A stretch of 64,000 nt of DNA from Spirochaetales bacterium (GTDB lineage Bacteria > Spirochaetota > Spirochaetia > SZUA-6 > JAFGRV01), in assembly GCA_016930085.1 (NCBI GenBank), contig JAFGHO010000034.1, positions 1-64,000 of the forward strand. The letters are read 5' to 3'. The notes beneath the pieces were generated by a model. The model was not told where the DNA came from and ran no database searches. It worked only from the letters and a program-made list of their open reading frames with translations. Positions 1 to 64,000 of this stretch are shown here, one piece after another. Within the stretch, counting starts at the first letter, position 1; every line of letters starts with the position of its first letter. Made by a program: the position numbers and the translations under genes.

Positions 1-108
1 ACTCCTTGAGTAATTTTTTTCATACATTGTATAACGCTCAAAAAGTGTAAATTGCTTTGAGTTTTTTACTATCGGAGATAAAAAAACCCGGCAAACTCCA
101 AAATGTCT

Positions 109-834
109 TCAGGCATAGACATCGACCAACCGGGCCGGCTCCCCGAAAGTCTTTGAAACCTGTTCATCGTAATAATCCTTTAGCCGGTCAAAAAAGGTTT
201 CCGAAACCTCTCCAGGTTCCACACGGCGTAGGCCGGATAAAAAACTTCTGTCACCCGCGTATCCCATAACCGAATTTTCATGTGCACCCATATTTCCCGC
301 CGCTTCCGCTTTTTCTTCCGCCTCTACCGCCTTTTCCTGTCTGAGTTCCGCTCTGGCCTGTTGTTCCATTTGAATCGCCGCAGCCGCGACCCTCATATCC
401 TGGGGTGACGGATTCGCCGGCGCAAGTGCGGCCCTCCTGATTTTCTGCGCCTTCCGTATTGTCTCTTCAGGATTTCCCGGTACAGGAGAGGTATCGATCG
501 ATACTTCACCGCCAACCGCATAGAGTCTTCCGTCCGGGCCCATGACAAACGAATAGGATGCCCCAGCAGTCGCAATCCCTCCCGCGGCTGCAATATGTGC
601 GTGCTCATGCGCGCGGACTTCGGCATCACGCGCCCGGAGATGACCCAGGATACGCGCTTCCGAAAGATTCATTTCATTTTCTGAAAACGTTTCTTCAGCT
701 TTTATCCGCCGGTTTACCTCGTTTATCTTTGTAATTTTTTCAAGGCTGTAGGGCATATATGTTTCTGTAAGTCTGTTTTTTCCATAAAGACCGGAAATTA
801 TAGTGTTATGGAAATCAATTTCTGTTAACGGCAT
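109..834 (-). CDS. SprA-related putative metalloprotease
   Basis: The protein has the SprA-related (CJM1_0395-like) signature: an HEHAH motif fitting HExxH zinc binding about 80 residues in, followed by a conserved stretch ASYSFVMGPDGRLYAVGGE and an Ala-rich segment containing AALAPANPSPQDMRVAA. In the family this block is conserved, but substrates are unknown. There is no signal peptide. I prefer the ATG at 834 because AGGA lies 8 bases upstream; an in-frame ATG at 849 would add five residues. The C-terminal third is rich in Ala, Glu and Lys and probably helical. It is transcribed away from the sulfatase-like gene, with a short divergent region between them. Family assignment is fairly firm; enzymatic activity is inferred from the motif only. 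Confidence 0.75.
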   Translation of the reverse strand: MPLTEIDFHNTIISGLYGKNRLTETYMPYSLEKITKINEVNRRIKAEETFSENEMNLSEARILGHLRARDAEVRAHEHAHIAAAGGIATAGASYSFVMGPDGRLYAVGGEVSIDTSPVPGNPEETIRKAQKIRRAALAPANPSPQDMRVAAAAIQMEQQARAELRQEKAVEAEEKAEAAGNMGAHENSVMGYAGDRSFLSGLRRVEPGEVSETFFDRLKDYYDEQVSKTFGEPARLVDVYA

Positions 835-975
835 ACCTGAAATCCTCATCCATATAGCACGCTATGGCTCGCCCTCCCGTTTACTTTAAAGTATATCATG
901 ATTCCGCAGAAAAACAAAGCTTTTTTTAAACGCAAAAGTGCCTGAATCGAAACGCGTGAGTCCATCCCTTTTCCC

Positions 976-1004
976 TTGACAATCGGTATTCCTTCCCTTA
1001 AGCT
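976..1004 (+). promoter_or_regulatory. Candidate promoter of the phosphatase/radical SAM cluster
   Basis: TTGACA at 976-981 is a perfect -35 hexamer, followed 17 bases later by TAAGCT, a weak -10. If real, the TTG here belongs to the promoter and is not a start codon, so the downstream gene would start at 1030. The weak -10 keeps confidence low. Confidence 0.3.
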
Positions 1005-1029
1005 TGTTGTAAGAAAGACAATCACACCG

Positions 1030-2187
1030 ATGATTCCCGGTTCTAAAATCAGAAATTGTATATTGATCAACCTTGACGGATTCCGCGCAGACGCGATCGC
1101 ACATGCACCCTGTCTCGAGTCCCTGAAACAATCCTCCTGTTTTTTTTCTTGTGCCTTTACCTACGCGCCATATACCGTCGCTTCCCTGCCCGCGGTTATG
1201 ACGGGATTATACGGCAGGTCGAACGGCGTGAATGCCTATTACCGCAGTAACCGCTTCGATTCCGGCAACTGTTTTACCATGGCACAGTATTTCAAACAAA
1301 AAGGGTGTCATACACGTGCCGATATCGTCAACAGGCACGTTATCCCCTCCCCGGGTTTCGATTCGATTATGATCCATGATGAAAACAAGGATGATTTTAT
1401 CGATCGGCACTGCGGCATAATCAGAGAAGTGTCTCTGTGCAAAAAACCTTTCTTTATTTTCTTCCAGTACAGCCCTATCCACGCGAGGCTGGTACGGGAT
1501 GTCATAGACCGCTATGATGATTTCAGTGATGAGTATTTTGATAGAGAAAACCGCAATAAAAATCTCGACGGGTATAAAAAAGAAATCGTAAAAGCGGATC
1601 ATTATGTCGCGGCTATACTGAATGTATTGAAAAACCTGCATATCGAGAACAATACACTTCTCCTTCTCTTCTCAGACCACGGTTGCAGCCTGGGCGAGAG
1701 AAAGGGGGAGAAGGCATATGGAGTATATTTATATGACTATACACTAAAAGTATTCATCTATCTTATCAATCCGGTTTTTTCAAAGGGATTCGTCGTCAAC
1801 GACCTTGTTCGAACGATCGATATTCTTCCCACACTCATGGACGTATTCCGGATAAAACCGATGAGGGCTTATCTCCCTCCGGAGGGGATCTCCTTGCTTC
1901 CGCTATTATCAGGGAAAGAACCGGAAGGGCGCATCTCCTTTTCAGAGACCGGGGGTCTCGGGGGGCCCGATCCCTCACCCCAAAAACCAAATATAAAATG
2001 CATACGCACGCAAGACTGGAAACTCATTTACAATATATCCAGGAGAACGAATGAGCTATACGATATGAAAACAGATCCTTGTGAAACCAAAAACCGTGAC
2101 GATGATGATGTCGACATCAAGTCGTATCTCTGGGAATTGCTTAAAGCCGCGGGAAATTTAAATCAGGGAATCGATTATGACAGTTGA
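1030..2187 (+). CDS. Sulfatase-like (alkaline phosphatase superfamily) hydrolase
   Basis: The protein begins with a core strand and metal ligand (ILINLDGFRADA) and has the later metal motif LLLLFSDHGCSLGE, both typical of sulfatases and related phospho-/sulfo-ester hydrolases. In the nucleophile region TVASLPAVMTG the residue aligned with the sulfatase formylglycine Cys/Ser is Thr and the following Arg is Leu. It is therefore closer to Thr-type phosphotransferases/phosphodiesterases than to arylsulfatases. About 385 residues, no signal peptide, so probably cytoplasmic. The start at ATG 1030 is chosen because the only upstream alternative is a TTG at 976 that overlaps a possible -35 box. It is first in a three-gene set with another AlkP-superfamily protein and a radical SAM protein. 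Substrate unknown. Confidence 0.75.
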   Translation: MIPGSKIRNCILINLDGFRADAIAHAPCLESLKQSSCFFSCAFTYAPYTVASLPAVMTGLYGRSNGVNAYYRSNRFDSGNCFTMAQYFKQKGCHTRADIVNRHVIPSPGFDSIMIHDENKDDFIDRHCGIIREVSLCKKPFFIFFQYSPIHARLVRDVIDRYDDFSDEYFDRENRNKNLDGYKKEIVKADHYVAAILNVLKNLHIENNTLLLLFSDHGCSLGERKGEKAYGVYLYDYTLKVFIYLINPVFSKGFVVNDLVRTIDILPTLMDVFRIKPMRAYLPPEGISLLPLLSGKEPEGRISFSETGGLGGPDPSPQKPNIKCIRTQDWKLIYNISRRTNELYDMKTDPCETKNRDDDDVDIKSYLWELLKAAGNLNQGIDYDS

Positions 2188-2202
2188 CGGGAAGGAGTAT
2201 AC

Positions 2203-3885
2203 ATGCCAAAAAACAGGGTATTGATCATCGGACTGGACGGGGTCACCTATGAAATCCTCGAACCATATCTGAATCAGGGTTTATATCCCTCACTGAAGCG
2301 GCTTTTGGATACGGGTATCCACGGAACCGTTACGGCGACGATCCCCCCCATGTCGAGTTCGACGTGGACATCGATTCAGACCGGAGTCAATCCCGGCAAA
2401 CACGGCATTTTCGACTATATGCAGAGGAAGCCCAAAGCGACCGAATTCGAATATAAAAACGCGAAATCAATCAGGATACCGGTTCTTTGGGATCTGATCG
2501 GGAAATACGGCAAAAAATCCTGTATCGTCAACGTGATGATGACATATCCCCCGAAAGATATAAACGGCGTTATAATTTCGGGCGGATTGACCCCGGAGAA
2601 AGCTCGATTCTATTCGCCCGAAACAATATCGCCGGAAATAAAGGAGATTATCGACAGATATATCATCACCCCCTACGGAGGATATGATTTTTTTCGAGAT
2701 AATTATACCGATTATATCGAGAGATATATTCGCGTCGCGGAAAAACAGAAGGATGTCACTCTCGGGTTAATGCGGAAAGTTGATTGGGATTTATGCATGG
2801 TGCTTTTCAGTTGTACGGACGGCGTTCAGCATATGGTATGGAAGTTCATCGATAAACGAAGCCCTCTCTGGAAGGAAAGTTACTCCGGTATCGAAAATCC
2901 GTTTGTTGCTTTTTATAAAAAAATCGATTCGTTTATCGGCGAACTTGTCAATCAATGCGACAAACACACCACCATTATCGTCTGCGCGGATCACGGATTC
3001 GGCCCCTTTTACGCGCGAATTAATCTCAATAATTTTTTGCAAAAACATCATTACCTCGCATTCAGGAAAACATATTTAATCGGTATCAAGCAATTAATGC
3101 TGAAACACAATATCTCGCTTGTACGTGCAAGAAGGATCGCCCATAAACTGCGGATAACAAAATTGAAGCAACGATTCAGGGACGAAAAACAGAAGACACT
3201 TGGCAGGGCGGCATTATCCCTGTATGATCTCGATATGACGAATACAAAAGCATACGCCGTCGGAACCTACGGGCAGATTTATATCAACCTCAAGGGAAGG
3301 GATCCTTCGGGCATTGTGATGCCGGGTAGAGAATACGAACGGCTGCGTGACGAGATCATTCTTCACCTCATGAACCTGAAAGATCCCGCAACCGGGAAAA
3401 CGGTCATAAAAGAAGTGAAGAAAAAAGAGGAACTGTATTCGGGGTTCTATAGCGACAACGCGCCGGACCTGGTCGCCATCCCCGAAAGGGGGTATTCTCC
3501 GAACGGAAGCATCTTTTTCACTTCCGGGAACATCCTGGAAACGACGGATTATGCGTCGGCCACCCACGAGGTCGAAAGCGGTATATGCATTCTTGCCGGA
3601 AACAATATCAAGTCAAATCAAAACCCGTTCAGTCCCGTCAGTATCATGGATATATGTCCGACGGTCCTCGCACTGCTTTCCGTTCCGATTCCGGATTATC
3701 TCGACGGTAGCGTCATTGGTGTTGCACTGACGGATAGTAAAGAAAAATCAGTCGAGCCGGTGTATGAACATATAGATATCGGCGGTTTTTATACAGCGAC
3801 GGATGAAAAACCATTGTCGCAGGAGGAGATCAAAGCATCGGAGAAAATCATCGAAAACCTCGGCTACCTGCCGAAACAAAAATGA
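2203..3885 (+). CDS. Alkaline phosphatase family (type I phosphodiesterase/nucleotide pyrophosphatase-like) protein
   Basis: The N-terminus RVLIIGLDGVTYEILEPY carries the first metal-binding Asp. The stretch PPMSSSTWTSIQTGVNPGKH matches the nucleophile and following loop of the AlkP phosphodiesterase family, with Ser as the likely nucleophile. IIVCADHGFGPF supplies further metal ligands, and THEVESGICILAG another His. At 560 residues it fits the cytoplasmic AlkP family often found beside glycan or cell-surface gene sets. No signal peptide or membrane segment. It starts 15 bases after the upstream sulfatase-like gene, with GGAAGGAG ahead of the ATG, so the two are almost certainly co-transcribed. 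The real substrate cannot be told from sequence. Confidence 0.8.
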   Translation: MPKNRVLIIGLDGVTYEILEPYLNQGLYPSLKRLLDTGIHGTVTATIPPMSSSTWTSIQTGVNPGKHGIFDYMQRKPKATEFEYKNAKSIRIPVLWDLIGKYGKKSCIVNVMMTYPPKDINGVIISGGLTPEKARFYSPETISPEIKEIIDRYIITPYGGYDFFRDNYTDYIERYIRVAEKQKDVTLGLMRKVDWDLCMVLFSCTDGVQHMVWKFIDKRSPLWKESYSGIENPFVAFYKKIDSFIGELVNQCDKHTTIIVCADHGFGPFYARINLNNFLQKHHYLAFRKTYLIGIKQLMLKHNISLVRARRIAHKLRITKLKQRFRDEKQKTLGRAALSLYDLDMTNTKAYAVGTYGQIYINLKGRDPSGIVMPGREYERLRDEIILHLMNLKDPATGKTVIKEVKKKEELYSGFYSDNAPDLVAIPERGYSPNGSIFFTSGNILETTDYASATHEVESGICILAGNNIKSNQNPFSPVSIMDICPTVLALLSVPIPDYLDGSVIGVALTDSKEKSVEPVYEHIDIGGFYTATDEKPLSQEEIKASEKIIENLGYLPKQK

Positions 3886-3933
3886 AGCGATATTGAGCTT
3901 GCCAGAAAATTGTAAAAAGGCCATACTGTCATT

Positions 3934-4980
3934 ATGGAGTTTCCCGGGCGTGTTTCCTTTACCCTCACCAATACCTGCAATCTCCGCTGCCGCATGTGCG
4001 GGCAATGGAGTGAGGAAGGGTATATACGCGAAAGAAAAACAAATCCTGCCATTGAAATGAAACTCGATGACTGGAAGCGGCTGGTCGACGAGTGCGGGGA
4101 ACATCACATAACGTCGATTTTACTTCGCGGCGGCGAACCCTTTCTCTTTCCCGGTATTATCGAACTTCTTGAATACACAGTCGGTAAAGGGATGCATGTC
4201 TCAATCGATACCAATGGGACCATGCTTTCGAAATATGCGGCCGACATTGTCCGCATCGGAAACATTCACCTCACTGTTTCTGTGGACGGCCCCCGGAGCA
4301 TCCATGATAGTGTCCGCGGGGTTACGGGCTGTTTCGACAAGGTAAAGAAAGGTCTCGCCGGTCTTTCCGGGTATATCGGACAACGAGATCCGAATCAGAC
4401 AATAAGCACATCGATCTGTTTTACCATCAGCCGTTATTCATACAGGGGACTCGGGGCCATGCCCGATGTTGCACGCGAGATGGGAGTCGGGTCAATCGTC
4501 ATCGTTCCATATTATTATGTACCGGAATCGGTGGGAAGGGAATATGAACGGCAGCTTCATGAAAATCTCGATTGCAACGCCTATTCATGGACCGGTTTTC
4601 ATCATGAAGATTCGGGCGTCGATTTTGATGTTTTCCGGAACGAACTGAAGACGTATATGACCGGGCTTGAGGGCTTATATAATTATCCTTACATGCCGCT
4701 TACCGAAAACGAATACCGAATCTGGTTCGATAACGCGACAACGCCCGTCGGCCCCTTATCCTGTCATAATGTCGAACGCTTGCTCGACATTCAACCGTCA
4801 GGCGATGCGAATTTTTGCGTGGATTTTCCCGATTATACAATCGGCAATTGCAGGGAAGCGACAATCGAGGAAGTCTGGAACAGCGGGCGCGCAAACCGTT
4901 TTCGCAGCTTCAGACGGAACACTCCCCTCGCCGTCTGTTACAGGTGCGGAGCGAAATATATGTCGGAACAACACAACTGA
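3934..4980 (+). CDS. Radical SAM protein with SPASM-type C-terminus
   Basis: The motif CNLRCRMC near the N-terminus is the CxxxCxxC site binding the 4Fe-4S cluster that cleaves S-adenosylmethionine. LLRGGEPFLFPG is the SAM-binding GGE-type motif. The C-terminal region has spaced cysteines (CHNVERLLDIQPSGDANFC, then CYRCG) typical of SPASM/twitch auxiliary-cluster domains used in peptide or carbohydrate modification. It lies 48 bases after the AlkP-family gene and ends the cluster. Because the neighbouring sulfatase-like protein lacks the C/S-x-P/A-x-R motif, a role as its formylglycine-generating partner is unlikely. No good ribosome-binding site precedes the ATG, but the domain begins immediately, so the start is probably right. 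Confidence 0.85.
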   Translation: MEFPGRVSFTLTNTCNLRCRMCGQWSEEGYIRERKTNPAIEMKLDDWKRLVDECGEHHITSILLRGGEPFLFPGIIELLEYTVGKGMHVSIDTNGTMLSKYAADIVRIGNIHLTVSVDGPRSIHDSVRGVTGCFDKVKKGLAGLSGYIGQRDPNQTISTSICFTISRYSYRGLGAMPDVAREMGVGSIVIVPYYYVPESVGREYERQLHENLDCNAYSWTGFHHEDSGVDFDVFRNELKTYMTGLEGLYNYPYMPLTENEYRIWFDNATTPVGPLSCHNVERLLDIQPSGDANFCVDFPDYTIGNCREATIEEVWNSGRANRFRSFRRNTPLAVCYRCGAKYMSEQHN

Positions 4981-5017
4981 AAACACCGGCGTGTACCGGA
5001 TAATCGAACGATAATAA

Positions 5018-5060
5018 GGGCACCTCTAAAAACCTGCTTTGCAGGTTTTTTGAAGTGCCC
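5018..5060. repeat. Hairpin repeat with GGGCAC termini
   Basis: A 43-bp near-perfect inverted repeat: the left arm begins GGGCACCTCTAAAAACCTGC and the right arm read on the other strand begins GGGCACTTCAAAAAACCTGC. Related ends recur twice near 63.4-63.6 kb, so this is a dispersed element and not a private terminator. It could still terminate the radical SAM transcript, since the descending arm contains six T residues. Confidence 0.7.
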
Positions 5061-5126
5061 ATAAAAATATTCGATGACGGTCCTCTTGTATGAACGCGTC
5101 AACGGCCGGTCGAAGATAAAAACGAA

Positions 5127-5840
5127 TCAATCGGCCGGATTAACCGGTTCAAAAAGAAGAGCGTTTCGCTTTTTGCCCACCTCACGGATAACCCCCATCT
5201 TTTTCAGGCAATAGGTTACCTTTCCCGCATCCCGTACCGAATAACCGGTATATGCCGCAAGATTGCTGTTCGAGAAAGGGACGGCGATACCTTCCGGTAC
5301 AAACCGCCTGAAATCTTCGACTGTTCTGAACAGATAGTGTCCCGTAATTTCCAGAAGGCGCCTGTCGACAATACTTACTCCCTTTCTCCGCCAGCTTCCC
5401 TTGCCGTCATTAATTCTAATTTCTTCCATTCGAATAAGAAGGAGTTCGATTTCAAGGTTTTCATTGATAAACAATTCAGGGATATAAACGAGTTCTTTGA
5501 ATATATCGATAAGTCGCCCTTTCTTTGGTGATTTTCTCCTTTTTTCAGGATCATCGTCACCCGATTTTTTCTTCACAATCCATTTTTCCAGTACAAGCGG
5601 ATACACAACCCTTACAATATACCGGCCGGACAGGTCCATTATTTTCCTTCTCAATGCGGTAAAGTTCCCTGTTTGAATCTCGATGAGAAGGTTATCCCGT
5701 ACGATATCGACAACATATCGACCTATCATGACTTCACATCTGTCACCCGGGAGTAAAAGTGCCGCCTTGATATCTGCATGAAGCGATCTTTCATTGAGTT
5801 GCCCTATATGAGGAGCTTTTTTTTTCCTTTTCATAACCAT
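5127..5840 (-). CDS. Hypothetical protein, PD-(D/E)XK-like fold plus winged helix
   Basis: The N-terminal 70 residues show the layout of PD-(D/E)XK nucleases: Glu18 in a first helix, a strand ending in VVDIV (Asp45) and then LLIEIQTG (Glu54, Gln56), the common D...E-x-Q variant, followed by a basic helix. A Lys/Arg-rich linker comes next. The C-terminus (NLAAYTGYSVRDAGKVTYCL and following) looks like a winged helix. No restriction methyltransferase or toxin-antitoxin partner is adjacent. The domain combination suggests DNA binding with possible cleavage, but catalysis is inferred. Family resemblance is to uncharacterised proteins only (possibly DUF8091). Confidence 0.6.
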   Translation of the reverse strand: MVMKRKKKAPHIGQLNERSLHADIKAALLLPGDRCEVMIGRYVVDIVRDNLLIEIQTGNFTALRRKIMDLSGRYIVRVVYPLVLEKWIVKKKSGDDDPEKRRKSPKKGRLIDIFKELVYIPELFINENLEIELLLIRMEEIRINDGKGSWRRKGVSIVDRRLLEITGHYLFRTVEDFRRFVPEGIAVPFSNSNLAAYTGYSVRDAGKVTYCLKKMGVIREVGKKRNALLFEPVNPAD

Positions 5841-6039
5841 ACGTATCTATATCGGTAAAAAACATTGATGTTGAGATCCTCGATACTCCAACTGTTATCA
5901 CAGAAGAAGATTTCTTTTAACTATTCATATGTATAGATATTCTACGCATAGCTTTACCTCCGTCCCTGAGTAATATCGAAAGCAACCACATCAGTACATT
6001 TAAAACCACCCGCCTTTCCCGACAAGCGATGCCCGCGAT

Positions 6040-6969
6040 TTATGCGGCGGGCTTTTTCTTAATTGCAAAAACCTCATATTTCAGACAGATAGTAAGGATT
6101 AATGAAGACAGTGAAGGCAAATAGATCAGCGTCAACGGATCCATAACCGAACTAAAAAGTAACTGATAACTTATCAGTGAAACAATATTGATACTCATGA
6201 TAATCCCAAAGAGGATTACTCCATGAATCCTCTTTTTTTTTAAAAAAAGGTCGAACAACAAAATAAAAACGACATTCATGATAAAAACCATGAGAAACAT
6301 ACCTTGAGTTTTCAGATCCCCTGCCGCTTCACTAATATTAATCGTATTCCCTTCTCCCATTGTCATTGTCGTTTCCTCAAATTCGAGTGTATATCCTCCA
6401 AGGAAAAGAAGGGATATCGATGTCACAGCATAGCCGATATACGCAAAACATGAGAGAGCAATTGACCTCACGACCTCTCCCGCCAGCGGGAACCGATCGA
6501 AGATACTTTCATTCTGTTCTTTGGATTTTTGGGTGATAAAAAGCAGGATGGAAAAAATCAACGTCTGAACTCCTATTTCCACATAGCCCATGAGATGATA
6601 CCATAAAGGAAGCCTTGAATAGAGAAAGCCTTCGATTGAAGATGGGGATGCCGCCGGTGTATTCAGAATACCGAAAATGAAAATGATTCCCCATATTACC
6701 AGCCAGCCGTTTTTCTTTGAGATCCAGACTGGCTTGACAATCCACAAACCTATGGCGAAAAACAGTCCGCGAATCGGCTGAAGAAAGGGACCGGCCATAG
6801 CGGCAGGATCGCTTACAGGACGCATAAAATTCTTGATGACATCAATGGCAAAGATACCTTTGTAATCAAATATCTGATGAAAAAAAAGACCGCAGAGAAT
6901 GTATGTCACCGAATGGATGACAATAACCCGTAAAGTAAAATTAAGTTTTTGTTTTGTCCCGGTTGTCAT
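6040..6969 (-). CDS. Hypothetical multi-pass membrane protein
   Basis: About seven or eight hydrophobic segments can be seen across 309 residues, for example VIVIHSVTYILCGLFF, GLFFAIGLWIVKPVW and VFIMNVVFILLFDLFL, separated by short charged loops. I recognise no catalytic motif. The ATG at 6969 is preceded by a purine-rich GGAGG-type site. It is co-oriented with, and 143 bases downstream of, the membrane-bound LuxR-type regulator, so it may be that regulator's target or partner. No function is assigned. Confidence 0.65.
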   Translation of the reverse strand: MTTGTKQKLNFTLRVIVIHSVTYILCGLFFHQIFDYKGIFAIDVIKNFMRPVSDPAAMAGPFLQPIRGLFFAIGLWIVKPVWISKKNGWLVIWGIIFIFGILNTPAASPSSIEGFLYSRLPLWYHLMGYVEIGVQTLIFSILLFITQKSKEQNESIFDRFPLAGEVVRSIALSCFAYIGYAVTSISLLFLGGYTLEFEETTMTMGEGNTINISEAAGDLKTQGMFLMVFIMNVVFILLFDLFLKKKRIHGVILFGIIMSINIVSLISYQLLFSSVMDPLTLIYLPSLSSLILTICLKYEVFAIKKKPAA

Positions 6970-7112
6970 GTTTTCCTCCCTTTTAATCCGGAAATGATAA
7001 AATCGGAATTTTTAAAATTCCTGTTATATACGGACTATACCCCCGAAGCGAAGCCGGTTCCATGGGAAATTCTTACTAAACATAACATCCTGCAGGTGAA
7101 TAAGGAAAAAAA

Positions 7113-8021
7113 TCAAAATTCGGAAATATCAATTAATTGACCCATTTGGGCTTCTTTTATCCGATTAATAAATTCAACACGGCACCGGGTCCCGGTTTTT
7201 CTGTAAATGCTGTATATCTGATTTTTAATTGTATTTTCAGCAACGCCAAAATTGTAAGCCATTTCTTTGTTGCTCAAACCTTTTACCAAAGCTTTGGCAA
7301 CCCGCTTCTCGGAAGGAGTGATATGGTAGTGGCTAAAAAAGCCATCCGGTATTAATTGAGTGATTTCTCTTGTCTTTTGGGGCAGGTACTCCATCCAATC
7401 GATTATATTCAGAATAATATATGTAATGGCAAGAGAAAAGATAAAACCCTTATCGATTGAAGAGGGACGGAGGAAAAGGAATTCCAGTGCACACATCGAG
7501 ATCGAGCTTATAAGAACTATGATATCTCTTCGAAACTCCCTTGACTGTTTTATCTTATTATCCGATCCTGGTCCACCCGTCATTACAACGACGGTCATAA
7601 TAAAGAAAGGAATGAGTACACAGGCGATTGCGATAAAAGGAAACACTCCTTTTGAGAATATTACTGAAACGACGACACACACTATTGTCCACGAAGCATA
7701 ACAAATCAACAAGAGCAATTCTTTCCTCTTCAACGATGTATGCCTGAGTGCGGCCATATAATTATTGAAACTGATCAACAAGGGTATTGACAACATCAGG
7801 ATGACCGGAGAAAAAAGAAACATCAGTGAAATCCCCGTATTAATATTCAGATAAAATATCACCAACGCCCAGATAAGTATACATGTGTAGGAGAGTTTGA
7901 ACCACAGAAATCCCACTATCTTTTTGTCATGACTCAACCGATACTGATAGAACAGCACGCCGATAATCATAATCCCCGATAAAAGGGCTATTGCATAGAT
8001 AAAAAGATTGAAATGAAGCAT
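7113..8021 (-). CDS. Membrane-bound LuxR-family transcriptional regulator
   Basis: The N-terminal two thirds consist of about seven hydrophobic helices starting LFIYAIALLSGIMIIGVLFY. The C-terminal 65 residues form a LuxR/FixJ helix-turn-helix: ITPSEKRVAKALVKGLSNKE followed by AENTIKNQIYSIYRKTG. This is the arrangement of one-component membrane sensors whose DNA-binding domain faces the cytoplasm. There is no kinase or receiver domain. It is followed on the same strand by another membrane protein, which may share its transcript. Signal and target are unknown. Confidence 0.8.
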   Translation of the reverse strand: MLHFNLFIYAIALLSGIMIIGVLFYQYRLSHDKKIVGFLWFKLSYTCILIWALVIFYLNINTGISLMFLFSPVILMLSIPLLISFNNYMAALRHTSLKRKELLLLICYASWTIVCVVVSVIFSKGVFPFIAIACVLIPFFIMTVVVMTGGPGSDNKIKQSREFRRDIIVLISSISMCALEFLFLRPSSIDKGFIFSLAITYIILNIIDWMEYLPQKTREITQLIPDGFFSHYHITPSEKRVAKALVKGLSNKEMAYNFGVAENTIKNQIYSIYRKTGTRCRVEFINRIKEAQMGQLIDISEF

Positions 8022-8064
8022 ACGCGATAATATACCCTTTTCGTACGTTTAAACGATTACTTCC

Positions 8065-8739
8065 TCAATCCTCGCTATGCTGTTTCCGCTTTGAGGCGAC
8101 AAAACGTGCGAAATCATTAATGTTTTTTATAACGATCTTGTTCCCCTCAAGCCCCATCCTGTCCTGTCGTTTGAAATGATCGATCACTTTCCTGCATTTG
8201 TCGGGGGGAATCCCTGCCCAGTGGGCAATATCGTCGACCGAGGCATCGATCTCAACCACATCGGGATCGAGCGTGTTTGGTTGTTCTTTTTCCGAAAGCA
8301 TGAGAAAAACATCTGCGACCTTTGCGTCGATATCATCGAGGGTGAGAATCATAAACCGCCGTTTCTGATCATAGATCCTTTTAGTAAAAAGCTTGAGCAA
8401 TTTAAGAGCGATCTGGGGATTACCCTGCATGAGTACCATAAAATTTTCCCGGTTAAACTCGAGGGTGACGACATTACCCACGGCGATTGCGGTCGCCGAT
8501 CGCGGTGCCTCTTCCAGAATCGCCATTTCACCAAAGATTTCTCCGGGTTCGAGAATATCGATCGTTTTTTCGATATCCCCCATAATTTTAACGATTTGTA
8601 CCCGGCCGGCATTGATGAGGTAGAATGTGTCTCCGGGTTCATACTCGCAAAAAATAACATCCTGATCTTTATACCGTTTTCCGAAACGTTCTATTAATGA
8701 ATCGCTTATATTCAACATAAAATGACCTCCACGGTACAA
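8065..8739 (-). CDS. Crp/Fnr-family transcriptional regulator
   Basis: The N-terminal part is a cyclic-nucleotide-binding beta-roll, with EPGDTFYLINAGRVQI and EPGEIFGEMAILEEAPRSAT, the latter matching the phosphate-binding cassette with its Arg-Ser pair. It is followed by the long dimerisation helix and a C-terminal Crp-type helix-turn-helix (VDDIAHWAGIPPDKCRKVID). No Fnr-type cysteines cluster at the N-terminus, so nucleotide sensing is more likely than Fe-S oxygen sensing. The ATG at 8739 has GGAGG close upstream. It is the last of three co-oriented genes after a cNMP-binding/TPR protein (79-base gap) and an amidohydrolase. Confidence 0.85.
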   Translation of the reverse strand: MYRGGHFMLNISDSLIERFGKRYKDQDVIFCEYEPGDTFYLINAGRVQIVKIMGDIEKTIDILEPGEIFGEMAILEEAPRSATAIAVGNVVTLEFNRENFMVLMQGNPQIALKLLKLFTKRIYDQKRRFMILTLDDIDAKVADVFLMLSEKEQPNTLDPDVVEIDASVDDIAHWAGIPPDKCRKVIDHFKRQDRMGLEGNKIVIKNINDFARFVASKRKQHSED

Positions 8740-8818
8740 TCGGTATATCCATTACCATCCTGTCACCGGTCGTTATCACGATAGTATACAAAATCGATCC
8801 GGCTGAAATACTATCGCT

Positions 8819-9820
8819 CTACCGCTCCAGATTCCGCAAAGACCTGTCGGCCTTTTGAAAAAGGGGATCGGCCTCCGGGGTTAGCGACAACACCTTTCTG
8901 TAAATATTGATCGCCTTATCCATTTCCCCTTTTTTCTCATTGCACTGCCCGATATAAAACAGGGCTTCTGAGAGATCGGGATGTTTCGGATATTTCTGGA
9001 GCAGCATGGTAAATATTTTGATGCAATTGTCGAAGTTATTCGTATGGAAAAAACATTTTCCGATTTCAAATTGTGCTTTCAGTTTATATTCTTCATCGCC
9101 GCTTGTTTGTATGATAGTACGGAAAATATTAGAGGCTTCGGAGTATTTACCTTCACTCGTCAGACTCACACCGCGGTAATAATCCTTGCCCACCCCTGAA
9201 AGCTCTTTTTCTTTCGCCGGTTTATCCACTTCCGGTATTGAACTGTCGACATTGATAACCGGCCCCTCACCCTGACCGTACTTCTGGAGGTAGTCTTCCG
9301 CGAGATAGATATTGCTTGTCGCTTCCTCGGCGTATTTTCCCGAAGGGTAATAGACCAGATAACGACCCAGTGCGTAGATTGCCTGACTATATTTTTTTAT
9401 CTTGAGATAATATAGACCGATGCGATATAAACCCGTTTCCGGATTTATCTGATCCCCCGCATAAATGAGATTTTGTACCTGTTTATGTATTCGCCTCAAC
9501 TGATTTGAAAAAACCTTGAGCATGGTAATAATAATGCGGGTATTTTTCGCAGCGAATTGTTCGAACTCCGGCACGGTAAACGAAATGACCCTCGAATCAT
9601 TGAGAACAAGTGCCGTTTCCTCGCGGGGGTATCTGCCAAGAGCGGATTTCACGCCGAAAAATTCACCTGTTTTTATGAGCTCATGAATTTCCTGGCCTGT
9701 TTCAATATTGATGAAATTGAGACTTATTTTACCCTCATTCAGGATAAATACCCTGTCGGCAATATCACCTTTAAAGTATATTATTGAATTGGATTTATAG
9801 GCGATCGCCTTGGGTGACAC
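8819..9820 (-). CDS. cNMP-binding domain fused to TPR-like repeats
   Basis: Residues 1-115 form a Crp-like cyclic-nucleotide-binding domain (GDIADRVFILNEGKISLNFI, then a phosphate-binding-like loop with a YPREETALVL segment). Instead of a helix-turn-helix, the rest carries tetratricopeptide-like helix pairs such as AIYALGRYLVYYPSGKYAEE and DNCIKIFTMLLQKYPKHPDL, resembling YbgF/TolA-binding-type repeats. It therefore probably senses a nucleotide or other effector and acts by protein contacts, not DNA binding. The start is a GTG at 9820 preceded by AAGGAG. It lies between the amidohydrolase and a classical Crp/Fnr regulator. Confidence 0.75.
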   Translation of the reverse strand: MSPKAIAYKSNSIIYFKGDIADRVFILNEGKISLNFINIETGQEIHELIKTGEFFGVKSALGRYPREETALVLNDSRVISFTVPEFEQFAAKNTRIIITMLKVFSNQLRRIHKQVQNLIYAGDQINPETGLYRIGLYYLKIKKYSQAIYALGRYLVYYPSGKYAEEATSNIYLAEDYLQKYGQGEGPVINVDSSIPEVDKPAKEKELSGVGKDYYRGVSLTSEGKYSEASNIFRTIIQTSGDEEYKLKAQFEIGKCFFHTNNFDNCIKIFTMLLQKYPKHPDLSEALFYIGQCNEKKGEMDKAINIYRKVLSLTPEADPLFQKADRSLRNLER

Positions 9821-9862
9821 TCGTTTTTAATCTCCTTGTTATAATCCTCTTTTATAATAATC

Positions 9863-11095
9863 CTAATCGTCTATCGGAATAAAATCAAAGCTTTTTTTGA
9901 ATCCGACCGCATTTCTGATCCTCGCCATCAATCCTGCGGGATCCCCCACAACGACCTTATTTCTTTTCTTTACTTTTATCTGGGTGTAATCCACTTCATA
10001 TTGTTTGAACAAATCCTCGAATTCCGCCGAACCATAAACGGGTTTCCCGTCGAGGGTGAGAAGTTCGATATCTTCCATCCGTATATCCACAAATGCCTTG
10101 TAAGGATCATCATGGCGCGGTTTGACAAGAAGCAAGTCTGCCAGTTTTCCCTCCTCGATGCTTCCTATCTGGTGCTGCATTCTGAACGCGATAGCGGGAT
10201 TGATCGTCGTCATATCGAAAAGTATTTTTTCGTCAAGCTCTTCATCATACATTTTTTTATATGTCTGGGCGGCAAAACGAATCTCTTCAAGAATGTTGGG
10301 CGAACCCGAATGGGTCGCGTCCGTCCCGATTGCCACATTGATATGTGCATCAAGTATCTTTCTTATTTTACAGGTGACATTGAACATAAACATATTCGAA
10401 CCCGGACACCAGACGATCGTTGCCCCCGCTTTCTGTGTACTTTTGATATCCTCATCTGAAAACCCTATACAATGGATAAGTACATTGTGGTCGTCAAAAC
10501 AATCGAGTTTTTTAAGGGTTTGAACGGCGGATTGCGTTTCCGCATCAAAACCTTCCGCACAATGGATGATAAAAGGAAAATTTTTCTCAATCGCCCGCCT
10601 GTGTTCAACTTCAATACCGTCACCCCAATCAAGCGCGAATGACTCCACAGCGTGGGCAAGGGTATAGTTCTGATTCACCTTTATCGGTAGAGCGGGGATA
10701 TACTTGCCGTTGATATTATGGGGAAAGTGGTCGTTGACGGTCACAACGCCGGAAAAGAGGTTCTTGTAGGCACTCAGAAGGTAAAGATCCTCAACAGGAT
10801 TTTTCTCCCGTTCATGATAGACGGGGGCCGATTTTAAATCTTCGTCCCAGAAATGCCAGTTGAGATAGTACGTACCCTCTTTCGGCCCGACCTTTGGCAG
10901 ATAATTACCTCTCATGTGATCGTGAACATTGATGATGGCAGGATAACAATAATATCTGCCCTTCACATCAATATCATAGTCCGCCTTGCTTCCGATCCCG
11001 GTTATATTACCCTTTTCCACTTTAATACTGGAATCCTCGAACAGCTTCTCCGGCGTTACTATTGATAATCCACTTATAGAATAACTTCCAAGCAT
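9863..11095 (-). CDS. Amidohydrolase family metal-dependent hydrolase
   Basis: The subtype-I metal ligands of the amidohydrolase superfamily can be followed in order: HDH (residues 58-60), a His in FIIHCAEGFDAET, a His in VLIHCIGFSDED, and the Asp in IGTDATHSGSPN. An N-terminal small beta domain (GLSIVTPEKLFEDSSIKVEK) and a C-terminal one (LLTLDGKPVYGSAEF) complete the fold. At 410 residues it resembles chlorohydrolase/cytosine-deaminase-type enzymes, so C-N hydrolysis or deamination of a small cyclic compound is likely, but the substrate is unknown. It is the probable first gene of the unit that continues into the two cNMP-binding proteins, 42 bases downstream. Confidence 0.8.
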   Translation of the reverse strand: MLGSYSISGLSIVTPEKLFEDSSIKVEKGNITGIGSKADYDIDVKGRYYCYPAIINVHDHMRGNYLPKVGPKEGTYYLNWHFWDEDLKSAPVYHEREKNPVEDLYLLSAYKNLFSGVVTVNDHFPHNINGKYIPALPIKVNQNYTLAHAVESFALDWGDGIEVEHRRAIEKNFPFIIHCAEGFDAETQSAVQTLKKLDCFDDHNVLIHCIGFSDEDIKSTQKAGATIVWCPGSNMFMFNVTCKIRKILDAHINVAIGTDATHSGSPNILEEIRFAAQTYKKMYDEELDEKILFDMTTINPAIAFRMQHQIGSIEEGKLADLLLVKPRHDDPYKAFVDIRMEDIELLTLDGKPVYGSAEFEDLFKQYEVDYTQIKVKKRNKVVVGDPAGLMARIRNAVGFKKSFDFIPIDD

Positions 11096-11376
11096 CTGCT
11101 TCCCTTTCGCTTACAAACAAATTTATTAATTGTCTGCAAATTTATCAATACCTTTTAGATCGCTTTATCCATACAACCGCCTTCCCGTATGATTCCGGTT
11201 GATCTTCATCATACTGAAGTATATGTGTAAAAAAAACTCAACCGCACCCGCACAAGAAGATGGTTATATATACCATTATTATCGGTATTTCGTATAAAAT
11301 TCTCAGAAACAAATAGCTATTTTTTAAAAAGTAATCCCTTTTTGTCAAATTTTCAATTGTTTTTACATCCTTTCGC

Positions 11377-11405
11377 TTGACAGTATCATATACATAATGT
11401 ATATT
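11377..11405 (+). promoter_or_regulatory. argR operon promoter
   Basis: A perfect -35 (TTGACA, 11377-11382) is followed after exactly 17 bases by TATATT (11400-11405), one mismatch from the consensus -10. Transcription would begin near 11412. The -10 lies inside the first ARG box, so a bound repressor would block polymerase. Confidence 0.75.
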
Positions 11406-11432
11406 TATACAATATTTGTGTATATATATTCA
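11398..11432 (+). promoter_or_regulatory. Tandem ARG boxes (ArgR operator)
   Basis: Box 1 is TGTATATTTATACA (11398-11411), a 14-bp near-palindrome. Box 2 is TGTATATATATTCA (11419-11432). Both fit the ArgR half-site pattern TGNAT-4-ATNCA. The two are offset by 21 bp, the spacing known for ARG box pairs bound by one ArgR hexamer. Box 1 covers the -10 and box 2 the expected transcription start, predicting arginine-dependent autorepression of the whole operon. Confidence 0.7.
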
Positions 11433-11443
11433 AGGATTGTAAT

Positions 11444-11923
11444 ATGGAAGACAAAAAAACAAGATATCGGGCTATCAGAAGGATTATCAGTACCCATATC
11501 ATCGACAGCCAGGATGCACTCCTCAAGCACCTTGAAGAAGAGGGATTTGATATTACACAGGCAACACTCTCCCGCGATCTCAGACAACTGCGGGTCGTAA
11601 AGGTCTCGGACAGATCAGGCGGATATTACTATACTTTTCTCGAAACGGATACAGGTAAGGACACGAACAACTCATTGCAACAGGATTTTTTAAGGGGATT
11701 CCTATCAATCGCCTTTTCGGGGAACCTGGCTCTTATAAAAACACTTCCCGGACACGCGCAAAGCGTCGCCGCCGCCGTGGATAAATTCGCGATCGATGAA
11801 ATTCTCGGTACCCTGGCAGGCGATGATACGGTTTTATTGATACCGAAAGACGGCATAGAACGGGAAGCCATGATCTCTGCACTGGAATCGAAAATACCCG
11901 GTTTAAAGGAGGAACAGATATGA
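11444..11923 (+). CDS. argR: Arginine repressor
   Basis: At 159 residues it matches ArgR/AhrC in length and layout. The N-terminal winged helix (AIRRIISTHIIDSQDALLKH, then GFDITQATLSRDLRQLRVVK) contains the conserved SRDLRQL recognition helix. The C-terminal oligomerisation and arginine-binding domain includes GHAQSVAAAVDKF and EILGTLAGDDTVLLIPKD, where the paired Asp residues bind arginine. AAGGA lies 7 bases before the ATG. Its stop overlaps the argC start (ATGA), which is strong evidence for translational coupling. It sits first in the arginine operon behind two ARG boxes, so it should repress itself and the biosynthetic genes together. Confidence 0.95.
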   Translation: MEDKKTRYRAIRRIISTHIIDSQDALLKHLEEEGFDITQATLSRDLRQLRVVKVSDRSGGYYYTFLETDTGKDTNNSLQQDFLRGFLSIAFSGNLALIKTLPGHAQSVAAAVDKFAIDEILGTLAGDDTVLLIPKDGIEREAMISALESKIPGLKEEQI

Positions 11924-12954
11924 AAGCGGCAGTCTGCGGAACATCCGGATACACCGGACTTATTCTTTTGAGGCTTTTAACGGGACATCCACACATACAT
12001 AACATTATTCCGGTCTCCTCCTCTCGCGAAGGAAAGCACGTCCGGAGTATCGATCCCGGTATCGGTGAAGACATCGTGGAGAAGACCTCCCTTACCGGAG
12101 GACTATGCGTTTCCATAGAAAAGGCGGCAGCAATGAGTCCCGATGTTGTTTTCGGCGCACTTCCGCACCTGAAATCCGCCGAACTTCTTTCACCCTTTTT
12201 CGCAAAATCTGTCGTTATCGATCTTTCCGCCGATTTCAGGATAAAAAATCCGTCCGTATTCGAAAAATCATACGGCTCGCCGCCGCCAAAACCACACCTG
12301 CTTCACGATGCCGTCTATGGCCTTTCGGAATGGTACAGGGAAGACGTGGTAAAGGCCGATATTATCGCGAATCCCGGATGTTACCCTACGGCAACCCTGC
12401 TTCCGCTGCTTCCCCTGCTTAAAGAGGGGATAGCGGGCGGTCTGTGTCTTGTCACCGCAATTTCGGGCATTTCAGGCGCCGGAAAAAAGGTAAAGGAAAA
12501 TCTCCTCTTTTGCGAAAGAAGTGAAAATACCGGTGCATATTCTCCGGGGAAAAGCCATAGACATACATCGGAGATCCAGCAGGAAGCGGATACGGCAATG
12601 CCGGGGACGGAGGTCCTCTTCACCCCACACCTCGCTCCGTTAAAACGTGGCATGGTAATCACGACCGCAATTCCATGCATCGGAGAGGTTTCAGATGAGG
12701 ATATCGGCGGCGTATACAGCCGCTATTATGCGAACGCACCGTTTATCAACATCAGGCCGGATATCCCCCAATCACGCGATGTCTGGGGTTCAAACAGGTG
12801 CGATATAAGCTGGCAGCGTGAAGGGAATGTGCTGCTGATTTTCTCGGCAATCGACAACCTCATCAAAGGCGCTTCCGGGCAGGCGGTTCAGAATATGAAT
12901 ATACGATTCGGATTCGAAGAGATATCGGGTCTTTCCGTCCATAATGAAATCTGA
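11920..12954 (+). CDS. argC: N-acetyl-gamma-glutamyl-phosphate reductase
   Basis: The third step of arginine synthesis, NADPH-dependent reduction of N-acetylglutamyl phosphate to the semialdehyde. The N-terminal NADP-binding motif (VCGTSGYTGLILLRLL) and the catalytic cysteine region (DIIANPGCYPTATLLPLLPL) are intact, and the C-terminal HTSEIQQE and FTPHLAPLKRGM blocks are typical. Length (344 residues) is normal. It overlaps argR by four bases and is followed 15 bases later by argB. Confidence 0.95.
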   Translation: MKAAVCGTSGYTGLILLRLLTGHPHIHNIIPVSSSREGKHVRSIDPGIGEDIVEKTSLTGGLCVSIEKAAAMSPDVVFGALPHLKSAELLSPFFAKSVVIDLSADFRIKNPSVFEKSYGSPPPKPHLLHDAVYGLSEWYREDVVKADIIANPGCYPTATLLPLLPLLKEGIAGGLCLVTAISGISGAGKKVKENLLFCERSENTGAYSPGKSHRHTSEIQQEADTAMPGTEVLFTPHLAPLKRGMVITTAIPCIGEVSDEDIGGVYSRYYANAPFINIRPDIPQSRDVWGSNRCDISWQREGNVLLIFSAIDNLIKGASGQAVQNMNIRFGFEEISGLSVHNEI

Positions 12955-12969
12955 ATAAAGGAGGTATCA

Positions 12970-13746
12970 ATGAGTACCCACGTCGTAACGATTAAAATCG
13001 GGGGCGCCCTCGCAAAAAACGTGCGTCTCATCCTTGAACTGGCACAGGACATGAAGGAACTTGAAGGCAGCAATATGTTTATTATCGTCCATGGAGGAGG
13101 TGAAGAAGTCTCTGAACTCACCCGGCGGTTTGGAATGGAGCCGGTATTCAGAGACGGTATCCGTATTACTTCGGTCGAGGAAATGGCGTTTGTCGACAAG
13201 GTGCTGTGCGGAAAGGTGAATAAACGGCTTGTCAGGCTTTTCCAGAAAAGCGGATTCGATGCGGTCGGTTTAAGCGGTTCGGACGGAAGGCTTTTTCTCG
13301 GCAGGAGCATCGGGAGTGAGGAGAATCCCACCCATACGGGAAAAATAACCGCCGTCAACCCGCGGCTTGTCAGGGTACTGCTGGAAGAAAATTACCTCCC
13401 CGTCATCGCATCCACTTCCATGGATAATGAGGCTGCGCCCTTGAACATCAACGCGGACGAAGTCGCATTCAAGCTTTCCACGGTACTCAAAACCGACGTC
13501 ATCGTCTTTTTATCCGATATTCCCGGCGTCCTCCGTTCCGGAAAAGTATCGGCTTTACTCACCTCGGAGGAAATCAGGGCCTCCGTTGCGGACGGAACGA
13601 TCACGGGCGGTATGATTCCCAAAGTAAACGCTGCCCTCGATTCCCTTACACGCGGCGTGGGAAAAATTATTATCGGCGAATGTAACGGAAGCGGTTCCCT
13701 GAAAGACCTGATCAATGGTAAAACGGGAACGCAGATAGTAATGTAA
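12970..13746 (+). CDS. argB: Acetylglutamate kinase
   Basis: An amino acid kinase family member, phosphorylating N-acetylglutamate with ATP. It has the N-terminal IKIGGALAKN phosphate loop with its lysine, the IIVHGGGEEVSELTRRFG substrate-binding stretch, and the ADEVAFKLSTVL nucleotide-binding segment near the end. Length is 258 residues, normal for short ArgB forms. It lacks the N-terminal kinked helix of the arginine-inhibited hexameric type, so the enzyme is probably not feedback-regulated and control falls on ArgR. AAGGAGG precedes the ATG. Confidence 0.92.
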   Translation: MSTHVVTIKIGGALAKNVRLILELAQDMKELEGSNMFIIVHGGGEEVSELTRRFGMEPVFRDGIRITSVEEMAFVDKVLCGKVNKRLVRLFQKSGFDAVGLSGSDGRLFLGRSIGSEENPTHTGKITAVNPRLVRVLLEENYLPVIASTSMDNEAAPLNINADEVAFKLSTVLKTDVIVFLSDIPGVLRSGKVSALLTSEEIRASVADGTITGGMIPKVNAALDSLTRGVGKIIIGECNGSGSLKDLINGKTGTQIVM

Positions 13747-13767
13747 CATAAAAAAGGAGACACGACC

Positions 13768-14979
13768 ATGATTGAAAAGAATGCCTTTATAAAAAATCCG
13801 CCCCTCCCGAAAAACTTCGCATCGGAGTTTCTTCTGGTGCAGAAAGGGCATGGGATTTATCTCGAGGATAACGCGGGAAACAGGTACCTCGATTTCGGCG
13901 CGGGGCTTGCGGTGAATGCGCTCGGCTACGGGCGTGAAGATCTTGCCGATATCGCATGCGAACAAATGAAAAAACTCATCCATATTTCCAATCTCTATGC
14001 GACTCCGCCGCAGATCGCTTGTGCCGAAAAGCTGATTGCAACCGGTCATTTTGCAGCGGTCCACTTCGGCAATAGCGGTTCGGAGGCGAACGAATCAGCG
14101 ATCAAATACGGCCGGCTTTATGCATTACGCACAAAGGGTCCGGGCCACCACAAGATTCTCTGCTTTCATAATGCCTTCCACGGGAGAACCATGGGAGCCC
14201 TCTCCTGCACACCGACTCCCAAATACCAGGATCCCTTTGTCCCGCTTGTTCCGGGAGTCGAGAGTATCGATTATAACGATTGCAAGGGTCTGGAAAAGGT
14301 ACTCGACGAACGTTTCGCCGCGGTAATCGTCGAAGTCATACAGGGCGAGGGCGGCCTTGCCATGATGAGCGGTGAGTTCGCCGCGAAACTCAACGAACGC
14401 TGCAAAACACTCGATATTATCCTGATCGCCGACGAAATCCAGACAGGCCTTTCGAGAACCGGTACATTATACGCGGGTGAGGCGGTCGGGCTTGAACCGG
14501 ACATCATAACGCTCGCGAAACCCCTTGCCGGCGGTCTTCCCATGTCCGCAACACTCATACCGGAGAAGATCAACGACCTGCTCGCAGTCGGTGAACACGG
14601 CACTACCTTCGGCGGCGGACCGGTAACCACGGCGATCGCAAACAAGGTGCTGGATATTCTTACCGATCCCGCGTTCATCCGGGCGGTGGAACAAAAGGGC
14701 GCACTCTTGAAGAAGCGCCTGCTCGAGTTATCCGGGAAATTCGATTTCCTCGGAGAAGTGAAGGGTAAAGGACTGCTTCAGGGTGTCGAGGCCGATTGTT
14801 CGGTTGAAGAAATCGGGACAATTATCAGAATGGCGCTGAAAAAAGGACTCCTCATTCTGAGATCGGGGAAAAATGTACTCCGGATCGCACCTCCTCTGGT
14901 AATATCGGAAAACGAGCTTTTAAAAGGATGCTCGATTCTGGAAGAGGTATTATCGGAATATATCCGTACGAAACAATAA
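13768..14979 (+). CDS. argD: Acetylornithine aminotransferase
   Basis: A class III PLP-dependent aminotransferase of 403 residues. HFGNSGSEANESAIKYGR, FHNAFHGRTMGALS and LIADEIQTGLSRTG (Asp that contacts the PLP nitrogen) are diagnostic, and LAKPLAGGLPM holds the PLP lysine. It converts N-acetylglutamate semialdehyde to N-acetylornithine with glutamate. In related organisms ArgD may also act on succinyldiaminopimelate; this cannot be judged here. It sits between argB (21-base gap) and argG (15-base gap). Confidence 0.92.
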   Translation: MIEKNAFIKNPPLPKNFASEFLLVQKGHGIYLEDNAGNRYLDFGAGLAVNALGYGREDLADIACEQMKKLIHISNLYATPPQIACAEKLIATGHFAAVHFGNSGSEANESAIKYGRLYALRTKGPGHHKILCFHNAFHGRTMGALSCTPTPKYQDPFVPLVPGVESIDYNDCKGLEKVLDERFAAVIVEVIQGEGGLAMMSGEFAAKLNERCKTLDIILIADEIQTGLSRTGTLYAGEAVGLEPDIITLAKPLAGGLPMSATLIPEKINDLLAVGEHGTTFGGGPVTTAIANKVLDILTDPAFIRAVEQKGALLKKRLLELSGKFDFLGEVKGKGLLQGVEADCSVEEIGTIIRMALKKGLLILRSGKNVLRIAPPLVISENELLKGCSILEEVLSEYIRTKQ

Positions 14980-14994
14980 TCTAAGGAGAACGAT

Positions 14995-16266
14995 ATGAAC
15001 GAGAATAAAATCAAAAAGATCGTGCTCGCTTATTCCGGCGGACTCGATACATCGATTATTATCCCCTGGCTGAAAGAACATTACGGAAATGCGGAAGTCG
15101 TTGCCGTATGCACGAACGTTGGCCAGGATGAAGACCTGAGCGGACTCGAACAAAAGGCACGCGCGTCGGGTGCATCAAAACTATATCTTGTGGATGTAAA
15201 AAAGGAGTTTGTCCGCGATTACATCTTCCCGCTGCTCCGGGCTCGGGCACTCTATGAAGGGAAATACATGCTCGGGACGTCAATCGCCCGTCCGCTTCAG
15301 GCGAAATGCCAGGTGGATATCGCATTGAAGGAAAAGGCGGATGCGGTCGCCCATGGATGCACGGGGAAAGGAAATGATCAGGTACGATTCGAGTTGACCT
15401 ACAAGGCGCTTGCACCGCACCTCAAGGTCATAGCCCCATGGAGGCTTTGGGACATTCATTCGAGGGAACAGGCGATTGCATACGCCCGGAATCACAATAT
15501 ACCCCTTGGTTCCATTTCAGAAAAGAACATCTACTCCCGCGACTGCAATATCTGGCATATGAGTCATGAGGGTGGTGATCTTGAAGACACGGCGAACAGA
15601 CCCCGTGAGGACCTTTTCAAACTTACCGTATCGCCGGCCGATGCACCGGACAGGGAGACGGAGATAACCATCGATTTTAAAAAGGGTATACCGGAAGGGC
15701 TGAACGGAAAAAAATATTCTCCGCTCGACCTCCTTTCCGAACTCAACAGACTCGGGAGAGAAAACGGTATCGGACGGGCGGATATCGTGGAAACCAGGGT
15801 CGTCGGCATGAAAAGCCGAGGTGTGTACGAAACACCCGGGGGAACCATTCTGTATGCCGCACTCAAGGAACTGGAAATGATGACGCTCGATGACGAATGT
15901 CTCGCCATGAAAGAGTCGATCGCGATCCGGTATGCCCGAATCGTATATCAGGGTAAGTGGTTTTCGCAGATTCGCGAATCGCTTGATGCATTCATGGAAA
16001 AGATTTCGGAATATGTGACCGGCTCCGTTTCCTGTGTCCTCTACAAAGGCAATATCATCATCGGTTCGAGAACATCGCCCTATTCCCTTTATATGAAGGA
16101 CCTCGCTTCATTCGGGGAGAGTGCATACGATCATAAGGATGCTTCCGGGTTTATCAATCTTTACGGCCTATCGACCGGCGTCTCTTCCATTGTCAGGCGC
16201 GGAGAAAAAAGCGATACCGGCCAGGCCTCGTCGATCAGGGAAATGGCGACATTTCACGATAAATAG
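14995..16266 (+). CDS. argG: Argininosuccinate synthase
   Basis: It joins citrulline and aspartate using ATP. The PP-loop VLAYSGGLDTSIIIPWLKE at the N-terminus and the AVAHGCTGKGNDQVRFELT segment are hallmarks, as are SRDCNIWHMSHEGGDLED and VGMKSRGVYETPGG. At 423 residues the length is close to the family norm. TAAGGAG precedes the ATG. argF, argH and argJ are not in this window, so the pathway must be completed elsewhere. Confidence 0.95.
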   Translation: MNENKIKKIVLAYSGGLDTSIIIPWLKEHYGNAEVVAVCTNVGQDEDLSGLEQKARASGASKLYLVDVKKEFVRDYIFPLLRARALYEGKYMLGTSIARPLQAKCQVDIALKEKADAVAHGCTGKGNDQVRFELTYKALAPHLKVIAPWRLWDIHSREQAIAYARNHNIPLGSISEKNIYSRDCNIWHMSHEGGDLEDTANRPREDLFKLTVSPADAPDRETEITIDFKKGIPEGLNGKKYSPLDLLSELNRLGRENGIGRADIVETRVVGMKSRGVYETPGGTILYAALKELEMMTLDDECLAMKESIAIRYARIVYQGKWFSQIRESLDAFMEKISEYVTGSVSCVLYKGNIIIGSRTSPYSLYMKDLASFGESAYDHKDASGFINLYGLSTGVSSIVRRGEKSDTGQASSIREMATFHDK

Positions 16267-16302
16267 AATGAAATAAAGGAACGGAAACGAAAAGGGAGAG
16301 CC

Positions 16303-16785
16303 ATGATTAATATAAGAAAACCGACGGTCGGGGATGTCGAGACCATTTTTAATTTGACAAGCAGAATGGCGGGCAAGGGATTGATGCTTCATCGAAGCAA
16401 ATACAAAATCATCACGATGCTCCAGAATTTTCTTGTTGCCGAGGACGAGGAGACGGGAAAGGTGATCGGATGCGGTGCTTTCATCCTGCTTTGGACCGAT
16501 CTCGGCGAAGTCGTGGCGTTAGCCATTGAAGAGGAATACCAGGGGAAAGGGGTGGGTAAACGTATCGTGAAAGAACTGCTTTCGAACGCCCGCCGGATGC
16601 AAGTCCCGGAGGTCATTACCCTCACCTATAAGCCCGGATTTTTTAAAAAGATCGGTTTCAGCCCGGCAGACAAGGACAGGTACCCGCGAAAAATCTGGGG
16701 GGAATGCCTTGAATGTCCGAAACTCGAACAGTGTGACGAGACAATGCTCCATATCATGATGAATGAGGAAATCGATATCGGGTGA
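16303..16785 (+). CDS. GNAT acetyltransferase, probable short N-acetylglutamate synthase
   Basis: A single GNAT domain of 160 residues. The acetyl-CoA pyrophosphate loop is EEEYQGKGVGKRIVKELL (R/Q-x-x-G-x-G/A form), preceded by the beta-4 strand LGEVVALAI. The C-terminal KPGFFKKIGFSPADKDRYPR and CPKLEQCDE stretch resembles short ArgA-type N-acetylglutamate synthases that lack the kinase-like domain. Its place as the last gene of the arginine operon, 36 bases after argG, supports a role in the first step of the pathway. The strength of the functional call comes from context as much as from sequence. Confidence 0.75.
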   Translation: MINIRKPTVGDVETIFNLTSRMAGKGLMLHRSKYKIITMLQNFLVAEDEETGKVIGCGAFILLWTDLGEVVALAIEEEYQGKGVGKRIVKELLSNARRMQVPEVITLTYKPGFFKKIGFSPADKDRYPRKIWGECLECPKLEQCDETMLHIMMNEEIDIG

Positions 16786-17059
16786 AAATGCCGCATCCAA
16801 AGAAATAGCCCCAATAACAGTTACCCTGTTCGGCCCGCAGGGTTATTCGATTTCTGCCGAAAACCGTATACCGTGACCCGGACCTGTATCGTGACCATGA
16901 AGGGCGGGAGGATACATGCTTGTTGACAAACAGGCTGTTCTGTGCAATAATGTGCTGTACGATGTGCTTCCGGAAAGTGGGGTAATTCGGTAATCGGTCC
17001 ATAACCCGCTGATAAAACGGTATTCTTTTACGACACGATACATACATTCAGGCTTGAAA

Positions 17060-18571
17060 ATGATTAATATCGAAGAGTATGTTCCACTGAAAGACGAACT
17101 GAATCTGCTATATAAACAACACGGAAAATATAAAACAGGGAAAGGGAATACCGGGGAAAGTGGTTTTCCAGAGAAAATCAGCTTTCCAATGGAAAGCCCG
17201 CATATTCCCGCCCGTGACGAACAGGCATCTCCATTACTTCCCGCATATATTATTTCAAATGCACTATCGATTCCCCTTGATATTTATCGCACATGTATCC
17301 TGGTCCTCAAGGGTATGTGGGAAACCTCACATGAGAAAACCAAGTCGGGAAACGGGAACAGGCCGTTAAGCCGTGAGGATACAGACGGCGAAAAGGAACA
17401 CCAGGGTATACGCTTCAAGCCGGACGTAAGCGGTTTATACCCCCTCATCCGCGAGGCTTCCCTGGAACTTATCCGAAATTCCGCTACACTTGAAGAGAGT
17501 GAAAAGTGTCAGTTCGGCGATTTTGATGAAAAATCACTGCATCACCTCCTTCAGGAAATGCTCCTTACAAAAATCTATTTTTTTTCCATCAATTCGAAAG
17601 AAGTTGAAGATTTTATCAGGAAAAAAAAAGACGAATACGAACTCCTGAAGCAGGCGCCGGAGAAACTCAAACAGGAGTACTGGCTTGCGCGGTGTGTCTG
17701 GGTTGAACTGCAGGAGGAACTTTCCGAACTGCTTATGCTGCTGGAATCCGCACGCCTTAAAAATGCCTATATTGTCCGGGAGTTTCTGCATGTGTTCGGG
17801 GAGTGTTATATCTCACTGAAAGAGCAGATCATACGGGTTCTTTCCCTCAAACGCCGTCTTCTGCTCAAGGAAACCCACCCCGGGTGGTCCATACACGATA
17901 TCGATGAGAAGGTGAAAAAACTCGGAGACGAAGAGGAAGCGGAAATGGAGAAACTCAAATTCAACGCGAAAATGGCGTGTTTTGTTCATGAAGTCAAACC
18001 GGGTAAACCCATCAATGACCAGACACTCAATGAATACAAAAAAAAGGTAAAAACGGTACTTCGCCAGATTTATTTTATCCTTCATCCACACAGACTGATG
18101 CATCACCCGCAGTTTCAAACGCTGACGGAAAAACAGCGTAATCACCTGATGAAACTCTGGGACAGGGTAATGGAAATCAGACAGCACGAACTGCGCTATC
18201 CTGAAGGCACGGTCGGTCATTATATGCATTCACTCGAAAAACTCCTTTCGCTGCGCGACAAGGCGGATAAAATTCTCTCGCATTCCGGTCTCCGCGTTAA
18301 CGTGAACTATATCATTGCCGGAGACACCATCGAAGAACGTATCGCGTGGCTTGAAAACGAGATCAAACAGCTTGAAAAGGATATTCAATATACACGCGAT
18401 GAAATCATGGCTTTTCAAAACAATAAGGACATTCTGGAGAAAAAAGCGGCACTCTCATGCCCGGCGCGACACGAACAGGTGAAAGTGGAGATGCATAAAC
18501 GTGCGGTCGAGTTGAAAAGCGAAGCCGAGGAACTCGAATCGACATACCGGCTGTTGTTTGAGAAAAATTGA
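17060..18571 (+). CDS. Coiled-coil protein with degenerate J-domain-like segment
   Basis: Not a recognised family. The 503-residue protein is helical and charged, with coiled-coil stretches around residues 200-300 and 430-500 (for example EELLMLLESARLKNAY and ERIAWLENEIKQLEKDI). Residues about 325-375 resemble helices II and III of a DnaJ domain: KVKTVLRQIYFILHPHRL followed by LTEKQRNHLMKLWDRVMEIR. The invariant HPD of functional J domains is HPH here. I chose the ATG at 17060 over a TTG at 17054. It precedes the WD40 gene by about 80 bases and the ClpA-like gene beyond, all rightward, suggesting a common role in handling proteins. No signal peptide or membrane segment. Confidence 0.65.
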   Translation: MINIEEYVPLKDELNLLYKQHGKYKTGKGNTGESGFPEKISFPMESPHIPARDEQASPLLPAYIISNALSIPLDIYRTCILVLKGMWETSHEKTKSGNGNRPLSREDTDGEKEHQGIRFKPDVSGLYPLIREASLELIRNSATLEESEKCQFGDFDEKSLHHLLQEMLLTKIYFFSINSKEVEDFIRKKKDEYELLKQAPEKLKQEYWLARCVWVELQEELSELLMLLESARLKNAYIVREFLHVFGECYISLKEQIIRVLSLKRRLLLKETHPGWSIHDIDEKVKKLGDEEEAEMEKLKFNAKMACFVHEVKPGKPINDQTLNEYKKKVKTVLRQIYFILHPHRLMHHPQFQTLTEKQRNHLMKLWDRVMEIRQHELRYPEGTVGHYMHSLEKLLSLRDKADKILSHSGLRVNVNYIIAGDTIEERIAWLENEIKQLEKDIQYTRDEIMAFQNNKDILEKKAALSCPARHEQVKVEMHKRAVELKSEAEELESTYRLLFEKN

Positions 18572-18652
18572 TTCTTTTATGGCCCCGCATTCGTTTAATC
18601 CGCCGTGGCCGGTTTTTTTAAAAGCGCAGGAACGCGCCGCAGGGAAAAAGGA

Positions 18653-21600
18653 ATGAATACCCCGAATAATAAAAAGGATAACGGGAAGGACCTCGCCCTA
18701 TCACGGGAAACACGAATCAGCCTTCTCGATGAACAGCAACAAATCTTTTCGTTATGCAATATCAAGGCGAGAAACACCATGCACCGGGTGGGGGGACATT
18801 CCGACTGGATACGGGATATCGCATTCACATACGACAACGAAAGAATAGTGTCCGGAAGTGATGATTGTACCGCCCGGCTTTGGGACACAAAAACGGGCAC
18901 CTCATTAATGGTGTACCGGGGCCATACCGATACCGTACGAGCGGTCGCAATTCATCCCGATAACACAATATTGGCGACAGGGAGTTGGGATACGACAATT
19001 CGCCTATGGATGCTTGAAACGGGGAAATGTATCAAGATTTTGAAAGGGCATACAGCCCGAATACGGTCGATCCTTTTCAGTCCCGACGGGAACTATCTTT
19101 TTTCGGGAAGCGAGGATAATTCGATTAGAAAGTGGTTGGTCGCCGATGGTGAATGTGCCGGCGTATTTCTCGGCCATAAGAAGGCCGTACGGACAATTAT
19201 ATCATCAGGCTGCGGTAACTATATATTTTCCGGGGGCGAAGATTCCCTCATCCTGCAATGGGATACCTCAAACGGCGAATGTCTCTGTGAAATAAAGGGA
19301 CATCAAGGGGAGGTATTCACGCTTTGTCTTTCATCGGATAACTCATTGTTATTCTCCGGCGGACGGGATCGAATAATCAGGATTTGGGATTGTGCGAGTC
19401 GAACATGCAGGAAAAAATTGAGGGGCCATAAAAACTGGGTAATGTCCTTGTGCCTTCATCCCGATGGGAAAAGGCTTTTAAGCGGCGATCTTGACGGGGT
19501 TGTAAAAATATGGGATATCGGTGAAGGGACCACCTCGTTTACCTATGGCGGACCGACATGGGGGGTCAACGGAGTACGGTTTTTAAATGACGGCGGGTAT
19601 TGCCTTTTTTGTTCGGAACACCGCGTGTCCCTTCTTCATATCGCAACGGGGAACGTCATCCGGGATTTCAAGGGGCATATCAAGAATGTCGCAACGATTT
19701 ATTGCAATAAAAGGAATACGCTTCTCGCTACGGGGGGATGGGACGGGGTGATCAATCTGTGGAACCTCTCAAACGGCCGCCGTATCTTTACATTGACCCA
19801 CAATAAAACAAAAGGAAGCGGTATCCTCTCCGTTTTCATCAGCCGGGACGACCGGTATCTTTGTGCGGGGAGTGACAACGGGTATATAATGGTCTGGAGT
19901 CTGAAAAGCGGCAGGTGTATTCGAGTGATCAGAACAAGCGTCGATAACATTCATGGGGTCTGTTTCACTGCGGACAACAACCATATCATCATCTGTTGCA
20001 GGGAACTCTATGACAATATTGTGATGTTCGATATTAAAACCGGCGAGATGGTCCGGCAATTCTGGGGCCATGAAAACACCGTTTTCGCCATCGATATAAG
20101 CGATGACGGGAAGTACCTCGCATCGGGGAGTGCGGACAATACCGCACGTGTATGGAATATCGAAACAGGCGCCTGTATCGCGACCTTAAGAAATCACACC
20201 GACTGGGTCGAGACCGTCCGGTTCAGCCGCGACGGGCGTTATCTCCTGACGGGCGGCTGTGATCTTCTGGTCAGACTTTTTGATATCGAAACGGAAAGTC
20301 TTGTCAGGGAATATTCTGGTTCCACACACACAATCTACTCCGTCGATATTGACGGGGAAGCGACCATGATCATTGCGGGCGGGAATGACAAGATGATACG
20401 TATCTGGGATAAAACAACAGGAAAGGTGATAAAGCAATACAAGGGAAATGATTACCAACTGTACGCGGCGCGATTCGACAGAACCGGAACATTTCTCGTA
20501 ACAGGGGGCAAATACTCACTCAAGCGCTGGGAATTGGATTCGGGGATACGTGTGCAAGAATACACCGGTTTTTCAAACAGTATTTGTGCCATGCATGTCA
20601 ATCCATACACCCGTGAACTCGTTATCGGAAGCTGGGAGTTCGGTGCAAAAAAAATCAACATTGAAAAGGCCGCGGTAACCATGACCTACCGTTACTGCAT
20701 GTCGGCGACGCACGCGGTATTCCTGAGTACCTCAGGCGAACGGCTGGTCGCGGGGGGACGGTGCGTACTCACCAACCTGCTCGATGCGCGGACCGGCAGG
20801 CAGCTTCGCTGGTTCGAACACGGTAAATGCGTCAATGCCGTCATCCTCAATGCCAGGGGAGACAGGCTTTTTACCGCGTGTTCGGATCATCTTGCCAGGC
20901 AGTGGGATATCAACCTCATCGAATGTGTCGTCACCTACAGGGGACATAGAAGCGCCGTCTTTGACATTAAACTCAGCAGGGATGAAACCAGATTGTATAC
21001 CGCCGGGAGGGACGGAACGATAAGGCAATGGGATGTTCGGCAGGGTATCTGTTTAAATACATTGTATGGCCATGATGGAGATATCAACACCCTCCTTCTG
21101 AGCTGGGATGAGTTTTCCATCTTTTCCGGATCAAAAGACCGTACAATCCGGGAATGGGATATTTCGAGCGGTGTGTGCCGCAGGACGATCGATACCGAAG
21201 ATGAAATTACCGCATTAAGCCTGACAATGGACGGAACAAAAATAATCAGCGGAACGGCCTGCGGAATGATTGAAATGCGACACAGGGACGACGGGGGGCG
21301 CCTTTGGTTTCGCCTGGAACATGATGGCGGAATAAGCGGACTGGCGGTTTTGGATGAGAGGAATATGATCATCTCATCGAGTTATGACGGTACCGTTAAA
21401 TTCTGGACGCTCGATACGGGAGAACTCCGCGCATCGTATCATAATATTAATGAAGGATTTCTCTGGACGAGTCCTCCGGATAAATGTGCTCCTTTCGGCC
21501 GTTTCTGGACAGACAGGAGGGATATTATCGGGGTGATGGAATGCGAAGAAGACGGAAACAATCCATCGATTATTCCGGCAAACCATCCTGAGAGGGACTC

Positions 21601-21733
21601 CTATATGCGAATATACAACAACAAGGAGGCGATCCTGAAACGCATCAATACAAGGATACTCGCGCAGGAAAGATCGGATATCCATTATTGTGTCGAAGCC
21701 GAAAGCAAACGCCTTGATTTCAAGGGGGGATAA
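18653..21733 (+). CDS. Large WD40-repeat protein, 21 repeats
   Basis: I count 21 WD40-type blades, most with the GH...[V/I]...W-D pattern (for example GHSDWIRDIAFTYD...ARLWD, GHTDTVRAVAIHPD...IRLWM, GHRSAVFDIKLSRD...IRQWD). Twenty-one fits three seven-bladed propellers. Repeats 7, 9, 10, 15, 16 and 20 are degenerate. No kinase, NACHT or caspase domain is attached; the first 45 and last 100 residues are non-repetitive. No signal peptide, so a cytoplasmic scaffold is likely. I prefer the ATG at 18653 (AGGGA and AAGGA upstream) to a GTG at 18605. The stop is 11 bases before the start of the ClpA-like gene, so the propeller protein may present substrates to that unfoldase (inference). Confidence 0.9.
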   Translation: MNTPNNKKDNGKDLALSRETRISLLDEQQQIFSLCNIKARNTMHRVGGHSDWIRDIAFTYDNERIVSGSDDCTARLWDTKTGTSLMVYRGHTDTVRAVAIHPDNTILATGSWDTTIRLWMLETGKCIKILKGHTARIRSILFSPDGNYLFSGSEDNSIRKWLVADGECAGVFLGHKKAVRTIISSGCGNYIFSGGEDSLILQWDTSNGECLCEIKGHQGEVFTLCLSSDNSLLFSGGRDRIIRIWDCASRTCRKKLRGHKNWVMSLCLHPDGKRLLSGDLDGVVKIWDIGEGTTSFTYGGPTWGVNGVRFLNDGGYCLFCSEHRVSLLHIATGNVIRDFKGHIKNVATIYCNKRNTLLATGGWDGVINLWNLSNGRRIFTLTHNKTKGSGILSVFISRDDRYLCAGSDNGYIMVWSLKSGRCIRVIRTSVDNIHGVCFTADNNHIIICCRELYDNIVMFDIKTGEMVRQFWGHENTVFAIDISDDGKYLASGSADNTARVWNIETGACIATLRNHTDWVETVRFSRDGRYLLTGGCDLLVRLFDIETESLVREYSGSTHTIYSVDIDGEATMIIAGGNDKMIRIWDKTTGKVIKQYKGNDYQLYAARFDRTGTFLVTGGKYSLKRWELDSGIRVQEYTGFSNSICAMHVNPYTRELVIGSWEFGAKKINIEKAAVTMTYRYCMSATHAVFLSTSGERLVAGGRCVLTNLLDARTGRQLRWFEHGKCVNAVILNARGDRLFTACSDHLARQWDINLIECVVTYRGHRSAVFDIKLSRDETRLYTAGRDGTIRQWDVRQGICLNTLYGHDGDINTLLLSWDEFSIFSGSKDRTIREWDISSGVCRRTIDTEDEITALSLTMDGTKIISGTACGMIEMRHRDDGGRLWFRLEHDGGISGLAVLDERNMIISSSYDGTVKFWTLDTGELRASYHNINEGFLWTSPPDKCAPFGRFWTDRRDIIGVMECEEDGNNPSIIPANHPERDSYMRIYNNKEAILKRINTRILAQERSDIHYCVEAESKRLDFKGG

Positions 21734-21743
21734 ACGAACGAAC

Positions 21744-23912
21744 ATGACGACACTTTACGATCTGAAAAAGATGTGCCAAGAAATGTACCCGGAGAAGCCT
21801 CCCGATATGATGCTTCTTCTCATTGTCTGGGCAACCGGAAAAAAGAGGGACGAACTGGATAACCTTCTTGAGAACTCGGGACTCTCGCTCGATGAGTTTA
21901 TCGTTACCCTCATGCCTTTCCTCGATACCCCTCAACCGGAAAACGATAACCTACTCACTTCATGTATCCTGGCTGCAACGGATGGACCGGTTTACGGTGT
22001 CAATCTTCTCCACATGCTCGCAGAGAAACCGGAAAACAGGCTGCATGCCGTTTTGGTAAAGGCGGGCCTCGATATATCGATCTTCAAAAGGAATATCGAA
22101 GCGGCCCTCGCTGCAAAATCCGGCATTCTCACCGCGCACGGCATCGCTTTGAAGGATCATTCCGGTACACTGCTTCAATACGGACGGGATCTTACACTGC
22201 TTGCTCGCCAGGGGGAATTCGACGCGCTTTGCGACCGGCCGGTCGAGATCGACCGTCTTTTAGAGGTACTGCTTCGAAAACAAAAGGCGAATCCGGCATT
22301 GACGGGGCCGGCCGGTGTCGGGAAAACGGCACTGGTCGAGCTTTTTGCGCGATATCTGGTGAATACGGACAATCTCCCCCTCCCCCTCAAAGGAACGGGG
22401 CTCTTTGAAGTGAGTATGGGAAGACTCGTTGCAGGAACGAAATACCGGGGTGATTTCGAAGAGCGTATGACACGGATTATCGAAGAGGTGCAAAAGCGGA
22501 AGCCCTCCATTCTTTTCATTGATGAAATGCATCTCATCTGGGGGGCGGGAAGGGCCGAAGGTGTTACTACCGACGCGGCCAACATTCTGAAACCGTTTCT
22601 CGGCAGGGGGGCACTCCGCCTTATCGGCGCCACCACGGTGCAAGAATTCCACCGCACCATTACACAGGATACGGCCCTGGCGCGGCGTTTTCAGGAAATC
22701 CGGCTTGCCGAACCCGATTCCGGTCTGACGGCCGAGATGGTCGGAAGTCAGGCATACGAGTTGAGCCGCTACCATGGTGTTGATATCCCGGATGACATCG
22801 TTCATGAAGCAATACGGCTTACCGACCGTCATCTCCCAGGCAGGTTCCAGCCCGATAAAAGCGTCGATCTTCTTGATTCGGCGTGCGTCAATGTCGTACG
22901 GAACGGAAAGGACCGGGTGACCGTGGACGATCTTCTTCACACCCTTTCACGCCAGACCGCCAGACCGATCACTTCTCCTTCCGCCGACTTGAGACATGAA
23001 CTCAGGAATCTCGGTGCGGAATTGAGACGCCGCATTGTCGGACAGGACGAGGCGATCGAACGGGTTGTGGCCACCTTCGTTCACCGGCGGTTCGATCTGG
23101 GTCCGGAAGAAAAAAATCTCGGTTCGTTTCTTTTTGCCGGCCGGACGGGAGTCGGCAAGACGGAACTGGCGAAAAGTATCGCGGATGTGTTTTTTAACGG
23201 GCGCCATTCGCTTCTCGTTATCGATTGCGCCGAATACAGCCAGACCGGCGGGATAAACAACCTCATCGGGAGCCCGCAGGGATACGTGGGAAGCGAAAAG
23301 GAGGGGATGTTTGCCGAATGGGTTCACATGACGGGAAGCGGAGTGATTCTGTTCGATGAAATCTCCAAAGCGCATCCGGAACTTCACAAACTGATCCTCG
23401 GCCTGCTGGACACCGGGAGAATCACAAGCAGCAAGGGGGAACGACTCGATTGCCGGCAGTGCATGATCGTGCTTACCACCAACGCGCTGAAAACGGAGGA
23501 TCTCCAGCGTGAAAATATCGGATTTGCCCGGTCCGCTTCACATCCCGAGATCACCGAAATTCTTTCGGATCATTTTCCCATGGAAATGCTCGCGCGGCTG
23601 GACGAGCACATTCTCTTCAATCCCCTGAGTGACGGGGATATGAAGCGTATTATTCTGATTCGCATGGAAGAGGCGGCAAACCGGATGAAAAAACAGGGGA
23701 TCACTCTCGTCTACGACGACAACGCGGCGAGTGATTTTCTCATCGGATTTCTGAAAAAGAACCGGACAGGGGCGCGCGGCGTCGAACGCCTTATCGAAAA
23801 GAAAATTCTCCAGCCGGTTTCACGGGCACTTCTTTATCATGAAGGGGAAAGGGGAAACGAAGTCGTCCTGGGAGGTGATTTTTATTCTTCCGGAACTATC
23901 GAGATACACTAA
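21744..23912 (+). CDS. ClpA-like double AAA+ unfoldase
   Basis: About 722 residues. The N-terminal 150 look like a divergent Clp N-domain. AAA+ domain 1 has Walker A GPAGVGKT (188-195), pore loop KYRGDFEE, Walker B ILFIDE and sensor GATT. Domain 2 has Walker A GRTGVGKT (466-473), pore loop GYVGSEKEG, Walker B VILFDE and sensor-2 GARGVER. There is no ClpB coiled-coil middle domain between them. ENIGFARSASHPEITEIL places an IGF tripeptide (592-594) where ClpA has its ClpP-binding IGL loop, so docking to ClpP is plausible. The start at ATG 21744 avoids overlap with the WD40 gene; a GTG at 21690 is possible. Last gene before a strong terminator. Confidence 0.85.
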   Translation: MTTLYDLKKMCQEMYPEKPPDMMLLLIVWATGKKRDELDNLLENSGLSLDEFIVTLMPFLDTPQPENDNLLTSCILAATDGPVYGVNLLHMLAEKPENRLHAVLVKAGLDISIFKRNIEAALAAKSGILTAHGIALKDHSGTLLQYGRDLTLLARQGEFDALCDRPVEIDRLLEVLLRKQKANPALTGPAGVGKTALVELFARYLVNTDNLPLPLKGTGLFEVSMGRLVAGTKYRGDFEERMTRIIEEVQKRKPSILFIDEMHLIWGAGRAEGVTTDAANILKPFLGRGALRLIGATTVQEFHRTITQDTALARRFQEIRLAEPDSGLTAEMVGSQAYELSRYHGVDIPDDIVHEAIRLTDRHLPGRFQPDKSVDLLDSACVNVVRNGKDRVTVDDLLHTLSRQTARPITSPSADLRHELRNLGAELRRRIVGQDEAIERVVATFVHRRFDLGPEEKNLGSFLFAGRTGVGKTELAKSIADVFFNGRHSLLVIDCAEYSQTGGINNLIGSPQGYVGSEKEGMFAEWVHMTGSGVILFDEISKAHPELHKLILGLLDTGRITSSKGERLDCRQCMIVLTTNALKTEDLQRENIGFARSASHPEITEILSDHFPMEMLARLDEHILFNPLSDGDMKRIILIRMEEAANRMKKQGITLVYDDNAASDFLIGFLKKNRTGARGVERLIEKKILQPVSRALLYHEGERGNEVVLGGDFYSSGTIEIH

Positions 23913-23914
23913 AT

Positions 23915-23943
23915 AAAGCCGCCCCCGGCCGGGACGGCTTTTC
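23915..23943 (+). terminator. Rho-independent terminator after the ClpA-like gene
   Basis: AAAGCCGCCCCCGGCCGGG and then ACGGCTTTT form a GC-rich hairpin with a single internal mismatch and a short T run, starting three bases after the stop codon. It closes the three-gene J-like/WD40/ClpA-like unit. Confidence 0.8.
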
Positions 23944-24015
23944 TGCGATAAACAAACACCTCCAAAAAAGCGGCATCCATTTGGAGATCGTATTCTCATG
24001 TCATTGAACCGGCCG

Positions 24016-24852
24016 TCACGGCAGGGGGATGAACTTTTCATCCTTGACGATCGCCTGGCCTTCGGGTGACAGAAGAAAATCCAGGAAAACCTTTTCGATC
24101 GTCCCGGCTTTGGGCATTCCCTTCGAAACCGCATAAAGCTTTCGAGAAATCATGTACGTGCCGCTGAGGACGTTGTTGACGGTCGCGTCGACTCCTTCGA
24201 CCAAAACGACCTTTGCGCCCGCGTTTCTGGCCGCGTCGATATAACCGAAACCGCAATAGCCGATTGCACAGGGTGTCGTTCCCGTCTTTTGCACCAAATC
24301 ACCATTTGATTCCGTAACGATCGCGGCGGTAAGAAAATTCGCGTTTTCTTTTCCGAGTACCTTTTCAAGAACAAGTTCCTTAAAGGTGGCGCGCGTTCCC
24401 GAGGCTTCATCCCTGTTGATGACTACGATGCCGGCATTCGGTCCACCGCATTCGGACCAGTTCGTAATTTTACCTGAAAAAATTTCGGCGATCGTTTTGA
24501 GGGAAAAATTATCCATGGGTACATCTGAATTGACGACGACTGCGATGCCGTCGAGGGCGATCGCTGTTCCCACAGCCCCTTTGTTTTTTTCCTCATCTTT
24601 CAGTTCTCTCGACGATCCCCCGAGTGAATAGATTCCTTCAAGAACGCCGGATATCCCGACAGAAGAACCCTGGCCTTCGTAACTGATCGTTATCCCGCTG
24701 TGGGATTTCTGAAACTCTTCGATGGCGGATTCGAAGATGGGAAGAACGGTCGTCGAACCGCCGAAATTATAATTTTTTTCTCCCCCCCCCATGGCCCATA
24801 TAAGGGAACCCACCGATACGAGTACGATACATAATGCAACCGATTTTTTCAT
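24016..24852 (-). CDS. pstS: Phosphate ABC transporter substrate-binding protein
   Basis: The protein has a signal peptide (KKSVALCIVLVSVGSLIWAM), then the PstS phosphate-binding pattern GGSTTVLPIFESAIEEF and GQGSSVGISGVLEGI, the hinge-side block AVVVNSDVPMDNFS with IFSGKITNWSECGG, and RDEASGTRATFKELV. At 278 residues it is a short periplasmic PstS. AGGAGG lies 7 bases before the ATG. It stands alone, about 11 kb from pstCAB-phoU-phoBR and on the opposite strand. I found no obvious 11-bp repeat series upstream of it, unlike pstC. Confidence 0.92.
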   Translation of the reverse strand: MKKSVALCIVLVSVGSLIWAMGGGEKNYNFGGSTTVLPIFESAIEEFQKSHSGITISYEGQGSSVGISGVLEGIYSLGGSSRELKDEEKNKGAVGTAIALDGIAVVVNSDVPMDNFSLKTIAEIFSGKITNWSECGGPNAGIVVINRDEASGTRATFKELVLEKVLGKENANFLTAAIVTESNGDLVQKTGTTPCAIGYCGFGYIDAARNAGAKVVLVEGVDATVNNVLSGTYMISRKLYAVSKGMPKAGTIEKVFLDFLLSPEGQAIVKDEKFIPLP

Positions 24853-25180
24853 TTTATACCTCCTGAAAAAGTATACATGGTACCAGATAACAATGCTTTC
24901 ATACTGTTATGGTTATAAGTAAAATATCTCTGTTATATGAATATTGGGTTAACAAAATATGAGGATTGTGTTAGTACCGTTTTTTTCTTTCTACCCGCAC
25001 GCCCCTTCTGCACAGGCGGTAAAGGCCGGGAGTCGATCTCGAGAAAGCGTGTGTTTATGACATTACGGAACGGTTTTCGGCAGCGGAAAGGTACTCCTCT
25101 TCATCAACCAATGAACGAAGGATGGGGAGGGTTTTTGAGAAGCCGGCATTGCCGAAAAACCGGGAAAAGCTCGGCCGCAC
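24853..25180. other. Gap between glpK and pstS
   Basis: These 328 bases contain the pstS ribosome-binding site at the left end and presumably its promoter. I see no convincing gene, repeat or strong terminator in the remainder; the open frames present have no coding-like features. Confidence 0.5.
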
Positions 25181-26665
25181 TCACGGCACAAAGCATCGCG
25201 CCGCTTCAACGGCTTTTTTCCATGATTTCATCTGAAATGATCTTTCCGAATCATCCATGAGGGGGGAAAAGCGTTTTTCGCATTGCCATGTTGAAGCGAT
25301 CTCCCCGACCGTACGCCAGTACCCGACCGCTAAACCCGCCAGAAAGGCAGCGCCGAGGGCGGTCGTCTCGGTTATTTTGGGGCGTTCCACCGGAATGCCT
25401 GTAATATCGGCCTGGAATTGCATGAGAAAATCGTTTTTTGCCGCCCCGCCGTCGACCCGTAAAACTGAAAGCGATGTTCCGGTATCCCTTTCCATGGCAT
25501 CGAAAAGTTCCTTTGATTGAAAGGCGATGCTTTCGAGTGCGGCCCGGACGATGTGCGCCCGTTCGGTTCCGCGAGTGAGGCCGACGATGGTTCCCCGCAC
25601 ATCCGGATCCCAGTACGGAGTACCCATACCGACAAACGCGGGGACAAAGTAAACACCGCCGGTATCGGGGATTCCCGAAGCGAGTGCTTCCGTCTCGGCG
25701 GCATTCCCGAAAAACCCCATATTGTCCCTGAGCCATTGGACGACGGCGCCCGCGATAAATATCGAACCCTCGAGTGCATACTCGAGTCCTTCTCCCCTGT
25801 CCCAGGCGACGGTGGTCAGCAGTTTGTTCTTTGACTCAACCGGCGTGCGGCCGGTCGGCATCAGACAGAAGCAGCCTGTTCCGTAGGTGTTTTTCGCGTT
25901 CCCGGGTCGAAAGCACCCTTGCCCGAACAGTGCCGCCTGCTGGTCGCCCGCTATTCCGGAGATCGGGATCTCTTTTCCGAATATCTCCTTTTTCGTCATA
26001 CCGAAAACACCCGAAGACCTCATGACCTCAGGCAGCATTTGTCCCGGTATGTTCCATTCGCGACAGAGTTCTTTATCCCAGTTCCCTTCCTTTATATTGA
26101 AAAGAAGTGTTCTGCTCGCGTTGGAAGGGTCGGTCAGATGTTTACCCGTTAAATTGAAAACCAGCCATGAATCCACGGTCCCGAAAAGGAGTTCCCCCTT
26201 TTCCGCTTTTTTTTGGAGACCGTCTATATTCCCGAGAAGCCAGAGAAGCTTCGTCCCCGAAAAATAAGGATCGATGAGAAGCCCGGTTTTTTCCCTGACG
26301 ACCGGTTCCTGACCCGATTCAATAAACGTTCTGCATATATCCGTTGTTCTCCGGCATTGCCAGACGATCGCGTTATAAACGGGCCTGCCGCTTCTTTTAT
26401 CCCAGACAATTGTCGTTTCACGCTGGTTGGTAATCCCGATTGCAGCGACGCAGGACGGATCTATCTTCGCTTTTTCGAGGGCTCCCCTCGCCGCATCGAT
26501 CTGAGTGCTGAGAATTTCCATGGGATCGTGTTCGACCCAGCCCGGTTTGGGATAGATCTGTTTGAAGGGGATCTGGGCGATTGAAACAACCGCCGCTCCG
26601 GTATCGAACACGATGGCACGGGAACTTGTCGTTCCCTGATCGAGTGCGAGAATATAGCTTCCCAT
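25181..26665 (-). CDS. glpK: Glycerol kinase
   Basis: A FGGY-family kinase phosphorylating glycerol to sn-glycerol 3-phosphate. The N-terminal [18 protein letters not shown] phosphate motif, [20 protein letters not shown], the [12 protein letters not shown] stretch and the C-terminal [18 protein letters not shown] are all typical of GlpK. Starting at the ATG at 26665 gives 494 residues, the family's usual length; an in-frame upstream extension to 26824 has no homology pattern and is rejected. No glpF or glpD is adjacent. It is divergent from the unknown membrane protein gene to its right. Confidence 0.95.
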
Positions 26666-26873
26666 GCAACGAAGTATAGAGAAAAATCCGGTGAATGTAA
26701 ACCGTTCGACGTCGTTTCTGAGGGTTGCCGTTGAAATCGTAATGAATCGGGAAAAAAGAGGAGATACCGGACGCCATACGCTTCTCCGCTTTTCCTTTAT
26801 TCGCAGCGCGCCGCGGATTATCACACCGGTATCTTGAAATATACGCGAATATGCGATAAAGTGTTGTTACATC

Positions 26874-28364
26874 ATGCCGGACTTATTGCTGAATCCGGTT
26901 ATCCGGATTCTCCTCATATTCGTTCTTCCCCTTTTCATCATTCCCCTGATTATGCGGTTCATCGTCGGTCGTATCGTTCTTTTTTTTGTAAGGAGGAAAT
27001 TTCTTCCGGCCTACCTGAAAAAACTCTATAGGGGCTGGGAAACGAGTGACGACCGGTCAGCAATCGAAGCGATACAAAAACTCGCGTTTCAACGCCTTCG
27101 GGCGCATTTTATTTTCAAACCCCTCCTCGTGGAGGACATCAAGGCCATATTAATCAGCATCAAAAATACATACAATCCCGAGGCGGACCGGGAAAAACTT
27201 ACATTTTCATTCAGTATCGTACGGCTCATGGAATGCTCCCTTCTCGCGTTTTCCGATCTCTACCGGGAATTCGGCGACGCGATGTGGTTCAAACTCATCA
27301 AAAATATACGGATTATCTGGTTCTACCGCGTATGGAATCTGAAGAAATTTTATGAACTTGTTTTTTCGATTCCTTTTATCGACCGTCTGAGGCGCACGCG
27401 CGTCATCGGTAAACTGATACGCGCCGCACTTATCCCGATCCTCGGTATACCCACACTCATCTGGTATGTCGCCCGTTCAATCGTCATCAGTGTTTTTTTC
27501 GAATCCTTTTTCCGTTTTTTCTACGCACTCATCCTCATGAAAGCCGGCTATTACGCGATCTATCTCTATGGAAAAAAAAACACCCATATCAGTAAACGAA
27601 TCAAAAGCATCCCGAAAAAAAAACTCGGTGAACTGAATTCCCGGATAGAGGAAATGATCAAGCCGTCTTTGTGGCGGGAAAAAAGCAGCCGTTATCCCGC
27701 GGCGTCGCGTCTTTATCGCGAACTTCTTACGGAATTCGGGATTACGCGGGATGCGTCGGTTGAGGAAATCAAAGAGAATCCGTTCGGCACAACGAAGACG
27801 ATTCTCCGCCGGATCGCCTCGTCATTTAAAAAAGCATATCAAAAGCAGAATCCATTCTACCGGAACAGAGAAAACGATAAACTCAAACTCCTCAGGCTTT
27901 ACCGGGAAATTGCCGGCGTTTATGTTCCGGGAACGAATGAACCGTTTCAATATCTGCGGCTCGAGGAATTGATCGCGACCGGCTATATGGCGAGTGTCCT
28001 GATTCTCCACAAGGTATTGACGACGCCGGGGATAAGGCTTCTTCTCGATAAAATATCCGGGGATTTCGCGATTACCCTTACCTCACTCGTCTCTCATGAG
28101 GCGGTAAAAGCCGGCTTCAAAGGGGCGAAAGACGCATATAAATACTACCGGCTTTATCGTTTGGGTTCACGGGCATGGAGAGTCGTGAGGGGAATCGTTT
28201 CTCCGTACACACTCATATGGACCCTGGGAAGCCCCGTCCTTTTTCAGCAGTTACAGGATCTATTGAAAGAATACGCGGCCCACAGGATCGGAAGACTCAT
28301 GCTGTATTGCTGGGAATCACATATACTCAAGACTAAAATGACGATAATACCGATCCTCTGGTAA
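26874..28364 (+). CDS. Hypothetical membrane-associated protein
   Basis: Not recognised. The N-terminus is a strong membrane segment (IRILLIFVLPLFIIPLIMRF) and a second hydrophobic block lies near residues 190-230 (LIPILGIPTLIWYVARSIVI and SFFRFFYALILMKAGYYAIY). The intervening and C-terminal parts are basic and helical. A hydrophobic stretch near residue 370 (GYMASVLILHKVL) and another near the C-terminus could be peripheral or additional spans. The gene ends one base from the stop of the converging GGDEF/EAL gene. No functional inference is justified. Confidence 0.65.
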   Translation: MPDLLLNPVIRILLIFVLPLFIIPLIMRFIVGRIVLFFVRRKFLPAYLKKLYRGWETSDDRSAIEAIQKLAFQRLRAHFIFKPLLVEDIKAILISIKNTYNPEADREKLTFSFSIVRLMECSLLAFSDLYREFGDAMWFKLIKNIRIIWFYRVWNLKKFYELVFSIPFIDRLRRTRVIGKLIRAALIPILGIPTLIWYVARSIVISVFFESFFRFFYALILMKAGYYAIYLYGKKNTHISKRIKSIPKKKLGELNSRIEEMIKPSLWREKSSRYPAASRLYRELLTEFGITRDASVEEIKENPFGTTKTILRRIASSFKKAYQKQNPFYRNRENDKLKLLRLYREIAGVYVPGTNEPFQYLRLEELIATGYMASVLILHKVLTTPGIRLLLDKISGDFAITLTSLVSHEAVKAGFKGAKDAYKYYRLYRLGSRAWRVVRGIVSPYTLIWTLGSPVLFQQLQDLLKEYAAHRIGRLMLYCWESHILKTKMTIIPILW

Positions 28365-28365
28365 T

Positions 28366-30000
28366 TCAGCGGGGGATCGATTCACTCGGTCTGCCGAAGT
28401 AATACCCCTGTGAATAGGGAATACCCAATTCTTTAACCTTGTCGAACACCTCTTTACAGTGGACGTATTCTGCGATGACCTCCGTATCGATACTTTTACC
28501 GAACTGGGAAATTGTGTACGATATCTTGAAACTTTTACCGTTTTTATCCAGATAACGGATAAAACTCCCGTCAATTTTTATGAAATCCGGATTAAAATCC
28601 AGAAGCCGAGAGAAATTCGAATGCCCGGTGCCGAAATCATCGAACGCGATTTTTATACCGATATCTTTCAGTTCGTTTATCTGTTGAATATCCTTGTTGT
28701 CCAGCTTCGACTGTATTTTCTCTGAAAGTTCGATGATGAGGCGGCACGGTTTGATGCGGTAGGCGGTGATATTATCGCTGATAAACTGAACGAGATAGTG
28801 GTTTTTGAGGTCGATGTCGGAGATATTGATCGAAAAATCAAAGCTATTATGTTGAAAAATATCGAAGCTTTTAACAATCATGTTTTTCGTCAGATACGAA
28901 AGAAGACCCGCCTTTTTCGCCGGTTCCAGAAAATGCGCGGGGGGGATAACCATGTTGTTGTCGATCATACGCGCCAGGCATTCATACTTTTCTATCTTGC
29001 CGTTTTGATTGTTTATAATCGGCTGGAAATAGGGGACGAGTCTGTTCTGTTCGATCGCGCATCTGATTCTCGATGCCCATCCGAGGTTCTCCTTCTGTTT
29101 TTCTTCGAGATCGGCATCATGATAATATTCGCTGTACCTGTTCTTTCCGATTTCACGGGCACGCCTGAGCGCGATATCGGCATTACGGAGGATCATCTCG
29201 TCATTACCTCGCGCAATACCGATGGTCAAACTCAGTTTGAGTTCGAGATTTTTATAGAGAAAGGATTTTTCCTGAAAAAGGCCCAGAATATGATCGGCAA
29301 GGATGATATCCTGATGCTCCTGCGGTTCTTCCAGTAAAATAACAAACTCATCGCCCGCAATCCTGTAAAGAAAAGCATTATCCGGCCGCACACCCTTGAG
29401 AAGAGAAGCGGTGTGTTTAAGGATATAATCCCCTACCTCGAGACCGTACGTACTGTTGATAAGCCCGAAATCATCGATATTGAGAAGGAGAATCGATTTA
29501 TGCTCCCCGTGTGACAGGTGTTTGATAAACTCCCTCCTGTTAAAAACCCCGGTGAGTTCATCGAATTTCTTTATAAGGAAGGTATTGTCGTGTTCTGTTT
29601 CTTTCTGTTTCCATCGCAAAAGCCGGTGCTTACAGAGTGAGAGGGACCTGTTGACGGTATCAAAGCTTTCATTTTTTTGAAGACAATCAAAGCAGCCGAG
29701 GTCAATCGCTTTCCGGAAAATCTCTTCATTGTGATCCGGAACGACCAGCATGAAGGGAATAGATATATCTTCATTGCGGAGTTCGGCGATGAAAGCGATA
29801 GCGTCGAAGCGCGGTTCATTATGGTAGAGGATGAGAAAATCGGGGGGGTCGTTGAGAATAAAAGTGACGAGTGTTTCTTTTGAATCTGTTTCATACAATC
29901 TGATTTCCGGATGCTTTTCCTTTATGCAATGAAGAACCGGATGAAGCGCATAACTGCTTGTATTGTAGGCGATCGCTTTGAGAGGTTTATAACTTTTCAT
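28366..30000 (-). CDS. Pseudo-receiver/GGDEF/EAL protein, probable c-di-GMP phosphodiesterase
   Basis: Three domains. Residues 1-115 resemble a response-regulator receiver, but the phospho-acceptor position in DFLILYHNEP is Tyr, not Asp. Residues about 145-290 form a GGDEF domain with AGDEF at 215-219; the RxxD inhibitory site is absent. Residues 310-540 form an EAL domain whose signature is ECL (340-342) yet retains the catalytic set: Glu340, Asn392, Glu424, Asp454-Asp455 (AFDDFGTGHS), Lys475, Glu511 and Gln531. Breakdown of c-di-GMP is therefore likely and synthesis doubtful. It is the last gene of a leftward unit with a PilZ protein and a small protein, so this locus both senses and degrades c-di-GMP. 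Confidence 0.88.
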   Translation of the reverse strand: MKSYKPLKAIAYNTSSYALHPVLHCIKEKHPEIRLYETDSKETLVTFILNDPPDFLILYHNEPRFDAIAFIAELRNEDISIPFMLVVPDHNEEIFRKAIDLGCFDCLQKNESFDTVNRSLSLCKHRLLRWKQKETEHDNTFLIKKFDELTGVFNRREFIKHLSHGEHKSILLLNIDDFGLINSTYGLEVGDYILKHTASLLKGVRPDNAFLYRIAGDEFVILLEEPQEHQDIILADHILGLFQEKSFLYKNLELKLSLTIGIARGNDEMILRNADIALRRAREIGKNRYSEYYHDADLEEKQKENLGWASRIRCAIEQNRLVPYFQPIINNQNGKIEKYECLARMIDNNMVIPPAHFLEPAKKAGLLSYLTKNMIVKSFDIFQHNSFDFSINISDIDLKNHYLVQFISDNITAYRIKPCRLIIELSEKIQSKLDNKDIQQINELKDIGIKIAFDDFGTGHSNFSRLLDFNPDFIKIDGSFIRYLDKNGKSFKISYTISQFGKSIDTEVIAEYVHCKEVFDKVKELGIPYSQGYYFGRPSESIPR

Positions 30001-30124
30001 CGGAAAGAAACCTTCCTTTTTTTATAACATGCGGTGAATTATATCATGATTTGGCGATTTGTGCAAATCGTAATAGTCTTTTTTTCTCTGTTGTATTCTT
30101 GTCGGGGAAAGTCTTTCCTTGATC

Positions 30125-30421
30125 CTATTTGGAGGTGCCGTATTCCCGTATGGCCGCGAGAATCCGGGAGACAAGAAGATTCTCGATTTCGATTGACGAT
30201 ACCTTGTCCGCGATCCCTTTTTTCCGGTCATCGCGGATATTCTTGAGATTTATCGACAAACCGGATTCTTTTATCGCCCGAATGAACGAACGTATGATAA
30301 GTGTTTTTGGAAGTTTATACCCGCCTGCCTTCTTGATTTCAAGTGAAAACTGAAGAAGCCATTCATTAAGATGCGGTGGAAGGGTAACATTGATTCTGTC
30401 GTACGATGATTTATCGATCAT
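30125..30421 (-). CDS. Small hypothetical protein, possibly ribbon-helix-helix
   Basis: A 98-residue protein starting at the ATG at 30421, which overlaps the end of the PilZ gene by 11 bases. The N-terminal YDRINVTLPPHLNEWLLQFS has the strand-then-helix look of ribbon-helix-helix DNA-binding proteins, followed by another helix (IIRSFIRAIKESGLSI). A longer upstream reading exists but runs inside the PilZ gene and is rejected. The tight overlap points to translational coupling with the PilZ protein. Function unknown; DNA binding is a guess. Confidence 0.6.
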   Translation of the reverse strand: MIDKSSYDRINVTLPPHLNEWLLQFSLEIKKAGGYKLPKTLIIRSFIRAIKESGLSINLKNIRDDRKKGIADKVSSIEIENLLVSRILAAIREYGTSK

Positions 30422-30953
30422 GTTTGGTTCTTTTTTTAAGTTCCTCCACCAGATATGCCTGCAATTCCTCCTCCGAGGATATTCGCCCATTGACCTTGAT
30501 GTGGAGATCCCTGAAAAACTGGGTGATACCGAGTATAGCGGGAGTGAGGTCATTGCTTTTTCCGCTTATTTGTGCCAGAAACAGCTTTTCATCGTCGATT
30601 AACTCAAGAGAACAATCCTCCGAAACCCTGTCCAAATTCTGAAAATAACTGAACGTATTACGAAAAGCGGGAAATACAAAGAGACCATGATAAAACCCCG
30701 TCACAGGCGCCTGTATCGAATATAATACCTTTGCCGCGATAAACGAGGCACCCTCTTTTTCGATATAAGGAAACCGAAGGAGAAGAATTTCCTTATCCGG
30801 TTCCCGGTAAGGTGTATAGAGACAGATCCCTTCCTTCGACACATTAATCGCGGAGGCCCGTTTCCCGAAGACATCCCCATCATCGGTTATTTTCTGATAA
30901 TCGATAATAAGACTTGATTTTTGCCTGGCGTGTTTTCTTCGTTCCTTTTCCAT
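30411..30953 (-). CDS. PilZ domain c-di-GMP-binding protein
   Basis: The N-terminus has RRKHAR followed about 30 residues later by AINVSKEGICLYT, which match the two c-di-GMP-binding motifs of PilZ domains (RxxxR and D/N-x-S-x-x-G). A beta-barrel-like segment follows (EILLLRFPYIEKEGASF). The C-terminal 70 residues are an extra, mostly helical region of unknown role. It is first in the leftward unit with the small protein and the GGDEF/EAL protein, so it is likely an effector of the same signalling circuit. Confidence 0.8.
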   Translation of the reverse strand: MEKERRKHARQKSSLIIDYQKITDDGDVFGKRASAINVSKEGICLYTPYREPDKEILLLRFPYIEKEGASFIAAKVLYSIQAPVTGFYHGLFVFPAFRNTFSYFQNLDRVSEDCSLELIDDEKLFLAQISGKSNDLTPAILGITQFFRDLHIKVNGRISSEEELQAYLVEELKKRTKHDR

Positions 30954-31142
30954 AGATGTTAATATACTATCGGCAATTAATATAGAAAAATTAAAATGAT
31001 ATTAATCGCAGGTATTGTATTTATATTTCCGCAACATAGAAAATCAGGCAGGAAGCCGGATTTCATTGCCGGAATATGCTACGGACAAATGCACATATCG
31101 GTAAATGTCATTCATCCGTGATATAGTGTCGATATAGATACT

Positions 31143-31901
31143 ATGAGAGGATCCAATGTGAACAGATTCAGGCACTGTCGGAAGCAAACAATAAAACTCA
31201 TATATGTCGTATCGATTGCCATACCGTTCTTATGCTCCTGTCTTCACGTCTCCGAAATATATAACGCAGTCGGATCGGGTATGAAGCCGCCTTCAGCCTG
31301 GACGGATAGAATGATGGGTAAAGCCGGTCCGGTGATAACATCGGTACAGACAAAGCTTCAAACAAAGCTTCTCGAAGGGGCAGAGTATGTATTGGGGAAA
31401 AACAATATGATCGTAGGCGGCAGGCATTTTGAAGCCGACTGTTCGGGAACGGTACGGGCGATCTATTTCTACGCGGGTATCGATCTTGCCGCCGATTTCG
31501 ATCGTTACACCGGCAATGGTGTTGCCAGGCTCTACAAGATACTCAGATCCAAAGACCTGCTTTATAAAACGGACATCCCCCAAACGGGGGACATCGTCTT
31601 CTGGGACAATACCTATGATAAAAACGGTGACGGAAAACGGAACGACCCCCTCACCCATGTCGGCATGGTCGTCGATGTGCAAAAAGACGGAACGATCGAA
31701 TACATCCACCGGGATTACCTCAAAGGCAATGTCAAAGCGAAAATGAACCTCCTCAAGCCCGATATTTTCTGTGAAAAAAACGGTGATGACTTGGTTATAC
31801 TCAACACCCCGATCCGCATGAAAAAAGGAACATCTTATGATGGAGATCACCTTTCCGGCCAGCTTTTCCGGGTGTTCGGCAAGGGATATCTGATCGAATG
31901 A
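31143..31901 (+). CDS. NlpC/P60-type peptidase lipoprotein
   Basis: The hydrophobic signal ending IPFLCSC looks like a lipobox with Cys33 as the lipidated residue, which places the protein on the outside of the inner membrane or in the outer membrane. The catalytic dyad fits NlpC/P60 cysteine peptidases: FEADCSG (Cys100) and LTHVGMVVDV (His172), with the GDIVFWD strand between them. DKNGDGKRND, just before the His, looks like a calcium-binding loop, which is unusual there. Such enzymes cut peptidoglycan peptide stems or related amides. It is convergent with the HD-domain gene. Confidence 0.8.
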   Translation: MRGSNVNRFRHCRKQTIKLIYVVSIAIPFLCSCLHVSEIYNAVGSGMKPPSAWTDRMMGKAGPVITSVQTKLQTKLLEGAEYVLGKNNMIVGGRHFEADCSGTVRAIYFYAGIDLAADFDRYTGNGVARLYKILRSKDLLYKTDIPQTGDIVFWDNTYDKNGDGKRNDPLTHVGMVVDVQKDGTIEYIHRDYLKGNVKAKMNLLKPDIFCEKNGDDLVILNTPIRMKKGTSYDGDHLSGQLFRVFGKGYLIE

Positions 31902-31974
31902 GGGTTCGGGGGTCCAAAGATCGGGGACGGAGGTCGAATTTTTTATTACAGACAGACACGGGCTGATCCCGGAT

Positions 31975-32637
31975 TCAATCGTCGTGTTCAAACAGACGAA
32001 GCTGTTCCTCAAGCCCGCGGTAATATGATTCAATGACGGCTGAGTTTTTATGCGCAAATCCGGCTGCAATCGTACTGTAAAAATTATTCTTTTGACCCGA
32101 CCGCCACTGTAATTTTTCCAGGATACACGGGAAGCCCTTTCCTTCGAGTCCGCACGAAAGAAGTGCCCGCAAAAGACCGATAGGACCAAAGAGATCCATA
32201 CCGTCCGCATCGTAGACCACTTTTGCCTCCGGGGACTCCGGCAATGTCTCGGAAAACTGGCGTGAATGGGCGACGATGCATTCCCTCACGAGGGATATGG
32301 TTGTCCGATCGATTTTCTTCGCATCGAGGTAATCCGATGCGATCTCTGCACTGATCATGTTATGGTCCTTTCTCCGTATGCTGTGTCCCGCATCATGAAA
32401 CAATACCGAACATTCTATGATATCCCAGCGGGCATGCATTTCCGCGTTGACCATGCGTGCGTAGGCGAGAACGCGCTGAATATGCGGCCAGCCGTGGAGA
32501 ATATCTTTCGGCATTTTATCCCGGGCGAAATCGGCGATACCCGTCATAAGCGTATTCAATGCAGTCACAGCAACCTCCGGCCACTCATTTGACATCCCGT
32601 TTCGGCAAAAAATCGTAACATCCCACATTATTTTCAT
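31975..32637 (-). CDS. HD-domain phosphohydrolase
   Basis: An HD superfamily metal-dependent phosphohydrolase: an early His (HGWPHIQRV), the signature LFHDAGH (residues 80-85), His107-region ISAEIASDY helix, IVAHSRQF and a later Asp in VVYDADGMDLFG. This order resembles YfbR/YedJ-type small HD proteins that act on nucleotides or phospho-esters. About 220 residues; start at 32637 has AAGG upstream, and an ATG 14 codons later is possible. No partner domain or neighbouring gene reveals the substrate. Confidence 0.8.
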   Translation of the reverse strand: MKIMWDVTIFCRNGMSNEWPEVAVTALNTLMTGIADFARDKMPKDILHGWPHIQRVLAYARMVNAEMHARWDIIECSVLFHDAGHSIRRKDHNMISAEIASDYLDAKKIDRTTISLVRECIVAHSRQFSETLPESPEAKVVYDADGMDLFGPIGLLRALLSCGLEGKGFPCILEKLQWRSGQKNNFYSTIAAGFAHKNSAVIESYYRGLEEQLRLFEHDD

Positions 32638-32860
32638 ATTTTTGCCTTGTTCATGTTATAATCCTTCTATAAATTTGTCAATTGAGGCGCCACGGCAATT
32701 GAAGGAACGGCAAAACGTATGGTGATACCGGGTATCACGCTTCAAAGTGTGTTTGCGACCTCAATGAAAAACATGTCGGACATATCGAGGGTGCGTGTGA
32801 TGAGGATTATTCTATTGAGTATTCTTCGATAATGCCTGCCGTGAAAATAAGGAGAAAAAT

Positions 32861-33349
32861 ATGGATGAAATTCTTGAAATTCTTGAAACGAACGCAAAAA
32901 TGAATCCAAAGGAGATCGCCGTTCAACTCGACATGAGTGAAAAGGAAGTCCGGGAAAAAATATCGGCATATGAGAAAAAGGGTGTGATCGTCAAGTACAA
33001 GACCGTCATCAATAGAGAGATTATAGCCGAAGAGAAGGAAGAGGTGACCGCCCTTATCGAAGTTAAGGTCACCCCCCAGAAAGATAAAGGGTTTGATGCG
33101 ATCGCGGAACGGATTTACCGTTTCCCCGAGGTGATCTCGTGTTTTCTCCTTTCAGGCGGTTACGATCTTCTTGTCACGGTCAGGGGACCTGATTTGAGAA
33201 CGGTTTCAGGTTTCGTTTCCGAAAAGCTTTCACCTATGGAACATATCCGTGGAACCGTCACTCATTTCCTTCTCAAACGGTACAAGGACGATGGAGATAT
33301 TCTGGTAACGGAAGTGAAGGCGGACAAACGGCCGCCGATATCGGCTTAA
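32861..33349 (+). CDS. Lrp/AsnC-family transcriptional regulator
   Basis: A 162-residue Lrp/AsnC protein. The N-terminal helix-turn-helix (ILETNAKMNPKEIAVQLDMS followed by a wing-like KKGVIVKYKTVINRE) is followed by the C-terminal RAM ligand-binding domain, where SCFLLSGGYDLLVTVRGPDL carries the family's conserved G-x-x-D segment. GGAG lies before the ATG. It lies 15 bases upstream of an aminotransferase gene, a widespread pairing in which the regulator is presumed to respond to an amino acid handled by the enzyme. Confidence 0.9.
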   Translation: MDEILEILETNAKMNPKEIAVQLDMSEKEVREKISAYEKKGVIVKYKTVINREIIAEEKEEVTALIEVKVTPQKDKGFDAIAERIYRFPEVISCFLLSGGYDLLVTVRGPDLRTVSGFVSEKLSPMEHIRGTVTHFLLKRYKDDGDILVTEVKADKRPPISA

Positions 33350-33364
33350 CGGGAGGAGATAATA

Positions 33365-34528
33365 ATGAAACAACCGGCATATACGGTATCGAAAACGATC
33401 GCGGACCTGCCGCCTTCCGGCATCCGTGAATTTTTCGATCTGGTTTTGACCATGGACGATGTCGTCTCGCTGGGAGTCGGTGAACCGGATTTCCCGACTC
33501 CCTGGCATATCATCGAATCCGCAATTTTCAGTTTGGAAAACGGATATACCAGCTATACCTCGAACAAGGGCATGCTGGAATTACGAAAACATATTTCAGA
33601 AAAAATCAACAAAGACACCGGTGTGTCATATGACCCTGAAAACGAAGTGCTTGTGACCGTGGGGGTAAGTGAAGCAATGGATATTGTTTTCCGCGCCCTT
33701 CTCAATCCGGGCGACAAGGTGGCGGTGGTCAAGCCTTCATACGTTTCCTATTCACCGTGCGTTATTATGGCGGGGGGAGAGGTGATCGAATTACCGTGCA
33801 GGGAGGAACACCGGTTCCGTCTTGATCCGAACGATCTTGAAGCCGCCTGCAAATCGGGGATACGGGCGGTCATCATCAATTATCCGTGTAATCCGACCGG
33901 CGCTTCATATACAAAAGACGAACTCGCCGAGTTTGTCCGTATTGCCGAAGCCTATGATCTTCTCGTCATCTCCGATGAAATATACGATTGTCTCACTTAC
34001 GATTTCGATCATACCCCGCTCATCACCTTTCCCGGAATGAAATCCCGGACGATCTATCTGAATGGTTTTTCAAAAGGATTTGCCATGACGGGTTGGAGAA
34101 TCGGCTACATAGCGGGACCGCCGGAAATCGTTTCAATGGCGAACAAAATACATCAATACACGATTCTTTGCGCCCCGATCATGGGACAGTTCGCCGCTAT
34201 CGAAGCCCTGCGAAGCGGGGAAGAACAGATGCTCGCAATGAAAAAGGAATATAGGCGGCGGCGAAATTTCATCGTTCACAAACTGAACGAGATGGGACTA
34301 TCGACCGGCATGCCGCAAGGTGCTTTTTATACGTACACGAACATCGGTGTATCCGGAATGAGTTCTCCCGAGTTTGCCAGAAAACTCCTCATGGAAAAAA
34401 AAGTCGCGGTCGTTCCGGGAACGGCATTCAGTTCGGAAGGCGGGGAGTATATCAGGATTTCTTACGCCTCATCGTTCGAGAATCTCAAGGAGGCCTGCTT
34501 CAGAATCGGAGAGTTTTTGAAAAAGTAA
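33365..34528 (+). CDS. Class I/II PLP-dependent aminotransferase
   Basis: A 387-residue fold-type I aminotransferase. Conserved parts are SLGVGEPDFPTPWHI, NYPCNPTGASYTKDEL (the NPTG substrate loop), SDEIYDCLTYD and the PLP-lysine block NGFSKGFAMTGWRIGY. The C-terminal Arg in YIRISYASS contacts the carboxylate. This resembles the aspartate/aromatic or alanine aminotransferases commonly linked to Lrp genes. GGGAGG lies just before the ATG. The amino donor specificity is not evident from sequence. Confidence 0.92.
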   Translation: MKQPAYTVSKTIADLPPSGIREFFDLVLTMDDVVSLGVGEPDFPTPWHIIESAIFSLENGYTSYTSNKGMLELRKHISEKINKDTGVSYDPENEVLVTVGVSEAMDIVFRALLNPGDKVAVVKPSYVSYSPCVIMAGGEVIELPCREEHRFRLDPNDLEAACKSGIRAVIINYPCNPTGASYTKDELAEFVRIAEAYDLLVISDEIYDCLTYDFDHTPLITFPGMKSRTIYLNGFSKGFAMTGWRIGYIAGPPEIVSMANKIHQYTILCAPIMGQFAAIEALRSGEEQMLAMKKEYRRRRNFIVHKLNEMGLSTGMPQGAFYTYTNIGVSGMSSPEFARKLLMEKKVAVVPGTAFSSEGGEYIRISYASSFENLKEACFRIGEFLKK

Positions 34529-34572
34529 TTCCGTTACCGGCAGCCGCATCGATTGCCGTATGCAGGTCTCTG

Positions 34573-35571
34573 TTACCATGCGTAGGCTTCGGGCGCCCGG
34601 CCCCCAGGTCCCGGGAAGATTTCATCGAGGACTTTTAATGCGGATTCATCGAGCGGGATTTCAGTCGCCCGGACCGCGGTTTCAAGGTGTTCAATCGTCC
34701 TCGGACCGATGATCGGAGAGGTGACTCCCGGTTGGTGCAGAAGCCACGCGAGTGCGACTTCCGCCGGCGGGTGACCCAGCGTCTTGCAGAAGTCCTCATA
34801 CTTTTTGATCTTCTCTTTTTCGGATGCAATACGGTCGGTTATCCATTCGCCCGACCTTCTTCCTTTCCCGATCTTGTCAAGAAAACCCGCGAGCATGCCG
34901 CCGTCGACAGGGCTGTAGGGAATAAAGCCGAGTCCGTAAGCGGAGCAGGCCGGAATCACCTCGAGTTCCACCATACGGCAGTTCAGGTTGTATTTGCTCT
35001 GTTCACTGACAGGACCGGTCAACCCGCGACGCGACGCTTCCTGACAGGCGGTTGCTATCTGCCATCCGGCGAAATTACTTGAACCCGCATATATTATTTT
35101 CCCCTGCGTCTGAAGCTTGTCGAAGGCGTTCCAGGTCTCGTCCCACGGGCAGTCACGGTCGATGTGATGCATCTGGTAAAGGTCGATGACGTCGGTGTTA
35201 AGCCGCTTAAGGCTCGCCTCGCAATGCCGGGCTATTTTCAAGGCGGAAAGATTTCTCTCCGAGTGATTCGGTTCGTAGCGTTCGGACTTTTTATTTGCGG
35301 GATTGTAGACTTTGGTGGCCAGAACTATAGAGTTCCTCCGTCCCCCGCCCCTGCCCAGCCATCTGCCGATAATTTCTTCCGTGTGGCCGTGGTCGACCTC
35401 CCATCCGTAGACATCCGCCGTATCGAAAAAGTTGATGCCCAGATCGAGTGCCCTGTCCATGATCCTGAAACTCTCTTCCTCCGTAGTATGCCAGCCGAAG
35501 TTCATCGTTCCGAGGCAGAGCGAACTGACCAGAACGCCGTGTTTTCCGAGTCTTTTATACGTGACAGCCAT
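34573..35571 (-). CDS. Aldo/keto reductase
   Basis: An NADP-dependent oxidoreductase of 332 residues. The aldo-keto reductase features are present: NFGWHTTEEESFRIMDRALD, FFDTADVYGWEVDHG (catalytic Asp and Tyr), a Lys in VLATKVYNPAN, the catalytic His in YQMHHIDRDC, and the cofactor segment SPIIGPRTIEHLETAVRA. I chose the ATG at 35571 because AAGGAGGAAACA stands directly ahead of it; the reading frame upstream (to 35595) has no such site. The substrate is unknown. Divergent from the pst operon. Confidence 0.93.
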   Translation of the reverse strand: MAVTYKRLGKHGVLVSSLCLGTMNFGWHTTEEESFRIMDRALDLGINFFDTADVYGWEVDHGHTEEIIGRWLGRGGGRRNSIVLATKVYNPANKKSERYEPNHSERNLSALKIARHCEASLKRLNTDVIDLYQMHHIDRDCPWDETWNAFDKLQTQGKIIYAGSSNFAGWQIATACQEASRRGLTGPVSEQSKYNLNCRMVELEVIPACSAYGLGFIPYSPVDGGMLAGFLDKIGKGRRSGEWITDRIASEKEKIKKYEDFCKTLGHPPAEVALAWLLHQPGVTSPIIGPRTIEHLETAVRATEIPLDESALKVLDEIFPGPGGRAPEAYAW

Positions 35572-35910
35572 TGTTTCCTCCTTATCTATTGTCAACCATG
35601 TCTTTCCGGCTTCGTCGCCGGTGGACGATTGCGGCCGAAACGGCGCAGGAATAATTATTGAACCGTCCGCGATTTTTCATTAATTATCGCCTCATTATTC
35701 TATACGCTCCCGGCAAATGAATTCCAGGTTTTTTTCTCTTTTCTTCTGACCTCCGTCTTGAATGACGCTTCCCGGACATATCCGGCCGGATACATTCTTT
35801 TCCGAGAGATTTTGTATTATGATTGACCGGCAAAGGCAACCCGAACAATTTCCTAACGGTTTGCTAACATTTTCCTAATATTTCATACATAGCTTGAATC
35901 AGGAACGATC
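35572..35910. other. Divergent intergenic region upstream of pstC
   Basis: These 339 bases lie between the leftward aldo/keto reductase and the rightward pst-pho operon. The right end contains the 11-bp repeat series described separately. I see no gene in the rest. Confidence 0.7.
35849..35881 (+). promoter_or_regulatory. Three tandem 11-bp repeats, candidate PhoB binding site
   Basis: TTTCCTAACGG, TTTGCTAACAT and TTTCCTAATAT follow each other without gaps (35849-35859, 35860-35870, 35871-35881), with a possible fourth, weaker unit TTCATACATAG. The 11-bp period is that of Pho boxes, where each unit has a conserved heptamer and an AT-rich tail. The sequence differs from the E. coli CTGTCAT consensus. 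It ends 29 bases before pstC and the operon encodes its own PhoB, so phosphate control is likely. Confidence 0.6.
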
Positions 35911-36792
35911 ATGAAACAAGACTATCGGGCTATATATGAATTGATTATTAAAATTCTGCTTCTCTTGTGCGCGTGCGTCTCGGTGCTTGCCGTTGTTCTC
36001 ATTACACTGTTTATATTTCAAAGCGGACTGCCCCTTTTTACGAAAGTATCGCCGGTCGAGTTTCTTACAAGCACCTACTGGAAACCCGCCGATGAAACAA
36101 ACCCTGGATTCGGTATTCTTGCTTTTATTGTCGGATCGTTTTACGTCACCGTTATCGCCCTTCTCATCGCGGTCCCGATCGGGCTGTTTTGCGCCGTTTT
36201 TCTTTCAGAGTTCGCGAAGGGCAAGCCGGCACAATTACTCCGGAGGGCGGTCGAAATCCTCGCCGGTATCCCTTCCGTCGTCTACGGGCTGTTCGGGGTG
36301 GTGATCATCTGCGGCCTGGTGAGGGAAATCTTCGGGGGTACGGGATACAGCGTCCTTTCGGGTTCGATCATTCTCGCGATCATGATACTCCCGACAATCA
36401 TCACGATATCCGAAATTTCGATCCGTTCGGTTCCGGAGGAATACCGGGCGGGGTCGCTCGCGACGGGGGCCACACACTGGCAGACGATCGTTCGGGTGAT
36501 CCTCCCTTCGGCAAAATCCGGGATCATCGCCTCGATCGTTCTGGGAACAGGCAGGGCGATCGGAGAAACAATGGCAGTGCTTATGGTTGCGGGGAACGCA
36601 CCCATCATGCCGGAAGGGTTGACCTCGATGGTACGGACCCTGACGATGAACATTGTCACCGACATGAGTTACGCGACGGGCGATCACCGGACTGCGCTTT
36701 TTACAACGGGAATCGTCCTGTTCCTTTTTATCATGACACTCAACATCATCATCTATGCCATCACACGGAAAAGCAGGATACAGGAAGAATAG
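35911..36792 (+). CDS. pstC: Phosphate ABC transporter permease PstC
   Basis: Six membrane spans of the PstC type over 293 residues, beginning IIKILLLLCACVSVLAVVLI. The cytoplasmic coupling EAA-like loop is VPEEYRAGSLATGATHWQTI, and EILAGIPSVVYGLFGVVI is the conserved PstC/PstA stretch. AGGA lies before the ATG. First gene of pstC-pstA-pstB-phoU-phoB-phoR; the stop is two bases before the pstA start. Confidence 0.93.
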   Translation: MKQDYRAIYELIIKILLLLCACVSVLAVVLITLFIFQSGLPLFTKVSPVEFLTSTYWKPADETNPGFGILAFIVGSFYVTVIALLIAVPIGLFCAVFLSEFAKGKPAQLLRRAVEILAGIPSVVYGLFGVVIICGLVREIFGGTGYSVLSGSIILAIMILPTIITISEISIRSVPEEYRAGSLATGATHWQTIVRVILPSAKSGIIASIVLGTGRAIGETMAVLMVAGNAPIMPEGLTSMVRTLTMNIVTDMSYATGDHRTALFTTGIVLFLFIMTLNIIIYAITRKSRIQEE

Positions 36793-36794
36793 GT

Positions 36795-38435
36795 ATGGAT
36801 AATATTTCTTCTCACACAAAGCGGTCACTCTTTTATGAAAAGGTATGGAAGGGGGTTGTCTGGATTTCAGCCGGAATCACGATCGGTTTTTTATTCTGGA
36901 TTTTGGGCTATATTTTTTACAAAGGCCTTGTTTCCGATACCAGAACGGAATATCCCTTTATCGGGAAAGCCATTGCCGAGTCGGCCCTTGATGAAAACGC
37001 CAACTCAATAATTGTCGTTATCGTTCATCCGGATATCCGGATAAAAGAACTTACAATAAAAGACATAATCGATTATTACCGTGGTGAAGAGCGATTCTGG
37101 CTGGTCTCCGAACAGGGACTCAAGGTAAGGCCTTTTTCCTATAATCCTTCACTGCCGCTGGGAGTGGCGTTCAGGGACGCCGTCATCGGCGCCGACGGCT
37201 CCTACGTCCGTTCTACGGTTTTCGTCGAATCCGATGAGCAGATGATACGGATGGTTTCATCGACACGGGGGGGTATCGGATATCTGAATTCCAGCGGCCT
37301 GCGATCGATAAAAAACACCCGGGGAGTCAAAACCGTAAAAATACGGACCCTTTCCCTCTTCGCCAATGAAGATGTATTCGCGATCAGGAACAACATGAAA
37401 CTCACCTCGCTTACGGAAGAAGATGTGCGGCGCATATACAGATCAAAGGTGAGGAACTGGAAGGAAGTCGGCGGCATCGACCTCCCCATCGTCCCCGTTT
37501 GTTTTTCCTCCGGCACCGTGACCGGCAGGCAATTCACGGAGACCGTCCTCGATGGGAACGAAGCGGGACCGGCGGTGCGGCGGGTTTCTTCGTTAGTGGA
37601 AATGACGGCGGCCGTCGGCGAACATCCGGGTGCGGTCGGCGTCAGCCCCTATCTTCTTGTAAAAGACGACCTCCGTCCCCGGATCATCAAGGTCGAACGG
37701 CGCGAGATCAAACAGAATATAAGCATTCATTTTCTTCTCGAAGATCCGGAAAAAGCGGGAAAAGCGGGCGGTATCGCCTCCATCATCATCAATACCATGA
37801 TTCTCATCCTCCTCACCCTTTTTATCGCGGCACCAATCGGGGTCGGAGCGGCTTTATATCTTACCGAATATTCAAAACAGGGGAAAATCGTCGCGATCCT
37901 CCGTTTTTTCACCGAAACACTCGCGGGAATTCCTTCCATCATTTTCGGCCTGTTCGGCTATATTGTCTTTGTCATCGTCTGCAAAATGGGAATGGGATTG
38001 CTTTCGGGCACCCTTACGATTACCATCATGATTCTTCCCACGATCATCCGTACATCGGAGGAGGCTTTCAAGGCCGTTCCGAAATCATACAGGGAGGAAA
38101 GCCTCGCACTGGGAGCGACCCTCTGGCAGACGGTACACGGGGTGGTTTTGCCCACGGCGATCCCCGGAATCCTGACCGGCATTATCCTTGCCATCGGAAG
38201 GACCGTGGGAGAAACGGCGGCCGTCCTTTTCACCCTGGGAAGCAGGCCCGGGCTATTTCAGGATATCTTTTCTTCCGGGAGGGTCCTTTCCCTTCATCTT
38301 TATATCCTGGCCAAAGAGGGGATATCGTTTGAACGAGCGTTCGCGACGGCCCTCATCCTGATCGTCATCATTCTCCTTGTCAATATCGCGACAACGACAT
38401 TGATCGGGCGTATGAGTTTATTGAAAAAGAGGTGA
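36795..38435 (+). CDS. pstA: PstA permease with two PstS-like half-domains inserted
   Basis: The C-terminal half (from about residue 320) is a normal PstA permease: GGIASIIINTMILILLTLFI, FFTETLAGIPSIIFGLFGYI and the coupling loop VPKSYREESLALGATLWQTV. After an initial membrane span (GVVWISAGITIGFLFWILGY) there is an extra region of about 250 residues not found in ordinary PstA. It contains two repeats resembling the same PstS segment: VVIVHPDIRIKELTIKDIID (about residue 72) and FANEDVFAIRNNMKLTSLTE (about residue 188), each leading to an aromatic-rich stretch like PstS IFSGKITNW, with a shared later GGIGYLNSS/GAVGVSPYL part. The ATG at 36795 follows pstC by two bases; the reading upstream of it lies inside pstC and is rejected. 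Length 546 residues against about 280-300 usually. Confidence 0.88.
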   Translation: MDNISSHTKRSLFYEKVWKGVVWISAGITIGFLFWILGYIFYKGLVSDTRTEYPFIGKAIAESALDENANSIIVVIVHPDIRIKELTIKDIIDYYRGEERFWLVSEQGLKVRPFSYNPSLPLGVAFRDAVIGADGSYVRSTVFVESDEQMIRMVSSTRGGIGYLNSSGLRSIKNTRGVKTVKIRTLSLFANEDVFAIRNNMKLTSLTEEDVRRIYRSKVRNWKEVGGIDLPIVPVCFSSGTVTGRQFTETVLDGNEAGPAVRRVSSLVEMTAAVGEHPGAVGVSPYLLVKDDLRPRIIKVERREIKQNISIHFLLEDPEKAGKAGGIASIIINTMILILLTLFIAAPIGVGAALYLTEYSKQGKIVAILRFFTETLAGIPSIIFGLFGYIVFVIVCKMGMGLLSGTLTITIMILPTIIRTSEEAFKAVPKSYREESLALGATLWQTVHGVVLPTAIPGILTGIILAIGRTVGETAAVLFTLGSRPGLFQDIFSSGRVLSLHLYILAKEGISFERAFATALILIVIILLVNIATTTLIGRMSLLKKR

Positions 38436-38441
38436 TACAAT

Positions 38442-39302
38442 ATGGAACAGGAAAATGGAACAAAAACCGACTTTCGGCTGCATACCCTGCACGTGAAGAA
38501 AGCGGATGAAACGGACATTTCGGACGGTAACGGCCGTAAAGCCGAACAGTCGACATACAAAATACAGACTCAATCACTCAATCTGTTTTACGGAGACAAA
38601 CAGGCCCTCGTCGATGTGACAATGGATGTCGCACCGAACAAGGTGACCGCCCTCATCGGGCCTTCGGGCTGCGGCAAATCGACCTTTTTAAGAACCCTCA
38701 ACCGCATGAACGATCTCATATCCTCGGTAAGGATCGAGGGAACGGTCCTTTATGACAATACCGATATATACAGGGACTTCAATGTGATCGAACTGAGAAA
38801 ACGTATCGGGATGGTCTTCCAGAAACCGAACCCCTTTCCCATGAGTGTGTACGATAACGTCGCATACGGGCCGCGTGTTCACGGAATCAGGAAAAAGAGC
38901 AGGCTCGACGACATTGTCGAACGGAGCATCCGGCGCGCAGCGCTTTGGGATGAAGTCGACGGGAGGCTCGATGAAAGCGGTCTCGGTCTTTCGGGGGGAC
39001 AGCAGCAGCGGCTCTGTATCGCGAGGGTACTCGCGGTCGAACCGGACGTCATTTTGATGGACGAACCGACCTCCGCACTCGACCCCATATCGACCGCGAA
39101 GATCGAGGATCTCATTGAAACACTCAAGCGGAACTATACGATTATCATCGTCACCCATAATATGCAGCAGGCGGGACGGATCTCGGATGTTACCGCGTTT
39201 TTTTTAAACGGCGTAATGATAGAAATGGGGAAGGCCAGAGATATCTTTTTCAACCCCAAAGACAAACGGACGGAAGACTATATTTGCGGACGTTTCGGTT
39301 AG
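38442..39302 (+). CDS. pstB: Phosphate ABC transporter ATP-binding protein
   Basis: An ABC ATPase with Walker [21 protein letters not shown], a signature [19 protein letters not shown], Walker [14 protein letters not shown] and the switch His in [11 protein letters not shown]. The SMN-type Q-loop [18 protein letters not shown] is characteristic of PstB. It has an unusual N-terminal extension of about 35 residues before the first strand ([14 protein letters not shown]). AGAGGTGAT lies before the ATG. Energises the PstC-PstA permease. Confidence 0.95.
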
Positions 39303-39319
39303 CCGAAGGGAGAAACCAT

Positions 39320-39976
39320 ATGAAAATACGGCATCATTTTGACGAAAAACTCGAAGAACTCAAAATAGACGTTCTTTCGATGGGAACCCTGACGGAGGAA
39401 TCGATCGCCAGGGCGCTTCACGCATTAATGAAAAAAGACAGAAATATGGGCCTTGAAGTGATAAAAAACGACGAGCATATCAACCAGCAGGAACTCGATA
39501 TCGAAAGGACCTGTGTCCTCCTCATCGCCACGGAACAGCCGGTTGCGGGTGATCTGCGGTTTATCATCTCCTCGCTTAAAACGGTGAGGGACCTCGAACG
39601 GATCGGTGATTATGCGGCGCATATGGCAAAAACCGCGGTTCATCTCAGCGAAGAACCTCTTGAAGTTCCCAAAGATATCCCTATAATGACAGAACACTGT
39701 ATTGCCATGCTGAAAACAGCGCTTCAGGCGTACGCGGATATGGATGTGGCGAAAGCCGAAAGCGTTAAAAAGAGGGATGAAATGGTTGACAGCCTTTACC
39801 TGAATGTATTCAGGGAATTGATCATCGATATGAAAGAAGAACCGAACCATCTCCGGCTGGTGAGTTCACTTCTCCTCGTCGCCAAATTTCTCGAACGGCT
39901 TGCCGATCATATTACCAATATCTGCGAAGAGATTATCTATATGTGCACGGGGAAAAGGAAAGACGGATCTTTTTAA
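39320..39976 (+). CDS. phoU: Phosphate signalling protein PhoU
   Basis: The six-helix PhoU bundle is recognisable from the repeated E/DxxxD metal motifs: VIKNDEHINQQELDIE in the first half and VKKRDEMVDSLYLNVF in the second. At 218 residues the length is typical. I chose the ATG at 39320 because AAGGGAGA is just upstream; an upstream in-frame start at 39284 overlaps pstB. PhoU passes the transporter's state to PhoR, and its place between pstB and phoB is common. Confidence 0.93.
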   Translation: MKIRHHFDEKLEELKIDVLSMGTLTEESIARALHALMKKDRNMGLEVIKNDEHINQQELDIERTCVLLIATEQPVAGDLRFIISSLKTVRDLERIGDYAAHMAKTAVHLSEEPLEVPKDIPIMTEHCIAMLKTALQAYADMDVAKAESVKKRDEMVDSLYLNVFRELIIDMKEEPNHLRLVSSLLLVAKFLERLADHITNICEEIIYMCTGKRKDGSF

Positions 39977-40000
39977 TTTATTATAAACGGGGTTGACGGC

Positions 40001-40696
40001 ATGAAAAAGGAAGATATTCTGATTGTCGAAGATGATGAGGATATAAGGGAGCTTATCTCGTTTAACCTGAAAAACGAGGGGTATAGGGTGATCGGCGTTT
40101 CAAGCGGGGAAAAGGCGCTTATTTCCATAGGAGAAAAAAAACCCGCGCTTATTCTGCTCGATCTCATGCTTCCGGGTATCGACGGCCTCACCATGTGCGA
40201 ACAGCTTAAAAAGGAAACGGTAGCCGGTTCCATTCCCATAATCATTGTCACGGCACGGGGTGAAGAGGACGACATTGTGAGGGGGCTTGAAGCGGGTGCG
40301 GACGACTATATTACGAAACCGTTCAGTATACAGGTACTCTGCGCTCGGGTAAAAGCCGTTCTGCGGCGGAAAAAACGAAGCGATGCTGCTGAAGATGATT
40401 CGGAGATCCCCGTCTCAATCCACGATCTCACCATCGACCCGAAACGCCATAAATCGACCGTGAAGGGCAATCCCGTCGAACTCACCCTTACCGAGTTCAG
40501 GATCCTCCATCACCTTGCACGCCACCCGGGATGGGTGTATACCCGTTATCAGCTCGTGGAAGCGGTACGAGGGTATGATTACAATGTCACCGATCGTTCC
40601 GTCGACGTTCTTATTTTCGGGCTGAGGAAAAAACTCGGAACGTGCGGGGACTATATTGAAACCGTCAGGGGAATAGGATACAGATTCAGGGAATAA
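40001..40696 (+). CDS. phoB: Phosphate regulon response regulator
   Basis: OmpR/PhoB family. The receiver has the acidic pocket VEDDED, the phospho-acceptor Asp54 in ILLDLMLPGIDGLTMCE and the conserved Lys in DDYITKPFSIQVLCAR. The C-terminal winged helix includes LTLTEFRILHHLARHPGWVY and the recognition part YNVTDRSVDVLIFGLRKKL. It lies 24 bases after phoU and 3 bases before the kinase gene. The likely target is the 11-bp repeat series upstream of pstC. Confidence 0.92.
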   Translation: MKKEDILIVEDDEDIRELISFNLKNEGYRVIGVSSGEKALISIGEKKPALILLDLMLPGIDGLTMCEQLKKETVAGSIPIIIVTARGEEDDIVRGLEAGADDYITKPFSIQVLCARVKAVLRRKKRSDAAEDDSEIPVSIHDLTIDPKRHKSTVKGNPVELTLTEFRILHHLARHPGWVYTRYQLVEAVRGYDYNVTDRSVDVLIFGLRKKLGTCGDYIETVRGIGYRFRE

Positions 40697-40699
40697 AGC

Positions 40700-42487
40700 A
40701 TGAAAAAAAGGCGGCTTTTCCGGCAGGTATACCGTTATTTTATCTATGTCATCATTATCACCATCGGTATCATTACACTCTATGCCACGACCACATTCAG
40801 GGATTTCTTTTTCAGACAGACCGCCCTCGAACTCAAACGCAACACATACCTTATCGAAAACCAGATACTCGATTCCCTGTTCCCGTTTACTGAGGATTCG
40901 CCCCGGAAAGCGGAAGAACTTTGTAAAACCGTTGGTGAAAGAGGAGATTTCCGCCTCACCATTATCCTTAAAAACGGAACGGTCATCGGTGATACGGCAC
41001 AGAACGCGGATGCCATGGAAAATCACGCGGATAGGCCTGAAATCAGGGCAGCTTTGGATGGGGGAATCGGAACCCATATCAGGTACAGCAATACGCTGCA
41101 GCAGGAAATGATGTACGTGGCAATTCCCCTTATCAATGAAAACCGTATAACAGGGGTTCTTCGCTCCGCCGTTTCGATTACATCGTTGAATGAAGCGTTT
41201 ACATCACTGCTCCTGACCATCGCTTTTGGGGGACTCATAAGTATTATCGCGGCGACCGTGCTTGCCGCATGGCTGTCGCGAAATATCAGTCTTCCTATTG
41301 AGGCACTCAAGCGCGGCGCCGAACGATTCAGCCGGGGGAGATTCAATGAGAAACTCTCGGTGCGTTCGAACCTCGAGATCGGGAGTCTGGCGGATACCCT
41401 GAACACCATGGCAAGCCAGCTTCAGGAGAGGATCGAAACGATTATCCGGCAGCAGTCACAGGAAAAACAGATTCTCGCGACCATGATCGAGGGGATTGTC
41501 GCAATCGACAGGGAAAATACGATCATCACGATAAACCGGGCCGCATCGTTACTGCTTTCGATTCCCTATAAAAGCGCAAAGGGGAAAAGAATCGAAGAAA
41601 TCGTATTATTGAACAGCCTTCTCAAATTCATTCAAAAAGCGATAAAAAGCAGTCTGCCGGTCGAAAAACTCATCACCATTTACGAAGAAGAGGAGCGAAC
41701 CCTCGAAACCCATGGTTCGGCTTTGAACGACGATCAGGGAAACCGGTTCGGCACCCTCATCGTCATTCACGATATAACACGGCTGCGAAAACTGGAAAAG
41801 GTCCGCAAGGAGTTTGCCGTGAATGTCTCCCATGAGTTGAAAACCCCCCTCACCTCAATAAAGGGTTTTGTCGAAACCCTGCTTGCGGCGCATAACGCCC
41901 GTGACGAGGAGAAATTCAAACACTTCCTCAGCATCATCGCAAAACAAACAGACCGGGTCATCGCGATTGTCGAGGATCTGATGAGTCTCGCGAGAATCGA
42001 ACAGGAAGCGGTCCGGGGAGGAATCTCGTTCAAGGAATGGAGTATTCGGGAAATACTGATCTCGGCAAAACAAACATGTGAGTCCTCTGCCGCGGCAAAA
42101 AATATCTCCATCAATCTTATCATGAATCGTAATATCCGTGCCCGGATCAATGCGCATTTAATCGAGCAGGCTGTCGTCAACCTTATCGATAATGCGATCA
42201 AATACAGCAATAACGGAAAGCAAATCAACATTACACTTGAACGGAAAGAAGGCGAAGCGTTGATTTCGGTCGAGGACCATGGTTGCGGCATCGCCGAAGA
42301 ACACCTTCCGCGGCTGTTTGAACGATTCTACCGCGTCGACAGGGCCCGCAGCAGGAAAATGGGCGGTACCGGGCTGGGGCTTTCGATTGTCAAACATATC
42401 GCTGAAGCCCACGATGGCCGTGTTACCGTCGAGAGCAAAGAAGGCGCCGGAAGTATATTTTACATTATTATTCCAATTCGAACTTGA
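40700..42487 (+). CDS. phoR: Phosphate sensor histidine kinase PhoR
   Basis: Order: a membrane span (YFIYVIIITIGIITLYA), an extracytoplasmic sensor of about 130 residues, a second span (LLTIAFGGLISIIAATVLAA), a HAMP segment, a PAS-like domain, then the HisKA H-box NVSHELKTPLTSIKGFVETL with His378, and the HATPase domain with NLIDNAIKYSNNGKQI, DHGCGI and MGGTGLGLSIV. The 595-residue form with a periplasmic sensor fits the Gram-positive-like PhoR more than the short E. coli one. It is last in the pst-pho operon. Confidence 0.9.
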   Translation: MKKRRLFRQVYRYFIYVIIITIGIITLYATTTFRDFFFRQTALELKRNTYLIENQILDSLFPFTEDSPRKAEELCKTVGERGDFRLTIILKNGTVIGDTAQNADAMENHADRPEIRAALDGGIGTHIRYSNTLQQEMMYVAIPLINENRITGVLRSAVSITSLNEAFTSLLLTIAFGGLISIIAATVLAAWLSRNISLPIEALKRGAERFSRGRFNEKLSVRSNLEIGSLADTLNTMASQLQERIETIIRQQSQEKQILATMIEGIVAIDRENTIITINRAASLLLSIPYKSAKGKRIEEIVLLNSLLKFIQKAIKSSLPVEKLITIYEEEERTLETHGSALNDDQGNRFGTLIVIHDITRLRKLEKVRKEFAVNVSHELKTPLTSIKGFVETLLAAHNARDEEKFKHFLSIIAKQTDRVIAIVEDLMSLARIEQEAVRGGISFKEWSIREILISAKQTCESSAAAKNISINLIMNRNIRARINAHLIEQAVVNLIDNAIKYSNNGKQINITLERKEGEALISVEDHGCGIAEEHLPRLFERFYRVDRARSRKMGGTGLGLSIVKHIAEAHDGRVTVESKEGAGSIFYIIIPIRT

Positions 42488-42619
42488 TATAACGGTGACA
42501 CTATTCTTGTCGATTATTACCTGAAACAGGGAAAATGACGATACAGGTCCGTGTATCAATCGTAACAAGGCAGAATTCCGTCATTTCGGACGGACGCGAA
42601 ATGATATGATGTTTAAAAT

Positions 42620-42651
42620 AAATGAGTCAGACCTGAACGTCTGACTCATTT
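42620..42651. terminator. Perfect 13-bp hairpin between phoR and the RRM gene
   Basis: AAATGAGTCAGAC and its exact complement GTCTGACTCATTT enclose a six-base loop. It lies between the converging phoR and RRM genes. On the minus strand it is followed by a T-rich run (ATTTTATTTTAAA), so it probably ends the RRM transcript and perhaps also slows the phoR one. Confidence 0.75.
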
Positions 42652-42666
42652 CACTCTAATGCTTTC

Positions 42667-42942
42667 TCAATAACGATAATTATTTGTTCTGGGCTTTCTC
42701 TGATGAGCTTCATTCACTTTCAAATTGCGCCCATTGAATTCGGTATTATTTACCTTTGCAATAGCGGTATCGGCACAATCATTGTCTTCCATTTCGACAA
42801 ATGCGAATCCCTTGGATCGATTTGTATTCCGGTCGGTCACGATATTGACATTCATAACCGTCCCGTACTGGGAAAACAATTCTTCGAGTTCGCTTTCGGT
42901 AGTTGAATAACTCATATTACCGACATAAATTTTTTTAGACAT
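42667..42942 (-). CDS. RNA-binding protein with RRM domain
   Basis: A 91-residue single RNA recognition motif. RNP-2 is KIYVGNMS at the start and RNP-1 is KGFAFVEM in the middle, with the alternating helices and strands of an RRM; a short basic tail follows (QRKPRTNNYRY). Such small stand-alone RRM proteins occur in spirochaetes, cyanobacteria and some proteobacteria and are often cold-induced. AAGGA stands at a good distance before the ATG at 42942; an ATG three codons earlier is less likely. A long AT-rich region precedes it, so its transcript may have a long leader. Confidence 0.9.
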   Translation of the reverse strand: MSKKIYVGNMSYSTTESELEELFSQYGTVMNVNIVTDRNTNRSKGFAFVEMEDNDCADTAIAKVNNTEFNGRNLKVNEAHQRKPRTNNYRY

Positions 42943-43794
42943 AAAACGCATCCTTTTTCCAGGATTTCTCCTGAATAATTTTATATGTAGTTTATCAACG
43001 ATAAACTCTTGTGTCTATTTAATCTTCTGTTAGGGTATTACTCATTTAAGAGACTCACCAAAAACAAAAATATCATGCTTAAAGAAGCGGGCTTACAAGG
43101 CATAGCATAAAAACATGAATGTCAGATTAAAAGAACAACCTGTATTCACGATACATTGCTCATAATATATAGCAGCATAATTATTATGTCAAGCATAATA
43201 ATACGGATTTCTTATAAACAATTCGTATTTTGCATTAATTAGTCACGGAATAAACATTATTTTTCAATTAATTCCGGCATTATTAATAAAAAATCCCACT
43301 TCCAAAGGAGAACCTCCGTTGGAAATCGTCTCTATATCGTAAAAAACCCCCGAAACGCCGATACTCCGGAAATCCGCTGTTTTGCCGTCGAATAAGTTCC
43401 TTATTTATGCTATGTATACAACTAATGAGTAATTTCGTGTTCGAAGTACCCCGACAAAGTATAAAGAAACGGAATCCGATTCGTAGGGAGCCGTTTTATT
43501 GCACAATCGGGATTCAATACGTTATGAAAAATAAAATTTATCAATGTCAGCCATGAAAAATCGACAGGAAATGAAAAAAATATTTTGCTTTTATAACCTT
43601 GACTATTTTATTATAGCATCCTAATATTGGTGCGTATTCGGAAAAAACAAAATTAACTGGATACGTTTATATGGAAAATGGTGATGCCTTTGGCTGCCAT
43701 TGCGAATATAATCTTAATGTGCAACCAATTGATGCTATCTGGGAAGAGAGAATTTGGTTAACTCCAACACTATGTAAGAGAAAGGTGAGGTATT
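42943..43794. other. AT-rich 850-base gap between RRM and KH genes
   Basis: No convincing gene. It is markedly more AT-rich than the surroundings. Two hairpins are visible: GTTTATC-AAC-GATAAAC at 42990-43006, near the RRM gene on its leader side, and a longer one at 43300-43324 (TTCCAAAGGAG / CTCCGTTGGAA around AAC, with one mismatch). A 43-codon frame from 43671 to 43802 overlaps the KH start but shows no protein-like features. The gap lies between two divergent RNA-binding-protein genes. Confidence 0.5.
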
Positions 43795-44031
43795 ATGGTT
43801 GAAAAAGATCTTGTTGAATACATGGCAAAATCGCTGGTTGACAGTCCGGACAAGGTTAATGTGACTATTGTGGAAGGAGAAAAGTCAAAAATCATTGAAT
43901 TACGAGTATCCAAGGAAGACATCGGGAAAGTAATCGGAAAGAACGGACGAATCGCCGGGGCCATGAGAATCATTCTCAACGCAGCAGCAGCAAAAGAAGA
44001 AAAAAGGGTACGTCTGGAAATTATCGATTAG
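43795..44031 (+). CDS. khpA: KH-domain RNA-binding protein (KhpA type)
   Basis: A 78-residue single KH domain. The GxxG loop is in IGKVIGKNGRIAGAMRIIL (GKNG), and the N-terminus starts with LVEYMAKSLVDSPDKVNVTI, matching the KhpA family. KhpA usually lies beside rpsP in many bacteria, but here it is alone. GAAAGGTGAGG precedes the ATG. It probably acts in RNA chaperoning with KhpB. It is one of two small RNA-binding proteins in this stretch. Confidence 0.88.
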   Translation: MVEKDLVEYMAKSLVDSPDKVNVTIVEGEKSKIIELRVSKEDIGKVIGKNGRIAGAMRIILNAAAAKEEKRVRLEIID

Positions 44032-44228
44032 AGGAAGCTTAGTTTAAGCCACGAAACGTCGATAAAAAACGACTCGACCTTAAAAAATCTCGAGGACTTG
44101 AATTCGGATAATTCGCAAAGAGTATGCGCCATCCCGTTCAGCATACGATAAAAGGCCGGCTTTATGTGTCATACTGATATTTTCTTATATAAAAAGACAT
44201 TAACTGCAGTATTATGAGAGTTGGAGTA

Positions 44229-44696
44229 TCACCTTTCCGCGTTTATTCTCCGGCAATCGGTATCAAGCGGTTCAACATCGAAATAATGAATTTCCGACCA
44301 TGTTTCCCATGCAAATGGGGTTCCTGCACGCACCATCCATGACCAGTTCGATCTGTTCCCGTCCGTAATGTAGGCACCGGCGGCGCGGTAGGAGTATTCG
44401 GAAACGGTAACAATGGCATCGACGAGCAGGTATTGCGATCCTTCATGCAAAATACAGAGTTGGTAACGGACGGCACCCGGAACATCACTCCAGTCAAAGT
44501 CCCACTGAATCGCATCCGATTTATCAGAACAGCCATTATCGAATTCAGTTCCCGGAAGCGGCGTGAGTAATTCGGCAGTGTGGTCATCATGAATCTCTCC
44601 TGTCAGGTCCTGAAAATCTTCACACATCGAAAACGCCAGGAGTGAAAAACCGGCGATTAATATGATAAAGAGATGAATTACATAGTTGGTATTCAT
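44229..44696 (-). CDS. Hypothetical secreted or surface protein
   Basis: Not recognised. A 155-residue protein with a signal peptide-like start (YVIHLFIILIAGFSLLAFSM) followed by a Cys (LAFSMC), which could be a lipobox of a spirochaetal type. The mature part has a beta-rich look (WDFDWSDVPGAVRYQLCILH), as in carbohydrate-binding or fibronectin-type domains. AAAGGAGGATT lies before the ATG. Function unknown. Confidence 0.6.
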   Translation of the reverse strand: MNTNYVIHLFIILIAGFSLLAFSMCEDFQDLTGEIHDDHTAELLTPLPGTEFDNGCSDKSDAIQWDFDWSDVPGAVRYQLCILHEGSQYLLVDAIVTVSEYSYRAAGAYITDGNRSNWSWMVRAGTPFAWETWSEIHYFDVEPLDTDCRRINAER

Positions 44697-45102
44697 TTTT
44701 CAATCCTCCTTTTTTTATATGAGTCTTCACACCCATTATTCTATACCTCCCTATACCGGCCTTATATATGCATGCCGGTATATTGCCGTATGCTTCGCGG
44801 TATAGATTCACCTCCTTGAGCGTCTTTAAGGCTTATATATCGTCGCAATTAAAAAAAAATAAATACGGCACGACTTTTCCAGGAGTTATACAATGCAGGA
44901 GGACGAATATGTTAATGAGTATGATACAATCGGATTTACATGAATTTCAATTTATAGAGCACGGAAAATACTGTTAACCGGACTTAACGACGATTGGATT
45001 TTTCTCGATTGCACTGAATTCTGTGGACGTACCGGTTACGCGTATCAAATAAAGGGAAAAACAGGCCGGCTTATTATTCTGTGAACCGTTTATACTGAAC
45101 AT
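44697..45102. other. Gap with a possible 22-codon micro-ORF
   Basis: About 400 bases without a standard gene. The left end holds the ribosome-binding site of the leftward lipoprotein-like gene. A frame of 22 codons at 44909-44977 (start MLMSMIQSDLHEFQ, ending HGKYC) is preceded by AGGAGG at proper spacing, but nothing else supports it. I see no repeat or strong hairpin. Confidence 0.4.
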
Positions 45103-45348
45103 TCAGACACCCCCCATTTCCTCTCTTACCGCCGCGATCGCCTTATCGATCGTGAGATGGGATCGTGTACGCGCCGATTCATAATGCTTTCCGCAAAACC
45201 ATGCCGCGCAGGGCGGGTGGCCGTGTCCGCCCGTCTCCTTCATTCGATGTTCCCATTCGATATCGGCGGGACGTTTCATGAAATATACGAGTCCTCCCTC
45301 ATCGATATCGAACCGTTTGTGACAGATAACGCATATCGGGGGTTTCAT
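45103..45348 (-). CDS. Small hypothetical protein with Cys/His zinc-ligand pattern
   Basis: An 81-residue protein with CVICHKRFD at the N-terminus (CxxC), then HGHPPCAAWFCGKHYESA. The paired cysteines and histidines suggest one small zinc-binding module. It follows the MFS gene on the same strand, 87 bases downstream, so it may be co-transcribed. AAGGAG precedes the ATG. Function unknown. Confidence 0.6.
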   Translation of the reverse strand: MKPPICVICHKRFDIDEGGLVYFMKRPADIEWEHRMKETGGHGHPPCAAWFCGKHYESARTRSHLTIDKAIAAVREEMGGV

Positions 45349-45435
45349 ATGATCCTTCTCCTTTTGCCGGCTGATATTACGTGTTTACCTTTATTTAATA
45401 CTTTAGGTGATGGGCGATCTTTTTTCAACAAAATC

Positions 45436-46713
45436 CTATAAGACGGATGCGGATTGCCCGGCAACCGTATGCCGCGGATCTTTCACCACACACATGGAAA
45501 AGTATATGGATAGAAGCCCGCAGACGATTGCACATAAAAAAAGCCCTTTGTACTGCAGAAGCCCAAGGGAGAGGACCAGTCCTCCGAGAATCGGGACAAG
45601 CCCCGAGAAGCTTCCCGTTATAGCGATATTTATCGTCGAATACAATATCCTGTTTTTATCATCACCGAACTCGGTGATAAAGACCTGGCCGGTATTTAAA
45701 TTCGCAGTGAGGGTGACGCCAAGGAATATAAAAATGACGAAGAAAGTATAATATGACGGAATAAAAACGGCAATAATCAATGTGACGGTTGTAATGACCG
45801 TGTTGATTTTCAGAACGATGAGGTTCCCGAATCTGTCTCCCAGATAGCCGAGAACAAGACTTGAACCGGCTTTGCTGCTATTGAGAAAAAGAGTATAGAA
45901 GACAACGGTCTGTGCGGTGATTCCGGGAATGGTATCCATGGCATACGATGTATAGAAAGCTGCCCCAAGTGTTGTCACGGCAAAAATAAGCCGAGTAACC
46001 AGAAAATTACGCAGGTTGGAATCATTTTTGAGATGCTTGAAAAGCGATTTCAAATAGGCGGGAAAAGGTATCTTTTCAGGAACGGGGGATTCCTTCTCTT
46101 CCTTCACAAACATAAATGCAACATATGATAAGAAAATCAGAATAAAACCCATTAAAAAGGAGTACCGGTAATTGACGGGAAACATGAAAACTGAAAAAAG
46201 GTAGCTTATCAGCAGGGGAAGGCACATTCCGGCGACACTTCCGATAAAGGTTCTGATGGCAAAAGTGCGGGCCCGGTGTGAGACGGGGAGTGTTTTTGCC
46301 AGCAAATCAAGCCATGCTGGCGTTCCGATACCCCCGCAGAAACAAAAAAAGAAATAACCGAGAAGCACCAATGTGACGGCAACGGGCGGAGACACCTGCT
46401 GAACCCAGAAGGTACTGAGAACAAGCAAAAACAGACTGCATCGCTGAAAAAAAGCGGAAACCATGATAAACCGTTTCCTGATCCTGAACCCCTTTGCCAT
46501 CTGGGTGGATACAAGACCGGGCAGATTATAACCGAACAAGGTAAGCGCCGGAATAAAACCGACGGCGACAGGGTTGTCGTAGACCTGTTTCACGAAAAGA
46601 ACAAGGATCGTCGACACCTCAAAAAAGACCATTCCGCTTAAAAAAAGGCTTCCGTCGAGAATATGAAAGATGATATTGTGTGTTGCGGTTTTTCCGACCG
46701 ATTTTATAACCAT
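45436..46713 (-). CDS. Major facilitator superfamily transporter
   Basis: A 425-residue membrane protein with about twelve spans. The first half contains ILDGSLFLSGMVFFEVSTIL and the second LIFAVTTLGAAFYTSYAMDT. A motif-A-like loop is LVLGYLGDRFGNLIVL between helices 8 and 9. The substrate cannot be predicted. It is divergent from the TIGR03546-type gene and lies upstream of a small Cys/His protein. Confidence 0.8.
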   Translation of the reverse strand: MVIKSVGKTATHNIIFHILDGSLFLSGMVFFEVSTILVLFVKQVYDNPVAVGFIPALTLFGYNLPGLVSTQMAKGFRIRKRFIMVSAFFQRCSLFLLVLSTFWVQQVSPPVAVTLVLLGYFFFCFCGGIGTPAWLDLLAKTLPVSHRARTFAIRTFIGSVAGMCLPLLISYLFSVFMFPVNYRYSFLMGFILIFLSYVAFMFVKEEKESPVPEKIPFPAYLKSLFKHLKNDSNLRNFLVTRLIFAVTTLGAAFYTSYAMDTIPGITAQTVVFYTLFLNSSKAGSSLVLGYLGDRFGNLIVLKINTVITTVTLIIAVFIPSYYTFFVIFIFLGVTLTANLNTGQVFITEFGDDKNRILYSTINIAITGSFSGLVPILGGLVLSLGLLQYKGLFLCAIVCGLLSIYFSMCVVKDPRHTVAGQSASVL

Positions 46714-46832
46714 AAGGGCTCATACTACCATACCTGTATCGAATATGCACAGACCCCCCGAATATTTTCTTGACAGCAGGCTGATTTGAAGTATAGTTAT
46801 TAGTAACCAATGCAACCCGGAGGGTGAAAGCC

Positions 46833-47372
46833 ATGTTTATAAAGGGAATTGCAAAACTGTTTATCGCAATTAATGCGAACACAAAACCGGGCCAAATTTC
46901 AGGCGGTATCGCCTGTGCTTTTCTTCTCGCACTCGTTCCTTCTTCACATCTCCTCTGGTACACCATCTTTCTTTTCCTGTTTTTCCTTAAAATCAATCTC
47001 GCCGTTGTTTTCATTTTCACCGGGATTTTTTCGCTTCTCACACCGCTTCTCGATGGGCCGCTGAACAGGGTAGGACTCATAACAGGATACCTTCCGGGTA
47101 TCCGTGATTTTTTTGGTTTTCTTGATAATGTTCCGGTTTTGGCTTTTTTCGGTTTCGACAATTCACTTGTCCTTGGTGGACTCATCGTCGGTATCATAAC
47201 CCTGGTTCCGGTATATTTTCTCTCCAATGGCCTCGTCTCCCTCTACCGCAAAAAAGTCCGGGACAGATTCGCGAAAAGCAGGCTGATAAAAAGACTCCTC
47301 CTCATCCCGATAATCGGAAAACTTGTCGATGCAATCAGGACCGCATACACCCTCTATGCCGATGCGGGATGA
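46833..47372 (+). CDS. TIGR03546-type membrane protein
   Basis: A 179-residue protein with several hydrophobic helices (GGIACAFLLALVPSSHLLWY, then LAVVFIFTGIFSLLTPLLDG and LVLGGLIVGIITLVPVYFLS). The layout matches the uncharacterised TIGR03546 family (DUF2062-like), which characteristically lies next to a TIGR03545 gene, as here. The ATG at 46833 with GGAGG nine bases upstream is preferred to a GTG at 46824. Function unknown; the pairing suggests an envelope complex. Confidence 0.75.
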   Translation: MFIKGIAKLFIAINANTKPGQISGGIACAFLLALVPSSHLLWYTIFLFLFFLKINLAVVFIFTGIFSLLTPLLDGPLNRVGLITGYLPGIRDFFGFLDNVPVLAFFGFDNSLVLGGLIVGIITLVPVYFLSNGLVSLYRKKVRDRFAKSRLIKRLLLIPIIGKLVDAIRTAYTLYADAG

Positions 47373-47408
47373 AAGACGGAAAGAAAGAGTGATTCAGGAG
47401 GCTTTTTG

Positions 47409-49442
47409 ATGGCAAACAAACCACCGAAGTTTTTTAAGAAACGGTTTACCGAAAAGCAGTTCAATAAAAAGATTCTAAAAAGGACATTCGATGAAAAGGA
47501 GAAAGAAAGGCTTTTTTCGCTTTTTATTAAAGATAACGACGCTAACTATACCCTCAAAGATGATCTTGCAAAGGAAGATATAAACCAATTAAAAAGAATT
47601 CATAAAACAATAAAGAAGAATACGGGGGTTGTTCAAAAGGGAAAAATAATCGTCGCTTCAGCCATTATCGGTGTCGTGGTCGTCTTTAATGTATTTTTCA
47701 GAGACATGCTGCTCGAAGGCGCCCTTGAATCTTCTCTTTCTTCCCTCTTCGGCGCGAAAGCGGAGATTGACGGACTCGTCTTCGATATATTCGGGGCACG
47801 AATATCGTTTGAGCATTGTTCTGTTGCCAACAGTGAAAAACCTTACAAAAACCTCTTTGAACTGGGTAGAACCGGAATCGATCTATTAATGAGCGAGCTC
47901 CTGAAAGGGAAGTTTATTGTGACGAATATCGAATGCCGGGAGATACAATGGGATACCGCCCGTAACACATCCGGTGCACTCGTTAGTTCACGGGAAAAGG
48001 AAAACGGGGGAGAAAGCCCGGAAGAGGGTGCACAACCTTTTTCACTCAATATGGCGGGGACCGATATCGGGTCTATTATTGAATCGGAAAAAGAGAATAT
48101 CAAAAGTCCCGAAAGAATCGAGGAGGCGAACAGGCTTTTTGCCGAAATGACGGAAGAATGGAGACAAACGGCAGACGGGCTTGAACCTGCCGTCAACGAC
48201 TGTTCGAAAGCGGTTTTAGAAGTGACGAAAATCGATATCAAGAAAATCAAAACGCTCAAGGATGTCGAGAAAGCGTACGCGACAATCGATAAGGCGACAA
48301 AACTTGTTTCTGAAACAGGTAGATCGATATCGGAAACTGCGGACAAGGTCGGCAAGGACCGCGCTGTTATCGACGAAGAACGAAAAAAAATCACCGATGC
48401 GATCGATTCGGATACAGCCTATCTGATGTCGTTCGTCGCGGCACCGCGTGAAGGGGCCGAAAGAATAATTTCAAGCGTATCCGAAAAATTCCTCGCGGCA
48501 AATCTTGGAGAACTGCATACATACCTGTTCAAGGGAATCGATGCATTACAACATCTTGACAGCGGGAAAAAGGGAAGAAAGGGGCAGCCGCCTCCGAGAT
48601 CGGGCTACAACATGCAATATCCGGGCAGCCGCTATCCCGATTTTATGATCGTGAACGCGGCCTTTTCTGTGGGAAGCGACGCAGGTACGACGCAGACTGC
48701 CGTTCAACTGGCAAATATCTCGAATGCTCCGGAACTCGTCGACTCACCATCCGCCATACGATTTGTCCATAACGAATATGACCGGAAGGTCGAACTGGAC
48801 GGTACAATCGATCTGAGGGAAACAGTCGATGATCTTGTTTCGTTTGATATAAAAATATCGGGATTTCCGCTATCCATCGACAAAGGATTGGAACTCATCG
48901 GTATCGCATCACTCGACGCGACAATATACTTCTCAACCGGTATCCGGGTTGACAAGGCGGACAAAACGGCCGGATCTCTCGAGTTGATACTTACCGATAC
49001 GAACGCGTCGATGCGGAATACCGACAATATTGTCTTTGAAAATATACGCGATATTCTTGAGTCCGCGTCTGAAATCGCCATAAACGCATCATACTCGTTT
49101 TCTTCGGGCGGGAAACTGTCGATCACCGCCGGTAGTTCAATCGACCGCCTCATCAAAGAAAAAGTCGGTGATGCGATCGACCGTATGATAAAGGAAACCA
49201 AAGAAAAGATCGGGAATGAAATCGAGAAACAGATCGCCGGGTCGTTACAAAAAAACAACACACTCGTCGCCGCCTTTGAGGGGGTGGAAAAAACACTTGA
49301 AGCGAATAGGTCCGATATTGCGGCATTCGAAAAGACAATCGATGAAAAGAAAAAAAGCGTGGAGAAAAAAGCGAAAGACTTTTCAAAAGACCTTGAAAAA
49401 AAGGTACAGGAGTCTCTTCCAAAGCTCGATTTGAAATTTTAG
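47409..49442 (+). CDS. TIGR03545-type protein
   Basis: A 677-residue protein. After a cytoplasmic basic and charged stretch of about 75 residues there is one membrane span (KIIVASAIIGVVVVFNVFF), then a large extracytoplasmic part. This includes an AsmA-like beta segment (LEGALESSLSSLFGAKAEID and EISFEHCSVANS-like), coiled coil near residues 220-360, another beta region and a long C-terminal coiled coil (EKKKSVEKKAKDFSKDLEKK). This is the TIGR03545 type, paired with TIGR03546. It starts at ATG 47409 with AGGAGG upstream. The AsmA-like resemblance hints at lipid or outer-membrane transport (inference). Confidence 0.75.
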   Translation: MANKPPKFFKKRFTEKQFNKKILKRTFDEKEKERLFSLFIKDNDANYTLKDDLAKEDINQLKRIHKTIKKNTGVVQKGKIIVASAIIGVVVVFNVFFRDMLLEGALESSLSSLFGAKAEIDGLVFDIFGARISFEHCSVANSEKPYKNLFELGRTGIDLLMSELLKGKFIVTNIECREIQWDTARNTSGALVSSREKENGGESPEEGAQPFSLNMAGTDIGSIIESEKENIKSPERIEEANRLFAEMTEEWRQTADGLEPAVNDCSKAVLEVTKIDIKKIKTLKDVEKAYATIDKATKLVSETGRSISETADKVGKDRAVIDEERKKITDAIDSDTAYLMSFVAAPREGAERIISSVSEKFLAANLGELHTYLFKGIDALQHLDSGKKGRKGQPPPRSGYNMQYPGSRYPDFMIVNAAFSVGSDAGTTQTAVQLANISNAPELVDSPSAIRFVHNEYDRKVELDGTIDLRETVDDLVSFDIKISGFPLSIDKGLELIGIASLDATIYFSTGIRVDKADKTAGSLELILTDTNASMRNTDNIVFENIRDILESASEIAINASYSFSSGGKLSITAGSSIDRLIKEKVGDAIDRMIKETKEKIGNEIEKQIAGSLQKNNTLVAAFEGVEKTLEANRSDIAAFEKTIDEKKKSVEKKAKDFSKDLEKKVQESLPKLDLKF

Positions 49443-49456
49443 AAAAAAGGGGTCAC

Positions 49457-51007
49457 GTGAACACATTTCGCGATGTTCCGCTCAACTCCATTCAGATACC
49501 GCTCCTGCGTTGCATCGAGAAAACCATACATACGCCACTTCCCGTTTCACGGTCATTTACCGATTGGGAAGAACGGGAATACGAACGGGGAATCGCCATC
49601 GAAAACGGCGATATTGTGGGCCTGGGGCTGGCATTCCGGCTTCATTCGGATATCCCCCGGGAGATAACGGAACTCCACACTCTCCGGGGACTCGATCTGC
49701 GGGGAAATAACATCGAAACCCTTCCCGGCCGTTTTTTTGCCCGCCTTACGAACCTCGAGGTTCTCTACCTTGGCAACAACAGGATCAAGGCGCTTCCCGC
49801 GTCAATCGGAAAATGCTCTGCGTTGCGGCGCATCGACCTTTCGAGTAATGAAGATCTGCCCGGACTTCCCGGCCGTGTCTATGAATTGCCCGCCCTCCGG
49901 GAACTCGATATCCGCTTTTGCGCATTTAAGAGTCTTCCCCCTCACATCGGAGAACTCAGACGGTTACAGATACTCCGGGCGGGTAATAATCGGATTGAAT
50001 CCCTTCCTCACAATATAGAAAACATCAGCGGGCTGGAATATCTTTCACTCGAAAACAACCGTCTCACCGATCTCCCTGAAAGTATGGCGGCGTTGGGAAA
50101 TCTTCGTGTCATCGATGTATCGGGAAATCAATTTTCACGATTCCCCGCGCCGATCACCGGGATGCCGTTCCTTGAAAAAATATCGCTCGCGTCCAACCTC
50201 ATCGGAAGTATTCCCGATACGATCGCCGGCTTGTCACGCCTTCGCTATCTGAATTGTGCGGATACCGGCCTGACCTCTCTCCCTTCTCTGTTCGGAAACC
50301 TCTCCGAACTCGAAGAACTCTATCTGTTGTGGAATACATTCGAACGAGTCCCCGCCGAAATCGGATACCTCCGAATACTCAAAACACTCGATATGAGTAA
50401 TTGCGGGCTTACCCGCCTGCCCGCCTCATTTCGCCGGCTGAAAGAACTCAGAAATCTTATTCTCGCCGGCAACCGGTTCCCCGAAATTCCGGATGCCGTC
50501 TTCAGTATGGCCTCACTTCAAAAACTCGTCCTCAACAACAACAAGTTGACCGCGCTTCCGGATGCCATCGGCACGCTTAAAAATCTCTCCGGCCTCAATC
50601 TCGAAGACAATCTTATCGCCTCCCTTCCCGATGCTATCGGAGAATGCCGCTTGCTTACATCCCTTAACCTCACCGGCAACAGACTCGAAACCCTCCCTGT
50701 CGCCATCACCGGTTGTGAAAAACTAACGGCGTTATCGATCGACAACAATAACTGGAGCCGTTTCTTCCGAAAGCACATTATCGATGCCTCATCGTCCGGA
50801 ACACTTCTAAATCTCGAACGTCTGGGGGAGTTCATTCCCCTTCTCATGGAAAAGATCGAGAATAACGAACAACTCGATGAGTTCGACCGTGAATATCCGT
50901 CCTTTGCCACCTATGCCGACATTCTCATACCTTTCTGCAAACGTTCACATACCGATACGGGAAAGGATGTACTCGATTTGCTTCGAACAATTCTTCATTC
51001 CCGTTAA
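49457..51007 (+). CDS. Leucine-rich repeat protein
   Basis: About 15 LRRs of the 23-residue type span residues 65-440, for example LRGLDLRGNNIETLPGRFF, LEVLYLGNNRIKALPASIG and LEYLSLENNRLTDLPESMA, the pattern of bacterial and plant PIRL-type LRRs. There is no signal peptide or membrane segment, so it is probably cytoplasmic. The N-terminal 60 and C-terminal 75 residues are non-repetitive. The start is a GTG at 49457, 15 bases after the TIGR03545-type gene, with AGGGG upstream, so it may be part of that operon. Protein-protein interaction is likely; partner unknown. Confidence 0.88.
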   Translation: MNTFRDVPLNSIQIPLLRCIEKTIHTPLPVSRSFTDWEEREYERGIAIENGDIVGLGLAFRLHSDIPREITELHTLRGLDLRGNNIETLPGRFFARLTNLEVLYLGNNRIKALPASIGKCSALRRIDLSSNEDLPGLPGRVYELPALRELDIRFCAFKSLPPHIGELRRLQILRAGNNRIESLPHNIENISGLEYLSLENNRLTDLPESMAALGNLRVIDVSGNQFSRFPAPITGMPFLEKISLASNLIGSIPDTIAGLSRLRYLNCADTGLTSLPSLFGNLSELEELYLLWNTFERVPAEIGYLRILKTLDMSNCGLTRLPASFRRLKELRNLILAGNRFPEIPDAVFSMASLQKLVLNNNKLTALPDAIGTLKNLSGLNLEDNLIASLPDAIGECRLLTSLNLTGNRLETLPVAITGCEKLTALSIDNNNWSRFFRKHIIDASSSGTLLNLERLGEFIPLLMEKIENNEQLDEFDREYPSFATYADILIPFCKRSHTDTGKDVLDLLRTILHSR

Positions 51008-51149
51008 CGGGTTTCATCTTTCCTCAAATTTCATCCCCGTTATAACAGGAGTATCCTTCTGTCAGGCAAACGATCGGTTTTCATTCAGAAGCGGTATTTT
51101 TTATTGAAAAGCACTTGCACAAGCGCCCTCATTTTAATACCATTTCGTG

Positions 51150-52175
51150 ATGACGACGTATTTTATAAGGCGTTTTCTTCTGATCATTCCCACCTTTATC
51201 GGTATCACGATAATGGTGTTCACAATTACCAGATTTGTTCCGGGCGGCCCTGTCGAGAGGATCATATCCGAATACCAGCAGATGTCGAGTGAAAGCGGGA
51301 GAGGGGCCCATTCACTGAAGCAGCAGGTCCAGCCCCTTTCCGAAAATCAGATAAATCAGCTGAAAAAGTATTTCGGCCTGGACAAACCGGTATTAATATC
51401 GTATATCCTCTGGCTCGGGAAGGTGTTGACGGGTGACCTCGGACGATCGACGATGTATCACGATCCCGTCCTCCAGATGATCGCCGAAAAAATGCCGATA
51501 TCCCTCTATTTCGGTATTATTACATTGGTTATCGTCTACGGCGTATGTATCCCCCTCGGTATCGTCAAGGCGATACGGCATAAATCCATCCTCGATAATG
51601 TCTCTTCCGTTCTGGTGTTTATCGGCTATGCCATCCCCGGATGGGTGGTCGGCATCCTTTTGCTTCTTCTCTTCTCATCGCACTGGGAAATCTTTCCGCT
51701 CGGCGGATTTGTCAGCGACAATTTCGCCGATCTTAATCCGATAGAAAAGGCCGGCGACCTTATCCTGCATACCGTCCTCCCCATCGCCGCCTACGTGACC
51801 GGATCGTTCGCCGTCATGACCTTTCTGATGAAAAACACATTGATGGACAATCTTTCGAGCGATTACGTGAGAACGGCCATGGCAAAGGGTCTGACCTTCA
51901 GAAAGGCGGTCTTCAGGCACGCGCTGCGGAACAGCCTGATTCCGCTTGCGACCAGTTTCGGCAACAATATTTCGATTATCCTTACCGGTTCGTTTCTCAT
52001 TGAAAAAGTATTCAATATCAATGGCATGGGACTGCTGGGGTATGAATCCGTCGTGGAGCGCGATTATCCGGTCGTCATGGGCACCCTTGTGATCTCTTCG
52101 CTCCTTTTCCTTGTCGGAAACATTCTCTCCGATATCTGTGTCGCCATCGTCGATCCGCGGGTGCAGTTCAGATGA
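51150..52175 (+). CDS. Yej-type peptide ABC transporter permease (YejB-like)
   Basis: A DppB/OppB-family permease of about 341 residues. YejB-like features are the long loop after the first span (GGPVERIISEYQQMSSESGR and GLDKPVLISYILWLGKVLTG), KYFGLDKP, the core LPVSIxLG-like MPISLYFGIITLVIVYGVCI and the C-terminal GLLGYESVVERDYPVVMGTL. YejB forms the permease pair with YejE for oligopeptides such as microcin C. A GTG at 51147 is also possible; I use the ATG at 51150. Its stop overlaps the next permease start by four bases. Confidence 0.88.
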   Translation: MTTYFIRRFLLIIPTFIGITIMVFTITRFVPGGPVERIISEYQQMSSESGRGAHSLKQQVQPLSENQINQLKKYFGLDKPVLISYILWLGKVLTGDLGRSTMYHDPVLQMIAEKMPISLYFGIITLVIVYGVCIPLGIVKAIRHKSILDNVSSVLVFIGYAIPGWVVGILLLLLFSSHWEIFPLGGFVSDNFADLNPIEKAGDLILHTVLPIAAYVTGSFAVMTFLMKNTLMDNLSSDYVRTAMAKGLTFRKAVFRHALRNSLIPLATSFGNNISIILTGSFLIEKVFNINGMGLLGYESVVERDYPVVMGTLVISSLLFLVGNILSDICVAIVDPRVQFR

Positions 52176-53224
52176 TAAACCTCACACTGAATCCGTTGAC
52201 GGTCAAAAAAATAAAACGATTCGTCTCGATCAGGCGCGGATTCTTTTCTTTTATCATTTTTCTTTTATTGGTACTCTTTACGATATTTGCCGATCTGTTC
52301 ATCAACAGCAGGGCGCTGATCGTATCGTACAACGGGAACCTCTATTTCCCCACCTACGGCTCGATGATCCCCGGCTCGACGTTCGGACTGGATTATGATT
52401 ATGAGACAAATTACCGGGAACTGAAAGACGTCTTCGAAAAACAGAACCGGGGGAACTGGTTGCTTCTCCCGCTCGTCCCTTATAATCCGTACGAAAACGA
52501 TTTCAGGGAAGGCGAATATCCCCCTTCACCTCCGTCCCCCGGCCAGAAACATTTCCTGGGAACGGACAAGGCGGGAAGGGACATTCTTGCACGGCTGATT
52601 TACGGATTCAGGGAAGCGCTTATCTTTTCCATGAGCCTCCTGCTTATCAACTACGTTATCGGCATCGGCATCGGCTGCGCCATGGGGTATTTCGGCGGTC
52701 TTTTCGATCTGATCTTCCAGCGTATCATCGAAATCTGGACCTCCGTCCCCTACCTCTATGTGATTATCATCATTGCATCGATCGTCTTTCCGAATGTTTT
52801 TATCCTTATCCTTATCAATGCGTTTTTTGGATGGATCGGCATGACGTGGATCATGAGAACGATCACCTACAAAGAGAAGACGAGGGAATACGCGATCGCT
52901 GCAAAATCGATCGGGGCGAGCCACCTGAGAATCATCTTCCGCCACATTATCCCCAACACGATTTCCATTATCGTCACCTACGCGCCGTTCTCCGTTGCCT
53001 CGGGAATCATCTCTCTTACCGCTCTCGACTACCTCGGCTACGGTCTCAGACCCCCGACCCCCAGCTGGGGGGAACTGCTCGAACAGGGATGGACCAACCT
53101 GGGAGATTACTGGATCGCCTTTTCCGTCATCACCGCGATGGTCGTCACCTTAACCCTCGTCACATTTATCGGGGAAGCGATAAGGGAGGCTTTTGATCCG
53201 AAAATGCATACAACCTATGAATAA
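52172..53224 (+). CDS. Yej-type peptide ABC transporter permease (YejE-like)
   Basis: A 350-residue DppC/OppC-family permease with the long extracytoplasmic insertion of YejE between the first and second span: NGNLYFPTYGSMIPGSTFGL, LLLPLVPYNPYENDF and PPSPPSPGQKHFLGTDKAGR, then the family block GTDKAGRDILARLIYGFREA. The cytoplasmic coupling loop is AIAAKSIGASHLRIIFRHII. It starts in the stop codon of the yejB-like gene (overlap). The permease pair is the translocation pore for oligopeptides. Confidence 0.9.
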   Translation: MINLTLNPLTVKKIKRFVSIRRGFFSFIIFLLLVLFTIFADLFINSRALIVSYNGNLYFPTYGSMIPGSTFGLDYDYETNYRELKDVFEKQNRGNWLLLPLVPYNPYENDFREGEYPPSPPSPGQKHFLGTDKAGRDILARLIYGFREALIFSMSLLLINYVIGIGIGCAMGYFGGLFDLIFQRIIEIWTSVPYLYVIIIIASIVFPNVFILILINAFFGWIGMTWIMRTITYKEKTREYAIAAKSIGASHLRIIFRHIIPNTISIIVTYAPFSVASGIISLTALDYLGYGLRPPTPSWGELLEQGWTNLGDYWIAFSVITAMVVTLTLVTFIGEAIREAFDPKMHTTYE

Positions 53225-53243
53225 AAAAGAGAGGAGTATATTA

Positions 53244-55211
53244 ATGAGAATAACGATAAAAGCCCGACTTTTTCATAAACGGGGAAAAAAGCGCCCGTGG
53301 AAATGGTCGAAACGCATGATACCGGAAAACGGCCGTCCGTTACCGGGAAAAACGCTTTTCTCCTGTGTTCTCGCGCTGCTTTTGATGCTGTTTGCCGGCT
53401 GCGGGCAACACCGTGAAGAATCGGATAAAGGGAAAGGGGAAATTTTTACGGCGCCCGTGTCCGAAGAAAAACTCCCTTCGGGGATCACCTGGCTGACCAA
53501 CAATTCCGATCCCGCCTTCTCCTCGCCCAGGGCGAAAAAAGGCGGCACCTTCCGCGATTTTTTGTTGAGTTTCCCCCCCACTTTCCGTATCGTGGGACCG
53601 GACTCGAACAGCGATTTCCGTTCCTATATCCTCGACAACCAGTTGAGCCTTATCAATATCCATCCCAACACGGAAAATCTCATTCCGGAAATCGCCACCC
53701 ACTGGGCATTCGACGAGGACGGAAAAACCATGTATTTCAGACTCAACCCGAACGCGCGGTGGTCGGACGGAAAGAAGGTGACGGCCCACGATTTCGCCTA
53801 TACCCTCGAGTTCATGCGGTCAGAACACATCGTGGCGCCATGGTACAATGATTTCTATACCGAGTTCATCGACAGGGCCGTCGTTTATGACGATTACACC
53901 CTGGCCATGGTCGCGACGCGCCCCATGCCGGACATCTGGCTTTACCTGGCGATAAGGCCTGTCCCGCGCCACTTTTACGGCACCCTGAACGAGAATTTCG
54001 TGACAGACTACAACTGGGCCGTCGAACCGAATACGGGGCCGTATCGGATAAAGGAGTTCGAAAAGGGAAAAAGCGTCACCCTCGAACGGAAAAAAGACTG
54101 GTGGGCGAAGGATCTGAAATATTTCAAAAACAGGTTTAATGCCGACAGGATAAAAGTAATAGTGATAAAAGATCGAAATCTCGCATGGGAATATTTTAAA
54201 AAAGGGGAAATCGATACATTCTGGATGCCCTTTCCGGATTACTGGTACGACAAATCGCAGATACCGGAGGTCGAGAAGGGCTATATCTACAAGGTAATGT
54301 TCTTCAATGACACGAGACAGGGTGCATACGGCATCTATATGAATCAGGATACCGAAATTTTCAAGGACAAAAACGTCCGGTACGCTTTCGCCCATGGAAT
54401 GAACGTGGAGCTTGTCATTAAAAAGATATTGAGAAACGACTATTACCGTCTTGAAAACGGGAATGTGGGTTACGGAAAATATTCGAACTACAATATAAGG
54501 GCGCGCCGTTACGATCTTGATAAAGTGGAATATTATATGAAGGAAGCGGGATGGAAACGCGGCGCTGACGGTATCTGGATGAAGGGGAAATTGCGGTTTT
54601 CAGTCAATGTTACCTATAACGCCGAGAACATGACCCCGCGGCTTGTCGTTTTAAAGGAAGAGGCGTTAAAGGCCGGGATAGAACTTCTCCTCGACAAACT
54701 CGACGGTACCGCGGTCTATAAAAAAGTCATGGAAAAAAAGCACGAGGCGGTATGGTGGCAGTGGAGCACGAGTTTCACTCCACAGTACTGGGAAGGCTAC
54801 CACTCGATAAACGCGCATAAACCCCAGACGAACAATATCACCAATACCGATGACCCCGAACTCGATGAGATGATCGACGAGTACCGGAATACAACGGATG
54901 AAGAAAAACGGATAGCGCTGTCAAAGAAAATTCAGCAAAAAATCTATGATATCTGCCCCTTTGTCCCGCTTTTCATGGTCCCGTATTTAAGAAGCGCGGC
55001 CTGGCGGTGGTGGCGGCTTCCCGATGTCCCCGGCGCAAAAATGAACAATGAAGACCTCTTCAATCCTTTTTTCGGCGATTACAACTACGGGGGACTATTC
55101 TGGTACGACGAACAGCTCCTCAAGGAAACGGATGAGGCAATGAAAAAGGGTGTTTCACTCGGCGAGGTGACCATCGTGGACGAAACTTATAAAATGGATA
55201 TATTGAAGTAA
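53244..55211 (+). CDS. Family 5 solute-binding lipoprotein (YejA-like), first copy
   Basis: An ABC solute-binding protein of about 655 residues. A long basic N-terminal tail precedes the signal and lipobox FAGCGQH. YejA-like blocks follow: FASPRAKKGGTFRDF-like, FRIVGPDSNSDF, HDFAYTLEFMRSE, FERKKDWWAKDLKYFKNRF and NITNTDDPELDEMIDEYRN. The chosen ATG at 53244 has GAGGAG just upstream; an earlier frame overlaps the permease gene. It is one of two tandem paralogues. The function is oligopeptide capture at the outside of the inner membrane. Confidence 0.9.
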   Translation: MRITIKARLFHKRGKKRPWKWSKRMIPENGRPLPGKTLFSCVLALLLMLFAGCGQHREESDKGKGEIFTAPVSEEKLPSGITWLTNNSDPAFSSPRAKKGGTFRDFLLSFPPTFRIVGPDSNSDFRSYILDNQLSLINIHPNTENLIPEIATHWAFDEDGKTMYFRLNPNARWSDGKKVTAHDFAYTLEFMRSEHIVAPWYNDFYTEFIDRAVVYDDYTLAMVATRPMPDIWLYLAIRPVPRHFYGTLNENFVTDYNWAVEPNTGPYRIKEFEKGKSVTLERKKDWWAKDLKYFKNRFNADRIKVIVIKDRNLAWEYFKKGEIDTFWMPFPDYWYDKSQIPEVEKGYIYKVMFFNDTRQGAYGIYMNQDTEIFKDKNVRYAFAHGMNVELVIKKILRNDYYRLENGNVGYGKYSNYNIRARRYDLDKVEYYMKEAGWKRGADGIWMKGKLRFSVNVTYNAENMTPRLVVLKEEALKAGIELLLDKLDGTAVYKKVMEKKHEAVWWQWSTSFTPQYWEGYHSINAHKPQTNNITNTDDPELDEMIDEYRNTTDEEKRIALSKKIQQKIYDICPFVPLFMVPYLRSAAWRWWRLPDVPGAKMNNEDLFNPFFGDYNYGGLFWYDEQLLKETDEAMKKGVSLGEVTIVDETYKMDILK

Positions 55212-55229
55212 AGAAACGGAGGAATACTG

Positions 55230-57098
55230 ATGAAAAAAAAATACTGTATATTCGCGATTCTGGCGCTTGTTTTTACCGCCGGCTCCTGCGGCAATGGCGG
55301 GGGAGAAAAAACGGGGACGGAGCATTACGTGTTCAAAGCCCCCCTTTCTTCCGAGCCGCTTCCCGACGATCTGGTCTGGCTGACAAACGAGGAAGACGAA
55401 ACGTTCGCCTCCCCGGAGGCGAAAAAGGGAGGGACCATGGTCGTGGCCTTATATTCGTTTCCCAATACCTTCCGAATCGTGGGGCCGGACTCGAACAATA
55501 GTTTCGCCACCTATATCAGGGGTAATGACATGTTACCGGTGGGACTCCACCCCAACACGGAAAACATCATCCCCGATCTTGCCACACACTGGGCCTACAA
55601 ACATGACAACAAGACCATGTTTTTCAAACTGAACAGAAAGGCGAGGTGGTCCGACGGCGTTCCCCTGACCGCGCATGATTTTGCCTATACCCTGAAATTC
55701 ATGCGTTCGGAATACATCGTCTCCCCATACTACAATGAAGTATATGCGGAGGATAAATTCGAAGTCATCGTCTATGACGATTATACCTTCGCGATCGTGA
55801 ACAAGGAAAGCGAGGTAACGGAAAGCGACCTTTTTTTCCATGTTAATATGTATCCGACACCATCGCATTTTTACGGCGAACTCGATGAGGATTTTATCGA
55901 GAAATACAACTGGACCTCCGTCCCCAATCCCGGACCGTATCAGATAACCGATTTCGAAAAGGGCCGGAGTATCACCTTCGAACGGAAAAAGGACTGGTGG
56001 GCGAAAGACATGAAATATTACAAAAACAGGTTCAACGTGGATAAAATAATCTTCAAGGTCATCAAGGACCAGAACCTCACCTGGGAATATTTCAAAAAGG
56101 GAGAGCTCGACGTACACGGGGCGACCCACCCCACCTACTATTACGAGAAGACCGATATCGATCTCTTTCATAACGGCTATATCGACAAGATATGGTTTTA
56201 CTTCGATATACGGCAGTCGCCGTGGGGCATGTACCTCAACCGGGACAACGAGCTTTTCAAAACGAACAACCTCCGGTACGCCTTTGCCCATGCCATGAAC
56301 CTGGAACTGGTAAACGAGAAAATTCTCCGCAACGAATACTACCGTCTCGAGCAGGCATTTATCGGGTACGGCAAATACACGAACAACACCATACGGGCGC
56401 GGCGGTTCGATCTCGATAAAGTGGATGCGTACATGAAGGCGGAGGGATGGAAACGCGGCAAGGACGGTATCTGGACCAAAGGCGGCCTCAGTTATTCGGT
56501 GGATGTCACCTACAGCTCGGATCTCGACACCCAGCGCCTCGTTGTCCTGAAAGAGGAGGCGCAGAAGGCCGGTATCGAACTGAAACTCGACAAACTCGAC
56601 GGTTCGGCCGCATACAAGAAGGTCATGGAAAAAAAACACGATGTCGCGGTCTGGGGCTGGACCACGAAGTTCAGGCCGGTTTATTTCCAGCAGTATCTCT
56701 CAGAATACGCGCACAAACCGCAGACAAACAACATCACCAATACCGACGACAAGGCTCTCGATGAGTTGATCGACAAATACCGGTATTCCTATGAAGAAAG
56801 CGAACGGGTAAGGCTTTCCCTGCTGATCCAGGAAAAACTCCACGAAGAATGCTCCTTTGTCCCCTGGTTCATGGTCCCCTATGTCCGGCAGGCTTACTGG
56901 CGGTGGTGGCGGCTGCCGGAACCGCCCGGGACAAAAAGTTCGGACAGCGTTTTCGAACCCTTCGATTCAAGCTTTGGCGGGCTTTTCTGGTACGACGAAA
57001 AAATGCACAGGGAAACCACAGACGCGATGAAATCGGGAAAAACCTTCGAGCCCGCGGAAATCATCGATAAAACCTATATGATGGACATACTGAAATAG
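55230..57098 (+). CDS. Family 5 solute-binding lipoprotein (YejA-like), second copy
   Basis: A 622-residue paralogue of the preceding gene with the same layout: signal plus lipobox (TAGSCGN), FASPEAKKGGTMVVALYSFP, FRIVGPDSNNSF, FERKKDWWAKDMKYYKNRF and NITNTDDKALDELIDKYRYS. The block FAYTLKFMRSEYIVSPYYNE and the C-terminal PYVRQAYWRWWRLPEPPG are nearly the same in both. The two genes are a recent-looking duplication with changes in the middle of the binding region. GGAGG lies before the ATG. The stop is directly followed by the ATPase gene. Two copies suggest two peptide specificities on one pore. Confidence 0.9.
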   Translation: MKKKYCIFAILALVFTAGSCGNGGGEKTGTEHYVFKAPLSSEPLPDDLVWLTNEEDETFASPEAKKGGTMVVALYSFPNTFRIVGPDSNNSFATYIRGNDMLPVGLHPNTENIIPDLATHWAYKHDNKTMFFKLNRKARWSDGVPLTAHDFAYTLKFMRSEYIVSPYYNEVYAEDKFEVIVYDDYTFAIVNKESEVTESDLFFHVNMYPTPSHFYGELDEDFIEKYNWTSVPNPGPYQITDFEKGRSITFERKKDWWAKDMKYYKNRFNVDKIIFKVIKDQNLTWEYFKKGELDVHGATHPTYYYEKTDIDLFHNGYIDKIWFYFDIRQSPWGMYLNRDNELFKTNNLRYAFAHAMNLELVNEKILRNEYYRLEQAFIGYGKYTNNTIRARRFDLDKVDAYMKAEGWKRGKDGIWTKGGLSYSVDVTYSSDLDTQRLVVLKEEAQKAGIELKLDKLDGSAAYKKVMEKKHDVAVWGWTTKFRPVYFQQYLSEYAHKPQTNNITNTDDKALDELIDKYRYSYEESERVRLSLLIQEKLHEECSFVPWFMVPYVRQAYWRWWRLPEPPGTKSSDSVFEPFDSSFGGLFWYDEKMHRETTDAMKSGKTFEPAEIIDKTYMMDILK

Positions 57099-58085
57099 AT
57101 GGATAACGGGTTTATTCTGGAAGTCAGGGGCCTGATCACCTCGTTCAAAACAGAGGCGGGCAAAATCAACGCGGTCGAGGATGTCGGCTTCAGCCTGCGC
57201 AGGGGTAAAACACTCGGGCTTGTCGGCGAATCGGGGTGCGGAAAAAGCGTGACCGCGCTTTCCGTCATGCGCCTGCTGCCGAAGCCCGCGGGAACTATCG
57301 AAGGGGGGAGTGTCGTCTTCGACGGGGAGGACCTCCTCCGGCTGCCACCTGACGCCATGCACCGGATACGGGGCAAACGGATATCGATGATATTCCAGGA
57401 ACCGATGACCGCCCTGAACCCGATTCAGCGTGTGGGAAAACAGCTCGATGAAGTCTATCTCCTGCACAACCCCGGGGTAAAAAAGGAAACGGCAAAGGAA
57501 AGATCCGTCGGTCTGCTCAAAGAGATCGGCCTGCCCGATCCTGAAAAACGGTACACCGAATATCCGCATCAGCTTTCAGGGGGTATGCGGCAGCGGGTGA
57601 TGATCGCCATGGCCATCTCGTGCGAACCGGAAATCCTGATCGCGGACGAACCCACGACGGCCCTGGATGTCACGATCCAGGCACAGATACTCGATATCAT
57701 CAGGCGGCTGCAGGAAACGACCGGCATGTCGATCATATTTATCACCCACGACCTCGGCGTCATCGCCGAGGTCTGCGACGACGTCGTCGTCATGTATGCG
57801 GGTAAAATCGCGGAAACCGCGTCCGCCGTCGAATTATTCTCAAACCCGAGACATCCCTACACGATGGGCCTGCTCTCATCGATTCCGAGACTCGAGAATG
57901 AACGAAAGATAACGCTTCCCGTTATCGAGGGAAGGGTTCCGAGTCTGTACGAACTGCCCGAAGGGTGCCGTTTTCAGAACAGGTGTCCGTATGTCATGGA
58001 TATATGCAGGAAGGACCCTCCCCCGCTCTTCGAGATGGCGGAAAACCATTATGCAAGCTGTTATTATGCGGAAAAACAAAAATGA
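57099..58085 (+). CDS. Peptide ABC transporter ATP-binding protein (OppD/DppD type)
   Basis: A 328-residue ATPase: Walker [21 protein letters not shown], signature [20 protein letters not shown], Walker [19 protein letters not shown] and switch His [12 protein letters not shown]. The C-terminal oligopeptide-specific tail with cysteines ([20 protein letters not shown]) is present. The start ATG directly follows the stop of the second binding protein. It forms a heterodimer with the next gene product. In E. coli Yej the two ATPases are fused as YejF; here they are separate. Confidence 0.93.
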
Positions 58086-59092
58086 GTGAATATCTGGTTG
58101 AAGTGAAACACCTCAAAACATATTTCCCCATTATGGGCGGCGTGTTCTGGCACGAGGTCGGGAAAATTTATGCGGTCGACGATGTGTCGTTCACGATCCG
58201 GGAAGGAGAAACCCTCGGACTGGTTGGTGAATCGGGATGCGGAAAAACCACGCTGGGAAGAACGATCGACTACCTCTACAAGGCGACCGGAGGAGACGTT
58301 CTTTTTCAGGGAAGAAACATTTTTACCCTGAAGAAAAAGGAACTGTACACCCTGCGGCGAAACATGCAGATGATCTTTCAGGATCCCTTCGAGTCCCTGA
58401 ATCCCCGTCATACGATAGGCGCCATACTTGAAGAACCGTTTCTCATCCATTCGATCGGAACAAGACAGGAACGGAAAAAACAGATCTCGAGTCTTTTGGA
58501 ACAGGTCGGTCTGCCGCCCGATGTATTGCAGCGGTACCCCCACGAGTTCAGCGGCGGACAAAGGCAGCGGATCGGTATCGCGCGGGCTCTGACGTTACAG
58601 CCGAAACTGATCATCTGCGACGAACCCGTTTCCGCCCTGGATGTCTCCATCCAGTCGCAGATACTCAACCTGCTTGTCAGGCTGCAGGAAACGTTCAAAC
58701 TGACGTATCTGTTTATCGCCCACGATCTCGCGGTGGTCAAATATATTTCGGACAGAATCGCGGTTATGTACCTGGGTAAAATCGTCGAATTGACGGGTGC
58801 GGACGAAATATACCGGCACCCCGTTCATCCATATACACAGGCGCTTATATCGGCGATTCCCGTTCCGGACCCCGTTATCTCAAAAGCCAAACAAAGACGG
58901 ATATTGAAAGGCGATGTGCCTTCTTCCAGCAACCCGCCGCCCGGCTGCCGTTTTCATACGAGATGTCCCATGGTCATCGATGTATGCCGGGAGAAAGAAC
59001 CGCCGCTTCTTCCCGTCGATTCCGAAAAAAGCCACAAGCACCTGGTTGCCTGCCACAGGGCGGAAGAGATCGTCAAGGCGGCTTCAACCTGA
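58082..59092 (+). CDS. Peptide ABC transporter ATP-binding protein (OppF/DppF type)
   Basis: A 336-residue ATPase: Walker [41 protein letters not shown] signature, Walker B LIICDEPVSALDVSIQSQ and YLFIAHDLAVVKYISD. The C-terminal tail has GCRFHTRCPMVIDVCREKEP. It starts in the stop of the previous gene (ATGA overlap); the longer upstream reading is inside that gene. Last of the six-gene transporter operon; it converges with speE. Confidence 0.93.
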   Translation: MSEYLVEVKHLKTYFPIMGGVFWHEVGKIYAVDDVSFTIREGETLGLVGESGCGKTTLGRTIDYLYKATGGDVLFQGRNIFTLKKKELYTLRRNMQMIFQDPFESLNPRHTIGAILEEPFLIHSIGTRQERKKQISSLLEQVGLPPDVLQRYPHEFSGGQRQRIGIARALTLQPKLIICDEPVSALDVSIQSQILNLLVRLQETFKLTYLFIAHDLAVVKYISDRIAVMYLGKIVELTGADEIYRHPVHPYTQALISAIPVPDPVISKAKQRRILKGDVPSSSNPPPGCRFHTRCPMVIDVCREKEPPLLPVDSEKSHKHLVACHRAEEIVKAAST

Positions 59093-59115
59093 GAGTACCG
59101 GGAAGCCGCTGTCCC

Positions 59116-59940
59116 TCATCCCCCGACATCCTCTTTCATGAATTCGGGAAGAGTGAATGACGCCCTGTGAATCTCCGTGGAATAATAACGGAGGCCGGAA
59201 ATCGAACACGGATGTATATTCTCGAGGGGATGATATTTCCTGGAACAGAGGGAAAATCCTATTGTCCCCGAAGGGTAGGTCGGCACCAGGGCGTAATAAT
59301 AACAGGCGACCGGAAACAGGGTTTTGTTAAAGGAAAAAAGGTTCCTGATTGTCTTCCTGTCGTAATACATGCTTTCCGATTGCGTCACCGCGATCCCTTC
59401 AGGCGCCAGGGCTTCCTTCATGTTTTCATAAAAACGTCTGGTAAAGAGCTGTTCGCCCGGCCCTTCGGGATCCGTTGAATCAACGATGATCACGTCATAA
59501 TACCCCGGTTTCTCCCTGATGTACTCCGTCCCGTCCCTGCATACAATGCTGACGCGCGGGTCGGCAAGGGATGAGGAAATTGCCGGGAGGTGCCTTTGTG
59601 ACAATTTGATGACTTCTTCATCAATGTCGCAGAGAACGACCTCCCTCACCCCATGCTTGAGTACTTCGCGAACCGTTCCGCCGTCCCCGCCCCCGATCAC
59701 CAGAACCTTCCCGGGAGCGGGGTGCGTGTGAAGCGGCACATGGGCGATCATTTCATGATAGGCGAACTCATCAAATTCGGTGAGCATGATTACGCCGTCG
59801 ATAAGCATCAATTTCCCGAAGCACTCCGTTTCATATATTACTATTTCCTGAAACTGCGATTTTACGCGTTCGATTTCTTTCCTGACCTGAATCGAGATCG
59901 TCCGGCCTTTCCGTACGTCCCAGGCATCCTGAATCCACAT
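59116..59940 (-). CDS. speE: Spermidine synthase
   Basis: A 274-residue aminopropyltransferase that adds the aminopropyl group of decarboxylated AdoMet to putrescine. Motifs: ETECFGKLMLIDGVIMLTEF, YHEMIAHVPLHTHPAPGKVL, GGGDGGTVREVLKHGVREVV, and YDVIIVDSTDPEGPGEQLFT (catalytic Asp and gate region). It is the last gene of a leftward unit behind speD and a SpeD-like gene, 15 bases after the latter. The combination makes spermidine. Confidence 0.95.
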   Translation of the reverse strand: MWIQDAWDVRKGRTISIQVRKEIERVKSQFQEIVIYETECFGKLMLIDGVIMLTEFDEFAYHEMIAHVPLHTHPAPGKVLVIGGGDGGTVREVLKHGVREVVLCDIDEEVIKLSQRHLPAISSSLADPRVSIVCRDGTEYIREKPGYYDVIIVDSTDPEGPGEQLFTRRFYENMKEALAPEGIAVTQSESMYYDRKTIRNLFSFNKTLFPVACYYYALVPTYPSGTIGFSLCSRKYHPLENIHPCSISGLRYYSTEIHRASFTLPEFMKEDVGG

Positions 59941-59955
59941 TACCGCTATTATCCC

Positions 59956-60399
59956 CTAACGTCTCAGATTCAACTGCATCGTGTAGTCGCCCGCGGAGAA
60001 ATAACTCCTTGTAAACTCGGCGGCGGCGTACGGATTGTAAAATTTACACGAAAATATATCGATATACGCGCTGTTGGTCAGATTGGCGAAGTGCCCCGAT
60101 ATCAATGACGTCTCGATAAGCTGCGTCATGGAAAGACCGGCCACCCGCTCGTCCTCTCCAAAATTGACGACCACACATTCTCCGAACCTTCTCATCTCGA
60201 TCAGCGAACAGAGCTGCACGACATACTCTTTTACCGCTTCAGGATCCCTTATCGTTTTGGAATCGCACTCGTGTAAATCAATACACGATAAAAGGCCCCA
60301 CGCACCGGTTTCGACAAACCGGGCTTTGAGTTCCTCGTAACCGAGGAGCTTTTCGTTCGGGATAGATTGATTAAATCGTATCATCGTTTCCATCAGCAT
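59956..60399 (-). CDS. AdoMet decarboxylase paralogue lacking the pyruvoyl serine
   Basis: A 147-residue protein whose core matches the neighbouring SpeD: LLSCIDLHECDSKTIRD against LLIELYNCDSGIIND, and GHFANLTNSAYIDIFSC against SHFSIHTWPEYGYCALDIFTC. In SpeD the cleavage serine (ESH) precedes this block; here it is Gly (S-G-H-F), four residues are deleted, and the His of SIH is lost, while the later Cys is kept. Self-cleavage to a pyruvoyl group is therefore not expected. The gene lies between speD (seven-base overlap) and speE, so it probably acts with SpeD, for example as an allosteric or structural partner. Also possible: a binding protein of another kind. Confidence 0.8.
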   Translation of the reverse strand: MLMETMIRFNQSIPNEKLLGYEELKARFVETGAWGLLSCIDLHECDSKTIRDPEAVKEYVVQLCSLIEMRRFGECVVVNFGEDERVAGLSMTQLIETSLISGHFANLTNSAYIDIFSCKFYNPYAAAEFTRSYFSAGDYTMQLNLRR

Positions 60400-60785
60400 A
60401 ACTCCACAGGCTTGTGTAAAAGCTTCTCTTTTGGAATATCCAGAGTTCCCCGTTTAACCTCCATGATAGAGAGAGAACCTGCGCAAAACTCTTCTTTTAA
60501 ATACTCGACCGCCCGAGCGCTATCCATCTCATCGCCACAAGTGAATATGTCCAGCGCACAATATCCATATTCTGGCCATGTATGAATAGAGAAATGGGAT
60601 TCGGCAATAACCACGACGCCGCTTATCCCGTGCGGATTGAACTGGTGAAATACCGGCTGTATTACCGTCGCCCCGGCTACTCTCACCGCCTCAAGCATAA
60701 CACTCTGGATTCTCCTTAAATCATTAATGATTCCAGAATCACAATTGTACAATTCAATTAACAAGTGATTCCCTAATGCCTTCAT
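60393..60785 (-). CDS. speD: S-adenosylmethionine decarboxylase, class 1b
   Basis: A 130-residue proenzyme that self-cleaves to form a pyruvoyl group and decarboxylates AdoMet for spermidine synthesis. The site is AESHFSIHTWPEYG: Ser63 (cleavage after Glu62), His68 and, further on, Cys83 in DIFTCGDEM, the same residue numbers as in the Thermotoga class 1b enzyme. AAGGAGG lies upstream of the ATG at 60785; a nearby ATG at 60790 meets a stop at once. It overlaps the SpeD-like gene by seven bases. Confidence 0.95.
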   Translation of the reverse strand: MKALGNHLLIELYNCDSGIINDLRRIQSVMLEAVRVAGATVIQPVFHQFNPHGISGVVVIAESHFSIHTWPEYGYCALDIFTCGDEMDSARAVEYLKEEFCAGSLSIMEVKRGTLDIPKEKLLHKPVELC

Positions 60786-60940
60786 TCCATTCGAGCCTCC
60801 TTAAAATGAAAATAGATTAAAATTAAAAAAGGAAATAAGGTTATACCATAAATAAAAAAATTAATAAAGATATATTGCATTTATTTTTAATATTTATTCT
60901 ACATCGCTTTTGGAGGGAATTTTAAAAAAAAAGCACTCCA

Positions 60941-63202
60941 TTAAAACCATCGCTTTGTAATGGAAGCGATGCCCTTTGCCTCATTGACGATCACGAGCGA
61001 TTGATTGTAACGATGCGCGATCTTTTCCTGGAAAGAGAGTTTTTTCACGTTATAGCTATGTTTACGGGCAATAATCCCGAGAACGAGCAAATCATGCCCT
61101 TCAGCCTCTTCCAGAACCGCCTTGGTATTGTCCTGTATCGTCGTCATTTTTGCTTTGATGCCGGATCTCTCCGTTTTTCTGATAAGTTCTTTAACGTACC
61201 GCTCGGACGGCATGTCCTTATTGCTTCCCCGCAAAAGGAGAAGGGTGATTTCCCCTTCAGATTCAGTGAGGCTGTCGGCGATTCGCAGGGCATAACCGTC
61301 ATTCGAAGATCCGAAAATCGGGACGAGAACTCTATAGAATTTCCTGTTGCCGCAATCCTTCAGAATGACAATATCACAGGGACTGCGGGATATCACTTTG
61401 TCGAGGGTGCTTCCCATGACAAACCGCTTGTCCACCCTGCTGCCGTGCCATCCCATAATGAGAAGATCGACCCTTTTCTCCCTCACAGCGCTCACGATAC
61501 CGCGGGCTATGTTTCTGCAATGCCTGACCGCCGTGGTGACGGGAAAACGGGGCATAAGATAAAGCATTGCCTCGACAATCCCCTCTTTCCCCTCGAGTAC
61601 GTACTTTTCAGCATCACTCAGGGCAATCTGATCCGGTACCGCGACCATATGAAGGAGATCGATCCGGGCGTCCCGGTTTCTGCTGAGTTTTATCGTCGTG
61701 CCGACGAGAGAAAGGGCGTTATTCGGATTCGCGATGGGCACCATCACACGGTATTTGTCTCCCGCCGGTTCCTCGATTTCCTCTTCTATGACGACGATCT
61801 CACTCTCCGAAGGGACGACCCGCGATTTCGAATAAAAATGGTAGATAACGATTCCCGCAGCAATCCAGCACGGGGCGATAATCCATGCGAGCCAACTCAT
61901 GTGAATGAGAAAAACGGCAAGCAACGCCTGTGCGCCTATCGCCAGGAGGGGAAACAAAGGGAAAAAAGGCATGACAAAGCCGTAGGTGAGTTCATCGCCC
62001 ATGTTGAGTCTGATCCGTATCACGCAAATATTGACGAGGAAAAAAAGAAAGAGAAACATGATACTCGCACTCGAGGCGACATCCTTGGTAGGAAGCAGCA
62101 CCGCATTACAAAGAATGATGACCCCTGAAAAAACAAGCGCATACGAGGGTGTTTTTCTCTTTTTGGAAATCTTCGCAAAAACGGCGGGAAGCATTCTGTC
62201 CCGGCCCAAAGCGTATGAAGCGCGGGCGGCGGAAAATATCGTCGCGTTCAGTGCCGATGTCGAGGCAAAAATAACGGCAAGGGTAAGGAAGAAATTACCG
62301 AACGGGAAAAGCCTTTCAATCGCCTTTTTGAATCCCATCTCGCCGAACTGCCCTATCCATTCCCATACGGGAAAGGTTATATCCGGATGGTTCGCGTTCA
62401 CCGCAACGACCGAAGCGAAACTTACCAGAATATAGGTAATCCCGACAATAAAAACCGAATAGATCATCGCTTTCGGCAGGTTTTTCCGCGGGGCGATCGC
62501 TTCATCGCCGGCCTGGGAAATCACCTCGAATCCCTCGAAAGCGACATAGGTAAATCCCATCGCGATAAATAAATTAAGCCAGCCTTTCGGCATGAAGGGT
62601 TTGAAGTTGAGAAGCCGCTCGGGATTGGTCGCGGCAATATAAAGACCGACACCTCCGATAAACAGAAGAAAAATGGTTTGACCGAGGGTCATAACGGCAC
62701 CGATAAACCCGGTTTCCGAGGCGCCGCGGTAATTGATATAAATAAAAAAAAGCGCGATCAGAATCGTCACACCCTTTTCAAGACAGGGACCCAAGGAAAG
62801 GGGCAGCCAGAAAAGGAGACCGAGGTCTTTCAGGTATTCCAGCGTATATTTTGAAAAGGTGATCGCGTAGATGCTTCCCGCGACACTCGATGCAAACCAT
62901 TCGATCCAGCCGGCGCTAAAGCTTATTCCCCTTCCGAACCCGATGCGAGCAAAATTATACGCGCCGCCCGCCCGGGGGACGGCGGAGCTGAGTTCGGCGT
63001 ATGAAAAAGCCGTTCCCGTTGCCAGTATCGTATTGAGGGCGAACGTGAGAACGATCCCGCCGGGTCCGACAAAGGGTATCGCCTTACCGATTCCCAGAAA
63101 CACTCCGGCGCCGATCATCATACCGATGCCCATCATGGTCAGCTGGAAAAGGGTGAGTTCCCTCGAAAGCTCGTACGTTACCTTATGAGGATTTTCCGCC
63201 AT
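60941..63202 (-). CDS. APC-family amino acid permease with two Usp domains
   Basis: The N-terminal about 470 residues form a twelve-span APC permease: ELTLFQLTMMGIGMMIGAGV at the first helix and AFEGFEVISQAGDEAIAPRK in the conserved loop after helix 6. The C-terminal 280 residues hold two universal stress protein domains. The first keeps the ATP-binding pattern G-2x-G-9x-G-S (GWHGSRVDKRFVMGS); the second lacks it (LGIIARKHSYN). Usp domains on permeases probably sense nucleotides or stress and tune transport. Substrate unknown. The small membrane protein gene overlaps its start by 20 bases. Confidence 0.9.
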   Translation of the reverse strand: MAENPHKVTYELSRELTLFQLTMMGIGMMIGAGVFLGIGKAIPFVGPGGIVLTFALNTILATGTAFSYAELSSAVPRAGGAYNFARIGFGRGISFSAGWIEWFASSVAGSIYAITFSKYTLEYLKDLGLLFWLPLSLGPCLEKGVTILIALFFIYINYRGASETGFIGAVMTLGQTIFLLFIGGVGLYIAATNPERLLNFKPFMPKGWLNLFIAMGFTYVAFEGFEVISQAGDEAIAPRKNLPKAMIYSVFIVGITYILVSFASVVAVNANHPDITFPVWEWIGQFGEMGFKKAIERLFPFGNFFLTLAVIFASTSALNATIFSAARASYALGRDRMLPAVFAKISKKRKTPSYALVFSGVIILCNAVLLPTKDVASSASIMFLFLFFLVNICVIRIRLNMGDELTYGFVMPFFPLFPLLAIGAQALLAVFLIHMSWLAWIIAPCWIAAGIVIYHFYSKSRVVPSESEIVVIEEEIEEPAGDKYRVMVPIANPNNALSLVGTTIKLSRNRDARIDLLHMVAVPDQIALSDAEKYVLEGKEGIVEAMLYLMPRFPVTTAVRHCRNIARGIVSAVREKRVDLLIMGWHGSRVDKRFVMGSTLDKVISRSPCDIVILKDCGNRKFYRVLVPIFGSSNDGYALRIADSLTESEGEITLLLLRGSNKDMPSERYVKELIRKTERSGIKAKMTTIQDNTKAVLEEAEGHDLLVLGIIARKHSYNVKKLSFQEKIAHRYNQSLVIVNEAKGIASITKRWF

Positions 63203-63347
63203 AGATTTCCTTCATGATTTCCCGTAACGAGGTTATTTTTTTTCCCGCGATGGTATTAATAATGAAACGGCTGTACAGGAGTAGAAACACCAATAATCCG
63301 AGTGCCAGAGACAATATGATAATACCGGCGACAATGTCTACATTCAT
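63183..63347 (-). CDS. Small membrane protein (54 residues)
   Basis: A 54-residue frame with one membrane helix near the N-terminus (VDIVAGIIILSLALGLLVFL) and a basic, Lys-rich tail (GKKITSLREIMKEIYGGKSS). GGGGGAATAC stands just before the ATG at 63347. It overlaps the first 20 bases of the permease gene in another frame, so the two are probably translationally coupled and the small protein may be a regulatory subunit of the permease. Not recognised as a known family. Confidence 0.65.
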   Translation of the reverse strand: MNVDIVAGIIILSLALGLLVFLLLYSRFIINTIAGKKITSLREIMKEIYGGKSS

Positions 63348-63399
63348 GTATTCCCCCGCCCATCATAGCGTACAATCGAATTTCATTTCAAGTATATAA

Positions 63400-63524
63400 G
63401 GGCACCTTTAAAAACTATTTTTATGACTTATATATTTCATGTCACCTATAGAAAACAGAATAGAAACACAACGGTTATTATAATTCTTTATAAAAGAAAA
63501 AAATAGTTTTTGCTTTAGGTGCCC
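63400..63524. repeat. MITE-like inverted-repeat element with GGGCACCT ends
   Basis: The left end GGGCACCTTTAAAAACTATT (63400-) and the right end read on the other strand (GGGCACCTAAAGCAAAAACT) are inverted repeats of about 25 bp flanking about 75 bases of AT-rich sequence without a real gene. The termini share GGGCAC and TAAAAAC with the hairpin at 5018-5060. It looks like a non-autonomous transposable element or a decayed IS end pair. Confidence 0.65.
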
Positions 63525-63552
63525 TTGCGTGTATAAGGAAATATTTTGTGGT

Positions 63553-63588
63553 TCTAAAAACCTGTCAAGCAGGTTTTTAGAAGTGCCC
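63553..63588. repeat. Second hairpin repeat, partial copy
   Basis: TCTAAAAACCTGTCAAGCAG followed by GTTTTTAGAAGTGCCC is a near copy of the hairpin at 5018-5060, sharing the CTAAAAACCTG arm and the AAGTGCCC end, but the GGGCAC of the left end is missing. It lies 28 bases from the MITE-like element. Confidence 0.65.
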
Positions 63589-63611
63589 ATAAATGCATCA
63601 AAAAAAGACGG

Positions 63612-64000
63612 TTATGTATCCCGCTTAAGTTTGTCAATCTGTTCGGTTATTTCGTCCTTTTTTTTCGAATTCAAGAAATCAGGAAATTCGTACCGCAATA
63701 ATCCGTTATCGTCAACAAGAAGCTGAACATAACCCTTGTTCACCATACCGTCCAGGACGGCCCTTGCGTCTTCAATCGAAAGAGTGGTTTCATGGGCGAT
63801 CTGAAGAACGGTTACCTGTCCGCCGTGCCCGGAGGCGACCCTCAATACTTCTTTTTCTCTGTCCGCAAGACGCGTCTTGTTATCCGTGCCGACGGACAGC
63901 TTCTTTGCGGTCATGAGTTTTCTCAATCCCGTCATCAGGGGGATAAGACCGACAAAAACCAGCGGGAATATAAGCCACCATATTTTTGTAAAAAAAAGGG
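63612..64000 (-). CDS. Membrane-anchored winged-helix protein, 5' end outside the window
   Basis: The reading frame stays open to the window edge, so the gene is cut at its 5' end. The visible N-terminal part is a membrane span (FFTKIWWLIFPLVFVGLIPL) joined to TGLRKLMTAKK; the rest is a winged helix (LADREKEVLRVASGHGGQVT, LSIEDARAVLDGMVNKGYVQ). An internal ATG at 63935 would give a soluble 107-residue form, but the hydrophobic stretch upstream of it argues that the protein starts earlier. Similar membrane-tethered wHTH proteins are regulators; the target is unknown. Confidence 0.65.
   Translation of the reverse strand, partial: LFFTKIWWLIFPLVFVGLIPLMTGLRKLMTAKKLSVGTDNKTRLADREKEVLRVASGHGGQVTVLQIAHETTLSIEDARAVLDGMVNKGYVQLLVDDNGLLRYEFPDFLNSKKKDEITEQIDKLKRDT

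Follow-up and report, generated by a model that had tools for sequence, protein, structure and literature searches.

A Clp-type double-AAA+ protein with linked WD40 and helical partners in a three-gene cassette of uncultured Spirochaetales

Three adjacent genes of an uncultured spirochaete, encoding a helical protein, a WD40 protein of 21 blades and a Clp-type double-AAA+ protein, represent a new, narrowly distributed version of Clp-type unfoldase systems, whose dedicated partners are unusual. Because the three genes co-occur in every carrier found, the trio is probably one undescribed machine that selects and unfolds, and perhaps destroys, particular proteins. More specifically, we give about one chance in two to the reading that it is an operon for a dedicated remodelling machine, in which the helical protein would link the ring to a WD40 receptor or platform and the unfolded chain would probably be handed to ClpP. 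Small proteins (ClpS, MecA, SspB) are the adaptors with which bacterial Clp unfoldases are known to work. If the reading is true, coupling a Clp-type ring to a WD40 platform of 1000 residues would confer specificity on it in a new manner. The trio is confined so far to a few uncultured spirochaetes, which limits the reach of the finding until more carriers are found.

The cassette and its carriers

The window, that is the whole stretch of 64,000 nucleotides that was analysed, belongs to a draft genome of 5.36 Mb in 135 contigs. The first-pass annotation had described three co-directional genes followed by a single terminator, and this description stands: all three reading frames lie on the + strand between 17060 and 23912, with intergenic gaps of 81 and 10 bp (Table 1), and a pattern match places a GC hairpin (23915-23941) directly 3' of the last stop. 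The helical gene starts at ATG 17060 and the AAA+ gene at ATG 21744, 10 bp past the WD40 stop; for the WD40 gene the best start is ATG 18653, behind AAAAAGGA, with GTG 18605 as a longer alternative. The site found upstream of the trio (16923-16951) is sigma-70-like, with an 11/12 match and an extended -10, in a sequence where such promoter-like sites are no more frequent than after shuffling (6 found, 8.1 expected). Upstream of the trio lies an arginine-synthesis cluster (argB, argD and argG recognized by eye, then an acetyltransferase by Pfam).

Table 1. Features of the cassette, in window coordinates
Feature	Position	Strand	Description	Basis
Promoter-like site	16923..16951	+	TTGACA-17-AATAAT, TG before second hexamer	pattern match only
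Helical protein gene	17060..18571	+	503 aa; J-like helix-HPH-helix segment in C-terminal third; predicted long C-terminal helix	ORF, orthologues
HPH codons	18083..18091	+	residues 342-344 of helical protein, where J domains have HPD	sequence
WD40 protein gene	18653..21733	+	1026 aa; 21 blades (about residues 48-931); partly conserved C-terminal tail	Pfam WD40, repeat profile, blade-wise conservation, orthologues
Clp-type double-AAA+ unfoldase gene (predicted)	21744..23912	+	722 aa; without middle domain; N-terminal 142-residue domain	Pfam, NCBIfam, tree, orthologues
IGF tripeptide	23517..23525	+	residues 592-594 of AAA+ protein, at the ClpA/ClpX ClpP-docking loop	sequence, alignment
GC-rich hairpin	23915..23941	.	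probable terminator	pattern match and sequence

A search for the same trio in other genomes had been set beforehand as a test, and it placed the AAA+ gene alongside its WD40 and helical companions in all three carriers. Besides the source genome these are two Spirochaetales MAGs from the family to which it belongs, Zod_Metabat.749 (G002, contig 62, JAFGQK010000334.1) and Zod_Metabat.855 (G004, contig 488, JAFGRV010000380.1), where the order of the genes is the same; the three genomes span two genera. Identity to the window proteins is 51 and 49% for the helical orthologues, 54 and 54% for the WD40 orthologues, 65 and 64% for the AAA+ orthologues. The junctions between WD40 and AAA+ genes are near or overlapping in the carriers. 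In G002 and G004 the arginine cluster lies on other contigs and the trio is flanked by other genes. A cassette of constant order and content in changed surroundings is good evidence of joint function.

The distribution is narrow. The helical gene is present in three of five genomes of the family, being absent from the two further ones (84 and 87% complete), and neither the 21 remaining genomes of the order nor 391 more sampled across the phylum yielded it. When 84,980 species genomes were scanned by pattern, a search that reaches close relatives best and may have missed distant ones, the G002 and G004 loci were the only ones returned. Nowhere in the genomes searched does the helical gene occur without its WD40 and AAA+ companions. 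It had been remarked at the outset that no system so composed was known to have been described, and the literature yielded no matching paper.

A separate AAA+ lineage with a ClpP-docking loop

The AAA+ protein was first presented as a double AAA+ unfoldase without a ClpB middle domain, and the models agree: Pfam and NCBIfam find two AAA modules with no room for that domain, and the match to the ClpA model is a single continuous one (ClpA positions 162-731) that shows no insertion between AAA-1 and AAA-2. The coiled-coil middle domain that a ClpB/Hsp104 disaggregase has between the two modules is absent. Walker A and B motifs, arginine fingers and sensors are present in all three orthologues, which also keep the pore-loop tyrosines (KYRG in AAA-1, GYVG or GYIG in AAA-2). 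What these motifs do is well established, and by motif the protein is predicted to be an active unfoldase.

Resemblance to the ClpA of ClpAP lies in the two modules without middle domain, the identity of about 35% over them and the hydrophobic-G-F/L docking loop. However, the trio protein reaches half the equivalog score (470 and 503 bits against NCBIfam TIGR02639, with a cut-off of 993), where the canonical ClpA of the source genome scores 924 bits from its AAA part alone. It also differs from ClpA in having no recognizable Clp_N domain, in not lying beside clpS (the usual, not obligatory, place of clpA) and in being tied to WD40 and helical genes. The source genome has its own clpA-clpS pair (G000:C93); on these scores and this pair, identity as ClpA was rejected.

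A tree of 36 Clp-type proteins puts the trio proteins of the three carriers in a clade by themselves, with full support and on a very long branch, and the tree programme warns that their joining with the long-branch TPR-Clp proteins may be false. As judged from this tree they are a deep separate lineage, and it is only separateness that we claim. TPR-Clp is itself worth a mention. Its gene (L043:9107-11953) lies on contig 34 of the source genome at about 73.1-76.0 kb, just outside the window, and codes for a double AAA protein with an LGF docking loop; the clade is separate and well supported, and five further genomes of the order (L017, L018, L023, L046, L050) also encode members. Like the trio protein, it is a Clp-type double AAA protein of separate lineage with an (L/I/V)GF loop, and its N-domain is replaced, as that of the trio protein may also be; unlike the trio protein, it bears N-terminal TPR repeats, and no WD40 or helical partner is seen beside its gene.

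Residues 1-142 of the trio AAA+ protein are poorly conserved (34%), and residues 1-149 have no Pfam match, Clp_N included, so that the known mode of adaptor docking cannot be assumed. A remnant of Clp_N is possible: comparison with the Clp_N profile gives a weak likeness (P about 0.005 over 27-36 columns), and the match to the ClpC profile begins at residue 87.

The IGF tripeptide that the first-pass annotation had placed at the ClpA loop position is borne out by alignment: codons 23517-23525 fall on the ClpA loop, opposite the IGF that the phylum's ClpA proteins carry. Comparison across orthologues, also proposed then, gives VGF in both G002 and G004. The consensus for ClpP docking is (L/I/V)-G-(F/L) (PMC8745299), and VGF docks ClpE to ClpP (PMC13125188); the IGF and VGF of the trio both fit. 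Only 32% of the residues of the docking loop are invariant in the three orthologues, yet GF is kept, with I or V before it. VGF, the motif of the trio proteins of G002 and G004, is shared with the ClpC/ClpE unfoldases, which work with ClpP and small adaptors such as MecA, and like them the trio protein would work with partner proteins; by contrast, it has no middle domain, and its linked partner is a giant WD40 protein rather than a small adaptor. Full-length ClpP genes exist in all carriers, with no extra full-length copy when compared with non-carriers. The trio AAA+ protein possibly hands its substrates to ClpP.

The WD40 and helical partners

Pfam WD40 matches the second protein of the cassette with 439 bits (cut-off 27) over 15 stretches. 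When the three orthologues are used to build a repeat profile, it picks up 19-20 repeats directly, about 42 residues apart; the positions still missing lie between these direct matches, which brings the blade starts to 21. The count of 21 blades made at first reading is thereby recovered, and the repeat spacing makes three 7-blade propellers the natural reading. No signal peptide is seen by eye at the N-terminus. Conservation varies from blade to blade: blade 16 stands out with 76% of its residues invariant, blades 2, 12 and 21 follow with 62-64% (62% for blade 12), while blades 4, 8, 19 and 20 are low, with 29-36%. Some non-canonical blades (16, 12) are better conserved than the canonical blades 4, 8 and 19 (36%). 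As the conserved blades are partly non-canonical WD repeats, this pattern suggests that the protein bears a specific binding surface.

The helical protein had been credited with a DnaJ helix II-III pattern, with HPH in place of HPD, against the background that J domains bring substrates to Hsp70. The pattern fared unevenly. HPH is invariant in the three orthologues, as are its surroundings (LHPHRLMH). The helix II-III pattern is weak: PF00226 (DnaJ) does not match, and PF14687 (DUF4460) matches below its cut-off in 3/3 orthologues. In a profile comparison with 26 genuine J domains from these genomes, 17 of 200 column shuffles did as well, a result near shuffle level. Against a degenerate J family, which these genomes also encode and whose signature is LHPDN...ELWYxVQEAY, none of 200 shuffles was as good (P about 0.003); next to the DUF4460 matches, this is the main positive result. 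AF2 predicts the whole protein as all-helical with a mean pLDDT of 48, which is unusable, and the J-like segment as a helical bundle of generic kind, at a mean pLDDT of 68. Fold searches with the segment gave a best E of 0.65 in Foldseek and, in VIA-align, Z up to 10 for generic helical bundles only; no J domain is among the fold matches listed for this low-confidence model, which proves nothing. A J-domain origin is weakly supported.

As for Hsp70, its stimulation depends on the HPD aspartate, and the loss of this residue in all three orthologues makes it unlikely that the helical protein works as a J protein. The idea of a J protein operating with Hsp70 was rejected on the invariant HPH and the failed DnaJ match. 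A conserved HPH where HPD is expected would rather suggest that a J-like part has been reused for a role other than Hsp70 stimulation. The degenerate J family with the LHPDN signature occurs in four genomes of the spirochaete family (L045:1860-3275 on the - strand, L120, L121, L122); its members are long and combine an acidic, D-rich region with a J domain that scores below the Pfam cut-off.

The proposed machine and its competitors

In the machine that we favour, the AAA+ protein would assemble as a hexameric ring, threading and unfolding proteins with its two pore loops, and the WD40 protein would be the substrate receptor or platform that selects them. The helical protein, with its degenerate J-like segment, would link this receptor to the ring, probably via the divergent domain at the N-terminus of the AAA+ protein, and the three would be physically associated; the unfolded chain would probably pass to the general ClpP of the cell through the IGF/VGF loops. 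That no more than three orthologous loci are known counts against the model. In its favour, the order of the trio is kept in three genomes with changed flanks, and the WD40 protein provides the set with a large binding platform. Against the ClpP step in particular, ClpP is there for ClpA anyway, and hydrophobic-G-F is a short motif. A more pointed version, an undescribed ClpP-type degradation machine with a triple-propeller WD40 substrate receptor and the degenerate J-like protein as linker, is tentative and would have to be called somewhat unlikely; the trio WD40 protein would then work as the WD40 substrate receptors of eukaryotic proteolysis do. Neither of the two findings named beforehand as refuting the first reading turned up: in no carrier does the AAA+ gene lie apart from its WD40 and helical partners, and the docking tripeptide is not lost in the relatives. 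Of the reading first offered, linkage, docking loop and want of a described equivalent are retained, while the Hsp70 J protein is not.

The main rival, unlikely in our view and the strongest of those considered, is a remodeller independent of ClpP, in which the ring disassembles or matures one complex held by the WD40 protein and IGF/VGF is a relic. ClpV acting on the sheath of the type VI secretion system (T6SS) and TRIP13 acting on Mad2-p31comet would be its analogues, and in eukaryotic remodelling AAA+ ATPases commonly have WD40 cofactors. A deep separate lineage, an N-terminal domain without assigned kind, a dedicated large scaffold and no ClpP of its own would all suit such a remodeller, whereas a relic sits ill with a docking tripeptide retained by three of three orthologues in a fast-changing loop.

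It is improbable that the trio is an anti-phage or conflict system, the WD40 protein sensing an invader upon which the ring acts. The nearest published idea is that of the MoxR-vWA-beta-propeller ternary systems (Kaur et al., 2020; PMC7159879), which likewise couple an AAA+ ATPase with beta-propeller proteins in one operon; their logic, the patchy presence in 3/5 genomes of the family and the finding of the same cassette in different places all speak for a defence role. However, those systems combine a MoxR-type AAA, a vWA protein and a propeller of about four blades, where the trio has a Clp-type double AAA, 21 blades and no vWA. The helical protein has no vWA match, and the AAA+ protein matches ClpA and ClpB best. 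Nor does the trio show an effector domain; PADLOC hits are only to generic AAA and repeat models and give no supporting match to a defence system, and the neighbours (arginine synthesis, a phosphate-type binding protein, a glycerol-kinase-like gene) are not defence genes. Plasmids and viral contigs yielded no relatives of the helical protein, and the plasmid proteins closest to the AAA+ protein share only 35-39% identity with it over the AAA part and, where annotated, are ClpA.

Very little credit can be given to an Hsp70-coupled disaggregase, with the helical protein recruiting DnaK as a J protein and the AAA+ protein working like ClpB: the helix II-III resemblance to the degenerate J family, unmatched in 200 shuffles, would fit, but HPH replaces HPD in 3/3 orthologues, PF00226 does not match, and the middle domain that ClpB requires for DnaK is absent. 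That three unrelated genes are neighbours by chance is barely credible, few as the known genomes are, with trio and order kept at 49-65% identity in three genomes while the flanks changed.

Elsewhere in the window, three reading frames deserve a note. A predicted protein of 496 aa (26874-28364) is hydrophobic at its N-terminus and matches no Pfam family above cut-off; an ORF of 678 aa (47406-49442) has no Pfam match at 1e-6; and at 60941-63202 an amino-acid permease is fused to a universal stress protein domain.
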